From Terriglobia bacterium (GTDB lineage: Bacteria > Acidobacteriota > Terriglobia > Terriglobales > Acidobacteriaceae), in NCBI GenBank assembly GCA_020073495.1, contig JAIQFD010000004.1, forward strand, positions 423,001 to 487,000: a stretch of DNA of 64,000 nucleotides. Reading direction: 5' to 3'. The notes below the pieces were generated by a model. It was not told the DNA's origin, made no database searches, and saw nothing but the letters and a program-made list of their open reading frames with translations. Position 1 is the stretch's first letter. Every line of letters begins with the position of its first letter. Of this stretch, positions 1 to 64,000 are shown piece after piece. The translations under genes were made by a program, and so were the position numbers.

Positions 1-1716
1 CTTCTCGATCTTCGCCCAGGTGTCTTTCAGCGTGATGGTGCGGTTAAAGACCAGCCGTCCGGGCGCGGAGTCCGGATCCACACAGAAGTAGCCCAGGCGC
101 TCGAACTGGTAGCGTGCGCCGGGTTTCGCGCTGGCCAAGCTGGGCTCCAGCTTGCAGGCGGTGAGGATCTCCAGCGAATCCGGGTTCAGGTTCGCTGTGA
201 ACTCCTGTCCTGCTTCGACCTGGTTGGGATCGGGCTTGCTGAACAGCTTGTCGTAGAGCCGCGCCTCGGCGTCGATGGCGTGCTGGGCGGAGACCCAGTG
301 GATTGTCGCTTTCACCTTGCGTCCGTCCGGGGGATTGTTGCCGCCGCGCGTCGCGGGATCGTAGGTGCAGTGAACCTCGACCACCTCGCCCGCCGCATCC
401 TTCACCACGCTGGTGCAGGTGACGAAGTAGCCGTAGCGCAGACGCACCTCGCGTCCCGGAGACAGGCGGAAGTATCCCTTGGGCGGCTCTTCGCGGAAAT
501 CGTCTTGCTCGATGTACAGCACCTTCGAAAACTGGACTTTGCGCGTTCCGGCATTCGCATCCTCGGGATTGTTGACCGCCTCCATCTCCTCGACCTGGCC
601 TTCGGGATAGTTGTCGATGACCAGCTTCAGCGGCCGCAGCACGGCCATGGTACGCGGCGCGCGCTTGTTCAGGTCCTCGCGCACGAAGTGCTCCAGCATG
701 GCGATGTCGGTGGTGCCGTTGGTGCGCGAGACGCCGGCGGACGTAACGAAGTTGCGGATCGCCTCGGCGGTGTAGCCGCGGCGCCGGATGCCGCAAAGCG
801 TGGGCATCCGCGGGTCGTCCCAGCCGTTGACCCGCTTCTCGTTGACCAGTTGCAGCAGCTTGCGCTTGCTGAGCAGCGTGTACGTCAGGTTGAGCCGGTC
901 GAACTCGATCTGCTGTGAGGGGAAGATGCCGAGGTTCTCGATGTACCAGCGGTAGAGCGGCTGGTGGTCGGCGAACTCCAGCGTGCACATGGAATGCGTG
1001 ACCCGCTCCAGCGAGTCCGATTGCCCGTGCGCGTAGTCGTACATCGGGTAGATGCACCACTTGTCGCCGGTGCGATGGTGCTCGGCTTGCAGGATGCGGT
1101 ACATCACGGGGTCGCGCATGTTGATGTTGGGCGAGTTCATGTCGATCTTCGCCCGCAGCACCTTGGCGCCGTCGGGGAATTCGCCTTTGCGCATGCGTTC
1201 GAACAGGTCGAGGTTCTCGTCTACTGAGCGGTCGCGATAGGGGCTGTTCTTTCCCGGCTCGGTCAGCGTGCCACGATAGACGCGCGTCTCGTCTGCGGAG
1301 AGATCGTCCACGTACGCCTTGCCCGCCTTGACGAGCTGCACCGCCCATTCATAGAGCTGATCGAAGTAGTCGGAGGCGTAGTACAGGCCGTCCCACTCGA
1401 AGCCCAGCCACTTGACGTCCGCCATGATGGAATCGACGTACTCGGTCTCTTCCTTCTCCGGGTTGGTGTCGTCGAAGCGCAGGTTGGTGCGGCCGCCGAA
1501 TTCGTCCGCCAGTCCGAAGTCGAGGCAGATGGCCTTGGCGTGCCCGATGTGCAGGTATCCGTTGGGCTCGGGAGGGAAGCGCGTCTGCACCACCGCGTCG
1601 CCGAACTTCTTGGCCTTGAGATCTTCGACGATGATGTCGCGGAGGAAATTGGACGGGCGCGGCTCGGGTGCGGTTGAGGCCCCGGGTTCAGCCGCAGGTT
1701 GTCGTGTGGCAGTCAT
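1..1716 (-). CDS. glnS: Glutaminyl-tRNA synthetase (C-terminus cut by window edge)
   Basis: Class I aminoacyl-tRNA synthetase that charges tRNA-Gln with glutamine in the cytoplasm. The reading frame starts with ATG at 1714-1716 and is still open at base 1. About 572 codons are visible, against roughly 550 residues for the E. coli enzyme, so only the last few residues should be missing. The HIGH signature is at residues 56-59 and the KMSKS-equivalent LLSKRKL at 281-287, the form typical of GlnRS. The sequence at the window edge resembles the conserved end of the family. It lies 13 bases downstream of gltX on the same strand, so the two synthetases are probably co-transcribed. Having GlnRS suggests that Gln-tRNA can be made directly rather than only by the GatCAB route. 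Confidence 0.95.
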
Positions 1717-1729
1717 TAGTCTGCTTATC

Positions 1730-3190
1730 CTATTGCATCCCCTGTAGCGCATGCTCGATCCGCGCCAGCGTCGTTTCCCGCCCCAGCACCATCAGCGTTT
1801 CGAACAACGGCGGCGCGGCCGTGCGCCCCGTCACCGCCACGCGGATCGGCGTGAACATCAGTCCCGCCTTGAGTCCCAGCTCTTTGGCGGCGCCGCGCAG
1901 CGCCTGGTCGAGGGCGTCGTGGTTGAACTCGGTCTTGGCCAGCACCTCGCGGGCGCGCTCCAGCACCTTGCGCGCCATGGCCGCGTCGCCCTTCTGCGGG
2001 ATGAGTTGCGCGGTGTCGTAGGGCGGCAGGTCTTTCCGGAAGAAAAAATCGGCGACGGTCAGCACGTCGTTCAGCAGGCGGATGCGCTCCCGGATCAGGG
2101 GCGCGATCGCCTTCATCTTCTCCAGGTCCACCTCGTACCCGGCCCCGCGCACGATGGGCAGCAGCCGTCCGCCCAGCTCGTCCACCGGCATACTGTAGAT
2201 GTACTGCGAGTTGAGCCAGATGGCCTTGGGATCAAACGTCTCCTCCGGGGTCGCGGCCGGCTCTTTGAAATTGACCACGGCGTTGGCGCGGTTGATGTTC
2301 TCCAGGGAGAACGCTGCGACGATCTCGTCCAGCGGCATGAACTCGCGGTCGTCCTTGGGCGACCACCCGAGCAGGCAGAGGAAATTGATGAAGGCCTGCG
2401 GCAGGAACCCGGCGTCGCGGTAGGTGGTCACGCTGACCACTGGGCCGTGCTTGCGCTTCGACAGCTTGGCGCCGTCGGGCGCGACCAGCAGCGGCAGGTG
2501 CGCGAATTGCGGCGGCTCCGCTCCTGCCGCGCGGAAGATCAGGACGTGCTTGAACGTATTGGGTAAGTGGTCCTGCCCGCGGATGATGTGCGAGATGCGC
2601 AGGTCCACGTCGTCGGCGCAAGACGCCATGTGGTACGTGGGCAGGCCATCGGAGCGCAGCAGGGCGAAGTCTTCGATGTCGGCGGTGGACTTGGCCTGCT
2701 CGCCGTACACGGCATCGGTGAACCGGATCTGCTCCTCAGTGTCGCGGGGCACGCGGAAGCGCAGCGCGAACGGCTCCCCGGTGGCAGCGCGGCGGTCGCT
2801 CTCCGCGCGCGACATCTCTCGCATCTCGAGACTGAAGAGCCACGGGCCCTCGGTGCGATCCCGTTCGCCGACGCTGGGTGGCGTGAAGTCGCGATAGGCC
2901 AGGCCTTTGTCGAAGATCGCCCGCGCCATCTGCTGATGCAGCGCCAGGCGCTCCGATTGCCGGTACTCCTCCTGCCAGTCCAGGCCGAGCCAGCGCAGGC
3001 CGTCGAAGATCGAAGTCTCGCTGGCATCGGTATTGCGCTCGACGTCGGTATCGTCCAGCCGCAGGATCATGGTGCCGCCGGTGTGGCGGGCAAACAGCCA
3101 GTTAAAGATGAACGTGCGCGCGCTGCCGACGTGCAGGAACCCGGTCGGAGAAGGCGCAAAACGGACGCGGATGTTGGCGGTATCAGCCAT
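1730..3190 (-). CDS. gltX: Glutamyl-tRNA synthetase
   Basis: Charges tRNA-Glu with glutamate. The 486-residue length is normal for bacterial GluRS. The HIGH-type motif is HVGS at residues 20-23 inside the family signature [12 protein letters not shown], and the KMSKS-type motif is KLSKR at 242-246. I chose ATG at 3188-3190; a TTG one codon upstream is possible but less likely. The gene is first in a two-gene operon with glnS, which follows after 13 bases. It is divergent from the radical SAM gene at 3290, with about 100 bases between them. Since a separate GlnRS is present, this enzyme may be Glu-specific; that is inference. Confidence 0.96.
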
Positions 3191-3289
3191 CAATATTCTT
3201 GGGCCCCTAAACCTGCGATGTTACCAGACGTCCGACCCGTGACGCAGCGCACCGACAGGCGTGCAGTGCGCGTGGCACCCTTTGGCAGG

Positions 3290-4252
3290 ATGACGCAGTA
3301 CGTGCGAAGCCGCTCCGATTTCGAAGCCGCATACGTTGGGCTGTGGCGGTCCGGGGAGCTGCGGAAACGCGCGGAGACAGCCCTCGCACAACTGGCCGAG
3401 TGCAGGCTCTGCCCGCGCCAGTGCGCCATCGACCGCCGTACCCAGCCGGGCACAGTGTGCCGGACGGCGCGCCACGCCGTCGTCAGCTCACACTTCGCGC
3501 ACTCCGGCGAAGAGGACTGCCTGCGCGGCACCCGAGGTTCGGGCACCATCTTCTTCACCCACTGCAACCTGAGGTGCGTCTTCTGCCAGAACTACGAGAC
3601 CAGCCACCTGGGCGACGGCCGCCCGGTCTTGGCCGAGGAACTGGCGAGCATGATGCTCGAACTCCAGGCCCAGGGCTGCCACAACATCAACCTGGTGACG
3701 CCCTCGCATGTCGTGGCGCAATTCCTGGAAGCGCTGGTGATCGCCGTCGAGTCCGGTCTGCGCCTCCCCATCGTCTTCAACACCAGCGGCTACGACCGGG
3801 TGGAGACGCTTCGACTGCTCGACGGTGTGGTGGACATTTACATGCCGGACTTCAAGTGGTGGAGCGATCAGGCGGCGGAGCGCTACGCCGACGCGCCGGA
3901 CTATCCGGAGGTGGCGCGGGCGGCGATCCGCGAGATGCATCGCCAGGTCGGGCCGCTGGTGATGGACGACGAGGGCGTCGCCCTGCGCGGGCTGCTGCTG
4001 CGCCACCTGGTCATGCCGGAGGGCGTGGCGGGCAGCCCCGAGGTGCTGAAGTGGATCGCGCGCGAGCTGGGCCCCGACACCTTCGTCAACCTCATGGCGC
4101 AGTACTGTCCCGCGGGGCAGGTGACGCCGGAACGATTCGGCGAGATTGCTCGCTGCATCCGGGCGGGAGAGTTCGTCCAAGCGCAGGCGGAGGCCCGTGC
4201 CGCGGGGCTCTGGCGCCTGGACCAGCGGCGGCCAGCAAGAGGCCTGTTCTGA
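3290..4252 (+). CDS. Radical SAM protein of the PflX / PFL-activase-like family
   Basis: A 320-residue radical SAM enzyme resembling COG1313 (PflX), relatives of pyruvate-formate-lyase activating enzyme. The SAM-binding [4Fe-4S] cluster motif CxxxCxxC is C92, C96 and C99 (HCNLRCVFCQNYE). An N-terminal CRLCPRQC motif at 38-45 and further cysteines (57, 77) precede it, as in this family. The substrate is unknown, and no pyruvate formate lyase gene is visible nearby. The frame is open upstream to 2567, but that part is antisense to gltX, so I use the ATG at 3290. An in-frame ATG further upstream in the gltX spacer cannot be excluded. The gene stands alone, divergent from gltX. Confidence 0.8.
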   Translation: MTQYVRSRSDFEAAYVGLWRSGELRKRAETALAQLAECRLCPRQCAIDRRTQPGTVCRTARHAVVSSHFAHSGEEDCLRGTRGSGTIFFTHCNLRCVFCQNYETSHLGDGRPVLAEELASMMLELQAQGCHNINLVTPSHVVAQFLEALVIAVESGLRLPIVFNTSGYDRVETLRLLDGVVDIYMPDFKWWSDQAAERYADAPDYPEVARAAIREMHRQVGPLVMDDEGVALRGLLLRHLVMPEGVAGSPEVLKWIARELGPDTFVNLMAQYCPAGQVTPERFGEIARCIRAGEFVQAQAEARAAGLWRLDQRRPARGLF

Positions 4253-4342
4253 GCGGCCTGGAAGAATCCGCTCCCCCGTCCATGTGTCCCCCTGTGCCTT
4301 CAGAATCAATACTTTAGTCACATCCCAAAGGCGCCGAACCGG

Positions 4343-4371
4343 TTGAGTGACCCAGCCCCGTGCGGTATATT
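4343..4371 (+). promoter_or_regulatory. Predicted sigma-70 promoter of the GGDEF/HD-GYP gene
   Basis: TTGAGT at 4343-4348 and TATATT at 4366-4371 are separated by exactly 17 bases. Transcription should start near 4378, giving a leader of about 97 bases. The leader contains the palindrome GTGAATTCAC (4403-4412) flanked by two copies of a GTAAGACGG motif, near 4392 and 4429. Position and spacing are read directly; use in vivo is inference. Confidence 0.5.
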
Positions 4372-4474
4372 TAGACACCCGCGTACGGGCCGTAAGACGG
4401 GTGTGAATTCACCCGGTAGCAGGCTGTAAGACGGCTCTCTCCCTGTGCTGAGAACCAGCCGCTGAAAGAGGCGA

Positions 4475-7400
4475 ATGGTGGACGGCGTTTTTGTCGGAAT
4501 CATCCTCGTACCCAGCATCGCGGCGATCGTACTTTTCGCACTCTTCACCTACCTCTACCAGCAGACCCAGGAGACGTACTTCCGCGCTTGGCAACTGGGC
4601 TGGGCCGCCTATGTGCTGTACTTCGGGCTGGTCAGCTGGAACATCTTCGGGCAGATGACGATGCTGTCGCGCTGGGCGGCAAAGCTGTGCTTCGTCGTTA
4701 CCGGGCTGGCCATCTTTGTGTCGGTGCGCCTGGTGAAGCTGCCGCTCCATTTTCACTGGTATGACGCCGCGCTGGCTCTGACCGGCGCTGTGTGGTCCTA
4801 CCTGAACGTGCGCTCCGCCGCCACCCGCGCGCCGCTGCTCGTGATCGGACAGCTGGAGATCCCTTACCTGGAGATCGAGGTCGGGATTGCCGTTCTGCTG
4901 GCCTGCTGCGGCTACCGCTTCTTTCAGTTGGGACGGCAGCGCGACTCCATGGGATACCGCTTGCTGGGGATTTCGCTGGGGTTCTGGAGCGTGTTGCTGT
5001 TCTCGCACCAGTTCCACGACGTTTTCGAGAAGTTTGTCGGCCGCATGGGGCATGTCTTCGGACCGATCCCGCAGATGCTGCTGGGTATCTCCATGGTGAT
5101 GGTGCTGTACGAGAACGAGCGGCGCAGCGTGCAGGAGAACCTGCTGGCCTTCTCCAGCCTGGACGTGGAGTCTACCAAGCTGATGTCGGCGCCCGAGCTC
5201 GCGCCCAGCCTGCACAAGATCCTCGACCGGCTGATGACGGCGCTGAAGGTGGAGCGCGCCGCCATCTGTATCCACAGTCATTGGCGAGAGATCCTGCCCT
5301 CCGTACAGCAGGGATTTTCTCCTGAGTTCCTCTCCAGGATGACGGACGGTGACCTCTCCGACTCCATCAGCACTTTCGTCTTCCGCCGCGGGGGCTGGAC
5401 GGTGTTCCGGGACCTGAAGGAAGACCTGGCGCATCTCCCCCTTACCGGCGATGACCGCGTGCTGCGGCTGCGCGCCATCTTCGAGCGGGAGCGAGTGGAG
5501 GCCATGACCTGCATCAGCCTGCAGACCCGCGACCGCGCCTTCGGTGTCATCCTGCTGCCCCACAAGGTCGTCAAAAAGAACTTCGGGTCGTCGCACATCC
5601 GCCTGCTGCTGGGCCTGGCCATGCAGATCGGCATGACCCTGGAGAACTACGTGCTCATGCACAAGGCGCAGCGGCGCACCAAGGAGTACGAGCTGCTGAC
5701 CCAGATCGGGCAGGTGGTCAGCTCGCGCCTGGATTCCGACGAGGTGCTGCGCACCGTGCACAAGGAGCTCGGCCTACTGTTCGACACCGATACCTTCTAT
5801 GTCGCCTTCATGGATGGCGATGAGATCCGCTTTGAGTACGAGTTCGACGACGGGCAGCTCATGCCCAAGCGGACGCGCCGCGTGGCCAACGGCCTGACCG
5901 AGCACATCGTCAGCAGCGGCCAGCCCATCCTGTGCCGGTCGAACATGGAGGAATTGCGCCGACAGTTGGGCGTCAGGCCGATGGGCCGGCCGGCGAAGTC
6001 CTTCCTGGGTGTCCCCATCTACCGCTACAACCAGGCGATCGGCGTGATGGCGGCGATGAACTACGAGCGCGAAAACGTCTACGACCAGCGCGACCTCGAG
6101 GTCATGGAGACCTCGGCGGGCCAGGTGGCCGTGGCCATGGAGAACGCGCGGCTGTTCGCCGATGAGCAGCGCCGGGCGCGCTTCCTCGCCTTCCTCAATA
6201 ACGTCTCCAAGACCGCCATCTCCAGCCAGGACGCGGACCAGATGCTGGCCGAGATCGTCAGCGAGATCCAGAAGAACTTCAGCTACGACCATTTCGGCAT
6301 CGGCCTGCTGGATTACGCCACCAAGGACATCGAGATCAAGGCCGAGGCAGGCACCACGGCCAAGGCGCAGGGCAAGCGCGTGCCCCTGGGCGTAGGCATT
6401 CTGGGGCGCGTGGCCCGCACCAACGAGACCGCCCTGGTGCAGAACACCAGCGAGAGCGGGCACCTGATGGGGATCCTGCCGGACGCGCGCTCGGTGCTCT
6501 GCATCCCCCTCACCTACGCCGAAACCTTGATGGGCGTGCTGAACGTGGAGAGCAAGCACGAGAACGCCTTCGCCCAACAGGACGTGCTCATTCTGCGCAC
6601 GCTTGCCGACCTCCTCGCCACCGCCCTGCACAACGCCTTCGTCTTCCAGAAGATGCAGCAGCAGTCCATCACCGACGGACTCACCGGCATCAAGACGCGG
6701 CGCTTCTTCCTGGAAGCGGTGCAGGCGGAAGGCAAACGCGCCTCCCGCTCCGGGCGTCCGTATTCGGTGGTCATGATCGACCTGGACAAGTTCAAGGAGG
6801 TCAACGACACCCTCGGCCACCTGGAGGGCGACCTGGTGCTGGCCCGGGTGGGACGTCTGCTGGAACAGAAATGCCGGCAATCGAACGTGGTCGCGCGCTA
6901 CGGCGGTGACGAATTCGTCATCCTGATGCCGGAAACCGGCGTGGAGCAGGCGCAGATCCTTTCGGAACGCCTGCGGCTGTGGCTGGCGACCGACCCCATG
7001 CTCAACGAGCGGCGCATCACCGGCAGCTTCGGCGTGGCCAGCTTTCCGGTGCACGGTTCGACGGTCGAGGACATTGTGCGCGTGGCCGACGCCGGCATGT
7101 ACGTCTCCAAGAAGGGCGGCGGCAATCGCGTCTCTACGGCGGAGGAGTTCGCCGAGGGTGAGACCTCACTGCAGCAGCGGCAGCTCATCGCCTCCTACGT
7201 GGAGGGGTTCCTGCAGCGCGAGCACACCGGGCCGGAGTCCGCGGACGAGCTGGTCACCACCCTGCGCAAGCTGGGCAGCTCGGTGAAGGATGGCAGTGCC
7301 GCTGAGGTGCTGATGGACGCGGTGCGCACGCTCAACCGCGCCGCCGAGGCGCGCGAGGTCGCCGCCGGCCACGGGGAGGCCGTGGCCCGCTACTCCGATA

Positions 7401-7885
7401 TCATCGCCCATGAGCTGGCACTCTCGGACGAGGAGGCCAGCGACCTGGTCTTCGCCGCGCGCGTGCACGACGTCGGCAAGATCATCGTCCCCGAGCAGAT
7501 CCTCAATAAGCCCTCCTCGCTGACGGAGGACGAATACCACCTGGTCAAGACGCACACTATCGTCGGCGCGCAGATCATCGCCACCATCCCCGGAAGCCAG
7601 CGCATGTGCCAGTTCGTGCGCCACCACCACGAGCGTTTCGACGGGGCAGGATATCCGGATGGACTGAAGGGCGAGCAGGTCCCGCTGGGCGCCAGGATCA
7701 TCGCGGTGGCGGAATCCTACGTGGACATGATGACCGACCGTCCGTATGCCCCGGCACGCCCGCAGAACGAAGCCATCGCGGAACTGGAATCGCTGGCCGG
7801 ACTGCAGTTTGACGGCATGGTGGTCCGCATCCTGGTGCGCCAGCTCCGCGGCGAGCGCATTGCCCGCGCCGGCACCAGCGACTAG
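4475..7885 (+). CDS. Membrane GAF-GGDEF-HD-GYP cyclic-di-GMP enzyme
   Basis: A 1136-residue signalling protein. Residues 1 to about 215 form a multi-helix membrane region. About three GAF-like sensor segments follow between roughly 250 and 715. A diguanylate cyclase domain has an intact GGDEF at about 810, and a C-terminal HD-GYP phosphodiesterase domain has HD at about 998 and HHxxxxGxGYP ending near 1061. It could therefore both make and break cyclic di-GMP. The inhibitory I-site position before GGDEF reads RQSN rather than RxxD, so product inhibition may be lost. ATG at 4475 follows an AAAGAGG ribosome-binding site at 4464-4470. The gene is monocistronic with its own predicted promoter. 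Two PilZ genes elsewhere in the window (12310, 28354) are possible cyclic di-GMP receptors. Confidence 0.92.
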   Translation: MVDGVFVGIILVPSIAAIVLFALFTYLYQQTQETYFRAWQLGWAAYVLYFGLVSWNIFGQMTMLSRWAAKLCFVVTGLAIFVSVRLVKLPLHFHWYDAALALTGAVWSYLNVRSAATRAPLLVIGQLEIPYLEIEVGIAVLLACCGYRFFQLGRQRDSMGYRLLGISLGFWSVLLFSHQFHDVFEKFVGRMGHVFGPIPQMLLGISMVMVLYENERRSVQENLLAFSSLDVESTKLMSAPELAPSLHKILDRLMTALKVERAAICIHSHWREILPSVQQGFSPEFLSRMTDGDLSDSISTFVFRRGGWTVFRDLKEDLAHLPLTGDDRVLRLRAIFERERVEAMTCISLQTRDRAFGVILLPHKVVKKNFGSSHIRLLLGLAMQIGMTLENYVLMHKAQRRTKEYELLTQIGQVVSSRLDSDEVLRTVHKELGLLFDTDTFYVAFMDGDEIRFEYEFDDGQLMPKRTRRVANGLTEHIVSSGQPILCRSNMEELRRQLGVRPMGRPAKSFLGVPIYRYNQAIGVMAAMNYERENVYDQRDLEVMETSAGQVAVAMENARLFADEQRRARFLAFLNNVSKTAISSQDADQMLAEIVSEIQKNFSYDHFGIGLLDYATKDIEIKAEAGTTAKAQGKRVPLGVGILGRVARTNETALVQNTSESGHLMGILPDARSVLCIPLTYAETLMGVLNVESKHENAFAQQDVLILRTLADLLATALHNAFVFQKMQQQSITDGLTGIKTRRFFLEAVQAEGKRASRSGRPYSVVMIDLDKFKEVNDTLGHLEGDLVLARVGRLLEQKCRQSNVVARYGGDEFVILMPETGVEQAQILSERLRLWLATDPMLNERRITGSFGVASFPVHGSTVEDIVRVADAGMYVSKKGGGNRVSTAEEFAEGETSLQQRQLIASYVEGFLQREHTGPESADELVTTLRKLGSSVKDGSAAEVLMDAVRTLNRAAEAREVAAGHGEAVARYSDIIAHELALSDEEASDLVFAARVHDVGKIIVPEQILNKPSSLTEDEYHLVKTHTIVGAQIIATIPGSQRMCQFVRHHHERFDGAGYPDGLKGEQVPLGARIIAVAESYVDMMTDRPYAPARPQNEAIAELESLAGLQFDGMVVRILVRQLRGERIARAGTSD

Positions 7886-8112
7886 CACCCATTCCGCAAA
7901 TGTCGGCGAGCCGGTCTCCGGCAAGCGCATCCCGCTCTGACTGGAGGGCGCCGAGCACCGCTCTTTCCCCGGGCCTGGTGAGCAGCAGCGACCGTACCTC
8001 CGCGTCACGCTCCAGTCGTCTGTCGCGCACGCTCGAACGTGAGCCCCGTCACCGCATGCCGTCGCGCGCAGTGGTATTCAGCAAGAAGGCAAATTGTGTC
8101 TGAATGCCGCCG

Positions 8113-8118
8113 AGGAGG
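8113..8118 (+). promoter_or_regulatory. Ribosome-binding site deciding a GTG start
   Basis: A perfect AGGAGG lies five bases before GTG at 8124. It makes that GTG, rather than an upstream TTG at 8094, the start of the cytidylate-kinase-like gene. With this start the protein begins directly at the P-loop strand (PIITISRG). Confidence 0.7.
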
Positions 8119-8123
8119 TTCAG

Positions 8124-8933
8124 GTGCCCATCATCACTATTTCCAGAGGGTCCTTTAGTGGGGGCAAAATGCTGGCCGAGGGCCTCGCCAAGAGGCTGGG
8201 CTACCGCTGCATCGATCGCGAGGAGATCATCCAGAAGGCCGCGATATGGGGCGTATCGCAGGATGACCTCAGGACCGCGATCGAAAAGCCGCCAAGCTTT
8301 CTGGGACAGTCCCAGCACACAAAATACATTTACCTCGCCTTCATCCAGGCGGCGCTGACCGAGGAAGTCAGGACCGGGAACACGATCTACCACGGCCTTG
8401 CGGGCCACCTGCTGCTGGGCACTGGGCCTCATCTCCTGCGCACCCGCATCATCGCTCCCATGGAGTTTCGCATCGGCAAGGTGCAGGACCGGCTGAAGTG
8501 CACTCGCAAGGAAGCCATTGCGTACATCGAAAAGATGGATGAGGACCGGCGCAAATGGACCCAGTTCCTCTACGGAGTCGATTGGAGAGATGCTTCCCTC
8601 TACGACCTTGTGCTCAACCTGGAGCAGATGGACCTGGCAGAAGCGTGCGACGTTATCTGTACCGTTTCGCGGCTGAAGTGCTTCGAGTTCACTCCCGAGA
8701 GTCAAAGAGCGATGGACGATCTCGCCCAGGCCAGCCGCGTCAAAGCGAACCTGGCGATGGATCGGGCTACCTCGGACCTTCAGTTCGAGGTGATCGCGCA
8801 AGGCGGATCGGTGTCCATCAAGGGGGAAATCGTGAGTCCCGATCAGGCTAAGAAGGTCGCCGGCATCGTCCGGGCGGTACCTGGCGTCACGGAGGTCCAC
8901 CTGAACGAACTGGCGCTGGCGACTCGATTCTGA
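8124..8933 (+). CDS. Cytidylate-kinase-like protein with C-terminal BON-like domain
   Basis: A 269-residue protein. The N-terminal ~190 residues resemble the cytidylate kinase-like family (Cytidylate_kin2). A P-loop-like segment SRGSFSGGK lies at residues 7-15, and there is a downstream segment with arginines and lysines as in NMP kinases. The P-loop departs from GxxGxGK[ST]: it ends in K-M instead of K-[ST], so nucleotide kinase activity is uncertain. Residues ~205-265 look like a BON domain (SRVKANLAMDR, VSIKGEIVS, VPGVTEVH), normally found in periplasmic or phospholipid-binding proteins. Here it has no signal peptide. The gene converges on the small membrane protein gene with only four bases between the stops. 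Confidence 0.7.
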   Translation: MPIITISRGSFSGGKMLAEGLAKRLGYRCIDREEIIQKAAIWGVSQDDLRTAIEKPPSFLGQSQHTKYIYLAFIQAALTEEVRTGNTIYHGLAGHLLLGTGPHLLRTRIIAPMEFRIGKVQDRLKCTRKEAIAYIEKMDEDRRKWTQFLYGVDWRDASLYDLVLNLEQMDLAEACDVICTVSRLKCFEFTPESQRAMDDLAQASRVKANLAMDRATSDLQFEVIAQGGSVSIKGEIVSPDQAKKVAGIVRAVPGVTEVHLNELALATRF

Positions 8934-8937
8934 AGCA

Positions 8938-9333
8938 CTACGACTGGTGCAGGCCGCTCCAGTCCTCCGCCACCACGATGGAGTCCCCCGGGTTTTGCGG
9001 ATCGTACTTCACCGAGGTCGGGATCCCGAGCTTGCAGGAGTGCAGGTCCACGCGGTGGCGCAGGTAGGTGACGTCCTGGGAGCACTCGTACTGCACGCCC
9101 GCGACGTCGTACTGGTAGATGAGCAACTGCATGCCGGCATGGCCGTTGGAAGCGGCCTCGTTGACGTCCAGCACGGTGCCGTCGGTGATGCGCCCGAACG
9201 TGTTCAGGCGCGCGCGGCGTTCCTGCTCGATCTGTTGCGGCGTCCGGCGCTGGCGCAGCGCCCAGTACATGATTCCCGCGACGATGGCGGCCGCCCCGCC
9301 AAAAAGGTAGGAGTAGAGACGAAGTGAAGTCAT
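8938..9333 (-). CDS. Small single-pass membrane protein (DUF3592-like), unknown function
   Basis: A 131-residue protein with one transmembrane segment near residues 8-25, then a basic linker (RQRRTPQQ). A soluble beta-rich part follows, ending in a VKYDPQNPGDS motif that recalls DUF3592-type proteins. The ATG at 9331-9333 is preferred because the membrane segment follows immediately; the frame is open further upstream. The gene is downstream of the transaldolase-like gene on the same strand, separated by a hairpin-rich spacer (9334-9461). The function cannot be inferred. Confidence 0.65.
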   Translation of the reverse strand: MTSLRLYSYLFGGAAAIVAGIMYWALRQRRTPQQIEQERRARLNTFGRITDGTVLDVNEAASNGHAGMQLLIYQYDVAGVQYECSQDVTYLRHRVDLHSCKLGIPTSVKYDPQNPGDSIVVAEDWSGLHQS

Positions 9334-9422
9334 GCCCACCCGATCACTCTGATGGAAAGAATGTACTACGAAGGGAAGAGCGAACGCATCCGCAGGCAAC
9401 CCTGGAACAAAGGCAGATTGCA

Positions 9423-9461
9423 GAAGTCCGATCGAAGAAGTAACTTCTGCGATCCGACTTC
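9423..9461. repeat. ACTTCTGC-type imperfect palindrome after the aldolase gene
   Basis: Bases 9423-9441 and 9443-9461 form a hairpin with 17 pairs and two mismatches (arms begin GAAGTCCGATC and end GATCCGACTTC). It abuts the stop codon of the aldolase gene and may terminate or stabilise its transcript. Related ACTTCTGC words recur at 15888-15963. Confidence 0.6.
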
Positions 9462-10118
9462 CTACTTCTGACTTTTTTTGGGCAGCTTCTCCCAATCCTT
9501 CAGGAAGTTCGCCAGTCCGATGTCGGTCAGGGGGTGCTTGAACATCTGGTCGAGCACCTTGGCGGGCATGGTGGCGACGTGCGCGCCGGCCAGCGCGGCG
9601 TCGATCACGTGCAGCGGATGGCGCAGCGAAGCCGCCAGCACCTGCGTCTTGTAGTCGTAGTTCTTGTAGATGGTCAGCAGTTGCCGCACCAGGTCCATAC
9701 CCACGTGGCCGATGTCATCCAGGCGCCCCAGGAAGGGGCTCACATAGGTGGCGCCCGCCTTGGCCACCAGCAAGCCCTGGTTGGCTGAGAAGCAGAGCGT
9801 CAGGTTGGTGCGGATGCCCTGCTCGGAGAGGCACTTGCACGCCTTCAGCCCCTCGCGCGTGGTGGGCAGCTTGACCACGATGTTCTTGTGCCAGGTGGCA
9901 TAGTCCTGCGCTTCCTTGCACATGGTGCCGGCATCGGTCGCGATCACCTCGGCATTCACCGGCCCGTTCACGATCTTGCAGATGTCCAGGATCTGCTCTT
10001 TGAACGGCTTGCCTTCCTTGGCCACCAGCGACGGATTGGTGGTGACGCCGTCCAGGATGCCCAGCGCGGCGGCTTCGCGGATCTCGTTCAGATTGGCGGT
10101 ATCCAAAAAGAATTTCAT
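9462..10118 (-). CDS. Transaldolase-like / fructose-6-phosphate aldolase family protein
   Basis: A 218-residue class I aldolase of the short TalC/MipB/FSA family. The Schiff-base lysine is K83 in VVKLPTT, and the family signature TTNPS is at residues 26-30. The length is the usual 215-220 residues. Such enzymes act as transaldolase in the pentose phosphate pathway or as fructose-6-phosphate aldolase, and sequence alone does not settle which. The sequence from the ATG matches the family N-terminus (MKFFLDTAN). It lies downstream of the FAH gene across an AT-rich inverted repeat. Confidence 0.9.
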
Positions 10119-10146
10119 CGTAGACCAGCCCAGTCGTCGAGGATTG

Positions 10147-10217
10147 GTGATTTGTGAATTGTAATTTGTAAAGTGGCCTAAATATCCGGAAATTACAATT
10201 TACAAATTACAAATCAC
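10147..10217. repeat. AT-rich inverted repeat between FAH and aldolase genes
   Basis: Left arm 10147-10171 and right arm about 10191-10213 are built from words such as GTGATTTGTGAATTG, AATTTGTAA and their complements around a central GGCCTAAATATCCGG. The base composition is strikingly AT-rich against GC-rich neighbours. The right arm runs into the stop codon of the FAH gene. It could act as a terminator or processing site between the two genes. Confidence 0.6.
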
Positions 10218-11008
10218 ACATCCAACTTTTCATCCACCACCGGATTTGCAAGCGACCCGATCCCTTCCACCCTGACTTCGACCGTGTCCCCGGCCTGCAA
10301 CTGTCCCACGCCGGCGGGAGTGCCGGTGGGAATAAGGTCTCCCGGGAACAGCGTCATGACCCGCGTGATGTAGCGCAGGATCTCTTCGATGGAGAAGATG
10401 AACTGTCGCGTGTTGGCGTCTTGCCGAAGCTGGTCGTTGACGCGCGTCTGCACCTGCACGCCCGCCCAGGGATCGATCTCGTCGGTGACGATGGGCCCCA
10501 CCGGGCAGAAGGTGTCGAAGCCCTTGCCGCGGGTCCACTGGGTGTCTTTCTTCTGGATGTCGCGCGCGGTGACGTCGTTGGCGCAGGTGAAGCCCCGGAT
10601 GTATGGGCGCACGTCGTCGTCGCGGCGCAGGTTGCGGCACGTCTTGCCGATCACGATGGCCAGCTCGCCCTCGTGGTCCACGCGTTGCGACATGCTGGGC
10701 CGCACGATGCGCTCTCCTGGCCCGATCACAGTTGAGGGCGGCTTCAGGAACGTGAGCAGCTCTTCCGGTACGGGATTGCCCAGCTCCTTGGCGTGCTCGC
10801 GGTAGTTGCGTCCCACACAGACGATCTTCGATGGGCGGACTGGCGGGAGAAGCCTGAGCTCCTGTAGGGATCGAGGTTCCGTGAGTGACAACGCCCAATG
10901 CTCTTCCGGAGGGCCATAGCCAAAGGGAAACACCGTCTCGTGGCCGGCCTTCGTTTCCACAAACCCGTAGTGAATGCCATTCGGTTCCAGAAATCGACAA
11001 TAGCGCAT
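10214..11008 (-). CDS. Fumarylacetoacetate hydrolase (FAH) family protein
   Basis: A 264-residue member of the FAH fold, which hydrolyses, decarboxylates or isomerises 2-keto diacids. Typical features are KIVCVGRNYREHAKE, the metal-ligand segment DHEGELAIVIGK, NDVTARDIQ, and TGTPAGVG. The N-terminal ~55 residues form the small domain common to these proteins. The substrate is unknown (acylpyruvate, oxaloacetate or 2-hydroxyhepta-dienedioate are family options). The next gene upstream on this strand is the fn3 lipoprotein, separated by a GTACT-type repeat. Confidence 0.88.
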   Translation of the reverse strand: MRYCRFLEPNGIHYGFVETKAGHETVFPFGYGPPEEHWALSLTEPRSLQELRLLPPVRPSKIVCVGRNYREHAKELGNPVPEELLTFLKPPSTVIGPGERIVRPSMSQRVDHEGELAIVIGKTCRNLRRDDDVRPYIRGFTCANDVTARDIQKKDTQWTRGKGFDTFCPVGPIVTDEIDPWAGVQVQTRVNDQLRQDANTRQFIFSIEEILRYITRVMTLFPGDLIPTGTPAGVGQLQAGDTVEVRVEGIGSLANPVVDEKLDV

Positions 11009-11033
11009 GGGGCGATCAGTCTAACCCGGACGA

Positions 11034-11063
11034 CTGAGTACTGGGTATTAAGTACTGGGTACT
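11034..11063. repeat. GTACT-type intergenic repeat, copy 1
   Basis: A run of degenerate ten-base words, CTGAGTACTGGGTATTAAGTACTGGGTAC in essence, ends one base before the stop codon of the fn3 lipoprotein gene. Related copies are at 14521-14550 and 61322-61394. Confidence 0.7.
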
Positions 11064-11064
11064 T

Positions 11065-12135
11065 CTATTGCGGCACGGTCTCGTGCGCCTCTTCCGACCG
11101 GCCGCTTTCGTTGCCCCGTAAGTCTACCGCTGAAACGGCGTAGTAGGAGGTGGTTCCGGCCGCGACGTCGGCATCGCGGAACGCGGGCGTCTTCACCAGT
11201 TCCGAGTTGGCTTTCCCTGGCGCTGCGCCTCCTACATGCCGATAGACGTTGTAGCCCGCCAGATCGGATTCCGTGTTCGGCGCCCACGTCAGGTCGATGA
11301 ACCGCTGTTGCTCCAGCCCGGAGAACACGGCTTGCAGGCCGGTCGGAGCGGCCGGCGGGAACGAATCGTGGACCAAAACCTTTAGTGGCGGCGAGTCGTC
11401 GCCTTCTACCTCAGCGACGACCTCGCTTCCGTGGGTCACGGTGGTCACCACCGTGAGGCGATACAGGTACGTCTTCTCCCACTCGAAGTTCCGGTCGGGC
11501 ATGGCAACCGCGGGCTGGTTGCGCAGCCTGACCTCGCCCAGGACCGCGTCCGTCTCCGTGCCCTCGAGGCGCCGGTACACGCGGAAGAAGTGGCCGAGAT
11601 CGGGGCTCTCGTGCTCGTGGAGTTGCCCCGTCCACATCAGGACAGGCCCGTCGGGGGTGACCTGTGCGCGGAAATCGGCGGGCGGCGCGAGCGTCGGTGC
11701 GACCGTGACGCGCACCTGGTTCGAGAGGCCGGCGCTGCGGCCACGGTCGTTGACGGTTTCCACGGCATACGTGGCGAAGGCGGTCGGGTTTTCTCGCTGC
11801 AGCTGCCGGGCCAGCGCATCGCTATATGCGACCTTGGCCGATACCGGCGTTTGGGAAGCTTGGAGCACGCCAATGGGCTGCGGGCACTCGTTGATGACCG
11901 GCTCGCCGACGCTGCGGCAGACCCGCGTCGGGCCAAGACGCTTGAGATTGGCCTTGTCAGTGGTCTCGCGCGGGACGGTCCAGGTCAGAGACACCTGGTC
12001 GCCCTTGCGCGCCGCCTTCAGGTCGGAGACCGGCTGGGGGAGATACAGCGAAGGCGGCATGGGCGCGCCCGGCGAGCCGCAGGACACCAACCCCAGCAGC
12101 GCCATCGCGACAAGAAGGATTTGTGCCGATCTCAT
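11065..12135 (-). CDS. Lipoprotein with fibronectin type III domains
   Basis: A 356-residue predicted outer-envelope lipoprotein. The signal peptide ends in a lipobox LVSC with C19 as the lipidated residue. At least two fibronectin type III-like modules follow: one around residues 40-150 (VSLTWTVP, YAVETVNDRG) and one around 255-350 (IDLTWAPNTESDLAGYNVYR, YYAVSAVDLRGNES). A related middle module lies between them. Such proteins bind partners or carbohydrates at the surface, but no catalytic domain is visible. The C-terminus is GRSEEAHETVPQ. The ATG at 12133-12135 gives a standard signal peptide. Confidence 0.85.
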   Translation of the reverse strand: MRSAQILLVAMALLGLVSCGSPGAPMPPSLYLPQPVSDLKAARKGDQVSLTWTVPRETTDKANLKRLGPTRVCRSVGEPVINECPQPIGVLQASQTPVSAKVAYSDALARQLQRENPTAFATYAVETVNDRGRSAGLSNQVRVTVAPTLAPPADFRAQVTPDGPVLMWTGQLHEHESPDLGHFFRVYRRLEGTETDAVLGEVRLRNQPAVAMPDRNFEWEKTYLYRLTVVTTVTHGSEVVAEVEGDDSPPLKVLVHDSFPPAAPTGLQAVFSGLEQQRFIDLTWAPNTESDLAGYNVYRHVGGAAPGKANSELVKTPAFRDADVAAGTTSYYAVSAVDLRGNESGRSEEAHETVPQ

Positions 12136-12309
12136 GAAACGCGCAACAGCGTATCAGCAACCCCTCGCTGGTCGCTAGTCGTTCCTCGCCGGACACCGAT
12201 CTCGGCCTTGCACAAAGGTACTAACTGCCATGCACCATCGGCATCTACGAAGACGCCGGTCGTTGCGGTATGAGTAGTCTTTGCACTCTTACGTGCCAGG
12301 AGACCGGTC

Positions 12310-12903
12310 ATGAGCCGCACGCTGATGAACATCATCGGACGCTGTTCGCACGAATTTTCCTGGCCACGCCGCTGGTCCGACGGCATGTATTACCAGGTGT
12401 GCCTGCTGTGCGGCGACGAGTGGAGCTACGATTGGAAGAAGATGCGGCGGACGGAACGCATCACCGCCAGCCGCTTCGCCGAGCGCGTGATGGAGGGCAT
12501 CCGCAAAGGGCCCGCCCGGCAATCACATGCGAGCAAGAAACCCACGTGGTCGCCACGGGCCCGGCGGCTGAAGCTGGAGAACCGCGAGATGAAGTTCCGC
12601 GAGCGCGGCAGCAGCGAATGGCTCCCCGGCGAGGTCGAGAACATCAGCAACTCGGGCGTGTTCTTCCGCACCGACAACCCGGTGCGGGAGAATGCCGCCG
12701 TCGAATTGATCCTGGAAATGCCCAAGGAGATCACCGGGCAGGAGCACAGCACGGTCTTGTGTTCGTGCACCGTGGTCCGCACCGAGGCACCCGAAGAAGA
12801 AGGCAAGCCGAAGGCCTACGGAGCGGTGCTGTGGGATTATCGCTTCCTGCACGAACATCGCGACCGCAGGCACTCCGTCCTGGCCTGTGATGGCAATCAC
12901 TGA
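12310..12903 (+). CDS. PilZ-domain protein with zinc-ribbon-like N-terminus
   Basis: A 197-residue protein. The N-terminus carries C12, H14, C31 and C34 (CSHEF...CLLCGDEW), a probable metal site. The C-terminal half carries a PilZ-like core with NISNSGVFF at 111-119, corresponding to the D/NxSxxG motif of cyclic di-GMP receptors. A strict RxxxR partner motif is not obvious, so ligand binding is uncertain. A 49-residue membrane peptide gene follows 42 bases downstream on the same strand. The window also encodes a GGDEF/HD-GYP enzyme that could supply the ligand. There is a GTG-rich stretch upstream but no clear promoter. Confidence 0.8.
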   Translation: MSRTLMNIIGRCSHEFSWPRRWSDGMYYQVCLLCGDEWSYDWKKMRRTERITASRFAERVMEGIRKGPARQSHASKKPTWSPRARRLKLENREMKFRERGSSEWLPGEVENISNSGVFFRTDNPVRENAAVELILEMPKEITGQEHSTVLCSCTVVRTEAPEEEGKPKAYGAVLWDYRFLHEHRDRRHSVLACDGNH

Positions 12904-12945
12904 CATCCGTTCCTGATGGCGCGAAGCTACCTCCAGAGGTGAGGT

Positions 12946-13095
12946 ATGCCCATCCTCGTCATGGGGATCGTCGCGTTCATCACGTTTGTGATCATCGTGG
13001 GTCTGTGCGTGGCGGCGGCGCTGGAAGAGCCCAGCGCGCCGGAGGCGACCAAGCCCGAGGAAGTGAAGGGGAAGCCCTTCAAGCGCGCAGCGTAG
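12946..13095 (+). CDS. 49-residue single-pass membrane peptide
   Basis: A short reading frame from ATG to TAG with a good upstream ribosome-binding region (AGAGGTGAGG). It encodes MPILVMGIVAFITFVIIV and a further hydrophobic stretch, forming one membrane helix to about residue 25. A charged tail rich in Glu, Lys and Pro follows and ends KPFKRAA. It is probably co-transcribed with the PilZ gene. The clean hydrophobic/charged division supports a real gene, but no family is recognised. Confidence 0.6.
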   Translation: MPILVMGIVAFITFVIIVGLCVAAALEEPSAPEATKPEEVKGKPFKRAA

Positions 13096-13107
13096 CGTGG
13101 CCAGGAT

Positions 13108-14514
13108 TCAGAGGATGTAGCGCGACAGGTCCTGGTCCTTCACGATGTCGGCGACCATCTTGCGCACGTAATCGCCATCCACCTTCACATCCTTCTCTTT
13201 GAGGTCCGGTGCGCCGAAGCTGATCTCGTCGAGCACCCGTTCCATGATGGTGTGCAGGCGGCGGGCGCCGATGTTCTCCGTCCCCTCGTTCACCCGGAAG
13301 GCGAAGCGCGCGATCTCTTCCAGCGCCTCGCGCGAGAACTCCAGCTTCAGCCCCTCGGTCTCGAGCAGCGCGGTGTACTGCTTGACCAGCGACGACTTGG
13401 GCTCGGTGAGGATCTTGATGAAGTCCTCGATGGTCAGCGATTGCAGCTCGACGCGGATGGGGAAGCGCCCCTGCAACTCGGGGATCAGGTCGCTGGGCTT
13501 GGAGACGTGGAACGCCCCCGCGGCGATGAACAGGATGTGATCGGTGCGCACCATGCCGTAGCGCGAGTTCACCGTGGTTCCTTCGACGATGGGCAGGATG
13601 TCGCGCTGCACCCCTTCGCGCGAGACGTCGGGCCCGTGGCCGCTCTCACGCCCGGCGATCTTGTCGATCTCGTCCAGGAAGATGATGCCGGACTGCTCCA
13701 CGCGCTCCACCGCTGTGCGCGTGACCTGGTCCATGTCGATGAGGCGGTGCTCCTCTTCCTGGATCAGGTAATCGAAGGCCTCGCTGACCTTCATCTTCCG
13801 CTTCTTGGTGCGCTGGCCGAAGATGTTGGGCAGCATGTCCTTGATGTTGACGTCCATCTCCTCCACGCCCTGGTTGGTGATGATCTCGAAGGCGGGGAAG
13901 GACTTCTCGCGGACGTCGAGCTCGACCACGCGGTCGTCGAGCTTGCCCTCGCGGAGCTGCTGGCGGAGCTTTTCGCGCGAACGCGTGTAGGACTCGCCGG
14001 TGCCGCTCTCCAGCACGAACCCGGCGCCGCCGGCATGGCTGGGGGCGGGGGCGGGCGGGGGGAGCAGCAGGTCCAGCAGGCGCTCCTCGGCGTTGAGCTC
14101 GGCTTTATCGGCGACGTCGTCGAGCTTCTCCTCGCGCACCATGTCGATGGCGATCTCCACCAGGTCGCGGATCATCGACTCCACGTCGCGGCCCACGTAG
14201 CCCACCTCGGTGAACTTGGACGCCTCGATCTTCAGGAAGGGCGAGCCGGCCAGCTTGGCCAGGCGGCGCGCGATCTCCGTCTTGCCCACACCCGTGGGGC
14301 CGATCATGATGATGTTCTTGGGCAGGATCTCTTCCGCGAGGTCCGGCGGGAGCTTCTGCCGGCGCATGCGGTTGCGCAGGGCGATGGCCACGGAGCGCTT
14401 GGCGTTCTTCTGGCCCACCACGTACTTGTCGAGCTCGGCGACGATCTCGCGCGGGGTCAGCTCGTCCAGCGAGAGGGTCTCTTCTTCAGCGGTTCCGGGT
14501 AAGTAGATGGCCAT
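13108..14514 (-). CDS. hslU: HslU, ATPase subunit of the HslUV protease
   Basis: A 468-residue AAA+ unfoldase that feeds substrates to HslV. Walker A is GPTGVGKT at residues 72-79 and Walker B is GIIFLDEID. The I-domain lies between, with a Pro/Ala-rich insertion near 150-160 ([14 protein letters not shown]). The C-terminal tail DLSRYIL, which docks on HslV, is intact. It follows hslV on the same strand but with a 133-base spacer, longer than the usual few bases, which holds two kinds of repeat. Confidence 0.97.
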
Positions 14515-14520
14515 AAGAGA

Positions 14521-14550
14521 AGTACTCAGTACTTAGTACTCGGTACTCAG
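14521..14550. repeat. GTACT-type intergenic repeat, copy 2 (hslV-hslU spacer)
   Basis: Three quasi-tandem words of the form AGTACTCAGT / ACTTAGTACT / CGGTACTCAG, self-complementary as a whole, lie just upstream of the hslU start codon. Same family as 11034-11063 and 61322-61394. Confidence 0.7.
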
Positions 14551-14625
14551 TTCACCCCGAGTAGTCCCCCACATTCATTAGACGCCCAAAAGCTCGTTTC
14601 GCTGCAGGACGTTCCGCCCTGCATC

Positions 14626-14647
14626 GCCGCCGACCGACGACTGACGA
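14626..14647. repeat. GTCGTCAG-type repeat abutting the hslV stop
   Basis: On the minus strand this reads GTCGTCAGTCGTCGGTCGG, directly after the hslV stop codon. A closely related word, GTCGTCGGTCGTCGGC, occurs inside tgt at 48181-48196. A looser version occurs at about 44300-44360. Confidence 0.5.
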
Positions 14648-15190
14648 CTAGAGTTCCTCGATCGTCACCTTGTCGTTGGTGAAGATGCAGATCTTGGCCG
14701 CGATCTTCATGGCCTCCTCGACGATCTTGCGCGCGGGAAGCTGGGTGTTTTCGAACAGGGCCCGCGCTGCGGCCAGGGCGTACGGTCCGCCGCTGCCGAT
14801 GGCCGCGATGCCATCGTCGGGCTCGATCACGTCGCCGGCGCCGGAGATGAGGAAGGTCTGCGTGCCGTCGGCGACAAGCAGCAGGGCCTCCAGGTGCCGC
14901 AGGGCCTTGTCGGTGCGCCATTCCTTGGCCAGCTCCACCGCGGCCCGGCCCAGGTTGCCGTGATACTGCTCCAGCTTGGCTTCAAAGCGCGAGAACAGGG
15001 AAAAGGCGTCGGCGGTGGAGCCGGCGAACCCCGCGAGGATCTTGTCCTCGTAGAGGCGGCGGATCTTGCGGGCGGTGTGCTTGACCACACCTTCGCCCAT
15101 GGTGACCTGTCCGTCGCCGGCCATGACAACTTTCCCGTCACGACGGACGGCCAGCACGGTCGTCGAACGCACTGGTGGTTTCTTTCTCAT
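14648..15190 (-). CDS. hslV: HslV, peptidase subunit of the HslUV protease
   Basis: A 180-residue threonine peptidase that forms double hexameric rings capped by HslU. The catalytic threonine is T10 in [10 protein letters not shown], so nine residues (MRKKPPVRS) must be removed to free it. Short propeptides of this kind are known in other HslV proteins. The conserved AGDGQVTMG and [14 protein letters not shown] segments are present. ATG at 15188-15190. Upstream lies the CBS gene, separated by a Cys-free, purine-rich repeat region. Confidence 0.96.
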
Positions 15191-15208
15191 GAGGACAATC
15201 TCTGATTA

Positions 15209-15292
15209 TAGCAGCGGGGCAACAGGAGGCAGGGAGCAGAAGGCAGCGGCAGCAGCAGGTCCGCGCCGGCATCCTGCCTCCTGCACGCTGGT
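15209..15292. repeat. AGGAGGCAGG-type inverted repeat
   Basis: The spacer between hslV and the CBS gene contains GCAACAGGAGGCAGG near 15211-15225 and its approximate complement CATCCTGCCTCCTGC near 15270-15284. Between them are GCAG-rich words. A similar arrangement (AGGAGGTGGG ... CCCACCGCCTCCT) is at 43722-43755. It may fold as a terminator after the CBS gene. Confidence 0.45.
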
Positions 15293-15733
15293 CTAGTCTC
15301 CGCCCGGGGCGTCGTTGGACATGGCGATCTCGATGGAGTCGAGCTGCTGAGTGAGCTCGTCGATCTTGGACTGGAGCAGATTGCGGATAGAGAGGATGCC
15401 CAGCAGCACACCGTTCTCGTCCACGATCGGCAGATGGCGGTAGTGGGTATTGATCATGGCGGCGAAAGCCTCGCCGGGCGAAGTCTTGAGTGTGGCCATG
15501 TCGAGGTTGGAGGTCATGTAGTCGCGGACCATGACCTTCTTGGGGTCGAGGCCGCTGAGGGCCAGCTTGCGCAGGACGTCGCGCTCGGTGAAGATGCCGG
15601 CCGGCTTGCCGTCGCCGTCCACCACGCAGACCGCGCCCACGCGGCGGTCGACCATGGCCTGGATGGCTTCGGCGCAGGTTGCACCCAGAGGCACCTTGGC
15701 CACGGGCTGATCGCACAGGTTGAGGATGCTCAT
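15293..15733 (-). CDS. CBS-domain protein
   Basis: A 146-residue protein made of two CBS motifs: one around residues 10-65 (AIQAMVDRRVGAVCVVDGDGKPAGIFTERDVLRK) and one around 75-125 (AAMINTHYRHLPIVDENGVLLGILSIRNLL). Such modules sense adenine nucleotides or related ligands. The regulated partner is not evident. ATG at 15731-15733 is chosen over an upstream in-frame codon because GGGGAAGGA lies at the right distance and a promoter is positioned for a 30-base leader. The C-terminus is short and acidic. Confidence 0.85.
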   Translation of the reverse strand: MSILNLCDQPVAKVPLGATCAEAIQAMVDRRVGAVCVVDGDGKPAGIFTERDVLRKLALSGLDPKKVMVRDYMTSNLDMATLKTSPGEAFAAMINTHYRHLPIVDENGVLLGILSIRNLLQSKIDELTQQLDSIEIAMSNDAPGGD

Positions 15734-15770
15734 GATGTCCTTCCCCCAAAGACCACAGGGAGATTTGGGC

Positions 15771-15798
15771 ATTATGCGTATGTAGACGCAAGAGTCAA
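15771..15798 (-). promoter_or_regulatory. Predicted promoter of the CBS gene
   Basis: On the minus strand TTGACT (15793-15798) and CATAAT (15771-15776) are 16 bases apart. The predicted start is near 15764, about 30 bases before the ATG of the CBS gene. Confidence 0.5.
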
Positions 15799-15887
15799 GG
15801 GCTCTGGCTACAAATTAATCTGCTGTTATCCATCCATCTGGCGGAGGCCGGCCGACCGTGCCGAGCAAAAGCAAGTAAAAAGGCAGA

Positions 15888-15963
15888 AGTCAAATTGCAG
15901 ATGCGAGGCACTCGCGAGCGCAGTGGTACTTCTGCAGTCTTCGTTCTCACTTCTGCGATGCCT
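15888..15963. repeat. ACTTCTGC-type inverted repeat
   Basis: AAGGCAGAAGTC near 15889-15900 is matched by ACTTCTGCGATGCCTT near 15951-15966. Internal words ACTTCTGCAGTC and a small hairpin around CACTCGCGAG lie between. It lies just beyond the 3' end of the amidohydrolase gene and belongs with the element at 9423-9461. Confidence 0.45.
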
Positions 15964-15984
15964 TGGTCGTCGCCGCGAAAGCGC

Positions 15985-17280
15985 CTATCTCGCACCCGCC
16001 AATTCGTTCTTGAATACCTTCCCGTCCTTCATGACGAAGCGCACGTCCTTGAGCACGCTGACGTCGTGCAGCGGGTCACCTTGGACGGCGATGATGTCGG
16101 CGTAAGCGCCGGGGGCGATGACCCCGAGTTGTCCCTGCATGTCGAGCAGCTCGGCGGCGCGTGCGGTGGCCGACTGGATGGCCTGCATCGGGGTCATGCC
16201 GAACTTCACCATGTAGCCGAACTCCTGGGCCATGGACTCAGTCCACAAGAAGCCCCCGACATCGGTGCCAAACGCGATCTTCACGCCTGCCTTCAGCGCG
16301 CGGTTGAACGACGGCCCGTGGAGCTCGACGCGCAGGCGGTCGCGCTTGCCCTCGGGAGTGTTCTCGGGAGCGTTGTGATAGTAGTAGGCGCTCAAGGTGG
16401 GGACGAGCCAGGTCCCTTGTTTGACCATCTGTGCGATCGCGGGGTCGTCGAGATCGAGTCCGTGCTCGATGGAGTCGCAGCCGCCGTCGAGTGCGCGGTG
16501 CAGGCCGACGCCGCCGTAAGCGTGGCAGGCGACCTTGTGGCCGTTGGCGTGCGCCTCGTCGGTGATGGCCTTGATCTCGTCCAGGGTGAGCGTGGGCTGT
16601 ACGCCGAGCTTGCCGTCGGGTGTGGCCCAGGAGCGGTGCGTCATGTACACCTTGATCCAGTCGGCGCCCAGCTCGAGCTGCTCGCGCACCGCCTTGCGCG
16701 CTTCGACGGGGCCGTCGATAAGCTGCGCGCCCTTGGGGATGGTGAACTCGATCTCCGGGGCGTAGCCCTCCAGCGGATAGCCGTAGGTGGTGGAGATGGC
16801 GCGGGTGGTGGCGAAGATGCGCGGGCCGGGAATGTATCCGCCGTCGACCGCCTGCTTGATGCCGACGTCGCCGGCGCCGGCGCCCTCGGTTTCGACGTCG
16901 CGGATGGTGGTGAAGCCCTGCTCCAGGCAGCGGCGCGCGGCGACTGTGGCGCGCGCGGCTCGGAAGGCCAGACCGTGCTTCAGGAGCTGCGCGTCGTAGC
17001 CGCCCTCGGATGGCTCCTCGCCTTGCAGGAAGATGTGCGTGTGCGTGTCGATGAGGCCGGGCAGGACGACGGCGTTGCCCAGGTCAATCACCTTTGCCCC
17101 GGCGGGCGCGGCGCCGCCCACGCTCACAATGCGGTTGTCCTTGATGACGATGACCTGGTTGTGCAGCGGCTGGGCGGACTTGCCGTCGATCAGAGTGCCG
17201 GCGCGGAGGACGGTGATGCCGTCAGTTTGGGCGTATGCGGCGAGTGAGAACAGAAGAACAGCGAATACGATCTTGCGCAT
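15985..17280 (-). CDS. Secreted metal-dependent amidohydrolase
   Basis: A 431-residue TIM-barrel amidohydrolase of the imidazolonepropionase/prolidase-like group. An N-terminal signal peptide (MRKIVFAVLLFSLAAYAQ) sends it to the periplasm. Metal ligands are visible: HxH in DTHTHIF, a lysine in DWIKVYM that could be carboxylated, histidines in ACHAYGG and SIEHG, and the aspartate of FGTDVGG. Family members hydrolyse dipeptides, Xaa-Pro peptides or cyclic amides; the substrate is not predictable. AGGAGAAG precedes the ATG. Downstream on the same strand is the CBS gene, but that gene has its own promoter. Confidence 0.9.
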   Translation of the reverse strand: MRKIVFAVLLFSLAAYAQTDGITVLRAGTLIDGKSAQPLHNQVIVIKDNRIVSVGGAAPAGAKVIDLGNAVVLPGLIDTHTHIFLQGEEPSEGGYDAQLLKHGLAFRAARATVAARRCLEQGFTTIRDVETEGAGAGDVGIKQAVDGGYIPGPRIFATTRAISTTYGYPLEGYAPEIEFTIPKGAQLIDGPVEARKAVREQLELGADWIKVYMTHRSWATPDGKLGVQPTLTLDEIKAITDEAHANGHKVACHAYGGVGLHRALDGGCDSIEHGLDLDDPAIAQMVKQGTWLVPTLSAYYYHNAPENTPEGKRDRLRVELHGPSFNRALKAGVKIAFGTDVGGFLWTESMAQEFGYMVKFGMTPMQAIQSATARAAELLDMQGQLGVIAPGAYADIIAVQGDPLHDVSVLKDVRFVMKDGKVFKNELAGAR

Positions 17281-17342
17281 CTCGGGGCTTCTCCTGGTTC
17301 AAGAGGGGTAAAGGAATACGCCGAGCCGCGACATTTATCAAT

Positions 17343-17395
17343 AGAGTAGGGGTCCTTCGACTCGGCGCCGCCAGCTCCAGGCGGCGCCTCGCTCA
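17343..17395. repeat. REP-like element with GTCATCCTGAGC / GAAGGACC borders, copy 1
   Basis: Read on the minus strand it begins GTCATCCTGAGCGAG and ends GAGTCGAAGGACC. The centre is a perfect 9-base-pair hairpin (GGCGCCGCC ... GGCGGCGCC). Borders match the element at 18697-18733 in the opposite orientation. It lies between the RidA-like and amidohydrolase genes. Confidence 0.65.
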
Positions 17396-17468
17396 GGATG
17401 ACGCCATCAAGATCCCTTTCTAATCCGCAATATCGGCGTCGATCAGCGCCGATAAAGTTGGCCCGGAG

Positions 17469-17867
17469 CTAGGACGACACCACTGCGTCCACCTCGATCT
17501 CGACCAGCATGTCGGGATCGACCAGGCGGGTAACGGCGACCAGGGTGGCGGCGGGCCGGACGTCGCGGAAAATGGTGCCGTGCGCCTTGCCGACTTTCTC
17601 CCAGTCATTAATGTTGGTGACGAACATGCGCGTGCGCACCACGTCGTGCAGGCTGGAACCGGCCTTCTCCAGCGCCGTCTGGATGTTCTTGAAGATCTGC
17701 ATGGCTTGGACATAGGCGTCGCGCTTGCCCACGATCTTGCCCTCCGGCCCGACGGCGGTAGTGCCGGCGACGAAGACCTGATTGCCGATCCGCACAGCAC
17801 GAGAGTAACCAACCACCGGTTCCCATGGTGTGCCTGAGGAGATGTTCTGTCGTTGCATGCTGGTCAT
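17469..17867 (-). CDS. RidA-like (YjgF/UK114) protein lacking the canonical arginine
   Basis: A 132-residue Rid-family protein. Canonical RidA hydrolyses reactive enamine/imine intermediates released by PLP enzymes. The fold signature is clear ([48 protein letters not shown]). The usual catalytic arginine in the segment PARSCVEV is replaced: the segment here reads PAATLVAV. This suggests a subgroup without imine deaminase activity, or with another role. The start could be ATG at 17867 or the internal ATG at 17858, which has GAGGT at a better distance. Confidence 0.85.
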
Positions 17868-18115
17868 ACCTCATTCAGGATGAGCGAGATTGTCGCATTT
17901 GACGCGGTTTCTTGGCAGCAGTCGGCAGGCGAGAGTGCGAAAACGACGGGGAAGGAAACCGGGATGATGCTTTCGGCTTCTAACCGAGCAAGAGTCCCCG
18001 CGGGGGAATAGCCGCCAGGGGTGCGGTGTCCGAAAGATACTTGCGTCTGCCGGGGAACTGCGTTAAGTAACGCGCAAAGCACCGCGAATCGGAGTGGGGA
18101 GGACAGGATCTGAAC

Positions 18116-18667
18116 ATGGTCCCGGAATCACATCCGCTGAACCAGTTGTTCCTGGAGCTGGTACGCCGCAACTTCGAGGAGTTTGTGGGCTTGCGCGACC
18201 CCGAAGTGGGCGCGTACATCGCGAACCTGCTGGGCGAGTTCTGCCAGACGGAGCAGCTGTACAGGATCCGCGATGCGGCGGGACGCCCGCTGCACGACGT
18301 GGGCGAGATGCTGTTGGAGTCCAACCCCATCTATGGGCCGGCGCCGTCGTTCGACCGTGAGCGCCAGGTGCGCAAGCACATCGGCGACTACTCCCTGTTC
18401 TTCACCGGGATGTTCCCGGAGAGCATCAACCGGTGGCGTCTGCGCCGGCAGCGCCTGGAGAACTTCATCGACTTCATGCGAGCGGGCAAAGAGAGCTACT
18501 TTATTGTCTCGAAGTTCGAATACTTCGAGTACGCGAAAGTCGCGCCGCTGTTCAAGAAGCTGTCGCACGAATTCGAGCGCTGCGTCGTGGGGCTGAACAT
18601 GGTGAAAGCGGAGCTCGACGTGATGCAGCACCCCATCGCGAGGCAGGCAAGAGAAATCATCATGTGA
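18116..18667 (+). CDS. Conserved-looking protein of unknown function
   Basis: A 183-residue soluble, mainly helical protein with no signal peptide, membrane segment or motif I recognise. Distinctive stretches include HIGDYSLFFTGMFPESINRWR (residues ~90-110) and a C-terminal helix ending VKAELDVMQHPIARQAREIIM. GGGGAGGA lies about 15 bases before the ATG. The codon usage is like its neighbours. It is flanked by two repeats and by rsmD on the opposite strand. Confidence 0.75.
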   Translation: MVPESHPLNQLFLELVRRNFEEFVGLRDPEVGAYIANLLGEFCQTEQLYRIRDAAGRPLHDVGEMLLESNPIYGPAPSFDRERQVRKHIGDYSLFFTGMFPESINRWRLRRQRLENFIDFMRAGKESYFIVSKFEYFEYAKVAPLFKKLSHEFERCVVGLNMVKAELDVMQHPIARQAREIIM

Positions 18668-18696
18668 CGCCGCTTGGCGGGGCGTCTGAGCCCCGC

Positions 18697-18733
18697 CGGC
18701 GTCATCCTGAGCCGAAGGCGAAGGATCTCACGG
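18697..18733. repeat. REP-like element with GTCATCCTGAGC / GAAGGATC borders, copy 2
   Basis: Contains GTCATCCTGAGCCGAAGG followed by CGAAGGATCTCACGG, without the long central hairpin of the copy at 17343-17395. It lies between converging genes, the unknown protein and rsmD. Confidence 0.6.
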
Positions 18734-18754
18734 CACGGCTGAGGTCGCCCGTCG

Positions 18755-19309
18755 CTACACAATCCTGTAGAAGCTGAGCACGGCGTCGCCCTGCTTGAGC
18801 GTGCGGGTGCGCTGGAGGGAACCGAAGCGGTCGCCGGGATCGAAATGTTTGTCGTGTTCCGCGATCACAAGCGACGAAGGCAAAAGCAGGCGCGAGGTGG
18901 AGAGGAAGCCGAGGGTGCGGGCGTAGGCCTGGTGCATGCGATAGGGCGGATCGAGGAAAAGAAAATCGCAGGCGACGGCCTGTGACTCGAGCAGACGGAG
19001 GGCGGGCTCGGCCCCACGTTCGATGACCTCGAATCCTTCAGCGACGCCAAGCGAGGCCAGGTTTTCGCGGATCAGAGCGGCGGCCGATCTCGCTGCCTCT
19101 ACGAAGTAGACGTGGCGCGCGCCGCGGCTCAAGGCCTCGATGCCGACGGCGCCGGTACCCGCGAACACGTCGATCCATAGCGATCCCGCAAGGCTGGCCG
19201 CCACCACGTCGAACAGGGTCTCGCGCAGGCGGTCGGAGGTGGGACGCAAGTCCGTGCCCGGCAGGGACTTGAGACGGCGGCTGCGGAATCGGCCGGCGAT
19301 GATGCGCAT
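18755..19309 (-). CDS. rsmD: 16S rRNA (guanine966-N2)-methyltransferase RsmD
   Basis: A 184-residue SAM-dependent methyltransferase. It begins MRIIAGRFRSRRL, the usual N-terminus of RsmD. The SAM-binding segment is IDVFAGTGAVGIEALSRGA and the catalytic motif is DPPY in FLFLDPPYR. It methylates G966 of 16S rRNA in the 30S subunit. I use the ATG at 19307-19309; an upstream in-frame start would add nine residues. The spacer upstream contains the word CACCACAGAGACACACAG. Confidence 0.92.
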   Translation of the reverse strand: MRIIAGRFRSRRLKSLPGTDLRPTSDRLRETLFDVVAASLAGSLWIDVFAGTGAVGIEALSRGARHVYFVEAARSAAALIRENLASLGVAEGFEVIERGAEPALRLLESQAVACDFLFLDPPYRMHQAYARTLGFLSTSRLLLPSSLVIAEHDKHFDPGDRFGSLQRTRTLKQGDAVLSFYRIV

Positions 19310-19425
19310 GGGAAAAATCTCACCACAGAGACACACAGCGCGCAGCGGATCCGTTTGGAACTGCCGTTTCTGGCGCGGCGTCTAATCAGTTATACAATCG
19401 AGAAGGGAGAGAAACGCAGCCAAGC

Positions 19426-20541
19426 ATGAGAAGTTGGTCCATTCCGGCGGGACAGCTTTTCGGAGTCGAGATCCGCATCCACCTCACGTTCTTTTTCCTG
19501 CTTTTCTTCGTGTGGATGACGGAGTCGGTGACCAAGGGCGGGCCTGGGCCGATACGCGGCCTGGCGCTGGTGGGGATCATCTTCGGGTCGGTGATCGCGC
19601 ACGAACTGGCACACGCGCTGGTGGCGATGCGCAGCGGGATACCGGTGCGTGCCATCACGCTGCTGCCCATCGGCGGGGTGACACAAATGGACGAATCGGC
19701 GGGGCCGCGCGGGCTCGATCCGGCGCGCGAGATACGCATCTCGCTGGCGGGGCCGCTGATGAACCTGCTGCTGGCGGCGGGAGCGGCGACCTTCGTCCTT
19801 GCCTTGTATCCGCAGGCCAAGCTTCTGGGATCCCCCCTGGTGCACTCCTCGAATCTGCTGCGCAGCCTGGTGTGGGGGAACGTGTTCCTGGCCGGGTTCA
19901 ACCTGCTGCCGGCGTATCCCATGGACGGCGGGCACGTGCTGCGAGCGGTCCTGGCGCGCCACATGGATTACCTGCAGGCGACGCGGCGCTCGGTATTCAT
20001 CGGCCAGGGATTCGCCATGGTCTTCATGTTCCTGGGATTCGTGTGGAACGTGTGGTTCACGCTGACCGGCTTCTTCCTGTTCGTGGCGGCGCAATTGGAA
20101 GAGCGCAGCATGGTCTTCCAGTCGATCCTGGAAAACGTGCGCATGGAAGACGTGATGCTGACCGACTTCGCCACGCTCTCGCCGGCGGACACGCTGGAGG
20201 ACGCGCTGGCCAAGGCGGTGCACACCCTGCAGGACGACTTTCCCGTGATCCGCGGCAGCGACATGGTGGGCGTGGTCTCGAAACAGAAGATGCTGGAGGC
20301 CCTGCGGGGCAGTGGTAACGGCTACGTGCAGTCGGTGATGAACCGCGCCTTCGAGGTGGCCCAGCGGAACGAGACGCTGGCCTCGGCTTTCCGGAAGATC
20401 ACGCAAAAGGGGATGACGCTGATCCCAGTGGTGGAGAACGACCACCTGGTCGGGATCGTGACGTTGCAGAACCTGATGCACAGCATGGGCTTGCTGGCGG
20501 AGACCAAGAAGCTCCGCTCAGCAGCCCAGCAGCGCGATTAG
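19426..20541 (+). CDS. Site-2 protease (M50) with two CBS domains
   Basis: A 371-residue intramembrane zinc metalloprotease. HELAH at residues 59-63 supplies the zinc ligands and catalytic glutamate, and NLLPAYPMDGG near 160-172 supplies the third ligand. Several transmembrane segments cover residues ~15-225. Two CBS motifs follow (~240-360), as in the Rip/SpoIVFB-with-CBS group, where they couple proteolysis to nucleotide levels. The substrate could be an anti-sigma factor or membrane regulator, but none is visible nearby. The element TATACAAT at 19391-19398 and GAAGGGAG near 19403 precede the ATG. Its stop overlaps the convergent gene by four bases. Confidence 0.9.
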   Translation: MRSWSIPAGQLFGVEIRIHLTFFFLLFFVWMTESVTKGGPGPIRGLALVGIIFGSVIAHELAHALVAMRSGIPVRAITLLPIGGVTQMDESAGPRGLDPAREIRISLAGPLMNLLLAAGAATFVLALYPQAKLLGSPLVHSSNLLRSLVWGNVFLAGFNLLPAYPMDGGHVLRAVLARHMDYLQATRRSVFIGQGFAMVFMFLGFVWNVWFTLTGFFLFVAAQLEERSMVFQSILENVRMEDVMLTDFATLSPADTLEDALAKAVHTLQDDFPVIRGSDMVGVVSKQKMLEALRGSGNGYVQSVMNRAFEVAQRNETLASAFRKITQKGMTLIPVVENDHLVGIVTLQNLMHSMGLLAETKKLRSAAQQRD

Positions 20542-21113
20542 AAGATGTCGTTCACCATAGTGGCGATGTTCTTCGCCAGGTTAAGGGTCACGCGCAGGTT
20601 CTCGCCCAGGAAGTGCAGGTTTCCCGCGACGTCCTTCTCCAACAACGTGCTGCCGTTCTGGTCCTTTAGCTGCACGTGGACGTGGATAGAGCTGGCGCCA
20701 GACACGGTGGTCACCTGGCGCTGCCGCGCACTGCCTTCCTTGAACTGGTAGATGACAGGCTCCAGGATCACCAGGTCCGAAACGCTGTCGGCCCGCGTGT
20801 CGCCGTCGCGGTACACCTCCTTGAAGCGGCCGGTCTGCCGGATCTGCTCGATGGTGTTCTCGTACATGGCCATCTGGAACTGGGCCGGGACCTGGATGTC
20901 CTTGGGCTTGAAATCCTTGACCAGGATGGCCGACGCCCGGATCTTGATCTTGGTTTTGGCATTGGCGGGCGGCTTGGAGGACGACGAGCTCTTCGCATCG
21001 GCCGCGGTCTTGGGATCTGTCTTTTTTGCGGAATCCGCAGCCGGTTGCTGGGACTGCGCGGCGACGATCAGAGCGGCGAGCATCAGTGCGGCAAGGAAGA
21101 ATGCGTGTTTCAT
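20538..21113 (-). CDS. Secreted protein of unknown function (DUF4410-like?)
   Basis: A 191-residue protein with a signal peptide (MKHAFFLAALMLAALIVAAQ). A Lys/Ser/Ala-rich linker to about residue 55 follows, then a compact domain (ILVKDFKPKDIQVP ... DLVILEPVIYQFKEGSARQRQ ... LHFLGENLRVTLNLAKNIATMVND). The domain is reminiscent of DUF4410-type envelope proteins; that link is tentative. Its ATG shares a base with the TAA of the upstream gene (TAATG), so translation is probably coupled. Confidence 0.75.
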   Translation of the reverse strand: MKHAFFLAALMLAALIVAAQSQQPAADSAKKTDPKTAADAKSSSSSKPPANAKTKIKIRASAILVKDFKPKDIQVPAQFQMAMYENTIEQIRQTGRFKEVYRDGDTRADSVSDLVILEPVIYQFKEGSARQRQVTTVSGASSIHVHVQLKDQNGSTLLEKDVAGNLHFLGENLRVTLNLAKNIATMVNDIF

Positions 21114-21673
21114 TACTTGTCCTCCTTCTTGTCGGCGGCGGGCTCCATCTTCTGGTCGGACTTGTCCTTGGCTTCAGCGGGCTTGGGCTGTTCCAGGGGA
21201 GTGGTGCTCTTGGCGCCGGCTGCCAGCAGAGCCTTCTTCACCGGGGCAGCGTTGCCGGGCGCCATGCTGAAGATGGCTCCATGGAGGCCGCCGTTCTCGT
21301 CGCGGAAAGTGATCGTCAGGACGTCGAGCTTTTCACGGAAGAGGCTGAGGAAGCGGCCGCTGCCGTAAGGCGCCAGCATGGTCATGGTGCCAACCGGCCC
21401 GCCGAAGGTGCGCTTGCTGTCGGCGCCGATGGAGATGTCCTGGATCAAGCTGGCCTGGACCTCGGCGGTGGTGCCAGAAGACGAGGTGAACTGTAGCTTG
21501 CCGTCCTTTACGGACAGGGAGCCTTTGACATTGTGCTTGAGGTCTCCCATTCCAAGCACTTGGAGGACTTGCGTGGGTTTGGCTGCCTCCTGGGCGAACG
21601 CAACGCCGAGCCAGGCGCAAACGCAGAGTAGCAACGTCCATCGGAGTTGCCGATACATGTAGGTGCTCCTCAT
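21113..21673 (-). CDS. Secreted protein of unknown function
   Basis: A 186-residue protein with a signal sequence (LRWTLLLCVCAWLGVAFAQ). A beta-rich domain follows (KGSLSVKDGKLQFTSSSGTTAEVQASLIQDISIG ... VLTITFRDENGGLHGAIFSM), and a Lys/Glu-rich tail ends in DKKEDK. ATG may be at 21671-21673 or at the internal MYRQ. It overlaps the next secreted-protein gene by one base (TAATG), and the two should act together in the envelope. No family is recognised with confidence. Confidence 0.75.
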   Translation of the reverse strand: MRSTYMYRQLRWTLLLCVCAWLGVAFAQEAAKPTQVLQVLGMGDLKHNVKGSLSVKDGKLQFTSSSGTTAEVQASLIQDISIGADSKRTFGGPVGTMTMLAPYGSGRFLSLFREKLDVLTITFRDENGGLHGAIFSMAPGNAAPVKKALLAAGAKSTTPLEQPKPAEAKDKSDQKMEPAADKKEDK

Positions 21674-21736
21674 GTTGCTGGATTCAGGGGACGAAGTATG
21701 CCCGGTCAGAAGCGATTGGTCAAAGCAATTCGCGCG

Positions 21737-23326
21737 CTACAGCCGTATGGCCCTGGCCAGGGTGATGGCCTCGATCTTGCGCAGAGCGGCCAGCACGTTC
21801 TCCGGGACCCTGCTGTCCACATGGACCACGGACACCGCCTCGGGCGGGCGGCCGTGCTCGCGGCGGCCGAGCGAGAAGTTGGCGATGTTGATCTCGTGCT
21901 TGCCCAGGATGGTGCCGATCTTGCCGATGACGCCGGGCACGTCGCGGTTGCGCAGGTAGATGAGATTGCGCTCCAGCGGCGCCTCGATGTCGATGCCGTC
22001 GATGCCCAGCAGGCGCGGCGAGCGGCCGTGCAGCACGGCGCCGCTGGCCAGATGCTCCTCGTGCGTGCTGCGCAACAGGATGGAGAGCACGTTGCTCGCG
22101 CCCCCGTCGGGCACTTTTGCCTTCTTGACCTCGCCCCAGGCGATGCCGCGTTCGGTGGCGATGGAGGCAGCGTTCACCAGGTTCGCCGTCTCCGAGAGCA
22201 TCTGGTTGAGGATGCCCTTTAGGCCCGCGTTGCGAATGAGATCGGTCTTCCACTCCGCGATGGGGCCGTTGTAGCGGATGGACACCTCCAGAAGATTGCC
22301 CTCGGTGGCCTGCGCCAGGAACGAGCCCAGACGCTCGGCGAGCACGATGTAGGGCTGCATCTGCGCGTACTCTTCCTCGGTGACCGAGGGCACGTTGACC
22401 GCGTTCTGGATGACTCCGTGCTTGAGGTACTCCTTCACCTGGACGGCGATCTGGTAGCCGACGGCGTCCTGGGCTTCGCGGGTCGAGCCGCCGATATGGG
22501 GCGTGGCGATCACGTTCTGGAGAGCGAGCAGGGGCGAATTCTTCGGAGGTTCCTCGGCGAAGACGTCGATGCCGAGGCCGGCGACGTGGCCGGACTTCAG
22601 CGCGTCGGCCAGCGCGGCCTCGTCCACCAGCTCGCCGCGGGCGCAGTTGACGATACGCACACCCTGCTTCATTTTCCTGATCGTCTTGGCGTCGATCATG
22701 TGGTTCGACTGCGGGGTGAGGGCGAGGTGGAGCGTGATGTAGTCCGCCGCCGCATAGAGTTCGTCGAGCGAGGCGAGGGTGGCGCCGGCGTCGTGCGCGA
22801 TGGTGGTGGAGACGTAGGGGTCGTGGGCGAGGATTTTCATGTCGAAGGAGGCAGCGCGCTTCGCCACCTCGACACCGATCCGGCCCAGCCCGACGATGCC
22901 CAGGGTCTTGCCCCGGAGTTCGGTCCCTTGCAGCGATTTTTTCTCCCACTTCCCGGCGCGGGTCAGGGAGTCGGCGCGCGGCAGGTGGCGGGCGAGGGCC
23001 AGCATCATGCCCAGGGTGTGTTCGGCGACGGCCACGGCGTTGGCGCCGGGCGTGTTCATCACCGCGATGCCCTTCTTGGTGGCGGCCTCGAGGTCGATGT
23101 TGTCCACGCCCACCCCGGCGCGGCCGATCACGCGCAGTTGTTTGGCGTGGGAGAGCAGGGCGGCGTTGGCGTGCACAGCGGAGCGGACGATGAGGGCATC
23201 GGCGGTCTCCAGTTCCTGCGCCAGCCGTCCCTCGAGCTGGTCGTGCGTGACCACCGTCCAGCGCGACTCTTCCTTAAACAGGTCGACGGCCGCGGGAGCG
23301 ATCTTCTCGGCGATGATGATCTTCAT
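21737..23326 (-). CDS. serA: D-3-phosphoglycerate dehydrogenase
   Basis: A 529-residue long-form SerA, catalysing the first step of serine synthesis (3-phosphoglycerate to 3-phosphohydroxypyruvate). The NAD-binding motif is GKTLGIVGLGRIG. Catalytic residues are the arginine in NCARGELVDE, the glutamate in FAEEPP, and the histidine in TPHIGGSTREAQ. The intervening ASB-type region and a C-terminal ACT domain (NLIYLRNRDVPGVIGKIGTILG) allow allosteric control. ATG at 23324-23326 fits the family N-terminus (MKIIIAEK). No clear Shine-Dalgarno sequence precedes it. It follows a class V aminotransferase gene across a spacer with a strong hairpin. Confidence 0.96.
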   Translation of the reverse strand: MKIIIAEKIAPAAVDLFKEESRWTVVTHDQLEGRLAQELETADALIVRSAVHANAALLSHAKQLRVIGRAGVGVDNIDLEAATKKGIAVMNTPGANAVAVAEHTLGMMLALARHLPRADSLTRAGKWEKKSLQGTELRGKTLGIVGLGRIGVEVAKRAASFDMKILAHDPYVSTTIAHDAGATLASLDELYAAADYITLHLALTPQSNHMIDAKTIRKMKQGVRIVNCARGELVDEAALADALKSGHVAGLGIDVFAEEPPKNSPLLALQNVIATPHIGGSTREAQDAVGYQIAVQVKEYLKHGVIQNAVNVPSVTEEEYAQMQPYIVLAERLGSFLAQATEGNLLEVSIRYNGPIAEWKTDLIRNAGLKGILNQMLSETANLVNAASIATERGIAWGEVKKAKVPDGGASNVLSILLRSTHEEHLASGAVLHGRSPRLLGIDGIDIEAPLERNLIYLRNRDVPGVIGKIGTILGKHEINIANFSLGRREHGRPPEAVSVVHVDSRVPENVLAALRKIEAITLARAIRL

Positions 23327-23425
23327 GGGAGGGGGAGATTGTAGCGCGAGTGCCGGGTCACCGAGCAGACGGACAATCACAGAGGCATGTGATGGCAGTT
23401 GCTCGACGGGCCAGTGCCGTGAGGG

Positions 23426-23449
23426 AGCCCGGCCGAGGGCGGCCGGGCT
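23426..23449. repeat. GC hairpin between aminotransferase and serA
   Basis: A perfect 10-base-pair stem (AGCCCGGCCG / CGGCCGGGCT) with a four-base loop. It is not followed by a T-run in either direction and is therefore more likely a REP-type or attenuating element than a full terminator. Confidence 0.6.
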
Positions 23450-23482
23450 ACAACTGCATTGGAATCGGCGCGACTTCTGCGG

Positions 23483-24676
23483 TTACCGGCTGGCGACCAG
23501 CGACTGCGGAGAGGCCGTGCGGATGTACACCTCCTGCGCAGCGCGCAGGCCGGCGCCCAATTCGAAGTGTTTCGGCGAGATGACCTTGGCCAGCACGTGT
23601 TCCAAGGCGCCAATGATGCCGATGGTGTCGAGGTAGTCGTAGAAGCCGAGGTGGGCGATGCGGAAGATCTTGCCCTTCATCTCCCCCTGCCCGTTGGCGA
23701 CCACGGCGCCGAAGCGCTCCTTGAACTCCTTCACGATCGCGCCGGAATCGATATTGGCCGGGGGAACGATGGCGGTAAGGGCGTTGGAAGGAGCGTCGGC
23801 GGCGAACAGTTGCAGCTTCAGGGCGCGGGCGGCGGCGCGGGTCATCTCGGCGGCGACGTCGGCATTGTGGATGAGCGCGTCGCGTCCGGCGGCGAGGTCG
23901 CCGTTTCCGGCGGCGCGGATGTAGTCGAGGGCGGCGCCCAGCGCGGCCACCAGCGAAATGGCCGGCGTAAAGGCGGACTCGCCTTTTTCCCCGGCGGCGC
24001 GTTCCTTGCGCAGGTCAAAGTAGTAGCGCGGGTTCTTACTGGTCTCCATGGCCTTCCAGGCGCGGTCGCTGACGGCGCAGTAGGCCAGCCCGGGAGGGAT
24101 CATGACCGCTTTCTGCGAGCCGCCGATGATGACGTCAATGCCCCAACCATCCACGTCGAACTCGGTGGTACCGAGGCCGGTGATGGCGTCCACCACGAGC
24201 AGGGCGCCGGCCTCGCGAACCAGGCGGGCGACCTGGGCTACGGGATGGCGCACGCCGGTGGAGCTTTCCGTGGCCTGCATGAAGACGACGCGGATGCCGG
24301 GTTCCAGCTTCGCGCGCACGGCTTCCAGAGAGATGGATTGCCCGTACTCGGCGGTGACGCGCTGCACGTCGCAGCCGTAAGCCTTGCCCAAGTCCCGCCA
24401 GCGTTCTCCGAACTTGCCCGCGGTCAGCACCAGCACCTTGTCCCCGGGCGAGGTCAGGTTGGCGACCGACGCCTCCATGGCGCCGGTGCCCGAGGAGGCC
24501 ATGAGCACGACCGGATTGCGGGTCCCGATAAATATCTGGAGATCGGCGAGCACGCGCTGGTACAGAGTGCGGAAGTCCGCGGTGCGATGGTGCACGTCGG
24601 CTGCGGCCATGGCTTGGACGGCAGCCGGGAGCAAAGGCGTGGGGCCTGGAGTAAAAAGACGGGATTTACGAAGCAT
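23483..24676 (-). CDS. Class V aminotransferase (alanine-glyoxylate/serine-pyruvate type)
   Basis: A 397-residue PLP enzyme of the fold type I class V group. The PLP lysine is K189 in IIGGSQKAVMIPPGL, and an aspartate in VVDAITGLG contacts the cofactor. AAGGA precedes ATG 24674-24676 at a good distance; the open frame further upstream is not used. Family members act on serine, alanine, glyoxylate or, in some lineages, phosphoserine. The next gene on the strand is serA, and no serC is seen in the window. A role as the second enzyme of serine synthesis is a plausible inference. The last residues (SLVASR) are encoded by a repeat-like word. Confidence 0.88.
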   Translation of the reverse strand: MLRKSRLFTPGPTPLLPAAVQAMAAADVHHRTADFRTLYQRVLADLQIFIGTRNPVVLMASSGTGAMEASVANLTSPGDKVLVLTAGKFGERWRDLGKAYGCDVQRVTAEYGQSISLEAVRAKLEPGIRVVFMQATESSTGVRHPVAQVARLVREAGALLVVDAITGLGTTEFDVDGWGIDVIIGGSQKAVMIPPGLAYCAVSDRAWKAMETSKNPRYYFDLRKERAAGEKGESAFTPAISLVAALGAALDYIRAAGNGDLAAGRDALIHNADVAAEMTRAAARALKLQLFAADAPSNALTAIVPPANIDSGAIVKEFKERFGAVVANGQGEMKGKIFRIAHLGFYDYLDTIGIIGALEHVLAKVISPKHFELGAGLRAAQEVYIRTASPQSLVASR

Positions 24677-24773
24677 AAAGAGTCCTTCTAGTATCTGGCG
24701 CGAATCATATCTCTCCGATGGGTGGGAGGCAATCAAATCGGCCGCTGAGTACCGGCCGCTGCGTACCGGCATC

Positions 24774-24779
24774 TATAAT
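24774..24779 (+). promoter_or_regulatory. -10 element implying a leaderless yqeY-like mRNA
   Basis: A perfect TATAAT ends eight bases before the ATG at 24787, so transcription would begin at or next to the start codon. No convincing -35 hexamer is visible 16-18 bases upstream. Confidence 0.45.
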
Positions 24780-24786
24780 CCCCGCC

Positions 24787-25242
24787 ATGCCTATCCCCGA
24801 ACAAGTGCAGAAAGACATGGTCGAGGCCATGAAGGGCAAGGAGGAGCTGAGGCTCTCTACCTTGCGCATGGTCAAGGCAGCGCTGAAGAACAGAGAGATC
24901 GATAAGCGCGCGCCGCTGAACGACCAGGAAGCCATGGCCGTGCTGAACACCCTCATCAAGCAGCGCAAGGACTCGATCGAACAGTTCACCAAGGGCGGGC
25001 GGCAGGAACTGGCCGACAAGGAGGCCGCCGAGATCAAGATCATCGAGGGCTACCTGCCCAAGGCCGTCGGCGAGGAAGAGATCGCCTCGACGGTGCGCGC
25101 GGTAATCGCCGAGATGGGTTCGCCCAGCCTGAAAGACACGGGCACGGTCATGAAGAACGTGATGGCGAAGTTCGCCCAGTCGGGCGCGCGGGTGGACGGC
25201 AAGACTGTCAGCGAAACGGTCAAGAAGGAACTTTCCAAGTAG
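24787..25242 (+). CDS. GatB/YqeY domain protein
   Basis: A 151-residue helical protein of the YqeY family, which resembles the C-terminal tRNA-binding tail of GatB and the appendix of some GlnRS proteins. Features are LRLSTLRMVKAALKNREID near the start, the central segment KRAPLNDQEAMAVLNTLIKQRKDSIEQF, and the C-terminal GARVDGKTVSETVKKELS. The molecular role is not established. It may assist amidotransferase-type tRNA reactions. The ATG fits the family start, and no Shine-Dalgarno sequence is seen. rnhA follows seven bases after the stop. Confidence 0.9.
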   Translation: MPIPEQVQKDMVEAMKGKEELRLSTLRMVKAALKNREIDKRAPLNDQEAMAVLNTLIKQRKDSIEQFTKGGRQELADKEAAEIKIIEGYLPKAVGEEEIASTVRAVIAEMGSPSLKDTGTVMKNVMAKFAQSGARVDGKTVSETVKKELSK

Positions 25243-25249
25243 CCGCGGC

Positions 25250-25738
25250 ATGAAGAGTGTGACCATCACCACCGACGGGGCCTGCATCGGCAACCCGGGT
25301 CCCGGGGGCTGGGCCTGCGTGCTCCGGTCCGGCGGCGTGACCGGCGAGATGTACGGCTGTGAGCCGCACACCACCAACAACCGCATGGAGCTGACCGCCG
25401 TCATTCGCGCGCTGGAAACCCTGACCGAGCCCTGCGCGGTCACCCTCAATACCGATTCCGAATACGTCCAGAAAGGCATTACGCAGTGGCTGCGCGGCTG
25501 GAAAGCGCACGACTGGACCCGCAAAGAAGGTTCGCGGCGCGTCCCCATCGCCAATCGGGAGCTCTGGCAGGAGCTGGACAATCTGATCGGCACGCATGAG
25601 ATCGCGTGGAAGTGGGTCCGCGGCCACGCGAGCCACGCCGACAATATCCGCTGCGACCGGTTGGCCAACAAGGCGGGGCGGGAGCAGATCTCCTCGGGCG
25701 GGATGCATCACCTGAAACCCAGGAAAAGCGCGAACTAG
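25250..25738 (+). CDS. rnhA: Ribonuclease HI
   Basis: A 162-residue RNase HI that cleaves RNA in RNA-DNA hybrids. All four acidic catalytic residues are present: D9 in TTDGAC, E47 in NRMEL, D69 in NTDSEY, and D136 in RCDRLAN. The flexible-loop histidine lies in KWVRGHASH. The length is normal. It is probably co-transcribed with the yqeY-like gene seven bases upstream. The 3' end overlaps the convergent phosphoesterase gene by four bases. Confidence 0.97.
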   Translation: MKSVTITTDGACIGNPGPGGWACVLRSGGVTGEMYGCEPHTTNNRMELTAVIRALETLTEPCAVTLNTDSEYVQKGITQWLRGWKAHDWTRKEGSRRVPIANRELWQELDNLIGTHEIAWKWVRGHASHADNIRCDRLANKAGREQISSGGMHHLKPRKSAN

Positions 25739-26490
25739 CGGCCGTCGGCCAGGCGGGTGGCGAGGCGGTCGGGAAGCTTGGCGGCGAGGATGCGCTGCTG
25801 TGCGCCCTCGATGTTGTAGGGCACGCGGTGGAATGTGAAAGAGAAGCTCTCGGTGTCGAAGACGGCGAAACCGGCGCGGCGGTCGCCGTCGCGGGGCTGT
25901 CCCACCGAACCCGGATTCACCAGATATTTCATGCCGCGCTCGAGCTTCACCTCGTAAGTGTCGCGGGCGTCCTTGGAGCGGTACATGGGGCGCATCATCT
26001 CGAGCTGGTTCTCCTTTACCGAGAAGATGCACTGGATATGAGTGTGACCAAAGAAGGTAAGCGGGACGGTCGTGCGCATGAGCGGCTCGATGGCGTCGCG
26101 CAACACGATGATGTACTCATCCTCTTCGATAGGAGAGCCGTGGACAAGCTGCACCGCGGCGATGCCGTCCAATGGGATCGGTCCCCGGGGCAGGTTCTTG
26201 AGGAACTCGAGGTTTTCGGGGGAGAGCGCCTGCTTGGTCCAGAGGGCGGCGAGACCGGCGATGGGGTTGAAGCTCTCCACACCCATCACGCCGGTGCAGG
26301 CCTTGTCGTGATTGCCGCGGACGAACAGCCCGCCGAGCTTGCGCGAGCGGTCGGTGACTTCGTTGGGGCTGGCGCCGTAGCCGACGATGTCCCCCAGGTT
26401 CACCACTTTGTCGCAACTGGGCGCCACCTCCAGGCACGCTTCCAGGCCCTCGAGGTTCGAATGTATGTCGCTCAGCAGGAGTACACGCAT
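25735..26490 (-). CDS. Metallophosphoesterase (calcineurin-like)
   Basis: A 251-residue binuclear metallophosphatase. All signature motifs are present: SDIHSN at residues 7-12, NLGDIVGYG, VRGNHDKA, FFGHTHI, and [12 protein letters not shown]. The arrangement resembles the YfcE/MJ0936-like and diadenosine-tetraphosphatase-like groups; substrates there include phosphodiesters and nucleotides. It is cytoplasmic, as no signal peptide is seen. It is a single gene converging on rnhA. Confidence 0.9.
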   Translation of the reverse strand: MRVLLLSDIHSNLEGLEACLEVAPSCDKVVNLGDIVGYGASPNEVTDRSRKLGGLFVRGNHDKACTGVMGVESFNPIAGLAALWTKQALSPENLEFLKNLPRGPIPLDGIAAVQLVHGSPIEEDEYIIVLRDAIEPLMRTTVPLTFFGHTHIQCIFSVKENQLEMMRPMYRSKDARDTYEVKLERGMKYLVNPGSVGQPRDGDRRAGFAVFDTESFSFTFHRVPYNIEGAQQRILAAKLPDRLATRLADGR

Positions 26491-26589
26491 TGATTTAGGG
26501 GTCGGCCCTCAGCCTTCGGGGTTTCGCCGGGGGAGGCGAGAAACGGAATGATAGACGAACGCCCGGAATTTCGCGACTGACCTTTGTGC

Positions 26590-27612
26590 CTAGCGGGATC
26601 GGGCTTTCTTGAGAGCCGACGGCTGCTGACTGATGACCACCGGGCAGCGGGCGTAGTGGCTGGGACCGACCTCCACCAGTGGCGGAAGTGCGTGGGCGCA
26701 TTGCCGCTCGGCGAACTCGCAGCGCGGCACGAAGGGGCAGCCGGGCGGGAGCGCGGCGGGAGAGGGCACCACCCCCTCGATGGTGCGCAAGGGGACGGAG
26801 CGGTCGGTGCGCAGGGTGGGGACCGCGCCCAGCATGCCTCGAGTGTAGGGATGAACGGCGTGACGGAAGATGTCGCGTACCGAGCCTCTTTCCACGATCG
26901 AGCCGGCGTACATCACCGCGACCCGGTTCACCAGCTGCGATACCAGGCCGAGATCGTGCGAGATGAAGAGCAGCGACAGGTTAAACCTCTGGCGCAGCGC
27001 ATTGAGCAGCCCGACGATCTGGGCCTGGACGGTCACGTCCAGCGCGGTGGTGGGCTCGTCCGCGATGAGCAGCTGCGGGCGGTTCACGATGGCCATCGCG
27101 ATCATCACGCGCTGGCGCTGACCGCCGGAGAGCTGGTGCGGGTAGGCGCGGGCGCGGAGCTGGGGATCGCGGAAGCCGACGTCGCGCAACGCCTCCAGAG
27201 CCCGATCCCAGGCCACGGCCTTCTCCAGCGAGCGCCGGCCGAAGGTGGATGAACCGTGAGTCAGAACGGCCTCGGCCACCTGCTCACCCACGCGCATCAC
27301 CGGATTGAGCGCGGTCATGGGCTCCTGGAAGATCATGCTGATCCGCTCCCCGCGAAAGGTGCGCATCTCATGTTCGGGAAGAGATAAGAGCGCGGTGTGG
27401 TCGAAGAGGATCTCGCCCGAAGTGCGAGCCTGGCGGGGCAACAGGCGCATGATGGCCAGCGCCGTGACGGATTTCCCGGAGCCGGACTCACCCACCAGGG
27501 CCAGGGATTCGCCCCGGCCGATATCGAACGAGACGTCGCGCACCGCAGGCAGAGCACCATTCCGTGCGACGAAATCGACGCTCAGGTTCTTGAGCCGGAG
27601 AAGGTCGGGCAC
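26590..27612 (-). CDS. Peptide/nickel-type ABC transporter ATP-binding protein
   Basis: A 340-residue ATPase of the DppD/OppD class. Walker A is GESGSGKS at 41-48, the signature is [10 protein letters not shown], Walker B is LLIADEPT, and the switch is ISHD. The C-terminal oligo_HPY domain with its cysteines ([19 protein letters not shown], then YARC) could hold an iron-sulfur cluster, as described for DppD-type ATPases. No permease, second ATPase or binding protein gene is adjacent in the window. Either the partners are elsewhere or this subunit is an orphan. The last residues are encoded by a GTCAGCAGCCGTCGGC repeat-like word. Confidence 0.92.
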
Positions 27613-27663
27613 GGCATTATCCTAGCAGCCGTGAGTGGCGGTCCGTGAGCGCGAGACGAAGAG

Positions 27664-27691
27664 AAAAAGCCCGGCCGCAGAGCGGTCGGGC
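27664..27691 (-). terminator. Intrinsic terminator of the CCHC mini-protein gene
   Basis: The stem is GCCCGGCCGC / GCGGTCGGGC (10 pairs, one G-T) with loop AGA at 27669-27691. It is followed on the minus strand by TTTTTCTCTTC. It lies just downstream of the stop at 27709 and ahead of the ABC ATPase gene. Confidence 0.7.
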
Positions 27692-27708
27692 CGGTTGTAC
27701 CGTCGGTG

Positions 27709-27906
27709 TCACGCGAGTCCGAGAACCTTGCGGACACCGTACCAGGGGCAATCCGGGCGGTGCTGCTCGAGATCGTGGGGATCGCTGGACTCGATGCGGG
27801 CATTGCAGAAGCGACAGAGACCCATCTCGAAGTCCACTGCTCTGCGGTCATCGGAAACCAGTTCCATGACCAGGTCCATGACTTTTTCATCTGCCAAAGT
27901 TGCCAT
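27709..27906 (-). CDS. 65-residue CCHC zinc-binding mini-protein
   Basis: A small protein with C31, C34, H49 and C53 (CRFC ... HRPDCPW), spaced like a treble-clef or zinc-ribbon site. An acidic helical N-terminus (ATLADEKVMDLVMELVSDDRRAVDFEMGL) precedes the site. It could be a protein- or nucleic-acid-binding adaptor; there is no catalytic domain. ATG at 27904-27906 is preferred over an upstream start inside a hydrophobic, less plausible extension. It has its own strong terminator, which supports it being a real expressed gene. Confidence 0.7.
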   Translation of the reverse strand: MATLADEKVMDLVMELVSDDRRAVDFEMGLCRFCNARIESSDPHDLEQHRPDCPWYGVRKVLGLA

Positions 27907-28000
27907 TAGCTGACTCCCGAGATTGCAGCTAAGCTGCGGTAAAGAATTGGAATGGAATGCGGTGGATACCGCGTGCAACGGAGTCGATTGGCCGTGGGGT

Positions 28001-28276
28001 CTAGCGGATCAGCGCGCACTCAAGCTCGAACAGCGGAACACCCGAGGTGAGGGCGTGGGTCACCTCATGCCTGAGCGCGGCAAACACGATACCTGCCGGC
28101 GGGCTGGCCAACGCAAAAAGCGCAGCCACGGGCACCAGCAGTTCGATGAGCGGGAGGTCCTGGAGGTCCTGCAAGTCCCATGCGGTCCCGTTCACCGCCG
28201 CATAGATAGCGATGGTGGACGGCAACAGGAACACCGCAACCGTGGCAATAACCATCAGCCCTGAGAGGACGCGCAC
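28001..28276 (-). CDS. Small two-helix membrane protein, unknown function
   Basis: A 91-residue protein with two predicted membrane helices, MVIATVAVFLLPSTIAIYAAV and LLVPVAALFALASPPAGIVFAAL, and a short tail. No family is recognised. Coding is plausible because hydrophobicity is well organised, but the evidence is only composition and an open frame. It lies between the CCHC mini-protein and PilZ genes on the same strand. Confidence 0.45.
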   Translation of the reverse strand: MRVLSGLMVIATVAVFLLPSTIAIYAAVNGTAWDLQDLQDLPLIELLVPVAALFALASPPAGIVFAALRHEVTHALTSGVPLFELECALIR

Positions 28277-28353
28277 GAACTGCCCCCTGAACTCCAGAGG
28301 TAGGAGACCCTAACTCCGGGGGAAAGCAAAGTCAACGGCTGTTCTGCGGTTGC

Positions 28354-28707
28354 TTAGGCGCTGACCAGCTTTTCCTGATTGCCGGTGAGGCGCTCAATCA
28401 TGGCCAGAGTCCGGGCGAAGTCCGAAATCGGCAAGTTGACGAATTCCAGCCCCATCCTTTTGCCGTGGGTGTGGCGAACCACGGCGCGCAGGCTCAAAAG
28501 ATCGGTTTTCGAATTGCGCGAACGGAAGCGGAGTACCAACTCCGTTCCCGCGGGGTATGCGGTCTCGCCGACGATCCCGATGCCGCCGGCACTAACGTCC
28601 ACCAACTCGCCGGTGATGAGTTCGTCGTTGGTTCCGTAGCGAAGGGCGAGGTTTACCGGAATGCGCGGATTGGAGCGGCGGTCGGAGAGTGGTGAATTAT
28701 CGCTCAT
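28354..28707 (-). CDS. Stand-alone PilZ-domain protein
   Basis: A 117-residue PilZ protein, a probable cyclic di-GMP receptor. The RxxxR motif is R11-S-N-P-R15 and the DxSxxG motif is DVSAGG at residues 37-42. Both are intact, so binding is likely. The rest follows the PilZ beta-barrel pattern, ending with a helix (ISDFARTLAMIERLTG). Output partners are unknown. The GGDEF/HD-GYP gene at 4475 is a candidate source of ligand. The upstream region is the gene-poor 28708-29563 stretch. Confidence 0.85.
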   Translation of the reverse strand: MSDNSPLSDRRSNPRIPVNLALRYGTNDELITGELVDVSAGGIGIVGETAYPAGTELVLRFRSRNSKTDLLSLRAVVRHTHGKRMGLEFVNLPISDFARTLAMIERLTGNQEKLVSA

Positions 28708-29114
28708 GGCAATTCGTTAACACTAGAACAGTCCGAGTCATCCCGCAAATGACGTAAGTAACTGCAGTGGGTGGACTTACGGCGACCCGCATGGGGAAAG
28801 CGGTGCCATGCTTGGGAGCCCACGTGGTGAAGAGGCTGGGCGTGGCGGAAGTGTCGGGGCCCACGCAACAAGGCAATCGCCGGAGCCGCGCAAAGTGCGG
28901 TTTTGAATGCGATTTGCACAATCGGAAAATGCGCCAAGCCGCGTCAGCAGCGGCTCCCCATCGCTGTTGAAAACTGCTGCTGCACCACGGCAGTTGCATA
29001 CGGCTGTGAATGAGCTGCACTCGATTGAAAACAAAGCAGATACAGTCCTACGAAAATCGTTGACTTAAGAATACAGGAGCGTAAAAGGACACTCGTTCTT
29101 TGACATTTCTTAAG

Positions 29115-29437
29115 TTTCTCCGGTTGGTGGTGAGTCCGGGGCTGAAGCCACAGTCACCGTCCACGCTCTCGAGGCGGATGGGACGGAGGGCAGGCGACGG
29201 TCTATAGCGAGCTGCTGGTCGAGGGGAACGAGAAACACGTCGAAGGCAAGATAGAGTCCCGAGGCGTTACCCGGTTTTTCCGGTTGGTGGTAAGCCCGGA
29301 GCCCGAGCTGAGGCGCAAGCTTCTTAATGATCGCGCCAGCGCGACCCGCAAGGAAGTGCTGGAGGCAGGTCGGCAAGGGTCTACAAGCGAGCTGCTGGTC
29401 GAGAGGAACAGGGTAACAGCACCTCGGGACTCTTAAT
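29115..29437 (+). pseudogene. Decayed tandem duplication, possible gene remnant
   Basis: Two related units. CGGTTGGTGGTGAGTCCGG at 29121 recurs as CGGTTGGTGGTAAGCCCGG at 29281 (offset 160). AGCGAGCTGCTGGTCGA at 29206 recurs at 29386 (offset 180), so a 20-base insertion or deletion separates the copies. In one frame 29199-29437 reads as coding-like text (VYSELLVEGNEKHVEGKIES, then FFRLVVSPEPELRRKLL, ending in TAA). No start codon is credible, and the first copy is interrupted by stops and frameshift. This is best seen as a gene remnant or a non-coding repeat pair. Confidence 0.4.
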
Positions 29438-29502
29438 TTGTTGACCTCCTACCTACGCGTACGATTCCCGAAATAGGCCCATAGCCGGGCGCCCAGCCGG
29501 TC

Positions 29503-29508
29503 TATAAT
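29503..29508 (+). promoter_or_regulatory. -10 element of kinase gene 1
   Basis: TATAAT in the context CTATAATCTGCGCCACA. It predicts a leader of about 50 bases to the ATG at 29564. The same context (CTATAATTGCGCGCACA) precedes kinase gene 2. No convincing -35 is seen. Confidence 0.5.
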
Positions 29509-29563
29509 CTGCGCCACACTCGGGGGCGACTCAGTCCTACCGCACCACGGCAACCAAGGAAGA

Positions 29564-32140
29564 ATGGCACTCACAGCGGGCGCACGTCTGGGACCGTACG
29601 AGATTCAGGGCTCTATTGGCGCGGGGGGCATGGGCGAGGTGTACCGCGCCCTGGACACGCGGTTGAGCCGCGCCGTCGCGATCAAGATCCTTCCCTCCGA
29701 TTTCTCCGCCGACGCCAGCCGCCTACAACGCTTTGCGCAGGAAGCGCAGCTGCTGAGCACGCTGAACCACCCCAACATCATGGCCGTGTACGACGTCGGC
29801 GAGCAGGACGGCATCCCCTACCTCGTCTCGGAACTGCTCGAAGGCGAAACCCTCCGGGAACGGATGGAGCGAGCGCCGCTTCCCCTGCGCAAGGCGGCCG
29901 AGTACGCAGTCCAGATGGCGCACGGGTTGGCGGCTGCGCACGAGAAGGGGATCATCCATCGCGACCTGAAACCGGAGAATGTCTTCATCACCACGGACGG
30001 AAGGATCAAGGTCCTGGATTTCGGTTTGGCGAAGGGGACGCGGCATGGGGCCGCCGCGGCCGGAGATGCGACCCAGGCCACGGTCGCAAGCCAACCGGGC
30101 CTGGTCCTGGGTACCGTCGGGTACATGTCCCCGGAGCAGGTTCGGGGCAAGCCCGCCGACGCGCGGTCAGACCTCTTCAGCTTCGGCACGGTGTTGTACG
30201 AAATGATTTGCGGGCAGCGCGCCTTTCACGGCGATTCCTCGGTCGAGGTGATGAATTCGATCCTGAAAGAGGACCCGCCCGAACTGGCGACCGCGGAACG
30301 GAAGGTGCCTCCGGCGCTGGAACGGATCATCCGTCGCTGCCTGGAAAAAAACCCGGAGGAGCGCTTTCAGTCGGCGCGCGACGTGGCCTTCGCGTTGGAA
30401 GCGATCTCGGGCACGAGTGAATCGAGTTCGGCGCAGCCTGCGCTGACGGCCGTGGTCCCAGGCCGTTGGCGAAAATTTGCCATGGTGTCAGCCCTTTTGG
30501 CCATTGCGTGCGCGCTCTCCTACGTCGTGGGATCGCGGACGAGTTCCACACCAGTCGCGGAAAACGTCACCTTTCGGCTGTTGACCTTCCGGCCGCAGGC
30601 GATCTTCCGGGTCGCGTTCGCCCCCGACAAGAAAGCGATCATCTTCAGCTCGGCGACCATGGGGAATGTGCCGGAGATCTTCACCCTGAGTCCGGAGTAC
30701 CCGGAACCGCACTCGCTGGGACTGCACGATGTTCAGCTCCTGTCGGTGTCGTCGAAGGGAGAGATCGCACTGCTCACCAAGGCGCGCTACGTCGGGCATC
30801 GTCTGTTCAGCGGGACGTTGGCCCGGATGCCGATCGGCGGCGGCGCGCCGCGGGAGATATTAGAGGGTGTGCGAGAGGCGGATTTTGCTCCAGACGGAAG
30901 CGACTTGGCCATCATCCGCGACGTAGGCGGAAAGGACCGCCTCGAGTATCCCATCAGCCACGTCCTGGTCGAATACGGGGGCTACTTGAGCGACCTGCGC
31001 TTTTCGCCAAAGGGAGACAAGATCGCGTACATGCTGCATCCGTTCCGGTATGACGATCGGGGCGGCGTGGCGGTCGTCGATCTGGCCGGCAACGCGAAAG
31101 TGCTCTCCGACGGCTACTGGGGCGTCGAGGGCCTTGCGTGGTCGCGTTCGGGCGACGAGGTACTTTTCTCGGGCGGACGATCGTACAGCTCGTTCGTGGT
31201 ACGCGGGGTCACGCTCTCCGGCAAGACACGCGTTGTCCGGGACAGTGCCGGCGGCTTGACGATTCACGACATCTCTGATGACGGGCGCTGGCTGGTGACG
31301 CGCGACGACATCCACCGCGAAGTGTTCGGCAATGGGCCGGACGTGAAGGGCGAGATCTCGCTGGCATTCCTGGATTACACCCAGCCGATTGCTCTGACAC
31401 CCGATGGCCGCACCCTATTAATGACAGAGGAGAGCGGGATCTTCGGCGACTTCTACAGCGTGTGCATCCGTCAAACGGATGGCTCGCCTGTGGTGCGGCT
31501 GGGCGAGGGCTGGGCGGCAGATTTGTCCCCCGACGGAAAATGGGCACTCGCTCTGATCGCTCGCTCCCCGGATGAATTGTTCCTATATCCCACCGGGGCA
31601 GGCCTGGCGAAGAAGCTGTCACTGGGGGCGGTGAAAGACGTCAGCACGGCGTACTGGTTCGCCGACGGCCAGCGCATTCTGCTCTGCGGCACAGAAGCTG
31701 GACACGGTTCGCGATGCTACGTCCATGACCTCACAGCAGGTCCGCCACGCGCCGTCACTCCCGAAACCACGACCGATGGGATCCCGTCGAAAGATGGCAA
31801 GCTGGTGTTGGCGCAGGATTCAGATGGACGGTGGATTGAGTTGCCCGTCGCTGGAGGTCAGCCGCATCCGGTGACCTCGCTAAAGGCCGGTGACGGGGTG
31901 CTCCGCTGGCCCGGCACGCAATGGGTGTTGGTACGCGGACCAAAGTCGGATCTTCCGGTGCGGGTCGAGCGCGTGGACCTCGAAACCGGGAACCGGACTT
32001 TGGTACGCCAATTCGCTCCGGCAGACCTCACGGGCACAATGTCGAGCCAGTCGGTCGCCATCACGGATGACGCCAAGTGGTATGCGTACTCGATTCTGAA
32101 GCAAAACTCGACGCTGTTCGTGATCGAGCCAACCAAGTAA
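29564..32140 (+). CDS. Membrane Ser/Thr protein kinase with beta-propeller, array gene 1 (subtype A)
   Basis: An 858-residue eukaryotic-like kinase. The glycine loop is [10 protein letters not shown] (residues 19-28), the ATP lysine is K41, the catalytic aspartate is D134 in HRDLKPEN, and the DFG aspartate is D152, so it should be active. The activation segment reads LVLGTVGYMSPEQ. A transmembrane helix (FAMVSALLAIACALSYVVGS) at about 305-325 precedes a C-terminal region of WD40/TolB-like PD40 blades, for example FAPDKKAIIF and FSPKGDKIAY. The propeller would lie outside the inner membrane as a sensor. It is the first of four paralogues, followed after 43 bases by the next. Ligand and targets are unknown. 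Confidence 0.93.
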   Translation: MALTAGARLGPYEIQGSIGAGGMGEVYRALDTRLSRAVAIKILPSDFSADASRLQRFAQEAQLLSTLNHPNIMAVYDVGEQDGIPYLVSELLEGETLRERMERAPLPLRKAAEYAVQMAHGLAAAHEKGIIHRDLKPENVFITTDGRIKVLDFGLAKGTRHGAAAAGDATQATVASQPGLVLGTVGYMSPEQVRGKPADARSDLFSFGTVLYEMICGQRAFHGDSSVEVMNSILKEDPPELATAERKVPPALERIIRRCLEKNPEERFQSARDVAFALEAISGTSESSSAQPALTAVVPGRWRKFAMVSALLAIACALSYVVGSRTSSTPVAENVTFRLLTFRPQAIFRVAFAPDKKAIIFSSATMGNVPEIFTLSPEYPEPHSLGLHDVQLLSVSSKGEIALLTKARYVGHRLFSGTLARMPIGGGAPREILEGVREADFAPDGSDLAIIRDVGGKDRLEYPISHVLVEYGGYLSDLRFSPKGDKIAYMLHPFRYDDRGGVAVVDLAGNAKVLSDGYWGVEGLAWSRSGDEVLFSGGRSYSSFVVRGVTLSGKTRVVRDSAGGLTIHDISDDGRWLVTRDDIHREVFGNGPDVKGEISLAFLDYTQPIALTPDGRTLLMTEESGIFGDFYSVCIRQTDGSPVVRLGEGWAADLSPDGKWALALIARSPDELFLYPTGAGLAKKLSLGAVKDVSTAYWFADGQRILLCGTEAGHGSRCYVHDLTAGPPRAVTPETTTDGIPSKDGKLVLAQDSDGRWIELPVAGGQPHPVTSLKAGDGVLRWPGTQWVLVRGPKSDLPVRVERVDLETGNRTLVRQFAPADLTGTMSSQSVAITDDAKWYAYSILKQNSTLFVIEPTK

Positions 32141-32147
32141 CCGAAGC

Positions 32148-32153
32148 TATAAT
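32148..32153 (+). promoter_or_regulatory. -10 element of kinase gene 2
   Basis: TATAAT lies in the 43-base gap after kinase gene 1, in a context nearly identical to the one before gene 1. A purine-rich GGGGGGAGCGGGG follows just before the ATG at 32184. Confidence 0.5.
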
Positions 32154-32183
32154 TGCGCGCACAGCCGCTCGGGGGGAGCGGGG

Positions 32184-34811
32184 ATGGCACTCACATCAGG
32201 CACCAAGCTCGGGCCATACGAGATCGTCGGCGCATTGGGCGCGGGCGGCATGGGTGAAGTGTATCGCGCTCGCGACACGCGGCTGGACCGCTCGGTCGCG
32301 ATCAAGGTCCTGCCGTCCCACCTGTCCGGTGATCCCGAGCTGCGGCAGCGCTTCGACCGGGAAGCGCGCACGATCTCCAGCCTCTCCCATCCGAACATTT
32401 GCACGTTGCACGACGTCGGCCACCAGGGTGGCGTGGACTTCCTGGTCATGGAGTACCTGGAAGGCGAGACGCTGGAGAAACGGCTGGAGCGGGGCGCCTT
32501 GCCGCCGGAGCAGACACTGAAGATCGCCATCGAAGTGGCAGAGGCGCTGGACAAGGCGCACCGTCAGGGCGTCATCCATCGCGACCTGAAGCCGGGAAAT
32601 GTCATGCTAACGAAGTCGGGGGCGAAGCTGATGGACTTCGGGCTGGCCAAGCTGCGCCGGGAGCCGGTACCGGCGGTGGCGGCGCTGACAGAGATGACGG
32701 CGGCGGGGAACAAGAACCTGACCACGGAAGGCATGATCGTGGGCACCTTCCAGTACATGGCGCCGGAGCAGCTGGAGGGGCAGGAAGCGGACGTGCGCAG
32801 CGACCTGTTCGCGCTCGGTGCGGTGATTTATGAGATGGCGACTGGACGTCCAGCGTTCAGCGGCAAGACGAAGGCGAGCCTGATCGCGGCCATCCTGTCG
32901 TCGCAGCCAAAGCCGATCAGTGAGTTGCAGACGATGACACCACCGGCGCTGGACCGGGTAGTGCGCACTTGCCTGGCGAAAGACCCGGACGAGCGCTGGC
33001 AGAGCGCGCATGACATCAAGCTGCAACTGGAAGGCATCCGCGACGGTGCAGAAGTTGCGGCAGGGAAGGCACGGGCGGCCGGGCCCCTGTGGCGCTGGGC
33101 ATTGCTCGCTGCGCTGCTCGCGGGGCTGGTCGGATATGCGGGCGGACGGTGGGGACGAAGCGAGCCCGCCAAAGCCCCGGTCTACCGCACAGCGCTCACG
33201 CCGCCTACGGGGCATTCTTACGTCGCCTATGATTTCGCGATCTCTCCCGACAGCACTCGACTTGCATTCACGGCCACCAGCGCCGATGGAGTGACCACAT
33301 TGTGGGTGAAATCGCTGGCCACCAGCTCCGACCAGGAGGTATCCGGGACGCAGGGCGCAGCGTTTCCCTTCTGGTCCCCCGATTCCCACCAGATCGGTTT
33401 CTTCGCGGAACGAAAGTTGAAGAAGGTCGACCTGGGGACAGCTGGCGTGCAGACGATCTGCGATGCAACCCTGGGTCGTGGCGGGACATGGAACCGCGAG
33501 GGCACAATCGTCTTCGCACCTTACATTGGGGCGGTCCTGCTTAGCGTGCCGGCCGATGGAGGGGTCCCCGTCCCAGCCACCAAACTCCACCAGAGCGTGG
33601 GCGAGAGCCACCGCTGGCCCACGTTCCTCCCGGACGGGCGCCATTTTCTCTACTTCGTTGACTGGTCGGTGGGCCGCGACGGCCTTTACATCGGAAACCT
33701 CGACGCGAATGAAGGAGTACTGCTGTCCGCCGACATCCGCGGCAACACTGCCTTTGCCGCCGGGCACCTGCTGTTCGTGCGCGACGGGACCCTGTTCGCA
33801 CAGCCGTTCGACACCAGGAAACTGCGTTTCACCGGTAATCCAGTGGCGATCGTGAACCAGGAAATGGAGCAGGAACTCGGATTCAGTAGATCGGGGTTTT
33901 CGGTGGCCGAGTCGGGCGCACTCGTCTACCAGTCGCGGCACACCTACAGTTCCCGCCTGGTCTGGTTTGACCGCTCCGGCAAGGAATTGGGAACGGTCGG
34001 AGATGCAGCATCGTACGAGCCGAAGCTTTCGCCCGACGAGCACGAACTCGCCGTGACGTTGGATCAGGCGACCAATGGCCACGCACGGGTATTCGTGATC
34101 GATATGACACGTGGCACCTCCTATCCCCTCACGGCGGAGACCGACCGCAACCTAACGCCGGCTTGGTCGCCCGATTCGAGGATGCTGGCCTATACCTCAC
34201 AGGGAACCACGATCCAGCGCAGGGCGGCGGACGGTTCGGGCGCGCCCGAGACGTTGGTCGAAGGAACGCGACTCATGCTCAATGACTGGTCGCGCGACGG
34301 CCGGTACCTCGCATACATGAATTTTCTGGAGGGCAGGCCGGAGGTCTGGGTCTACGATCTCGCGGAAAGAAAATCTTCGCGGTTCTGTGGATCGAGTTGC
34401 GCCGAGGCGCGGTTCTCACCGGACGGGCACTGGATCTCCCATACCAGCGGCGCCCGAGGCGGTACGCCGGCGGTCATCGTGGAAGCTTTCCCTGGCCCCG
34501 GGTCGCAGGTCCAGCTCTCCTCGGCATCGGGCGGGACCCAAGGCCAGTGGAGAGCTGATGGGAAAGAGCTGTTCTACGTAGACTCCGACAAGCGGCTGAT
34601 GGCGGTGCCCATCAAACTGGGCCCGAATAAGATCGAAGCGGGCACGCCCCACGCGTTGTTTCAGACGCGCATGCACGGCGCGAAATTCGCCTTGTTCCAA
34701 TATGCGGTTTCGCGGGATGGCCAGCGGTTCCTGATCAATTCTCTGCCGCGCGAAGATGCGGCTGCACCCATGATGCTGCTCACCGATTGGACGGCGGTGC
34801 TAAAGAAATGA
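32184..34811 (+). CDS. Membrane Ser/Thr protein kinase with beta-propeller, array gene 2 (subtype B)
   Basis: An 875-residue kinase with all catalytic residues: K41, D134 in HRDLKPGN, and DFG in [11 protein letters not shown]. The activation segment differs from subtype [19 protein letters not shown]. It contains the segment PVPAVAALTEMTAAGNKNLT, almost shared with gene 4. A membrane helix (WALLAALLAGLVGYAGG) lies near 300-320. A PD40/TolB-like propeller follows (WSPDSHQIGFFAE, LSPDEHELAV, WSPDSRMLAY, FSPDGHWISH). It has its own predicted -10. Its stop overlaps the start of gene 3 (ATGA), implying translational coupling. Confidence 0.93.
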   Translation: MALTSGTKLGPYEIVGALGAGGMGEVYRARDTRLDRSVAIKVLPSHLSGDPELRQRFDREARTISSLSHPNICTLHDVGHQGGVDFLVMEYLEGETLEKRLERGALPPEQTLKIAIEVAEALDKAHRQGVIHRDLKPGNVMLTKSGAKLMDFGLAKLRREPVPAVAALTEMTAAGNKNLTTEGMIVGTFQYMAPEQLEGQEADVRSDLFALGAVIYEMATGRPAFSGKTKASLIAAILSSQPKPISELQTMTPPALDRVVRTCLAKDPDERWQSAHDIKLQLEGIRDGAEVAAGKARAAGPLWRWALLAALLAGLVGYAGGRWGRSEPAKAPVYRTALTPPTGHSYVAYDFAISPDSTRLAFTATSADGVTTLWVKSLATSSDQEVSGTQGAAFPFWSPDSHQIGFFAERKLKKVDLGTAGVQTICDATLGRGGTWNREGTIVFAPYIGAVLLSVPADGGVPVPATKLHQSVGESHRWPTFLPDGRHFLYFVDWSVGRDGLYIGNLDANEGVLLSADIRGNTAFAAGHLLFVRDGTLFAQPFDTRKLRFTGNPVAIVNQEMEQELGFSRSGFSVAESGALVYQSRHTYSSRLVWFDRSGKELGTVGDAASYEPKLSPDEHELAVTLDQATNGHARVFVIDMTRGTSYPLTAETDRNLTPAWSPDSRMLAYTSQGTTIQRRAADGSGAPETLVEGTRLMLNDWSRDGRYLAYMNFLEGRPEVWVYDLAERKSSRFCGSSCAEARFSPDGHWISHTSGARGGTPAVIVEAFPGPGSQVQLSSASGGTQGQWRADGKELFYVDSDKRLMAVPIKLGPNKIEAGTPHALFQTRMHGAKFALFQYAVSRDGQRFLINSLPREDAAAPMMLLTDWTAVLKK

Positions 34812-37462
34812 GCATTGCGACTGGAACGAAACTCGGGCCATACGAGATCGTCGGCGCATTGGGCGCGGGCGGCATGGGCGAGGTGTATCGCGCGCGCGAC
34901 AGCAAGCTGGACCGCCCGGTCGCCATCAAGGTCCTGAGCGCGCAGTTCTCCAGCGACCAGGAACGTCTGCAGCGCTTCGAGCAGGAAGCGCGCGCCGCCT
35001 CCGCGCTCAATCACCCCAATATCGTGACTATCCACGACGTCGGGCGGCAGAACGGCACGTCGTACCTGGCGATGGAATTCGTGGACGGCAAGAACCTGCG
35101 CGAAATGCTCGACGCCGGCGGCCTGACGATGAAGAAGACGCTGGCGATCGCGGCGCAGGTGGCGGACGGACTGGCCAAAGCGCATGCGGCCGGGATCGTC
35201 CACCGCGACCTCAAGCCGGAGAACATCATGATCACCGGCGACGGGCTGGTGAAGATCCTGGACTTCGGGCTGGCCAAGCTGGTCCCCGGGGTTGCGGTGG
35301 GGTCGGACGCGGCCGCGACCGCAGTCGTGCCGGCAACCCATCCCGGGATGGTGCTGGGCACGGTCGGCTACATGTCGCCCGAGCAGGCGCGTGGCGCGAC
35401 GGTGGACTTCCGCAGCGACCAGTTTTCCCTGGGCACAGTGCTGTACGAAATGCTCACCGGCAAGCGGCCGTTCCAGCGCGAGAGCTCGGCGCAGACCATG
35501 GCCGCGATCATCGAGGACGAGCCACAGCCAGTGACCGAGCTGAACCCGAAGACGCCCCCGCCGGTGCGCTGGATCGTGGAGCGCTGCCTGGCCAAGGAAC
35601 CGGATGAGCGCTACGCCTCCACCCGCGACCTGGCGCGCGACCTGCAACGGGTGCGCGACCACCTGTCGGAGGCGAGCAGCGGCTCGGTGCTGGGCTTGGC
35701 GGCCACGGCTGCGAGTCCCGCGCGGAAGCGCTGGGGCCCGATGGCGGCCGGCATGACCGTCGCGCTCGGGCTGGGATTGTTGCTGGGCGCCGTGGTGTTC
35801 CACACCCGTCCGGCGGAGCCGCCGGTAATGCAGAACCTGACTTTCTCCGGCGCCGACTGGGACCCGGCCGCCGCACCGGATGGACGTTCGGTCGTATTCG
35901 GTTCGGGGCGCGACGGCAAGGACCGCATCTGGTTGAAGCAGCTGGGCAGCGGGGGCGAAGTGCCCATTACCCAAGGTCCGGACGGTTCTGCGCGATTGTC
36001 GCCGGACGGCTCCATGATCGTATTCACTCACACGGAAGGTGGAAAGGCCTGGATCTGCCGCGCGGCTGTAGTGGGCGGAGAACTGCGCCGGCTGGCGGAA
36101 GGCCGGGCCCCGGACTGGTCCCCCGACGGAAAGCAGATCGCCTTCGTCCGCGGAAGCTCGATCTGGGCGGTTTCGCCCGACGGCAGTGGGGCGCACGAGC
36201 TCCACCACATGGAATCGCCGGATACGGCCGTGCGCGCGCTGCGCTGGTCGCCCAACGCCCAGTGGATCGCAGTCGAGTCCATCGCCGGAGGAATCACCTC
36301 GGAGAACGTTACCTTCTCGCTGTTGAGTCCGGATGGCAAGCAATTCGTCGACGTGAAACCCGCATTTCCCGGCGGGGATATCTCCTCGGTGACGTGGATC
36401 GCCAATGATGAAGTGATCTACGCGCGCAGTGTATCGGTGAGCAGCATCGGCCCGGTGAACACCGGCGCCAGCCGTCTGATCCGCCAGAAGGTGCCCACCG
36501 GCCCTGCGAGCGTGCTGCTGTGGCTGCCGGGAGGGACAAGCATCGTGGAACCGCTGGGCCCGGGGCGGTTGGTGCTGGACAACATTATGAGCCGCGAGAA
36601 TGTGCGGGAAGTCTCGCTAGAGAAAGGGGCAAAGAAGACGGAGTCGGAGCGCTGGCTGACCCATGGCAGCAGCGTCGATCGCCAGCCCTTCTACTCGCCG
36701 GACAGCGCCTGGGTGGTGTTCACTTCCAACCGCAGCGGCAACCTGGACATCTGGGAGGTCTCCACGCACGATGGAACCGTGCGGCGACTGACCGATGATC
36801 CCGCCGACGATTGGGACCCGACGTTCACGCCCGACGGCAAATTGCTGTGGACCTCGCACCGCAGCGGCAATTTTGAGATCTGGATGGCGGAAGCCGACGG
36901 CAGCGGCGCACACCAGGTGAGCCACGACGGAGTGGATGCCGAAAATCCCACGGCGACCGTGGATGGATGGGTCATCTACAACTCCGGGAACCCCAAACAA
37001 CGTGGATTGTGGAAGGCGCGTGCGGACGGCAGCCAGGCGAGACGGCTGGTCCCGGGAATCACGAACTGGCCGGAGGCCTCGCCCGACGGCCGCTATGTCC
37101 TTGCGACAACGGGCAATACATCGATCGGGGTGTATCGCGTCGCGGATGGATCGGAGGTCGCCAAGATCGCGATCAATAGCGTTGATCCAAGGCCGGTGGG
37201 TAACGGCCGTGCCAAGTGGATGCCCGACGGCAAGACCGTCCTTTTCGTGACTAGCGGCGCCAACGCGGCGACCGTTATCTACGCCCAGGACTTCATCCCG
37301 GGGCAGGACACCTCAAGCAGCCGCCGGCTGGTGCTGAGCGACCCCGACCGTGCTCCGGAGACCTTCGCCATCTCTCGCGACGGCAAGCGGCTGGTGTTCG
37401 GTGTGATCGACGTCCAATCGAACCTTCTCACCCTGAGCGGTGTAGCGGGAATCACGAAGTAG
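34808..37462 (+). CDS. Membrane Ser/Thr protein kinase with beta-propeller, array gene 3 (subtype A)
   Basis: An 884-residue kinase. ATG at 34808 overlaps the stop of gene 2 and keeps the numbering of the paralogues (K41, D134 in HRDLKPEN, DFG in ILDFGLAKL). The activation segment MVLGTVGYMSPEQARG matches subtype A. A transmembrane helix (GMTVALGLGLLLGAVVFH) lies near 320. The extracytoplasmic part has strong PD40 repeats (LSPDGSMIVFTH, WSPDGKQIAFV, YSPDSAWVVFTSNRSGNLDIW, FTPDGKLLWTSHRSGNFEIW). These repeats are closer to TolB than those of gene 1. Gene 4 follows after six bases. Confidence 0.93.
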   Translation: MSIATGTKLGPYEIVGALGAGGMGEVYRARDSKLDRPVAIKVLSAQFSSDQERLQRFEQEARAASALNHPNIVTIHDVGRQNGTSYLAMEFVDGKNLREMLDAGGLTMKKTLAIAAQVADGLAKAHAAGIVHRDLKPENIMITGDGLVKILDFGLAKLVPGVAVGSDAAATAVVPATHPGMVLGTVGYMSPEQARGATVDFRSDQFSLGTVLYEMLTGKRPFQRESSAQTMAAIIEDEPQPVTELNPKTPPPVRWIVERCLAKEPDERYASTRDLARDLQRVRDHLSEASSGSVLGLAATAASPARKRWGPMAAGMTVALGLGLLLGAVVFHTRPAEPPVMQNLTFSGADWDPAAAPDGRSVVFGSGRDGKDRIWLKQLGSGGEVPITQGPDGSARLSPDGSMIVFTHTEGGKAWICRAAVVGGELRRLAEGRAPDWSPDGKQIAFVRGSSIWAVSPDGSGAHELHHMESPDTAVRALRWSPNAQWIAVESIAGGITSENVTFSLLSPDGKQFVDVKPAFPGGDISSVTWIANDEVIYARSVSVSSIGPVNTGASRLIRQKVPTGPASVLLWLPGGTSIVEPLGPGRLVLDNIMSRENVREVSLEKGAKKTESERWLTHGSSVDRQPFYSPDSAWVVFTSNRSGNLDIWEVSTHDGTVRRLTDDPADDWDPTFTPDGKLLWTSHRSGNFEIWMAEADGSGAHQVSHDGVDAENPTATVDGWVIYNSGNPKQRGLWKARADGSQARRLVPGITNWPEASPDGRYVLATTGNTSIGVYRVADGSEVAKIAINSVDPRPVGNGRAKWMPDGKTVLFVTSGANAATVIYAQDFIPGQDTSSSRRLVLSDPDRAPETFAISRDGKRLVFGVIDVQSNLLTLSGVAGITK

Positions 37463-37468
37463 GTATCC

Positions 37469-40135
37469 ATGGCACTGACTGCTGGAAATAAGCTCGGGCC
37501 CTACGAGATCCAGTCCGCGGTGGGCGCGGGCGGGATGGGCGAGGTGTACCGCGCCCGCGACACGCGGCTGGATCGCACGGTGGCCATCAAGATCCTGACC
37601 GCGGGACATGCGGCTGGCGCGGAGATGCGCGAACGATTCGAGCGCGAGGCGCGCACCATCTCCAACTTGTCCCACACAAATATCTGCACGCTCTATGACG
37701 TGGGGCGGCACGAGGGCACCGACTTCCTGGTGATGGAGTACCTGGAAGGCGAGACGCTGGAAAAGCGGCTGGAGCGCGGGCCGCTGCCCAGCGAGGCGGC
37801 GCTGAAGATTGCCATCGAGATCGCGGACGCGCTGGACAAGGCGCACCGACAGGGCGTCATTCATCGCGACCTAAAGCCGGGAAATATCATGCTCACGAAA
37901 GCAGGCGCGAAGCTCATGGACTTCGGGCTGGCCAAGCTACGCAACGATCCCGTGCCCGCAGTCTCTGCCCTCACCGAGATGGCCGCGACCATGGCGACCA
38001 AGAAACTGACCGCCGAGGGCATGATTGTGGGCACATTCCAGTACATGGCGCCGGAGCAGCTCGAAGGCAACGAGGCGGACGCGCGCAGTGACATCTTCGC
38101 CCTCGGCGAGGTGATCTACGAGATGGCGACGGGCCGGGCGGCGTTCACCGGCAAGACCAAGGCGAGCCTGATCGCCGCCATCCTTTCGTCGGAGCCAAAG
38201 CCGATCAGCGAGATGCAGCCCATGACCCCGCCGGCGCTGGACCGCGTCATAAGAACCTGCTTGGCAAAAGATCCCGAAGAGCGTTGGCAGACGGCCCACG
38301 ATCTCAAGCTGCAGTTGCAGTGGATCGCGGAGGCGGGCTCGAAAGCCGGGGTGCCGGCGCCGCTCATCGCCAAGCGAAAGAACCGCGAGCGCCTGCTCGG
38401 CATCGTGGCAGCGCTCGCTGTGGTGATAGCGATCGTGCTTGCAGTAGCGTACTGGAAGGCGGCACGGACCCCGAGTGTGGTGCGCGCGGAACTCGTCGCA
38501 CCGGAGGGCGGGCACTTCAACTTTGTGGGAGACAACAGCGGCCCTCCCGTGCTCTCGCCCGACGGAAGCCGCCTGGTGATGTCGGTGATGGCGGAGGGGA
38601 AAACCCGCCTCTATGTACGGGCGCTCAACAGCACTGGTGGACAGCCAATCGCCGGGAGCGAGAACGCGACCTTCCCCTTTTGGTCGCCGGACAGCCAATG
38701 GGTGGGATTCTTCGCGGAAGGAAGACTGAGGAAGGTGAGCATCAACGGCGGGGCGCCCATCACGCTGGCAGAGGCGCCGGATCCGCGGGGCGGATCGTGG
38801 GGGAAGGACGGCACGATCCTCTTCGCACCTCGCTTCCGGGGCGGGTTGAGCCGCGTCTCCGCCGACGGGGGCGCGATCGCGACTCTGACCAAAAGCGACG
38901 ATGGGAAATACACGACCCACCGCTGGCCGCTGTTCCTTCCCGACGGCAAACACTTCCTCTACTTCGCGGGCGATCACAACAACCCCGCATCGGAAAATGC
39001 CGGAGTGTTCCTGGCCTCGCTGGACGGGAAGGAAAACCGGCGTGTCCTCCACACTCTCGCCAACGTGGTGTACGCGCAGGGTCAGCTTCTGTTTCTCTCC
39101 GAGAGCTCGCTCATGGCGCAAGCGTTCGATGCCTCGACCGGCGCGCTGAGCGGACAGCCGCGTGCGATCGCCGACGGCGTGGCCTATGACTCGGGCGTGT
39201 GGCACATCACGGCCACCGCTTCCGACACCGGAGCGCTGGTTTTCCAGACGGGGTCGAGCGACGCGGGCCGGCAACTCGTCTGGTATGACCGGAGCGGCAA
39301 GGCGTTGGGCACCGTCGGCGGCCGCGACCAGTATCTGGAAGTGGCGCTGTCGCCCGACGGCAAGAAGCTGGCCTCCATCATCGGCGATCCCCAGAGCGCG
39401 ATCTGGATCTACGACTTGCAGCGCAATACCAAGACCCGCTTGACCTTCCTCTCCGGCGGGATCCGGGGCTTTGCCTGGTCCCCGGATGGCAAACGGATCG
39501 CGTTTTCCCTCTCCAGCGGGACCGGCCACTTCCAGATGTACGTGCAACCCTCCGATGGATCGGGGACGGCCCAGCCTCTGCTGGACGCGAACCAGGACCG
39601 GTTCGTCTGCCATTGGTCCCCGGATGGCCGCTATCTCCTCTATGTCGAGGGAGCGGCCGGCACCCAGAAACTCTGGGTGTTGCCCATGAACGGAGACGGA
39701 AAGCCGTTCCCTGCCATCCAGAATCCTGGCTTGGACTACGATGGCCAGTTTTCCCCGGACGGGCGCTGGCTGGCCTACGCTTCCTGGGTTGTCAGGAACG
39801 CGGAAGTGTTCGTGTCGCCGTTCCCCCCGACCGGAGCGAAATGGCAGATCTCGCAGAACTCCGGTTCCCGTCCGCGATGGAGAGGCGATGGGAAAGAACT
39901 CTTCTACACCCCTCCGGGAGACAACCAGTTCTACGCTGTTGAAGTGGACGGTTCGGGCAACAGCTTCCAGATCGGACGGACTGAGCCCTTGTTCCGCACC
40001 AACCTGATCGGCGCCGGGTCGCTCTTCGACGTGAGCGCGGACGGGAAGAAGTTCGTCGCCGAGGTCGCTGCCGAGCAGAGCGACCGCCCCCTCACGCTGG
40101 TCGTGAACTGGACCGAAGAGCTGAAAAAGAAATAG
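37469..40135 (+). CDS. Membrane Ser/Thr protein kinase with beta-propeller, array gene 4 (subtype B)
   Basis: An 888-residue kinase with K41, D134 in HRDLKPGN, and DFG in [11 protein letters not shown]. The activation segment [18 protein letters not shown] and the flanking [11 protein letters not shown] make it the closest relative of gene 2. A membrane helix ([20 protein letters not shown]) lies near 310-330. Propeller repeats follow ([66 protein letters not shown]). It starts six bases after gene 3, so genes 2-4 form one transcription unit. That unit ends in the bidirectional terminator at 40132-40158, whose stem begins in the stop codon. Confidence 0.93.
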
Positions 40136-40158
40136 GACAGCCGTGGCGGCTGTCCTAT
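40132..40158. terminator. Bidirectional intrinsic terminator
   Basis: A perfect 12-base-pair stem with a TGG loop (AATAGGACAGCCG / CGGCTGTCCTAT). On the minus strand it is followed by TTCTTTTTC, so it serves the DUF1264 gene well. On the plus strand, where ATCTTGCTC follows, it closes the kinase operon. Confidence 0.75.
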
Positions 40159-40163
40159 CTTGC

Positions 40164-40715
40164 TCAGAACTTCTTGTACTCAGCGGCGCTCATCGGTTTG
40201 TGCCCGACGGCCTGCGGTATGCTGATGTTGCCCGTGGGGATCCCATCCTTCATCTCGAAGCTGTAGATCAATCCATCCGTGTTGGCCACCAGGTCGGCGA
40301 CTTCCTTGGCTTTGTCGGGCGGCAGGTCGTGCACCTGGACGCGGCCGCTGGCGATCTCAATGGCGTGGTCGTGCCAGTTCTTGTTCCAGGTGGCGAGCGG
40401 GACCGCGGGCCGGGTCAGCTTCTTGGCCCAGATCCATTCCACCTGCGTCAGCATCGTGCCCGGCTTGGTGTCGTCAAAGATCAGGCAAACGATGGTCGGA
40501 TCGCTGGAGTACACCTTGCAATAGTGATGGAAAGGTTCCATGACTTTGCCGTGGACCAGGTGCGGAGCGGAAACGTGGATGGTGAAATCGTCGGCCGGGG
40601 TCTTGTTCGCCGAGGCAGCCTGCGGAGCGGGCGCTCCGTGGCTCCCCACAACCGCCAGGGCGAACAAGGTACAGGCCATCGCAAAGATCCCCAAAGCGCC
40701 GAGTGTGCGCATCAT
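40164..40715 (-). CDS. DUF1264 (oil-body-associated-protein-like) secreted protein
   Basis: A 183-residue protein. A signal peptide (LGALGIFAMACTLFALAVVGSHG) precedes a DUF1264 domain, the family of plant oil-body-associated proteins. Hallmarks are FHHYCKVYSSDPTIVCLIFDD, LTQVEWIWAKKL, and WHDHAIEIASGRVQV. The biochemical activity is unknown. The histidines and cysteines in HHYCK and IVCLI could bind metal. It stands alone, convergent to the kinase array, with the shared terminator between. Confidence 0.8.
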   Translation of the reverse strand: MMRTLGALGIFAMACTLFALAVVGSHGAPAPQAASANKTPADDFTIHVSAPHLVHGKVMEPFHHYCKVYSSDPTIVCLIFDDTKPGTMLTQVEWIWAKKLTRPAVPLATWNKNWHDHAIEIASGRVQVHDLPPDKAKEVADLVANTDGLIYSFEMKDGIPTGNISIPQAVGHKPMSAAEYKKF

Positions 40716-40822
40716 GAGCTTCTCCTGACTTGAATTTGGATCCCCAGGGAGGAAAGTGCGGCGGAAGGGTAATGGAACGCCGCCTGGCAGTCAACAATCA
40801 AGAAATGGAGAAATTGTGTGGG

Positions 40823-40844
40823 CACGGGCGTCCTCGCCCGTGTC
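40823..40844. repeat. CACGGGCG hairpin before the Sel1 gene
   Basis: The stem is GCACGGGCG / CGCCCGTGT with loop TCCT. The same stem sequence recurs at 53920-53944. There is no adjacent T-run. It lies in the 180-base spacer between the divergent DUF1264 and Sel1 genes. Confidence 0.6.
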
Positions 40845-40895
40845 GGCCAGCACGCTGCGGTCGACACTGCAACAGGGCGGCGTTACCATCCGCAT

Positions 40896-42089
40896 ATGAA
40901 CGGACTATATCGTTGGCTAATCTTCCTTTGTCTGGTAAGCGCCTTCCAGTACCCCGCTTCGGCACAGAACTGCGGCTCAGAGGCTATCGAGAAGGAGGCA
41001 GAAGCGCTTAGCGGCCAGAGCGTCGAGGCGATGAAACAGCGAGCGGAGAGCGGTGACACACATGCACAGGCCGTAATAGGCCATTACTTCATCGCCAAAC
41101 GCGACTACGCGCAAGGTGTGAAGTGGTTGGATAAGGCAGCGGCACAGAATGATGCGGATGCGCAGTTCATGCTCGCGGGAGGCTACAAGATGGGTTGGTA
41201 CGGCCTCACCGCGGACGACGCGAAAGCCATAGCACTGACCAAACGGGCCGCTGAACAGGGCCATTGCGTTGCGCAACTGAATCTGGGGTCCGCGTACCAA
41301 CTTGGTATGGGCGGCATCGCGAAGGATTCAGTGAAAGCGGCGGAGTGGTTCCGCAAGTCTGCGGAGCAGGGCTTCCCGCCTGCAGAACTTATGCTCGGCA
41401 TGGCTTACTACCGCGGCGATGGCATGCACAAAGATGAGGCGCTAGCGGAATTCTGGGTCCGCAAGGCTGCTAATCACGGGATTTCGCCAGCGCAGGTGAT
41501 GCTCGCGCAGATGCAGCAACAAGGATCAGAACAGGTCCCCACCAATCCGGCAGAAGCCGAGACGCTCAACAAGCTTGCGGCGGAGCAGGGCTCTGCACCT
41601 GCGCAGTTCAAGCTGGGAGTGTTGTATCGCAAGGGACTTGCCGGTCCTCCAGATCCCGTAAGGGCGGCCCAGTGGTTCGAAAAGGCCCTCAACCAGGGCT
41701 TTACTCCCGCTGCCTATGAACTCGGGACGATGAGCGAAGTCGGGGAAGGCGTGCCACAAAGCGATGAGAAGGCGTTCCAACTCTACCTGGTGGCGGCGGA
41801 GCTCGGAGTCTCCAGGGCCCAGGTGAAAGCGGCCCAGATGTTGCATGTCGGCCGAGGTACTGCACTCGACTTGATCGCCTCTTACAAGTGGCTCGACATT
41901 GCGACCCGTTTGGACAACACGGAGGCTAAGAGTCTGCTAACGGTACTGGCGCGGGAGATGAAACAAGAACAGATTGCGAGAGCCAAGGCACTCGCCGAGG
42001 ATTGGGCTGCTGATAACGCGGACGTGATAGAGACCAAGGGATACCAATTCCACGAAAAGTTCGAAGTACCACCGGCTAAGTCTGAATAG
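40896..42089 (+). CDS. Secreted Sel1-repeat protein
   Basis: A 397-residue protein with a signal peptide (MNGLYRWLIFLCLVSAFQYPASAQ). A chain of Sel1-type tetratricopeptide repeats follows, about eight units of ~36 residues. Examples are AVIGHYFIAKRDYAQGVKWLDKAA, LNLGSAYQLGMGG, LMLGMAYYRGDGMHKDEALAEFWV, FKLGVLYRKGLAG, and YELGTMSEVGEG. Such solenoids mediate protein-protein contacts in the periplasm. ATG at 40896 is chosen because the signal peptide starts there; the frame is open upstream. The gene converges on the carboxyltransferase gene with 13 bases between. Confidence 0.88.
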   Translation: MNGLYRWLIFLCLVSAFQYPASAQNCGSEAIEKEAEALSGQSVEAMKQRAESGDTHAQAVIGHYFIAKRDYAQGVKWLDKAAAQNDADAQFMLAGGYKMGWYGLTADDAKAIALTKRAAEQGHCVAQLNLGSAYQLGMGGIAKDSVKAAEWFRKSAEQGFPPAELMLGMAYYRGDGMHKDEALAEFWVRKAANHGISPAQVMLAQMQQQGSEQVPTNPAEAETLNKLAAEQGSAPAQFKLGVLYRKGLAGPPDPVRAAQWFEKALNQGFTPAAYELGTMSEVGEGVPQSDEKAFQLYLVAAELGVSRAQVKAAQMLHVGRGTALDLIASYKWLDIATRLDNTEAKSLLTVLAREMKQEQIARAKALAEDWAADNADVIETKGYQFHEKFEVPPAKSE

Positions 42090-42102
42090 CGGCTAGCCGG
42101 CC

Positions 42103-43653
42103 CTACAGCGGGATGTTCCCGTGCTTCTTGGGCGGGTTTTTGTCGCGCTTGTTCTCCAGCATATCCAGGGCTTCGATCAGCTTCTTGCGCGTCTCGCGGG
42201 GCTGGATGACGGCGTCCACGTAGCCTCGCTCGGCGACGACATAGGGGTTGGCGAAGCGGTCACGGAACTGCTCGATCAACTGCTGCCGCTCCTCTTCTTT
42301 GTTCTTGGCCTTGGCCAGCTCGCGCTTGTACACGATGTCCACCGCGCCCTCCGGGCCCATCACCGCGACCTCGGCGGTGGGCCAGGCGTAGTTCACGTCG
42401 CAGCGGATGTGCTTGCTGGCCATAACGCAGTACGCGCCACCGTAAGCCTTGCGGGTGATGACGGTAATCTTGGGAACGGTGGCTTCGGCGAAGGCATAGA
42501 GCAGCTTGGCGCCATGCTTGATGATCCCGCCGTATTCCTGCTTGGTGCCGGGCAGGAAGCCGGGGACGTCCTCGAAGGTCACCAGCGGGATGTTGAAGGC
42601 GTCGCAGAAGCGCACGAAGCGCGCGCCTTTGACCGAGGCATCGATGTCGAGGCATCCGGCCAGGATCGCGGGCTGGTTGGCCACCACGCCCACGCTGCGC
42701 CCGTTCAACCGCGCGAATCCCACCACGATGTTCCTGGCGTAGTGCTCGTGCACCTCGAAGAAGTAGCCGTCGTCCACCACCGCGTTGATCACGTCCTTGA
42801 TGTCGTAGGGCTTGTTCGATTCCGTCGGGACGATGGTGTCGAGCTTGGCGTCAGCGCGGTCGATGGGGTCGGTGCAGGGCTTACGCGGCGGGTCCTCGAG
42901 ATTGTTCGACGGCATGAAGCTGAACAGCTCGCGGATCATGGAGAGGCACTCGGCGTCGTCGTGGGCGCGGAAGTGGGCCACGCCCGAGACCTCGTTGTGC
43001 GTCTCGGCGCCGCCCAGCTTCTCTTTCGTCACGTCTTCGTGAGTCACCGACTTGATGACGTCCGGCCCGGTGATGAACATGTACGCGGTCTTGTCCACCA
43101 TCAGGATGAAGTCGGTGATGGCGGGCGAATAGACGGCGCCGCCGGCGCACGGGCCCAGGATGGCCGAGATCTGCGGGATGACGCCCGAGGCCAGCGTGTT
43201 GCGCAGGAAGATGTCGGCGTAGCCGGCCAGCGACATCACGCCTTCCTGGATGCGCGCGCCGCCGGAGTCGTTCAGCCCTATGACGGGCGCGCCCACGCGC
43301 ATGGCCGTGTCCATGACCTTCACGATCTTCGAGGCGTTTGACTCCGATAGCGACCCGCCGAAGACGGTGAAGTCTTGAGCGAAGACGAACACCAGCCGGC
43401 CTTCGATCTTGCCGTAGCCGGTGACGAAGCCGTCGCCGTAGGTCTTCTGCTCCTGCATGCCGAAGTCGGTACAGCGGTGCGTGACCAGCTTGTCGGTCTC
43501 CTCGAAAGTGCCTTCGTCGAGCAGGAAGGCGATGCGCTCGCGGGCCGACATCTTGCCTTCCTTGTGCTGCTTCTGGCGGCGCTCCTCGCCTCCGCCGGCT
43601 TCGGCCAGGGCATCGCGCTTCTTCAGCTCTTCGAGTTTTTGTTCCAGCTTCAT
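42103..43653 (-). CDS. Acyl-CoA carboxylase carboxyltransferase (propionyl-CoA type beta subunit)
   Basis: A 516-residue carboxyltransferase of the PccB/MmdA family, which moves carboxyl from carboxybiotin to acyl-CoA, usually propionyl-CoA. Two crotonase-like halves are present: [24 protein letters not shown] with [12 protein letters not shown], and the C-terminal [26 protein letters not shown] with [15 protein letters not shown]. No biotin carboxylase is adjacent. Candidates lie at 56098 (biotin carboxylase) and 57627 (biotin carrier) in this window. A decarboxylase role (methylmalonyl-CoA) cannot be excluded from sequence alone. Confidence 0.93.
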
Positions 43654-43721
43654 AGGCAGGGAATTATAGATGGGCGTACGTCAAATCGGCGTGTGATGGG
43701 CGTCACATTCATGAAAAGGGG

Positions 43722-43755
43722 TAGGAGGTGGGAAGCAGCGGCCCACCGCCTCCTG
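43722..43755. repeat. AGGAGGTGGG inverted repeat
   Basis: AGGAGGTGGG near 43723 pairs imperfectly with CCCACCGCCTCCT near 43741. It lies between the carboxyltransferase start and the adenosine-specific kinase stop. It is similar in wording to 15209-15292. Confidence 0.45.
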
Positions 43756-43766
43756 CTGCCGGCAAG

Positions 43767-44252
43767 CTATCGTTTATAGCCAATCTTGCGCAGGAATTCT
43801 TTTCGGGCAGCGACGTCGCTCGCGCCCTCCACGCCCTTGGGTGACGAGCCGTCGATCACGCCCATCACGCCGCGTCCCTGCGGGCTTTTGGCGACGATCA
43901 CCTCCAGCGGATTCGCGGTGGCGCAGAAGATATGGCAGACCTCGGGCACATTGCGCAGCGCGGGCAGCAGGTTGATCGGGTACGCATGGCGCACCACCAC
44001 GACGAAGATATGCCCGGCGGCAATGGCCTGGGCGCTGCGGATGGCGACCTGCTTGAGCTCGTCGTCGTTGCCGTCGGCTCGCACCAGGCACGGCCCCGAC
44101 GCCTCGTTGAAGGCCACGCCGAACTTGCCTTGCGGCACCGTGCAGGTCACCGCCTCGTAGATGTCCTCCACCGTCTTGATGAAGTGCGTCTGGCCGATGA
44201 CGATGTTGGCGTCGGCGGGGTACTCGATGCGGACCGATTCGAATTCGACCAT
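43767..44252 (-). CDS. Adenosine-specific kinase family protein
   Basis: A 161-residue protein of the adenosine-specific kinase family (PF04008, COG1839), best known from archaea and thermophiles. Conserved text includes NIVIGQTHFIKTVEDIYEAV, GVAFNEASGPCLVRADGND, FVVVVRHAYPINLLPALRNVPEVCHIFCATANP, and GRGVMGVIDGSSPKGVE. ATG at 44250-44252 has GGAGGG six bases upstream. The biological role in bacteria is unclear. The family assignment rests on recognised motifs rather than on a search. It is upstream of the carboxyltransferase gene on the same strand. Confidence 0.85.
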   Translation of the reverse strand: MVEFESVRIEYPADANIVIGQTHFIKTVEDIYEAVTCTVPQGKFGVAFNEASGPCLVRADGNDDELKQVAIRSAQAIAAGHIFVVVVRHAYPINLLPALRNVPEVCHIFCATANPLEVIVAKSPQGRGVMGVIDGSSPKGVEGASDVAARKEFLRKIGYKR

Positions 44253-44292
44253 GATGCCCTCCCCGAGCAAGGACACATGATAGGCCGCAGGC

Positions 44293-44350
44293 AGGGCGAT
44301 CGGGTAATCGGGGAATCGCTGACGACGGACGAGGGGCGGCTGCTGAGTGA
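44293..44350. repeat. GTCGTCAG-type degenerate repeat region
   Basis: On the minus strand this reads GTCACTCAGCAGCCGCCCC, then GTCCGTCGTCAGCGATTCCCC. It lies directly after the stop of the gene at 44351. The words are shared with 14626-14647 and with the tail of the ABC ATPase gene (near 26612-26640). Confidence 0.4.
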
Positions 44351-45049
44351 CTATTGCCCCGGAGAGCCTTCCTGCCACTTCCACTTCTTGCCGTCCCAGT
44401 ACAGGTTCGAGACCAGGCCTTCTCCCTCGACCAGACTGAGTGCGGGGATGATCACATTCTTCTTGCGCGCCACCTTGGTGAGGTTCAGGGAATCAAAAGG
44501 CGCGTTGACGATCACGAACTTGGCCTTGGGCTCGCTGGCGCGCCAGGCATCCTTGCCAGCGCCGTGAATGATGAGGAGCAGGTTCTGGTGGTTGGGGTCG
44601 GCAGCGTTGAACTGCGCGGTGACGCGTGGGTCACCGTAGCCGTAGTTCGAAAAATACGGGTCGACGACCCTGTACTGGTATCCGCCGGCGTCCGCCATGG
44701 GCGCCTTACAGCGGGCGACGATGACCGCGTCCTCGACGCCGTCGCCGTCCAGGTCGGCGGCCAGGAACGGCACCCACTTCGGCCCGGCTTCCGGATGGAG
44801 ATATTTCACGCCGACGGTGGAACGCTCGAACGCCACTTCGAAACAATTCCCGAACTGCTGTTTGACCAGTTCGTCGAGCCCCGCTGGAATCGAAGCCGGC
44901 GCGGGATGCGCTGGCTTCGTCTCCTGCGCCAGCGCGCGCAGCACGCCCAGGATCGTCAGGGCATAGAGGAGGACGAGGAGACAGGCGGTGAGGCGGAGCA
45001 ACCAGGGCGTGCCGCAGCGTCCGCTGCCGGCGAACTGAAAGTCGCGCAT
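44351..45049 (-). CDS. Membrane-anchored or secreted protein of unknown function
   Basis: A 232-residue protein with a long N-terminal hydrophobic segment (LLRLTACLLVLLYALTILGVLRALA), acting as signal or anchor. The domain that follows contains FLAADLDGDGVEDAVIVARC, resembling a calcium-binding DxDxDG loop of FG-GAP/EF-hand type. Further on are LLIIHGAGKDAW and SNLYWDGKKWKW. This pattern suggests a periplasmic calcium-stabilised domain. No enzymatic motif is seen. The ATG fits the hydrophobic N-terminus. Confidence 0.75.
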   Translation of the reverse strand: MRDFQFAGSGRCGTPWLLRLTACLLVLLYALTILGVLRALAQETKPAHPAPASIPAGLDELVKQQFGNCFEVAFERSTVGVKYLHPEAGPKWVPFLAADLDGDGVEDAVIVARCKAPMADAGGYQYRVVDPYFSNYGYGDPRVTAQFNAADPNHQNLLLIIHGAGKDAWRASEPKAKFVIVNAPFDSLNLTKVARKKNVIIPALSLVEGEGLVSNLYWDGKKWKWQEGSPGQ

Positions 45050-45129
45050 GGGGCTACTTTACTCCCATTCGGCCCGCATGCGACCGGCGGAACCGAGTTC
45101 AACACTAGCCGAGAGGTTCGGCCTCCCGC

Positions 45130-47097
45130 CTACAGGGCGGAAGCCTTGTCGGCGATCAGCATGCGGATGTGAGCCATGAAAGCCGTCGTCGGCATGTCCT
45201 CGGTCTTCTCTTTGCCGCGGGTGCGGACGTTGACGCGCGCGGACTCCGCCTCCTTGTCGCCGACCACAAGGATGAACGGCACTTTCTGCATCGCATGCTC
45301 GCGGATCTTGGCGTTCATCTTCTCGTTGCGGGCGTCCACTTCGACCCGCACGCCGGCCTTGGTAAGCAAGTCGCCGACCCCCTTGGCGTATTCGGCGTGC
45401 CGTTCGCTGATGGGCACGATGACGGTCTGCACCGGCGACAGCCAGACAGGGAACGCTCCAGCGTAGTGCTCGATGAGCACGCCGAAGAAGCGCTCGACCG
45501 ACCCGTACAGCGCGCGGTGGACCATGAGCGGCTGGTGGCGCTGGCCGTCTTCGCCCACGTACTCCAACTGGAAGCGCTCGGGCAGCGTGAAATCGAACTG
45601 GATGGTCGAGAGCTGCCACAGGCGGCCGATGGCGTCCACCAGCTTGACGTCGATCTTCGGGCCGTAGAATGCGGCCTCGCCGGAGATCAGCTTGTATTCG
45701 ATATCGCGGCGCTTCAGCGCGCGCTCCAGCGAGCGCTGTCCCAGCTCCCACTGCTCGTCGGTGCCCGCATAGGTCTTGCGGTCCTTCGGGTCCCAGGTCG
45801 AAAGCTCGACCTGGAACTGGTCGAAGCCGAAGGTCTTGAGCACGGCCAGGGCGAAGTCCATGCAGCCGACGATCTCGTCCTCGATCTGCTCCGGGGTGCA
45901 GAAAATGTGGGCGTCGTCCTGGGTGAAGCCGCGGACGCGCAACAGCCCGTGCATCACGCCCGAGCGCTCGTAGCGGTAAACGGTGCCGAGTTCGCCCAGG
46001 CGCACAGGGAGGTCGCGGTAGGAGCGCAGCGTGTCCTTGTAAATAAGGATGTGGAAGGGGCAATTCATGGGCTTGATGCGGTATTCCGCATCGTCGAGCT
46101 CCATGACGTCGAACATGTTCTGCGCGTAGTAGCCCTCATGGCCGGAGGTCTGCCAGAGCTGCCGCCGCGCCACGTGCGGGGTGTAGACCAGGGCGTAGCC
46201 TCGCTTCAGGTACTCGTCGCGCAGCCAGTCCTCCATGACCTTGCGCATGATGCCGCCCTTGGGATGCCAGAAGATCAGGCCCGGCCCCGCCAGCTCCTGG
46301 ATGGAGAACAGGTCGAGCTGCTTGCCCAGCACCCGGTGGTCGCGCTTCTTGGCTTCCTCGATCTTGTGCAGGAAATCGTCGAGTTCCTTCTTCGAGTAAA
46401 ACGAGGTCCCATAGATGCGCTGCAATTGCGGGTTCTTCTCGTCGCCCAGCCAGTAGGCCCCGGCGATGTTCAGGAGCTTGAACGCCTTGATCCTGCCGGT
46501 CGAGGGCACGTGTGGCCCGCGGCAGAAGTCCACGAATTTTCCCGTGCGGTAGAGCGAGATCTTTTCATCGGGCGCGGTGAATTGCTCGATGAAGTGACAC
46601 TTCATGAAGTCGCCCTCGCCTTTGAACTTCTCCAGGCCCTCCTTGCGCGGCAGGAAGTCCTGCGCGTAGGGGATGTCCTGCTGTACCAGCTCCGCCATCT
46701 TCTTCTCGATCTTCTCCAGGTCCTCCGGAGTGAAGGGCTTCTCGCGGTAGAAGTCGTAGAAGAAGCCGCTGTCGGTGGCGGGGCCGTGGCCGAGCTTGGT
46801 CTCGGGGAACAGCTCCAGCACCGCGGCGGCCAGCAGGTGCGCCGAGGAATGACGGAACACCTCCAGCGATTCCGGGTCCTTCTCGGTGAGGATGCGGAGT
46901 TCCACGTCCTGCTCCAGCGGGCGGGTCAGGTCCACCAGGCGATCGCCGTTCGAGGAAGACAGCGGCTTGATCTTGGCGACGATCGCCGCCTGTGCCAGGC
47001 GCGGGCTGATGGATCTCGCGACCTCGAGCGCGGTGGTGCCCTTGGGACTCTCCTTCTCGCTGCCGTCGGGAAACTTGATCTTGATCATGTCTGCCAT
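45130..47097 (-). CDS. thrS: Threonyl-tRNA synthetase
   Basis: A 655-residue class II synthetase. An N-terminal TGS domain (residues 1-~65) is followed by the editing domain with HSSAH (H83, H87) and DFCRGPHV. The catalytic core has the zinc ligand cysteine in MNCPFHILIY, HGLLRVRGFTQDDAHIFC, and a histidine in MVHRALYGSVERF. The C-terminal anticodon-binding domain ends FMAHIRMLIADKASAL. All domains are complete. It is preceded by a predicted promoter at 47149-47178 and a leader hairpin. Confidence 0.97.
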   Translation of the reverse strand: MADMIKIKFPDGSEKESPKGTTALEVARSISPRLAQAAIVAKIKPLSSSNGDRLVDLTRPLEQDVELRILTEKDPESLEVFRHSSAHLLAAAVLELFPETKLGHGPATDSGFFYDFYREKPFTPEDLEKIEKKMAELVQQDIPYAQDFLPRKEGLEKFKGEGDFMKCHFIEQFTAPDEKISLYRTGKFVDFCRGPHVPSTGRIKAFKLLNIAGAYWLGDEKNPQLQRIYGTSFYSKKELDDFLHKIEEAKKRDHRVLGKQLDLFSIQELAGPGLIFWHPKGGIMRKVMEDWLRDEYLKRGYALVYTPHVARRQLWQTSGHEGYYAQNMFDVMELDDAEYRIKPMNCPFHILIYKDTLRSYRDLPVRLGELGTVYRYERSGVMHGLLRVRGFTQDDAHIFCTPEQIEDEIVGCMDFALAVLKTFGFDQFQVELSTWDPKDRKTYAGTDEQWELGQRSLERALKRRDIEYKLISGEAAFYGPKIDVKLVDAIGRLWQLSTIQFDFTLPERFQLEYVGEDGQRHQPLMVHRALYGSVERFFGVLIEHYAGAFPVWLSPVQTVIVPISERHAEYAKGVGDLLTKAGVRVEVDARNEKMNAKIREHAMQKVPFILVVGDKEAESARVNVRTRGKEKTEDMPTTAFMAHIRMLIADKASAL

Positions 47098-47113
47098 AAG
47101 AGGACCTGTGTGG

Positions 47114-47132
47114 GACAGCCGCCTCGGCTGTC
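47114..47132 (-). promoter_or_regulatory. Hairpin in the thrS leader
   Basis: A perfect 8-base-pair stem (GACAGCCG / CGGCTGTC, loop of three) between the predicted thrS start site and the ATG at 47097. Some bacteria control thrS through structured leaders; here that is only a possibility. The same stem sequence occurs in the terminator at 40132-40158. Confidence 0.4.
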
Positions 47133-47148
47133 GGTACGAAAAACATTG

Positions 47149-47178
47149 AGTGTAATGCTCTTAGAGAGAGGGAATCAA
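47149..47178 (-). promoter_or_regulatory. Predicted thrS promoter
   Basis: On the minus strand TTGATT (47173-47178) and TACACT (47149-47154) are 18 bases apart. Transcription would start near 47141, giving a leader of about 44 bases. The -35 overlaps the stop codon of the small upstream gene. Confidence 0.4.
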
Positions 47179-47432
47179 ACCGGGCGTGTTCGCTCGTCTT
47201 CGTGCGCCAGGCCCTTGCGGAAGTATTCGAAAGCCATGGAGCCGACCCAGGCGCCGAATATGACGCCGCAGGGAGCCGCGACGTAGATCTGGGCGCGGTT
47301 CACGTGGCCGCCGAGCAGGATGAAGAAGAATCCGAGAAAGAACCACAGCGGCACAGCGAGAAAGGCCGCCGACACTACGCCGAAGACAACGGCGATCACC
47401 GCCGCCTTGGCCGAATTGGCCGCTGCGCTCAT
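47175..47432 (-). CDS. Small two-helix membrane protein
   Basis: An 85-residue protein. The first helix runs through KAAVIAVVFGVVSAAFLAVPLWFFLGFFFILLGG and the second through IYVAAPCGVIFGAWVGSMAF. The tail is charged (LAHEDERTRPV). ATG at 47430-47432 places the first helix near the N-terminus. No family is recognised. It is upstream of thrS, which appears to have its own promoter. Confidence 0.6.
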   Translation of the reverse strand: MSAAANSAKAAVIAVVFGVVSAAFLAVPLWFFLGFFFILLGGHVNRAQIYVAAPCGVIFGAWVGSMAFEYFRKGLAHEDERTRPV

Positions 47433-47566
47433 GTGCTTTAATTCTAACCGCAGATCGGCGATTGGGGTATCGCTCTTGCTTGTGACTCTTTGGTCTCGGC
47501 TTAGGCCGCGGTCGTCTCGGTGTCCCAGCCAACAGCTAAGGACCAAAAGCCCAGGGCGACCTCCGG

Positions 47567-47572
47567 TAGAAT
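47567..47572 (+). promoter_or_regulatory. -10 element close to the tgt start
   Basis: TAGAAT ends ten bases before the ATG at 47583, so the mRNA leader would be only about three or four bases. No Shine-Dalgarno sequence lies between. No clear -35 is visible. Confidence 0.35.
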
Positions 47573-47582
47573 CGACTGCCGC

Positions 47583-48785
47583 ATGTCAATCGAATTCCGC
47601 ATCGAGGCGCGCGCCGGCGCCGCGCGCGCCGGCCGGCTGATCACCCCGCACGGAGAGGTGGAGACGCCTGTCTTCATGCCCGTGGGCACACTGGCCACGG
47701 TGAAGGCCGTGCCCCAGCACATGCTGGAAGAGCTCGGCGTGACGATCCTGCTCAGCAACACCTACCATCTCTTTCTGCGGCCGGGCACACCGCAGGTGCG
47801 CAAGCTGGGCGGGCTGCATCGCTTCATGTCCTGGGAGCGGGCGATCCTGACCGACTCGGGCGGCTTCCAGGTCTTCTCGCTCTCCGACCTGCGCAAGGTG
47901 ACGGAAGAGGGCGTCTCTTTCCGCTCGCACCTGGACGGGTCGTCTCTGTTCCTCTCACCGGAGACGGCTACTCAGGCGCAAATCGATCTGGGCGCCGACA
48001 TCATCATGGCCTTTGACGAGTGCACCGAGCACCCGGTGTCCAAAGAGCGTGCCCGGGATTCCATGGAGATGACGCTGCGCTGGGCCAAGCGGTCGAAGGA
48101 CTACTTCGAAGCGCACAAGCACGAGGTGCCATGGAAAGAGTCGCCGGTCCCTTCGCCCCGCTCAGGGCAGGCTAAGAACAGTCGTCGGTCGTCGGCAAGA
48201 GCACACACACAGTCGCTGTTTGGAATCGTTCAGGGCAATATGTACGCCGACCTCCGGAAGGAATCGGCCAAGCGGACGGTCGAAGTCGGCTTCCCGGGAT
48301 ACGCCATCGGCGGACTGAGCGTCGGCGAGACCCGCGCCCGGACCGCGGAGATGGTCGAAACCACGGTCCCGCACCTGCCCGACGACAAGCCGCGCTACCT
48401 GATGGGCGTGGGCACGCCCGAGGAGATCGTGCAGTACGCCGCCATGGGCGTGGACATGATGGACTGCGTGCTGCCGACGCGGGCGGCACGCCACGGGCTG
48501 CTGTACAGCTCGGAGGGAAAGGTCAACATCAAGCAGGCGCGCTACGCCGACGACCAGGGGCCCCTCGATCCGGCCTGCGCGTGCCGCGTCTGCGCCCGAT
48601 ATTCCCGCGCCTATCTGCGGCATCTCTATGCCTCGAACGAGGTGCTGGCCGCGGTGCTGAACAGCGTGCACAATCTCGCCTTCTACCTTGACACTATGCG
48701 GGCGGTGCGGCATTCTATACAGCTTGGGGACTTAGCTGGATTTCTTTCTGGCGTCCGATCGCGCAGCCTGAACTCCCCGGATTAA
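47583..48785 (+). CDS. tgt: Queuine tRNA-ribosyltransferase with an unusual in-frame insert
   Basis: A 400-residue tRNA-guanine transglycosylase that inserts the queuosine precursor preQ1 at tRNA position 34. The base-binding aspartate is in TDSGGFQVF and the nucleophile in MDCVLPTR. The zinc site is CACRVC with a following histidine. The usual length is about 375. The excess comes from an insertion at residues ~184-210 (SPVPSPRSGQAKNSRRSSARA) just before LFGIVQGNMY. This segment is Ser/Arg/Pro-rich, and its DNA resembles the local GTCGTCGG repeat. ATG at 47583 fits the family start. It is first in a tgt-yajC-secD-secF cluster. Confidence 0.95.
   Translation: MSIEFRIEARAGAARAGRLITPHGEVETPVFMPVGTLATVKAVPQHMLEELGVTILLSNTYHLFLRPGTPQVRKLGGLHRFMSWERAILTDSGGFQVFSLSDLRKVTEEGVSFRSHLDGSSLFLSPETATQAQIDLGADIIMAFDECTEHPVSKERARDSMEMTLRWAKRSKDYFEAHKHEVPWKESPVPSPRSGQAKNSRRSSARAHTQSLFGIVQGNMYADLRKESAKRTVEVGFPGYAIGGLSVGETRARTAEMVETTVPHLPDDKPRYLMGVGTPEEIVQYAAMGVDMMDCVLPTRAARHGLLYSSEGKVNIKQARYADDQGPLDPACACRVCARYSRAYLRHLYASNEVLAAVLNSVHNLAFYLDTMRAVRHSIQLGDLAGFLSGVRSRSLNSPD
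48181..48196 (+). repeat. GTCGTCGG repeat word inside tgt
   Basis: GTCGTCGGTCGTCGGC encodes part of the extra segment of Tgt. Its closest match in the window is the intergenic repeat at 14626-14647. Confidence 0.45.
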
Positions 48786-48889
48786 ACCCCAAGGGGACGC
48801 CGGCCAAGCAGATCAATTCCCGCAGCAGGTCACTTCGAAAGGATAGTTGCGTCAACGGACTTACCAGCGACGCAGCATTAGTTAGGCGG

Positions 48890-49210
48890 ATGGATTTAGT
48901 CGGCTTCCTCATCCAGGGACAAAGCGGGCAAGGCGGCGGTTTTCTGGTATGGCTGCCGCTGGTTTTCATTTTTGCCATTTTCTATTTCCTCCTCATCATG
49001 CCGCAGCAGAAGCGCCAGAAGCGCTGGCAGGCGATGATCAACGAGCTGAAGGCGGGAGACTTCGTCACCACCAGCGGCGGCATCCAGGGCCGCATTTTCT
49101 CGGTGGGAGACGATTTCGTCCAGCTGCGCGTCCCCCCGGACAACCTGCGCATCCAGGTAGCGAAGTCGGCGGTGATGTCGGTCGGGCCGGAGGAACAGGC
49201 GACAAAGTAA
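48890..49210 (+). CDS. yajC: YajC, preprotein translocase accessory subunit
   Basis: A 106-residue single-pass inner-membrane protein. The transmembrane helix is LPLVFIFAIFYFLLI, followed by the family motif MPQQKRQKRW and the domain LKAGDFVTTSGGIQGRIFSVGDDFVQLRV. It associates with SecDF to aid protein export. It lies about 100 bases after tgt and 55 bases before secD, in the order tgt-yajC-secD-secF found in many bacteria. Confidence 0.95.
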   Translation: MDLVGFLIQGQSGQGGGFLVWLPLVFIFAIFYFLLIMPQQKRQKRWQAMINELKAGDFVTTSGGIQGRIFSVGDDFVQLRVPPDNLRIQVAKSAVMSVGPEEQATK

Positions 49211-49221
49211 GGAGCACGGCC

Positions 49222-49235
49222 GGCACGGTCGTGCC
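49222..49235. repeat. Short GGCACG/CGTGCC hairpin between yajC and secD
   Basis: A 6-base-pair stem with a two-base loop, GGCACGGTCGTGCC. It is short, but similar in wording to the hairpins at 40823 and 53920. Confidence 0.35.
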
Positions 49236-49265
49236 ACACGAGTACTGGCAGGTTAAACGGGTTCC

Positions 49266-50888
49266 ATGCAGAAGAATCTCGCGCTCAAAGCAGTCTTCAT
49301 CATCGCCGTGATGCTGGTGTTCCTCTTCGGCATCCTTGGCGTTCCCAAGAGCTATTCCGGACCGGGCCTGGCGGCTGCGGTGCAGGACCGCATCCACCTG
49401 GGGCTGGACCTGAAGGGCGGCACGCACCTGATCCTGCAGGTGGTGGTCAATGACGCCGTCAATGCGGACTCCGACCACGCCATCGAGCGCCTGAAGGAAG
49501 AGATGCGGGCGCGCAACATCAGCTACAACGACGTCAGCAAGCCGGACGTGGCCAGCCAGCCCGACCGCATCCAGATCAAGGGCGTTCCCCCGGAGTCGAG
49601 CGCCGACCTGCGCAGCATCGTGCAGGACCGCCTGCCGGAGTACGACCTGGTCTCGGGCGTGGAGAACTCGTGGACGCTGAGCATGAAGCCCGGCCAGCTC
49701 ACCGAGCTGAAGAAACGCGCCGTCAGCCAGGCCATTGAGACCATCCGCAATCGTATCGACCAGCTCGGTGTCTCCGAGCCGGTGATCCAGGAGCACGGGC
49801 TGGGCGAATACCAGATCCTGGTGCAGCTGCCCGGCGTGGACGACCCGGCGCGCGTGAAAGAGATCATGCAGTCCACGGCCATGCTGGAGATCCGGCAGTC
49901 GTTTGGCGGGCCGTATGCCAGCGAGCAGGAAGCGCTCCAGGCCAACAACGGCGTGCTGCCCCCGGACACGGTGCTGCTGAAGGGCCGGAGCATCGGTGCG
50001 CGGAGCGGCGAGACTGCTCCGACCGAGCAGTACTATCTGGTTTCCCGCAGCTCTGCAGTGACCGGGCGCGACCTGCGGACCGCCGAGCCCAGCCGCGATG
50101 AGAACGGGCGGCCCGACGTACGCTTTCTCCTGACCGGCGAAGGCGGCCGCCGCTTCGCCAACTTCACCGGCGCACACGTGGGCGACAACCTTGCCGTCGT
50201 GCTCGACAACAAAGTGCAGGAGGTGGCCCGCATCGAGAGCCAGATCCACGATGAGGGCCGCATCACCGGCGCCTTCACCGACCAGCAGGCCAAGGACCTG
50301 GGCATGATCCTGCGTTCGGGCGCGCTGCCGGCTTCCATCCGCTACCTCGAGGAGCGCACGGTTGGCCCGTCGCTCGGCCTGGATTCGATCCGCCACGGCA
50401 TCATGGCCGCCATCATCGGCATGGGCGCGGTCATGGTCTTCATGCTGATCTACTACCGGGGCGCGGGCATCAACGCCGATCTGGCCCTGTTCATGAACCT
50501 GGTGATCCTGGTCGGGTTCCTGGGTTTCAGCGGCGCTACGCTCACGCTGCCGGGTATCGCGGGCGTGATCCTGACCATCGGCATGGGCGTGGACTCGAAC
50601 GTGCTGATCTTCGAGCGCATCCGCGAGGAGTTGCGCAACGGCAAGACGCCGCCGTCGGCGGTGGACCAGGGCTTCGGGCGCGCCTGGCTCACGATCATCG
50701 ACACGCACGTCACCACTATCGTTTCGGCGTTCATCCTGTTCATCTTCGGTACCGGCCCGGTGCGCGGGTTCGCGGTCACGCTGACCTTCGGTCTGCTGGC
50801 CAACCTGTTCACCGCCGTGTTCGTCTCGCGCGTGATCTTCGACTGGGTGGTGGGACGGCACCAGCGCGGGGAAGCGCTCAGCATCTAG
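49266..50888 (+). CDS. secD: SecD, protein translocase subunit
   Basis: A 540-residue inner-membrane protein that uses the proton-motive force to help complete protein export. An N-terminal helix is followed by the conserved DLKGGTHLILQVV motif. A large periplasmic P1 region follows (including QLPGVDDPARVKEIM), then five C-terminal helices beginning at GIMAAIIGMGAVMVFMLIYY. The signature GIAGVILTIGMGVDSNVLIFERIREE lies in the C-terminal membrane region. It is followed by secF after 17 bases. Confidence 0.97.
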   Translation: MQKNLALKAVFIIAVMLVFLFGILGVPKSYSGPGLAAAVQDRIHLGLDLKGGTHLILQVVVNDAVNADSDHAIERLKEEMRARNISYNDVSKPDVASQPDRIQIKGVPPESSADLRSIVQDRLPEYDLVSGVENSWTLSMKPGQLTELKKRAVSQAIETIRNRIDQLGVSEPVIQEHGLGEYQILVQLPGVDDPARVKEIMQSTAMLEIRQSFGGPYASEQEALQANNGVLPPDTVLLKGRSIGARSGETAPTEQYYLVSRSSAVTGRDLRTAEPSRDENGRPDVRFLLTGEGGRRFANFTGAHVGDNLAVVLDNKVQEVARIESQIHDEGRITGAFTDQQAKDLGMILRSGALPASIRYLEERTVGPSLGLDSIRHGIMAAIIGMGAVMVFMLIYYRGAGINADLALFMNLVILVGFLGFSGATLTLPGIAGVILTIGMGVDSNVLIFERIREELRNGKTPPSAVDQGFGRAWLTIIDTHVTTIVSAFILFIFGTGPVRGFAVTLTFGLLANLFTAVFVSRVIFDWVVGRHQRGEALSI

Positions 50889-50905
50889 GTTTGCAGAGGC
50901 TCTAA

Positions 50906-52111
50906 GTGGAATTCTTTCGCAACACGAACATCGATTTCCTGGGGAAGAAGTGGTATTTCCTCGGATTCTCGCTGATCTTCAGCATCGCCGGCATCCTGTC
51001 CATGGTGTTCTGGCATGGAATGCCGCTGGGCGTGGACTTCCGCGGCGGGACTCTGGTGTACGTGAAGTTCACCCAGAATCCGAACCCGGACGATATCCGC
51101 GCCACGCTCGACAAGTCGGGGCTGAAGAACGCCCGCATCCAGCGCTATGGCGTGCCCGCGAACAACGAAGTCCTGATCTCGCTGGAGCTCAAAGAGACCA
51201 GCGAGCAGGTGCTCGACAAGGGGAAGAACGACATCATCAAGGCCCTGGAGACGGAGACGCCGGCGGGCAAGCAGGACCTGAACAACACCGGTCTTAGCTC
51301 GCTCACCCAGTACCTGCTCTCCAAGGACCCGCTGCGCGCCGGCACCGACGCCGAAAAGCGCTACGCCACAGTGGCCCAGGCTATCGTGACTTATCGCGAC
51401 AAGGACCGGGGCGGCGCCATTGCCTCCCTGGACGAGCTGCGCGGCAAGACGGACCCGGCGGTGCTGACGGCCCTCCAGCAGGATTTCTACGTCTCCAGCT
51501 TCGCCGTGCGCAACGTGGAGATCGTGGGACCCCAGGTCGGCAAGCAGCTGCAGAAGCAGGCGGTGCTGGCCACCCTCTACTCGCTGGCCGGAATGTTGGT
51601 GTACCTGTGGTTCCGCTTTGAATGGATCTATGGCGCTGGGGCGGTGGTCGCCTGCTTCCACGACACGCTCATCACCGTGGGCGCTTTCTCCTTGCTAAAT
51701 AAGGAGATAACACTTACTGTTATCGCCGCGATTTTGACCCTGGTGGGCTATTCGATGAACGACACCATCGTCATCTACGATCGCATCCGGGAGAATGTGA
51801 AGCTGCTCCGGCGTGAGCGGCTGCCGGACATCGTCAACAAGAGCATCAACCAGACCCTCAGCCGGACCATTCTGACCTCCGGTCTGACGTTTTTGACGGT
51901 GCTCTCCTTGTACGTGTTCGGGGGAGAGGTCCTGCACGGATTCTCCTTTGCCCTGGTCGTCGGAATCTTGATCGGTACGTACTCTTCGATCGCGGTGGCT
52001 GCCCCGATGGTGGTGGCGTACCAGGAGTGGCGGTCGGCCCGGAGCGGTCGCGGTCCGGTGGTGGTTTCGAACGAGGGCAGCCGGCGCGAGAAGGTCCGAG
52101 TCAAGGCATAG
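50906..52111 (+). CDS. secF: SecF, protein translocase subunit
   Basis: A 401-residue SecF with six predicted helices. Signatures are VDFRGGTLVYVKF near the start and GYSMNDTIVIYDRIREN in the C-terminal half. The periplasmic loop is longer than in E. coli SecF (about 323 residues), with extra sequence at ~95-175. The start is GTG at 50906, the first residue of a typical MEFFRNTNIDFLGKK N-terminus. It closes the tgt-yajC-secD-secF unit; tonB follows about 150 bases later. Confidence 0.96.
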   Translation: MEFFRNTNIDFLGKKWYFLGFSLIFSIAGILSMVFWHGMPLGVDFRGGTLVYVKFTQNPNPDDIRATLDKSGLKNARIQRYGVPANNEVLISLELKETSEQVLDKGKNDIIKALETETPAGKQDLNNTGLSSLTQYLLSKDPLRAGTDAEKRYATVAQAIVTYRDKDRGGAIASLDELRGKTDPAVLTALQQDFYVSSFAVRNVEIVGPQVGKQLQKQAVLATLYSLAGMLVYLWFRFEWIYGAGAVVACFHDTLITVGAFSLLNKEITLTVIAAILTLVGYSMNDTIVIYDRIRENVKLLRRERLPDIVNKSINQTLSRTILTSGLTFLTVLSLYVFGGEVLHGFSFALVVGILIGTYSSIAVAAPMVVAYQEWRSARSGRGPVVVSNEGSRREKVRVKA

Positions 52112-52264
52112 GCCATCATTTTGCGTTCGGGGCCCCTGTTCCCCGTTAGGGTGGTCTCGAAATGAAACAGCCCTCTCCGGCCGCGGCCGGATGGGATAGC
52201 GCGGGAGCAAAATCGGCCCCTGCGGTGTCTAAATGATTGGGAATTAACCCCACGGGAGAAGGCT

Positions 52265-53002
52265 ATGTTTGAAGACAGCCTTATAGAGTCTGGCGGCAGA
52301 TTAAAGACCGGCCGCGGATGGACGACCGCCGTGTCGTTCGTGGTGCAGGTGATGCTGATCGGCGTGATGATCCTCATCCCGCTGATCTACACTGAGGCGC
52401 TGCCCAAGCAGCAGTTGATGACCTTCCTGGTGGCGCCGCCGCCGCCGCCCCCGCCGCCGCCGCCGGCGGCGATACCGATCAAGGCGGTGAAGGTGGTGCA
52501 GACCGACCTGGTGGACGGACAGCTCCGCACTCCCACCAAAATCCCCCAGAAAGTCGCCATGATCAAGGAAGAAGAGGCGCCTCCGGTGGTGAGCGGGATG
52601 GGTGGCGTGGTGGGTGGCGTCCCGGGCGGCGTGCCCGGCGGCCAGATGGGCGGCGTGATCGGCGGCATCATCAGCTCCACTCCGATAGCGGTTCCCAAGG
52701 TTGCGACCCCGCAGCGCGTGCGTGTCTCATCCGGCGTGCAGCAGGGCAACCTGATCAACAAGGTGACGCCGGTCTACCCGCCGATCGCCAAGAACGCCCG
52801 CATCTCGGGCACGGTGATGCTGCAGGCGGTCATCAGCAAGGCTGGAGTGGTGGAAAATCTGCGTGCCATCAGCGGCCATCCCATGCTGATCCCGGCTGCT
52901 GTCGAAGCGGTCAAGCAGTGGCGGTACAAGCCCTACTATCTGAACGGAGAGCCCGTCGAAGTGGAAACCACCGTGAGTGTGATCTTCAGCCTAGGTGGAT
53001 GA
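52265..53002 (+). CDS. TonB-family energy transducer
   Basis: A 245-residue TonB-like protein. A transmembrane anchor (VVQVMLIGVMILIPLIY) near residues 26-42 is followed by a run of ten prolines, then a Gly/Val/Pro-rich spacer (residues ~108-135). The C-terminal TonB domain (VTPVYPPIAKNARISGTVMLQAVI ... VKQWRYKPYYLNGEPVEVETTV) contacts outer-membrane receptors. GGAGAAGG precedes the ATG. It heads an operon with exbB and two exbD genes, which would energise it. The N-terminus reads MFEDSLIESGG, as in TonB proteins of this lineage. Confidence 0.92.
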   Translation: MFEDSLIESGGRLKTGRGWTTAVSFVVQVMLIGVMILIPLIYTEALPKQQLMTFLVAPPPPPPPPPPAAIPIKAVKVVQTDLVDGQLRTPTKIPQKVAMIKEEEAPPVVSGMGGVVGGVPGGVPGGQMGGVIGGIISSTPIAVPKVATPQRVRVSSGVQQGNLINKVTPVYPPIAKNARISGTVMLQAVISKAGVVENLRAISGHPMLIPAAVEAVKQWRYKPYYLNGEPVEVETTVSVIFSLGG

Positions 53003-53133
53003 ACCGGAGGACAGGCGGCCGCCCCGCACGGAGCGACTGCCCAGCCCCGCTCGCAGCAACAACGGTCTGAAATCTCGAGGTTCTGATTCGCGCAAACAAG
53101 TTTCGGATGTTCTGAGGAGGAAAGGATCAACCC

Positions 53134-53889
53134 ATGCTTTTGACTAGCCTATCAGCTGTAGCACTTGCCAACTTCCCCACCTTCGCGCTCTGGATGTTCC
53201 AGGAGGCGCAGGTGGGCTGGGACCCGGTCTCGCTTTGGAAGCAGATGGGATGGATGGCCAGGATCGTGGTCATCATCCTGTTCATCATGTCGGCCTGGTC
53301 CATCGGGGTGATGATCGACCGCTGGATCGCCTTTGGCGCGGCCCGCAAGCAGTCGCGTGCGTTCGCCCCGGCCGTGGCCGGCGCCCTGCGCGAGGGCAAG
53401 ATCGACGAAGCCATCCGCGTGGCCGAGCGCAACAAGAAGAGCCACCTGGCCAAGGTCGTCACCGCGGGCTTGCAGGAGTTCAAGGCGCACTCCGAGTCCA
53501 ATGAGATCCCGGGCGAGGACATCGAAGCCAGCCGTCGCGCCTTGGAACGCGCTGAGGCCATCGTGCACGCCGAACTCAGGCGTGGCCTGGGCGGCTTGGC
53601 CACCATCGGGTCCACGGCTCCGTTCGTGGGGCTGCTGGGTACCGTGGTCGGCATCATCAACGCCTTCCAGGGGATTCAGGCGCAGAAGGCGACCGGTCTG
53701 GGCGCCGTCGCCGGTGGCATCTCGGAAGCGCTGGTGACCACGGCCATCGGTCTGTTCGTCGCCATCCCGGCCGTGATGATGTTCAACTACTTCACCAATA
53801 AGGTGGAGGCGTTCGACGTCGAGATGGACAACAGCTCCAGCGAGCTGATCGATTACTTCCTGAAGCGCCGGAACGCGATCCGCCGGTAA
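53134..53889 (+). CDS. ExbB/TolQ-family proton channel protein
   Basis: A 251-residue inner-membrane MotA/TolQ/ExbB-type protein. The first helix is IVVIILFIMSAWSIGVMI, followed by a cytoplasmic loop. Two helices bear GLATIGSTAPFVGLLGTVVGII and GGISEALVTTAIGLFVAIPAVMMF, with the conserved threonine and proline residues of the proton path. It should form a pentamer around the two ExbD proteins encoded next and drive TonB. AGGAGGAAAGG precedes the ATG. A strong hairpin lies in the spacer before exbD. Confidence 0.94.
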   Translation: MLLTSLSAVALANFPTFALWMFQEAQVGWDPVSLWKQMGWMARIVVIILFIMSAWSIGVMIDRWIAFGAARKQSRAFAPAVAGALREGKIDEAIRVAERNKKSHLAKVVTAGLQEFKAHSESNEIPGEDIEASRRALERAEAIVHAELRRGLGGLATIGSTAPFVGLLGTVVGIINAFQGIQAQKATGLGAVAGGISEALVTTAIGLFVAIPAVMMFNYFTNKVEAFDVEMDNSSSELIDYFLKRRNAIRR

Positions 53890-53919
53890 CACCGGCCCTT
53901 CGCGCGACACAGGCTTGAA

Positions 53920-53944
53920 GGCACGGGCGCGAGCCGCCCGTGCC
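53920..53944. repeat. GGCACGGGCG hairpin between exbB and exbD
   Basis: A perfect 10-base-pair stem (GGCACGGGCG / CGCCCGTGCC) with a five-base loop. There is no T-run, so partial attenuation or mRNA processing between exbB and exbD is more likely than full termination. Confidence 0.65.
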
Positions 53945-53984
53945 GCATGGGTTGCGCGGCGGCTTCGCAGGAGTCAAGACTCTT

Positions 53985-54473
53985 ATGGCATTGGCAAAAC
54001 GAGACGAAGGCAGCAAGATCAATTCCAACATCAACGTCACCCCCATGGTGGACGTGATGCTGGTGCTACTGATCATCTTCATGGTGATCACGCCCATGTT
54101 GCAGAAGGGCGTCAGCGTGGACCTTGCGCGCACCAATAACCCGATCCAGATGCAGGATGCGGACAAGGAAGACGCACTGCTGGTCGCGATCCAGCGCGAC
54201 GGCACGGTCTTCTTCGGTTCCGACAAGATCTCGCCCGACCAGCTCACCAACAAGATGAAGGAGCGGCTGGCGAACCGTACCGACAAACGCGTGTTCATTA
54301 AGGCGGACGCACGCGTCCGCTATGGCAACGTGGTGGAAGTGGTGGATAACGTCCGCTCCGCGGGCGTGGACCAACTCGGCCTGCTCACCGAACAGCGCAA
54401 GTCGGGCTCCTTCGCCCCGCCGCCCGGCGTTCCGGCCGCTGGCGGCACTTCGGGCGACGCCACGAAGAAATGA
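53985..54473 (+). CDS. ExbD/TolR-family protein, first copy
   Basis: A 162-residue protein with one N-terminal helix bearing the proton-carrying aspartate (NVTPMVDVMLVLLIIFMVITPM). A periplasmic domain follows (RVFIKADARVRYGNVVEVVDNVRSAGVDQLGLLTE), with a Pro/Gly-rich tail. It is a partner of ExbB in the TonB motor. ATG at 53985 has AGGAG about ten bases upstream. The second exbD starts 13 bases after its stop. Confidence 0.94.
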   Translation: MALAKRDEGSKINSNINVTPMVDVMLVLLIIFMVITPMLQKGVSVDLARTNNPIQMQDADKEDALLVAIQRDGTVFFGSDKISPDQLTNKMKERLANRTDKRVFIKADARVRYGNVVEVVDNVRSAGVDQLGLLTEQRKSGSFAPPPGVPAAGGTSGDATKK

Positions 54474-54486
54474 CGAGGTTAATGCA

Positions 54487-54930
54487 ATGGGAATGACAGC
54501 AGGAGGAGGGAAGGGCGGTCCCTCGGCGGACATCAACGTGACGCCGCTCATCGACGTGCTGCTGGTGCTGCTGATCATCTTCATGGTGATCACGCCGCTG
54601 ACGCCCAAGGGCCTGGAGGCCCTGGTGCCGCAGCCGCCGCCGCCTAACGCCCCCAAGAGCGAACCAACGGATCGCACCGTCGTGGTGCAGGTGATCCATT
54701 TGCCCGGTGGGGAGCGTCCTGCGCTGAAGATCAACCAGGATGACGCCACCTGGGACAATCTCCAGACACGTCTCGAGGACATTTATAAGACCCGCGCCGA
54801 GAAGGTGATGTTCGTCAAGGGCGATACCGAACTGCAGTTCGCCGACGTGGCGCAGGTCATCGACATCGCCCACGCCGCCGGTGTGGACAAGGTCGGCCTG
54901 ATCACGGCCAAGATCGAGCAGGGCCAATAG
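54487..54930 (+). CDS. ExbD/TolR-family protein, second copy
   Basis: A 147-residue ExbD paralogue. The aspartate-bearing helix is NVTPLIDVLLVLLIIFMVITPL. A proline-rich segment (LVPQPPPPNAPKSEP) separates it from the periplasmic domain (VMFVKGDTELQFADVAQVIDIAHAAGVDKVGLIT). The two ExbDs are clearly different, so a hetero-complex with one ExbB is likely. Of two nearby ATG codons, the one at 54487 gives the family-like start MGMTAGGG. Confidence 0.94.
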   Translation: MGMTAGGGKGGPSADINVTPLIDVLLVLLIIFMVITPLTPKGLEALVPQPPPPNAPKSEPTDRTVVVQVIHLPGGERPALKINQDDATWDNLQTRLEDIYKTRAEKVMFVKGDTELQFADVAQVIDIAHAAGVDKVGLITAKIEQGQ

Positions 54931-55087
54931 GGCTCGCGAGGTCTGGCGCACGCGCACGGGAGAGGCATAGGTCCCGTGCGCATCGTTGCGCATACGGGTT
55001 TCATACCGCCAGGAGGAGCTGAGGGCCGGCCGTTCGCAACGGACCGGCTGTCAGCCCGGATTTTCTGGCAAGGAGATGCAAGCACTC

Positions 55088-55930
55088 ATGAACAGAAGCG
55101 AGAGAAAGCACCTGGCATGGTGGGCCGCAAAGCTGATCGCGGTGCTGGCCATGTCGGCAGCGCTGCTGGCCGTCACCGGTTGTAACAAGCTGAAGGCCCG
55201 CGACCAGCTCAACAAGGGCGTACAGGCGTACAAGAACGCCCGTTTCGAAGAGGCGATCGAGAGATTCAAGAACGCCGTCGCGCTCGATCCTAACCTGAAC
55301 GTCGCCCGCCTGTACCTGGCGACCGCCTACGCCCAGCAGTACATCCCCGGTGCTGACACGCCCGAGAACAACCGCCTGGCAGAGCAGGCTATCGAGGAGT
55401 TCAAGAAGGTCCTGGAAAAGGACCGGAAGAGCGTCAACAGCGTCAAGGGCATCGCGGCCCTGTACTTCCAAATGAAGAAGTTCGACCAGGCCAAGGAGTA
55501 CCACAACAAGGCCAAGCAGCTTGACCCCAACGATCCCGAGGCCTACTACGCCATCGGTGTCATCGATTGGACGCAGTCTTACGCGCCCCGCATGGAGGAG
55601 CGCGCCAAGATCGGCCTCAAGCCAGACGAGCAGCTCAAAGACAAGAAGGTCTGCGCCGCGCTGAAGGACAAGAACTGGAACGTCATCATGGACGGCATCG
55701 ACAACCTGAAAAAGGCGCTCGAACTCCGCCCGGACTATGACGACGCCATGGCGTACATGAACCTGCTGTTCCGCGAGAAGGCGGACCTGGAGTGCGAAGA
55801 TCTGGATCAGCGGCAGGCCGACCTGAAGACGGCCGACGACTGGGTCGCCAAAACCATGATCACCAAGAAACAGAAAGCGGAGAAGGCGGCCCAGCCCGGC
55901 GGCATCACGCTGGAGCAGCCGTCGAAGTAG
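55088..55930 (+). CDS. TPR-repeat lipoprotein of the TonB operon
   Basis: A 280-residue lipoprotein. The signal peptide ends LLAVTGC with the lipidated cysteine near residue 32. Tetratricopeptide repeats follow (LNKGVQAYKNARFEEAIERFKNAVALDPN, AIEEFKKVLEKDRKSVNSVKGIAALYFQMKKFDQAKEYHNKAKQLDPND, LKKALELRPDYDDAMAYMNLLF). The tail is Lys/Gln/Pro-rich. It probably acts as a periplasmic scaffold for the TonB-ExbBD complex encoded just upstream. The start at 55088 has AAGGAG twelve bases upstream; an ATG at 55076 is too close to it. Confidence 0.88.
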   Translation: MNRSERKHLAWWAAKLIAVLAMSAALLAVTGCNKLKARDQLNKGVQAYKNARFEEAIERFKNAVALDPNLNVARLYLATAYAQQYIPGADTPENNRLAEQAIEEFKKVLEKDRKSVNSVKGIAALYFQMKKFDQAKEYHNKAKQLDPNDPEAYYAIGVIDWTQSYAPRMEERAKIGLKPDEQLKDKKVCAALKDKNWNVIMDGIDNLKKALELRPDYDDAMAYMNLLFREKADLECEDLDQRQADLKTADDWVAKTMITKKQKAEKAAQPGGITLEQPSK

Positions 55931-55976
55931 TTCCGCTGTCACCGCCGTTCGCGGTGCAGGATCCTTCCCTCAGAGC

Positions 55977-56007
55977 GCGAGAGCCTTCCCCCCCGGGAGG
56001 CTCTCGC
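55977..56007 (+). terminator. Terminator after the tonB-exbBD-TPR operon
   Basis: A perfect 10-base-pair stem (GCGAGAGCCT / AGGCTCTCGC) enclosing a C/G-rich loop, followed by ATTTGTTC. It lies about 45 bases after the TPR lipoprotein stop and before the biotin carboxylase gene. Confidence 0.75.
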
Positions 56008-56067
56008 ATTTGTTCACCTGACACGTGGGGATGTGCGCTGCGTCACACGCTGGGGGAGCGATTGCAG

Positions 56068-56073
56068 TACAAT
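56068..56073 (+). promoter_or_regulatory. Possible -10 of the biotin carboxylase gene
   Basis: TACAAT in an otherwise GC-rich spacer, about 24 bases before the ATG at 56098. It is preceded by the terminator at 55977-56007, so a new promoter is expected here. No clear -35 is visible. Confidence 0.3.
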
Positions 56074-56097
56074 TTTCGTTTCGCCGGACGGGCCCCC

Positions 56098-57626
<1,529 letters not shown>

Positions 57627-57627
<1 letters not shown>

Positions 57628-58124
57628 TGACCTACGAAGTCATGGTCGACGGCAAGCCGCACAAGGTCGAGATCACGCGTGGGGACGGCCGCCTGGACTG
57701 CAAGCTGGACGGCAAGCCGGTTGACATCGACGCGCAGATGACCGCGCGTGACGTGCTCTCGCTCCTGATCGACGGCAGATCCTACGAGATCAAGCGCGCC
57801 ATCGGGCCCAGCGATACCCACATGGTTGTTGGGCTGGCGCGCTACGAGACGGAGGTGCGCGACCCACGCTCCTTCCGCGCCCGCAAGGCGGCTGCCAGCG
57901 ATGCCTCCGGCCCCCGCAAGCTGGTCTCCCCCATGCCCGGCAAGGTGGTCCGCGTGCTGGTGCAGGAGGGCGAGGAGGTCGAAGCCGGCCAGGGCGTGGT
58001 GGTGGTCGAGGCGATGAAGATGCAGAACGAGATCAAGTCGCCAAAGAAGGGCGTGGTGCAGCAGATACTGGCCGCCGAAGGCGCCGCCGTGAACGCCGGC
58101 GAAGCCCTGGTCATCGTGGAATAA
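57627..58124 (+). CDS. Biotin carboxyl carrier protein
   Basis: A 165-residue carrier. The C-terminal biotinyl domain has the biotinylation site EAMKM with K131, flanked by SPMPGKVVRVLVQEGEEVEAGQ and the closing GEALVIVE. The N-terminal ~85 residues (YEVMVDGKPHKVEI ... YEIKRAIG) are like the biotin-transfer segment of propionyl-CoA carboxylase alpha chains. This supports a split alpha subunit rather than the fatty-acid-synthesis AccB. It overlaps the biotin carboxylase gene by one base, implying translational coupling. A terminator follows at 58134. Confidence 0.92.
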
Positions 58125-58133
58125 GAGGGATAC

Positions 58134-58155
58134 AGCACAGGGGGGCCTCTGTGCT
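58134..58155 (+). terminator. Terminator after the biotin carrier gene
   Basis: The stem is AGCACAGGGG / CCTCTGTGCT (one G-T pair, tight loop), followed by CTTTGTGTCT. It closes the carboxylase operon before the convergent parvulin gene. Confidence 0.6.
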
Positions 58156-58238
58156 CTTTGTGTCTCGGTGAAAAGTGAGATCCTTCCGCCTGCGGCCCCG
58201 GGATGGGCGCTGCGGGCTCGAACGCCCGCAATCGGCGA

Positions 58239-59285
58239 TCACTTCCCGGCGCTCTTCAGGATTTCGTCCGCGTAGTAGTTCTCGATCTTGGCCTCATCGC
58301 GGACGCTCTCATAATACGCGGCCTTCAGGAGCTGCTCGCGGCGGCCGCGGAGCTGCTCGCGGATGGCCTGTTGCACCCGCGGGTCGCTGAGATCGCGCTG
58401 CCCCGCCGGCTCCTTGGCCACCAGCTTGATGACGCGGTAGCCCATCACCTTGCGCGACGAGTCATACACCGGCTGCACCCCGCTGATCTGCCCAGCCTTG
58501 AGCTTGCCGATGAACTCCTTGGCCTGCGAGTCGCGGTTGACGCTGGACTCGGGAATGAAGCCGACATCGCCTCCGTTCCCCGCAGTATTGGGGTCTTCCG
58601 AGTAGCGCATGGCGACCGATCCGAAGTCCTCGCCGCTCTCCAGGCGATTGAGGATCATCTGGATCTTCTTGCGCGCGTCGGCGTCGTTGGTGGCCTTGTT
58701 CTCGCCGGTTGCGTCCGGTGTCGGCTGGTTGAACACCGTGATCTGGGCCAGATGGTACTGCGGCTCGATCAGGTTGAACTCGGCTTTGTGCTCGTTGTAG
58801 TACTTGCTGACGTCGGCATCGGAGATGGAGATCTTCGACTTGATCTCCTTGTTCAGGACCTTGTCCACGGTCAGGCTGCGCCGCAACTCGCGCTTGAAGT
58901 CGTCCACCGTGATAGCGCGCTCCTTCAACCGGCGCTCGAACTCTTCCTGGGTGTAGGGCGCTTTGAGCTCGGCCAGCTTGCTGTCCACTTCCTCGTCGGT
59001 GGCCAGCAGGCCCAGCTTCTGCGCGCGCTGCAGCATGATCTCGTCCTCGATCAGGCTCTTCAGGATGTTGAGGTGAAGGATGGTGGCCTGCTCGCCGGTG
59101 AGCGGCTGGTTGGACCCGGCGGTCTGGTTCTTGTAGTACTTCTCGACTTCCTCGCGCGTGATCTTCTTGCCGTTGACCTTGGCCATGATGTCGGCGCCGG
59201 TCTCCTTGGAACGGCAGCCCCCGGCCAGCGCCAGAATGAGCGCCAGCGCCAGCCACACCAAAGCCTTCGGGCCGTACGATCTCAA
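58239..59285 (-). CDS. Parvulin-type peptidyl-prolyl isomerase lipoprotein (SurA/PrsA-like)
   Basis: A 348-residue lipoprotein. The signal peptide ends LALAGGC (lipobox). A SurA-N-like helical chaperone domain follows (residues ~30-180, VNGKKITREEVEKYYKNQ ... LIEDEIMLQRAQKLGLLATDEEVD). A parvulin PPIase domain comes next (QYHLAQITVF ... FGSVAMRYSEDPNTAGNGGDVGFIPES ... GYRVIKL), then a C-terminal helix. The start is TTG at 59283-59285, with a strong GGAGGA eight bases upstream. Other in-frame starts upstream lie in a spacer. It is the last gene of the lptD-larE-DsbA-like-parvulin series and may fold outer-membrane proteins such as LptD. Confidence 0.88.
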   Translation of the reverse strand: MRSYGPKALVWLALALILALAGGCRSKETGADIMAKVNGKKITREEVEKYYKNQTAGSNQPLTGEQATILHLNILKSLIEDEIMLQRAQKLGLLATDEEVDSKLAELKAPYTQEEFERRLKERAITVDDFKRELRRSLTVDKVLNKEIKSKISISDADVSKYYNEHKAEFNLIEPQYHLAQITVFNQPTPDATGENKATNDADARKKIQMILNRLESGEDFGSVAMRYSEDPNTAGNGGDVGFIPESSVNRDSQAKEFIGKLKAGQISGVQPVYDSSRKVMGYRVIKLVAKEPAGQRDLSDPRVQQAIREQLRGRREQLLKAAYYESVRDEAKIENYYADEILKSAGK

Positions 59286-59293
59286 ACGATGAG

Positions 59294-59299
59294 TCCTCC
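59294..59299 (-). promoter_or_regulatory. Ribosome-binding site deciding a TTG start
   Basis: GGAGGA on the minus strand, eight bases before TTG at 59285. It selects this codon as the start of the parvulin lipoprotein, giving a compact signal peptide. Confidence 0.6.
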
Positions 59300-59386
59300 G
59301 TTCGCGGGACAGGCGGCCGCCGCGCATCGCAGCGGGCGCGCCAATCGCGAACAAGTGATTGTAGCGAACCACGCGTGCGGAGCGCA

Positions 59387-60382
59387 TCACTTATTCGTTG
59401 CGGCTCCCTCCGGCATGGCCGGAGGAATCGCCTGCGGAGCGGGTGTGATGTGCACCGAGGGAACCGGAGGGGCCGCGGGGGCGGGCTGCCCGGCATCGCG
59501 CAACGCCTCATTCAGTGTCGCACGCAGCTCCGAAGCGTCCAGCGCGCCTTCCAGGCGCCGCCCGTTGATGAACAACGTGGGAGTCGCGTAGACATCCAGC
59601 GCCTCGGCCTCCTTCACGGAGTCCCGCATGGTCTTGTCCGATTGCGCCTTGATGCAGGCCTGGAGCCAGCCGGAGTCCAGGCCGTGCCGTTTGCCCAGGT
59701 CGAAGGCCAGCAGGTCGAGAGCGGCCATCTGTTCCGGTAGGCCGCGCTTCTTCTCGCCCGTGCCCACGATCTGCTGCGGATTCAGGTGCACGGCGTCGGC
59801 GAAATCCCAGAACGCGTCGTTGTTCAGCTCCGCCAAGCAGTTGGCGTCGTTGGCGGCGCGACCGGCCCAGGGATGGATCTCGAACAGCGGGTAATCCTTG
59901 TAGATGACGTGCATGCGGTTCTGGTAGTCCTTGAACACTTCGCGGAACAGCGTCTGGTGCATACGCGAGCAGAAGGGGCACTGGTAATCGTCGAAGACGA
60001 CCACCGCAACCTTCGAATCGCGCGCTCCGCGCAACGGCCGGCCCGCCGTCGTGAGCTTCTTCATCACTTCCTCGTACGGGTCAGAGGTCAGATCGAGCTT
60101 CGTCATGCGGACCAGCGTCTTGCTGTCCTGCGAGATCAGGAACTCGTTCGGCGTCTTGCGCGAGCCCTGGACATAGATCACCTCGAGCTTATCGTAGCCG
60201 GGAAACTCGCTGGGCTTGCGGCTCCCCACGGTGATGGCCACTTCGGAGGGGATGTTGTAATGCTCACGCACTTGGCGCGCAATTCGCTTGTCGAGGTCGG
60301 CGGGGGCGTTTTGGGCCGGCTGGGCCGAACATCCGAGACAGAACAGCAGAACCAGCGACAGGGGCCGCTTGCGCAGGATCAC
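59387..60382 (-). CDS. DsbA-like thioredoxin-fold lipoprotein
   Basis: A 331-residue protein. With the GTG start at 60380-60382 the signal peptide is RKRPLSLVLLFCLGCS, with lipidated C18. AGGAAGG lies about eleven bases before this codon. An N-terminal domain of ~90 residues precedes a DsbA-like thioredoxin fold with CPFC at residues 135-138 and a cis-proline in YATPTLFINGRRL. The fold resembles DsbA/DsbG-type oxidoreductases. It would oxidise or isomerise disulfides in the periplasm. The Pro/Ala-rich tail ends PEGAATNK. Its position near lptD suggests that protein as a client. Confidence 0.85.
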   Translation of the reverse strand: MILRKRPLSLVLLFCLGCSAQPAQNAPADLDKRIARQVREHYNIPSEVAITVGSRKPSEFPGYDKLEVIYVQGSRKTPNEFLISQDSKTLVRMTKLDLTSDPYEEVMKKLTTAGRPLRGARDSKVAVVVFDDYQCPFCSRMHQTLFREVFKDYQNRMHVIYKDYPLFEIHPWAGRAANDANCLAELNNDAFWDFADAVHLNPQQIVGTGEKKRGLPEQMAALDLLAFDLGKRHGLDSGWLQACIKAQSDKTMRDSVKEAEALDVYATPTLFINGRRLEGALDASELRATLNEALRDAGQPAPAAPPVPSVHITPAPQAIPPAMPEGAATNK

Positions 60383-60468
60383 AGGGAAAACCGCCTTCCT
60401 TCGGCCAAAAGCCAATTATCGCATGCGCGCCATTTCTTGCGGATTACGGAGGTCAGGTCGAGCGGGGG

Positions 60469-61299
60469 TCACGGTTTGGAGTTGAGCGCGCGCAGCGGCA
60501 GTACAGCGTTCAGCGACCCCGAGCGGAAACCTTCCAGGTCGAGCGTGACGTATGTGTACCCCAGCATCTTGAAGATCCGGGTGAACGCCGCCGCCATTTC
60601 GGGCGTGAGCGCGCGCGCCATCTCCTCAGGTGCGATCTCCAGGCGCACGGTCTCCCCGTGGTGCCGCACGCGGAACTGGCGGAAACCGAGCGCGCGCAGT
60701 TCGTCCTCGCCCTGTTCCACCGTCGCCAGCACCTCGCGCGTGACCTCGCGGCCATACTCGACGCGAGACGACAGGCAGGCCGACGCCGGCTTGTCCCAGA
60801 CGCGCAGCGTGGCCTGGCGGGCCAGCTCGCGGATCTCGGCCTTGGTCAACCCGGCCTCGAGCAGCGGCGCGGCCACGCGGTGTTGCTGCGCGGCCTGCTG
60901 CCCTGGCCGGAAGTCACCCTGGTCGTCCACGTTGACGCCGTACGCGATCGTGTCGAAGCCATGCGCCTCGCGGTACCGCTCCATCACCGTAAAGAGCTCG
61001 TCCTTGCAGAAATAGCAGCGGGCAGCGTCGTTGCGCGCATATTCCTGCCGGTCCACTTCCTGGGTGCTGACGACCTCGAGGAGGATTTCGTGTTCCCCGG
61101 CGAAAGCGATGGCGTCCTGCAGGTGCGTGCGGGCCAGCGACGGAGAGTCGGCGATGATGGCGCGCATGTCCTTGCCGATCGCCTGGTGCGCCGCCCATGC
61201 CAGGAAAGCCGAATCCACGCCTCCGGAGTAAGCGACGAGCACGCGCCCAAGGGAGCGCAATCGTCGGTCCAGCAGCGCGCGTTTGTCTTCCACAGTCAT
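60469..61299 (-). CDS. larE: LarE, ATP-dependent sacrificial sulfur transferase
   Basis: A 276-residue PP-loop protein of the LarE type. It supplies sulfur from its own cysteine to build the nickel-pincer cofactor of lactate racemase. The PP-loop is SGGVDS (25-30). The sacrificial cysteine is C175 in WDKPASACLSSR, nearly the same position as C176 in the Lactobacillus enzyme. RCYFCK (C95, C98) is also present. No larA, larB or larC is in the window, so the cofactor and target enzyme are unclear. ATG at 61297-61299 fits the family start. It lies between lptD and the DsbA-like gene. Confidence 0.92.
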   Translation of the reverse strand: MTVEDKRALLDRRLRSLGRVLVAYSGGVDSAFLAWAAHQAIGKDMRAIIADSPSLARTHLQDAIAFAGEHEILLEVVSTQEVDRQEYARNDAARCYFCKDELFTVMERYREAHGFDTIAYGVNVDDQGDFRPGQQAAQQHRVAAPLLEAGLTKAEIRELARQATLRVWDKPASACLSSRVEYGREVTREVLATVEQGEDELRALGFRQFRVRHHGETVRLEIAPEEMARALTPEMAAAFTRIFKMLGYTYVTLDLEGFRSGSLNAVLPLRALNSKP

Positions 61300-61321
61300 T
61301 CGTCCGATTGTAACGAAGAAA

Positions 61322-61394
61322 TACTCGGTACTCAGTACCCGGTACTCAGAAAAACCGCAGTCGACTGAGTACTGGGTACCGAGTACTGCGTACT
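61322..61394. repeat. GTACT-type intergenic repeat, copy 3 (long hairpin)
   Basis: Left arm 61322-61349 and right arm 61365-61394 consist of words such as CGGTACTCAG, TACCCGGTACTCAG and CTGAGTACTGGG. They can pair over about 24 bases with three mismatches around a 15-base loop. The element directly abuts the lptD stop codon. It is the most complete of the three copies (see 11034 and 14521). Confidence 0.75.
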
Positions 61395-61397
61395 GAT

Positions 61398-63881
61398 TCA
61401 GAAGATTCGTTCCTGTCGTTTCAGGTTCCCGAACGTCCCCACATTCGCCAGCGTGAAGGCGAAGCGGAACTGGTTCTCGTTGCGCACCGAACCCAGCGCG
61501 AAGCGGCGATACTCCATCGAGAGCCCGCAGCAATCCCAGTTGTAGCTGGTCTGGAAGGCTGAGTACTGGAGGAAGTTGAAATTGGCGTCGAAGCCTACGT
61601 TGCCCGCCGCGCTGAAGCCCCGCTTCGACGGGTTCCCGTAGCCGGTGATGATGCGGAACTGGTTGAACTTGTCGGGCGCCGGCAGCGGCGTCGGGATGGG
61701 CGATGAAAAGATCTCGCCGGGCGCGAGCAGATAAGCGTGACTGCCGCCGAGGAAGAAGTCTCCGATACGGTAGTTCACGAACGCGGTGCTGGCGTTCACG
61801 CGCCCCAGCACGGTGTCGTAATCGAGTTCCCACTGCACGTCGGTGTTGCTGGTAGTGCGAACCCGCAGCCGCGAGACCAGCGGCGAGAAGCGCCGCGGTT
61901 CGGTGAGGAAAGCGATCCCCGTGAAGCCGGCGGTGGTGGTGAACACGTTGCGCTTCCCGTCCACCACGGCTCCGCCGAAGGTGGGGTCGAAGAAATACTT
62001 CTGCGCCACCTCCCAGGTGACGATCTCGCGCGCGCCGGTGGCGCAACCGCCCTGTGGTTCGGCCACGGTGCGGCCCTTCGCGGACCGTTCCAGGCTCGCC
62101 TGCGACGGGGTCACTGTGCGCTGCGCGGAGGCCGCCGGAGCACAATCCTCGCCCGAAACCCGCTTCGCATACAGCCGCTGCAGGATGCCGTACTCAATCT
62201 CGTTGGTGTCGCTCAGGATGTCTCGCGAGTCGAAGCGGATGATGAAGGGGAAATTATCCACTCCCGTCGTGTAGCGATAGACGATCCGGGGCTCGATGGT
62301 GTGCTTCACCTGGCGTCCCCAGACGGGCTTGTCGAAGATCCGGCCCAGAGTGGGAGGTCGCAGCTCGAACGAGGTTTCCAGCGCCCGCCGGTTGATGTCG
62401 TTCGGGATGGGCACGCCGGGCCCGCCCGGCACCGGCTGGAGCTGCTCCGAGTAATAGGTATCGCGCAATGCGATCTCCGGACGCACCGTCCAGCCGCCGA
62501 GGAACAGGGGGAGCGAAGCGCGTGGGTGGATGTCGAGCCGGCCCACGAAATCGGCGGTCACGAAGCCCGGTTCCTTGCGCGAGAGGCCTTCCGCAGCGGC
62601 GTCGAAGCCCCAGTACAGCGGCGTCGAAGAAAGCTTGCGGTCCACCGTCCCCACGTCAAACGTGGGCACGTGCAGGATGCTGACGTAGTCGCCGTTCTCG
62701 GTGCTCTGGAAGTTCTGGTAGCGCGCGGTCAGCAGGTTGAATGAGTAGCCGTTGTAGGTCTTGGAGAGGAACGCTGCCGACTTCACCTCGGAGTTCACCG
62801 TCTCGCTGAAAGTCTCGGTAAATGCCAGGCGGAAGACGAACGAGCTCAGATACTCCACCGACGCCACTCCCCGGAATCCGCCCGGGAACTGGCCCTCGGC
62901 GTTCAAGTGGACGTCCTCGCCTCCCTGGTCCTGGACGGTCACGCCGTTGAAGAAGCCGCGGTCCAGCACGCCGAAGTAATGCAGGTTCACGAACGACGTA
63001 TCGCTAGGCCGGGCGCGGAAATCGCCGCTCTGCGACCAACCCCGGCTGCTGTAGTACTCGGCGCCGATGGTGGCATCCGCGCTGCGGTTGATCGCCCAGT
63101 AGAACGAGTCGCCCAGGACCAGGCCCTTGCGCGACGAGGTGCCAAAGGTCGGGATCATGAACCCGGTCTGCCGTCCCAGCCGGTCCACCGGATGCTCGGC
63201 GAACGGAAGATACAAAATGGGCACTTTCTTCACCCGAAAATTGGCGTTGTAGAGCTTGGCCGTGCCACCCACGTCCACGATGACCTTCTCCGCGTTGAAC
63301 GTCCACTTGGGATTCGGCAGTTCGCACGAGGTCACCGATCCGTGGTGCAGGATGTAACGGTCGGGCGAAACCTTCTCCACCATCCTGCCGGTGAAGGCGA
63401 ACGGGTTCGACGAAGTCAGGGTGACGTTCTTACCGCGGAAGCGCGCCCCCGTGCTCCCCACCACGTCCCAGAACCGGCCCGTCTGCTTCCGCACGTTGTA
63501 CTCGCCGCGGCTGGCCTCGATGTGATCGTCGTGGGGGCCGCCGTCCAGCACCAGGTGTCCGGTGGCGGTCAGTTCGCCGCTTTTGGAGTCGTAGGTGATC
63601 TCGTCGGCGTGGAAGACCAGCTCGCGGAATTCGATCTCCACGTCGCCGCGCAGCTTGAAGACGTCGCCCTCTTTCTCCTGCTCTCGTGCCTTGATGGTGA
63701 CCGGCTCGCCGGGGCGATTGGAGGTGGACTCGGCCGCGGGCAGGGACTGCTGCGGCGCATCCGCCGCGTCGGGCGCGGGATTCGATGCCACCGGCGGCAA
63801 CTGGCTAGTAACTACCGGTGTCGCCAGAAGCACATGACAAAAGATAAGTGCCGTGATACTTAACCAATTGCGGGAGAACAT
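61398..63881 (-). CDS. lptD: LptD-like LPS-assembly outer-membrane protein
   Basis: An 827-residue protein that would insert lipopolysaccharide into the outer leaflet. A signal peptide (SITALIFCHVLLATPVVTS) is followed by a Pro/Ala linker. An OstA/LptA-like domain comes next (GDVEIEFRELVFHADEITYDSKSGELTATGHL), then a long beta-barrel typical of LptD. Cysteines occur near residues 187 (SCELPN), 579 and 612, and as a CC pair near 783 (NWDCCGLSMEYRR). The CC pair matches the C-terminal pair that forms disulfides in E. coli LptD. A variable loop near 575-620 (SGEDCAPAASAQRTV ... GGCATG) is long. It is first in a series with larE, a DsbA-like and a parvulin gene. Confidence 0.9.
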   Translation of the reverse strand: MFSRNWLSITALIFCHVLLATPVVTSQLPPVASNPAPDAADAPQQSLPAAESTSNRPGEPVTIKAREQEKEGDVFKLRGDVEIEFRELVFHADEITYDSKSGELTATGHLVLDGGPHDDHIEASRGEYNVRKQTGRFWDVVGSTGARFRGKNVTLTSSNPFAFTGRMVEKVSPDRYILHHGSVTSCELPNPKWTFNAEKVIVDVGGTAKLYNANFRVKKVPILYLPFAEHPVDRLGRQTGFMIPTFGTSSRKGLVLGDSFYWAINRSADATIGAEYYSSRGWSQSGDFRARPSDTSFVNLHYFGVLDRGFFNGVTVQDQGGEDVHLNAEGQFPGGFRGVASVEYLSSFVFRLAFTETFSETVNSEVKSAAFLSKTYNGYSFNLLTARYQNFQSTENGDYVSILHVPTFDVGTVDRKLSSTPLYWGFDAAAEGLSRKEPGFVTADFVGRLDIHPRASLPLFLGGWTVRPEIALRDTYYSEQLQPVPGGPGVPIPNDINRRALETSFELRPPTLGRIFDKPVWGRQVKHTIEPRIVYRYTTGVDNFPFIIRFDSRDILSDTNEIEYGILQRLYAKRVSGEDCAPAASAQRTVTPSQASLERSAKGRTVAEPQGGCATGAREIVTWEVAQKYFFDPTFGGAVVDGKRNVFTTTAGFTGIAFLTEPRRFSPLVSRLRVRTTSNTDVQWELDYDTVLGRVNASTAFVNYRIGDFFLGGSHAYLLAPGEIFSSPIPTPLPAPDKFNQFRIITGYGNPSKRGFSAAGNVGFDANFNFLQYSAFQTSYNWDCCGLSMEYRRFALGSVRNENQFRFAFTLANVGTFGNLKRQERIF

Positions 63882-63967
63882 GGGGAGCGGTCGAAGTTAG
63901 CACGCCGCACCCTCTGTCGCAAAGAATGTTTGCGCTCCCGCTGCTCTGGCCGTCTCACAACCGAACG

Positions 63968-64000
63968 ATGGCTTGTCCCCTGTGCGGAGAGAGCTGCACC
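63968..64000 (+). CDS. Start of a possible cysteine-rich protein (cut by window edge)
   Basis: An ATG at 63968 opens a frame reading MACPLCGESCT up to the window end. CPLC and a further cysteine suggest a zinc-ribbon N-terminus like those of other small proteins in this genome. It would be divergent from lptD. Only eleven codons are visible, so this is a tentative call. Confidence 0.35.
   Translation, partial: MACPLCGESCT

Follow-up and report, generated by a model that had tools for sequence, protein, structure and literature searches.

We lean toward reading the three self-complementary intergenic sites described here as copies of a dispersed extragenic element of ~31 bp, itself one family within a larger class of roughly four-heptad intergenic arrays, the unit sequence differing from family to family and species to species. 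These arrays have a recurrent size and internal order, are dispersed, polar with respect to neighboring ORFs and found singly or in convergent pairs, are nearly excluded from genes, and turn over; in no more than a handful of gaps does a relative have, in the corresponding place, an array or pair built on a different unit. The window, by which we mean the whole 64-kb stretch analyzed, is part of contig 4 of a 3.70-Mb genome in eight contigs (G000).

Heptad arrays in the window and across the genome

An earlier note on this DNA had reported three sites assembled from shared ten-base words, and on re-reading the sequence the sites prove to be real: GTACTCAG occurs nine times in the window as against 0.68 expected and at most three in each of 100 shuffles, with six of the nine copies lying in the three sites. 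The three sites do have sequence in common, as the note held, but the ten-base words are themselves pieces of AGTACYC-type heptads that repeat in a register of seven bases. The placing between minus-strand genes, at a stop or start codon, is borne out as well, all ORFs adjoining sites 1–3 being on the minus strand (Table 1). The window also holds arrays that the note had not described, namely a GATTTGT/AATTTGT pair and an AGTCGTC array. Gene calls were made with a codon-usage script, whose stops are more reliable than its uncertain starts, and the HslU-like and HslV-like designations are our reading of Pfam domains and gene order. No Rfam family matched the window at gathering score.

Table 1. 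Heptad arrays of the window and the ORFs that flank them (strand of an array is its outward strand)
Feature	Coordinates	Strand	Position or assignment
ORF	9462-10118		transaldolase-type (Pfam)
GATTTGT/AATTTGT array, left arm of convergent pair	10142-10171	+	gap between ORFs 9462-10118 and 10214-11008
GATTTGT/AATTTGT array, right arm of convergent pair	10193-10222	-	overlaps stop codon of ORF 10214-11008
ORF	10214-11008		FAA hydrolase (Pfam)
Site 1, AGTACT-type array, ~four heptads, one degenerate	11034-11064	-	begins at stop codon of ORF 11065-12135
ORF	11065-12135	-	no Pfam match
ORF	13108-14514	-	AAA_2/HslU-like (Pfam)
Site 2, four AGTACT-type heptads plus AG	14521-14550	+	7 bases from start codon (14514) of HslU-like ORF 13108-14514
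AGTCGTC array	14627-14649	-	outward from stop codon of HslV-like ORF 14648-15190; shares gap with site 2
ORF	14648-15190		proteasome-type/HslV-like (Pfam)
ORF	60469-61299	-	marginal PP-loop/NAD-synthase-type matches (Pfam)
Site 3, left arm, four AGTACT-type heptads	61321-61349	+	outward, 22 bases from start codon of ORF 60469-61299
Site 3, spacer (loop) between arms	61350-61363	.	
Site 3, right arm, four AGTACT-type heptads	61364-61396	-	outward from stop codon of LptD-like ORF 61398-63881
ORF	61398-63881	-	LptD (Pfam)

Site 3, for which a hairpin of about 24 pairs had been proposed, is computed to form 26 pairs as RNA of the plus strand (-41.2 kcal/mol, z -7.2). The convergent GATTTGT/AATTTGT pair at 10142-10222 also folds (z -4.4), and folding at sites 1 and 2 is weak (z -2.2 and -1.5, respectively).

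The genome-wide family that the note suspected does exist. GTACTCAGTACTC has 82 matches in the genome as against none for the reversed control, and a four-heptad GTAC pattern allowing up to two mismatches finds 115 places as against none for its control, overlapping matches in long arrays included. Together, shuffles and pattern controls rule out chance or base composition as the source of the heptad arrays. A survey of repeat periods covered the window and 55 spaced stretches of 20 kb each (1,164 kb of G000 in all) and returned 80 intergenic and 6 coding arrays of period 7, along with 56 intergenic and 6 coding arrays of its multiple, period 14. Periods 5, 8, 10, 11, 13, and 16 gave zero to five intergenic arrays each, and the arrays of periods 6, 12, and 15 were mostly coding. 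Period 9, with 23 intergenic and 35 coding arrays, has the most intergenic arrays among the non-heptad periods.

In the first 864 kb of this sample, 50 period-7 arrays were found as against 1 in shuffled sequence. Of 80 arrays counted in 864 kb, 140 kb of which is intergenic, 75 lie between genes; the threshold misses weak arrays, such that neither site 1 nor site 3's left arm figures in this count or in the unit families drawn from it. The period-7 units of the genome are AGTACTC, AATTTGT/GATTTGT, TAGTAGC, TTAGCGA, and AGCCGTC, plus singletons, with unit families accounting for 36, 19, 8, and 5 of the 75 arrays and the largest cluster mixing several units. None of the main units (AGTACTC, AATTTGT, TAGTAGC, TTAGCGA) contains a run of three G. 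A few arrays are both long and almost perfect. One 20-kb stretch (L033, G000:C4:200001-220000) holds ten period-7 arrays, among them the longest AGTACT arrays of the sample, at 49 and 85 bases.

Unit number, polarity and convergent pairs

The number of units per array is far from evenly distributed. Intergenic runs of AGTACT-type heptads number 99, 11, 8, 38, 3, 1, and 1 for one to seven units, with one further run of 12 units, as compared with 138 runs of one unit and 3 of two units for a control word; four-unit runs thus make up 38 of the 62 AGTACT runs having at least two units. Within the four-unit arrays of the G000 sample, exactly one heptad begins with GG in 28 of 35, and it is unit 3 in 20 of these, unit 4 in 7, and unit 2 in 1; in the remaining seven it is absent (four arrays) or present several times (three). 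The congener G001 has the GG heptad at unit 3 in six arrays and at unit 4 in one, with 6 of 13 arrays left out, and the relatives G002, G029, and G030 together have one each at units 2, 3, and 4, with no preferred place. On the outward strand the consensus reads AGTACTC-AGTACTC-GGTACTC-AGTACTC-AG(T), often with AAGA before it (45–62% per base in G000, 69% in G001) and an A-rich stretch or A-run after it. The four-unit size, the preferred place of the GG heptad, and the recurring flanks are the marks of a dispersed module of ~31 bp.

Growth by duplication of short units, along with recombination of words into new orders, had been put forward in the earlier note. Neither holds as the main process, given the peak at four units and the GG heptad at unit 3 in 20 of 28 arrays, though each has a minority part: heptad variants do differ in order between G000 and G001 at conserved sites, and the arrays of 7 and 12 units in G000, together with a 176-base array in G001, indicate that local expansion does occur. 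The latter (L186, 19203-19378), with GTACTTG and GTACTGA heptads arranged in blocks, is an example of true expansion.

The position of arrays relative to gene ends, which the note had proposed to tabulate, is polar. Array orientation for these tests was set from the sequence alone. In the G000 sample, the 5' end is the one nearer the ORF end in 33 of 40 intergenic AGTACT arrays (p 4e-5), and the array ends that come within 10 bases of an ORF end are five-prime in 21 cases and three-prime in 2. The G001 arrays, from stretches chosen for AGTACT hits, lean the same way (15 vs 6, p 0.08), and polarity is unsupported in G002, G029, and G030 taken together (5 vs 4). For arrays of all unit families the corresponding figure is 53 of 68, which overstates polarity because each family's orientation was picked by majority.

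An independent test of polarity comes from public loci, at least 118 stretches matched by three AGTNNTC heptads regardless of genes. Eighty locus titles were seen among the matches listed, from Cyanobacteria, Bacteroidetes, Acidobacteria, Planctomycetes, Chloroflexi, and others. Setting aside 28 of the 137 arrays, 5 because they fell within called genes and 23 for want of a neighboring gene in the stretch, left 109 usable ones; among these listed matches the 5' end was nearer in 82 arrays and the 3' end in 27, two long arrays being counted twice; with the two duplicates removed, polarity was outward in 81 of 107. Within 10 bases of an ORF end, again among the matches listed (n = 109), 56 five-prime ends compare with 14 three-prime ends, divided as 33 vs 13 at stops and 23 vs 1 at starts. 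With a single array taken from each locus, the listed matches give 70 of 92 (p 5e-7), with median distances of 9 and 110 bases. By group, the 5' and 3' counts among the matches listed are 25 and 5 for Cyanobacteria, 7 and 3 for Bacteroidetes, 8 and 2 for Acidobacteria, 7 and 3 for Planctomycetes, 5 and 3 for Chloroflexi, 2 and 2 for other titled loci, and 27 and 8 where titles were not seen, of which only Cyanobacteria and the pooled set are strong by themselves.

Inverted partners lie predominantly on the 3' side of an array: 7 in G000, 9 in G001, and 29 among the public matches listed (39, 20, and 127 arrays examined, respectively), as against 0, 0, and 5 on the 5' side. This asymmetry implies that a hairpin such as that of site 3 is two outward modules standing face to face. 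For arrays of any unit in G000, an inverted partner (score of at least 9, within 90 bases) was found for 21 of 75, as compared with 9 of 225 when flanks of other loci were substituted. Gene arrangement around the arrays is near background, with 31, 18, 17, and 9 arrays in the four arrangements as compared with 194, 156, 110, and 81 gaps of at least 30 bases, and on this ground terminators or promoters are not favored. By eye, certain arrays are flanked by a stop codon on one side and a GC-rich hairpin on the other. All-frame stop codons were also considered as a function, by reading the units, and dropped.

Orthologous gaps in relatives

Of 61 genomes, 6 contain GTACTCAGTACTCAG, counting that of the window itself. 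Small samples of 17 other relatives gave intergenic period-7 arrays in 5 of them, 13 in total, as compared with zero to four at any one of the other periods between 5 and 13; the same small samples yielded no intergenic period-7 array in the remaining 12. Between G000 and its congener, 76 orthologous gaps divide into 8 with arrays in both, 6 in G001 only (among them the gap of site 1, so scored though G000 has an array there), 3 in G000 only, and 59 in neither. Against four other genera, 23 orthologous gaps of at least 30 bases, among which the window's own make up most of the informative ones, have arrays in both genomes in 3 cases, in G000 only in 7, in the relative only in 1, and in neither in 12.

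In all three gaps where G000 and another genus both have arrays, the units differ. In the HslV-HslU gap, G000 carries AGTACTC and AGTCGTC, G002 an AGTTCCG-type unit, and G029 a paired unit of AGGTCTC type; in the LptD gap, G000 has AGTACTC and G004 a paired GCACTCA type. With looser flank matching, the site 1 gap has GACTCCT in G001 and GGAAAGT in G004. Relatives can thus fill matching gaps with other seven-base units, and the layout seems weightier than the letters, though the exchange of units rests on few orthologous gaps, picked since the window has arrays there, and some such gaps are array-free. Under the same looser matching, the 10119-10213 gap has no array in G002 or G030, and in G004 (L173) it holds a convergent pair of TGATTCAT type with period 8, which implies that the layout is not tied strictly to period 7. 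The G002 gap that matches window positions 61300-61397 (L172) holds a long hairpin of CCACGAAGG-type repeats with a period of ~9–10, rather than heptads.

In each of the five genomes examined, whose sequences here are unlike, the LptD/PP-loop-type gap folds more strongly than shuffled sequence (z -6.0 in G000, -6.0 in G001, -5.6 in G004, -7.7 in G002, and -3.5 in G029). The HslV-HslU gap does not do so in G000 (z -0.1) or G002 (z -0.5) and does in G029 (z -7.3). The length of this latter gap (window 14515-14647) is 133 bases in G000, 55 in G002, 45 in G004, 114 in G029, where it forms a strong hairpin, and 417 in G001. Elsewhere in G000 (L208, ~12340-12830, G000:C6), a block of ~486 bases comprising an array, a small ORF, and a convergent array is absent from the orthologous G001 gap. 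The small ORF presumably encodes a protein of the 23S-intervening-sequence (S23) type, which it resembles.

Origin of the arrays and known heptad repeats

If the sites are copies of a dispersed module, that module would spread by being copied as one unit and would survive only outside coding sequence, its polarity would be fixed when it is inserted or synthesized, and two outward modules facing each other would give rise to the hairpin of a pair. Its behavior would be that of a selfish or near-neutral repeat. Since gene arrangement is near background and the folds of sites 1 and 2 are weak, nothing calls for a transcript-level role, though the LptD gap could still accommodate one. Against this reading, a vacant site bearing a clean target duplication was not demonstrated, and no copying enzyme turned up.

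Growth in place by seven-base polymerase slippage, with selection purging the arrays from genes, would make these ordinary microsatellites; the short-unit duplication of the earlier note falls under this view. Such slippage accounts for period 7 as the outstanding non-triplet period, for the few long and nearly perfect arrays, and for heptad variants whose order differs between G000 and G001. Yet we consider it unlikely, since unit number peaks at four where slippage would give a steady fall, the GG heptad holds a preferred place, a few unit families (36, 19, 8, and 5 of 75 arrays) cover most loci, and neither outward polarity nor convergent partners are predicted. More doubtful still, in our view, is a functional signal, be it a transcript terminator or stabilizer, a translational regulator, or sites for a heptad-binding protein. 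Arrays do stand at ORF ends, pairs form strong hairpins, the LptD/PP-loop-type slot folds in five genomes despite unlike sequences (z -3.5 to -7.7), and the available portion of MacGregor (2015, PMC4679880) suggests a regulator for TAACTGA repeats; against this, gene arrangement is unbiased, sites 1 and 2 fold weakly, presence varies within the genus (both 8, G001 only 6, G000 only 3, of 76 gaps), and units can substitute for one another at the handful of sites compared.

Short dispersed extragenic repeats, single or in inverted pairs, are also what the consulted portions of the literature describe for REP/REPIN systems with their RAYTs (PMC3733652, PMC6006769). Mobilization of the heptad modules by the genome's own RAYT (Y1) transposase would suit dispersed extragenic units of ~31 bp, single or inverted, in a genome with eight Y1_Tnp matches. 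We nonetheless find it very unlikely: no heptad array lies within 500 bases of any of the eight Y1 domains, some of which have other palindromes alongside, and the consensus of the 35 four-unit arrays and their flanks lacks at either end the GTAG or CGTC tag described for REPs (PMC3733652, in the part available). The modules differ from REP/REPIN, as so described, in their heptad-periodic arms, the missing tag tetramer, and the lack of a RAYT-like gene alongside, and to that extent the earlier note's phrase, unlike a simple REP, is upheld. Repeated GC-rich palindromes do accompany RAYT-like genes (L194, 2362-2381 and 3147-3166; L029, 18085-18267), and these are probably the true REPs of the genome.

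The nearest precedent in the openly licensed literature is a pair of 2015 papers. The portions consulted of Rehm et al. (2015, PMC4692102) describe G-rich heptads, GGGAATC in Xanthomonas and GGGGA(C/T)T in Anabaena/Nostoc, mostly in four units, intergenic, on the outward strand at both ORF ends and in convergent pairs; quadruplexes are proposed for these repeats, which form them in vitro, and those portions report no role found. The period-7 excess, intergenic bias, four-unit size, outward polarity, and convergent pairs are all shared with the repeats so described. The difference is that each genome there has one G-rich unit, whereas G000 has several non-G-rich units, with other units in relatives' orthologous gaps. 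A G-quadruplex origin, for all that the anatomy matches (PMC4692102, same portions), is hardly credible here, since the main units of G000 lack G-tracts; with the anatomy kept in their absence, quadruplexes cannot be the general cause.

MacGregor (2015, PMC4679880), in the portion available, describes TAACTGA direct repeats, and intergenic heptads near ORFs in unrelated phyla; the BOGUAY genome has one favored unit, mostly upstream of starts, and similar heptamers are rare there. Those repeats share with ours the intergenic heptads near ORFs and differ in having one favored unit rather than several. Read on its outward strand, TAACTGA becomes TCAGTTA, which would be of AGTNNTC type. Mrazek (2007), as cited in the parts seen of both papers, described heptanucleotide long simple sequence repeats with an intergenic period-7 excess, which G000 shares; these were defined as slippage products, in a definition that, as cited, does not include four-unit size, polarity, or pairing. 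The 2007 explanation, a polymerase-footprint idea cited in both papers, is relayed by MacGregor in the same portion as a seven-base polymerase contact that favors slippage (PMC4679880).

Our search of the openly licensed literature turned up nothing nearer than these two papers, and none that treats polarity independent of the unit or the replacement of units in orthologous gaps. The cyanobacterial STRR heptamers are dispersed heptamer arrays, and by that description resemble those of G000. The anatomy was already known for G-rich heptads. The present data separate the architecture from the sequence of the unit, in that units unable to form quadruplexes show the same size, position, polarity, and pairing, and unlike units can occupy orthologous gaps, which points to a common, unit-independent cause. 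Why bacterial intergenic DNA favors seven-base repeats is the question that both 2015 papers, in the parts available, leave standing. Four units, outward polarity, and unit replacement are predictions that can be checked in any genome.

Tentatively, the heptad arrays of many phyla might even form one ORF-boundary class, produced by a strand-polar process that measures out length (seven bases, some four times over) and is blind to unit sequence, such as an unrecognized mobile system or the templated synthesis of 3' ends at breaks lying outside genes; we regard this as a possibility well short of likely. Were it true, unlike units would be interchangeable and would replace one another in the same gaps, and the quadruplex and regulator accounts of single units would become special cases.
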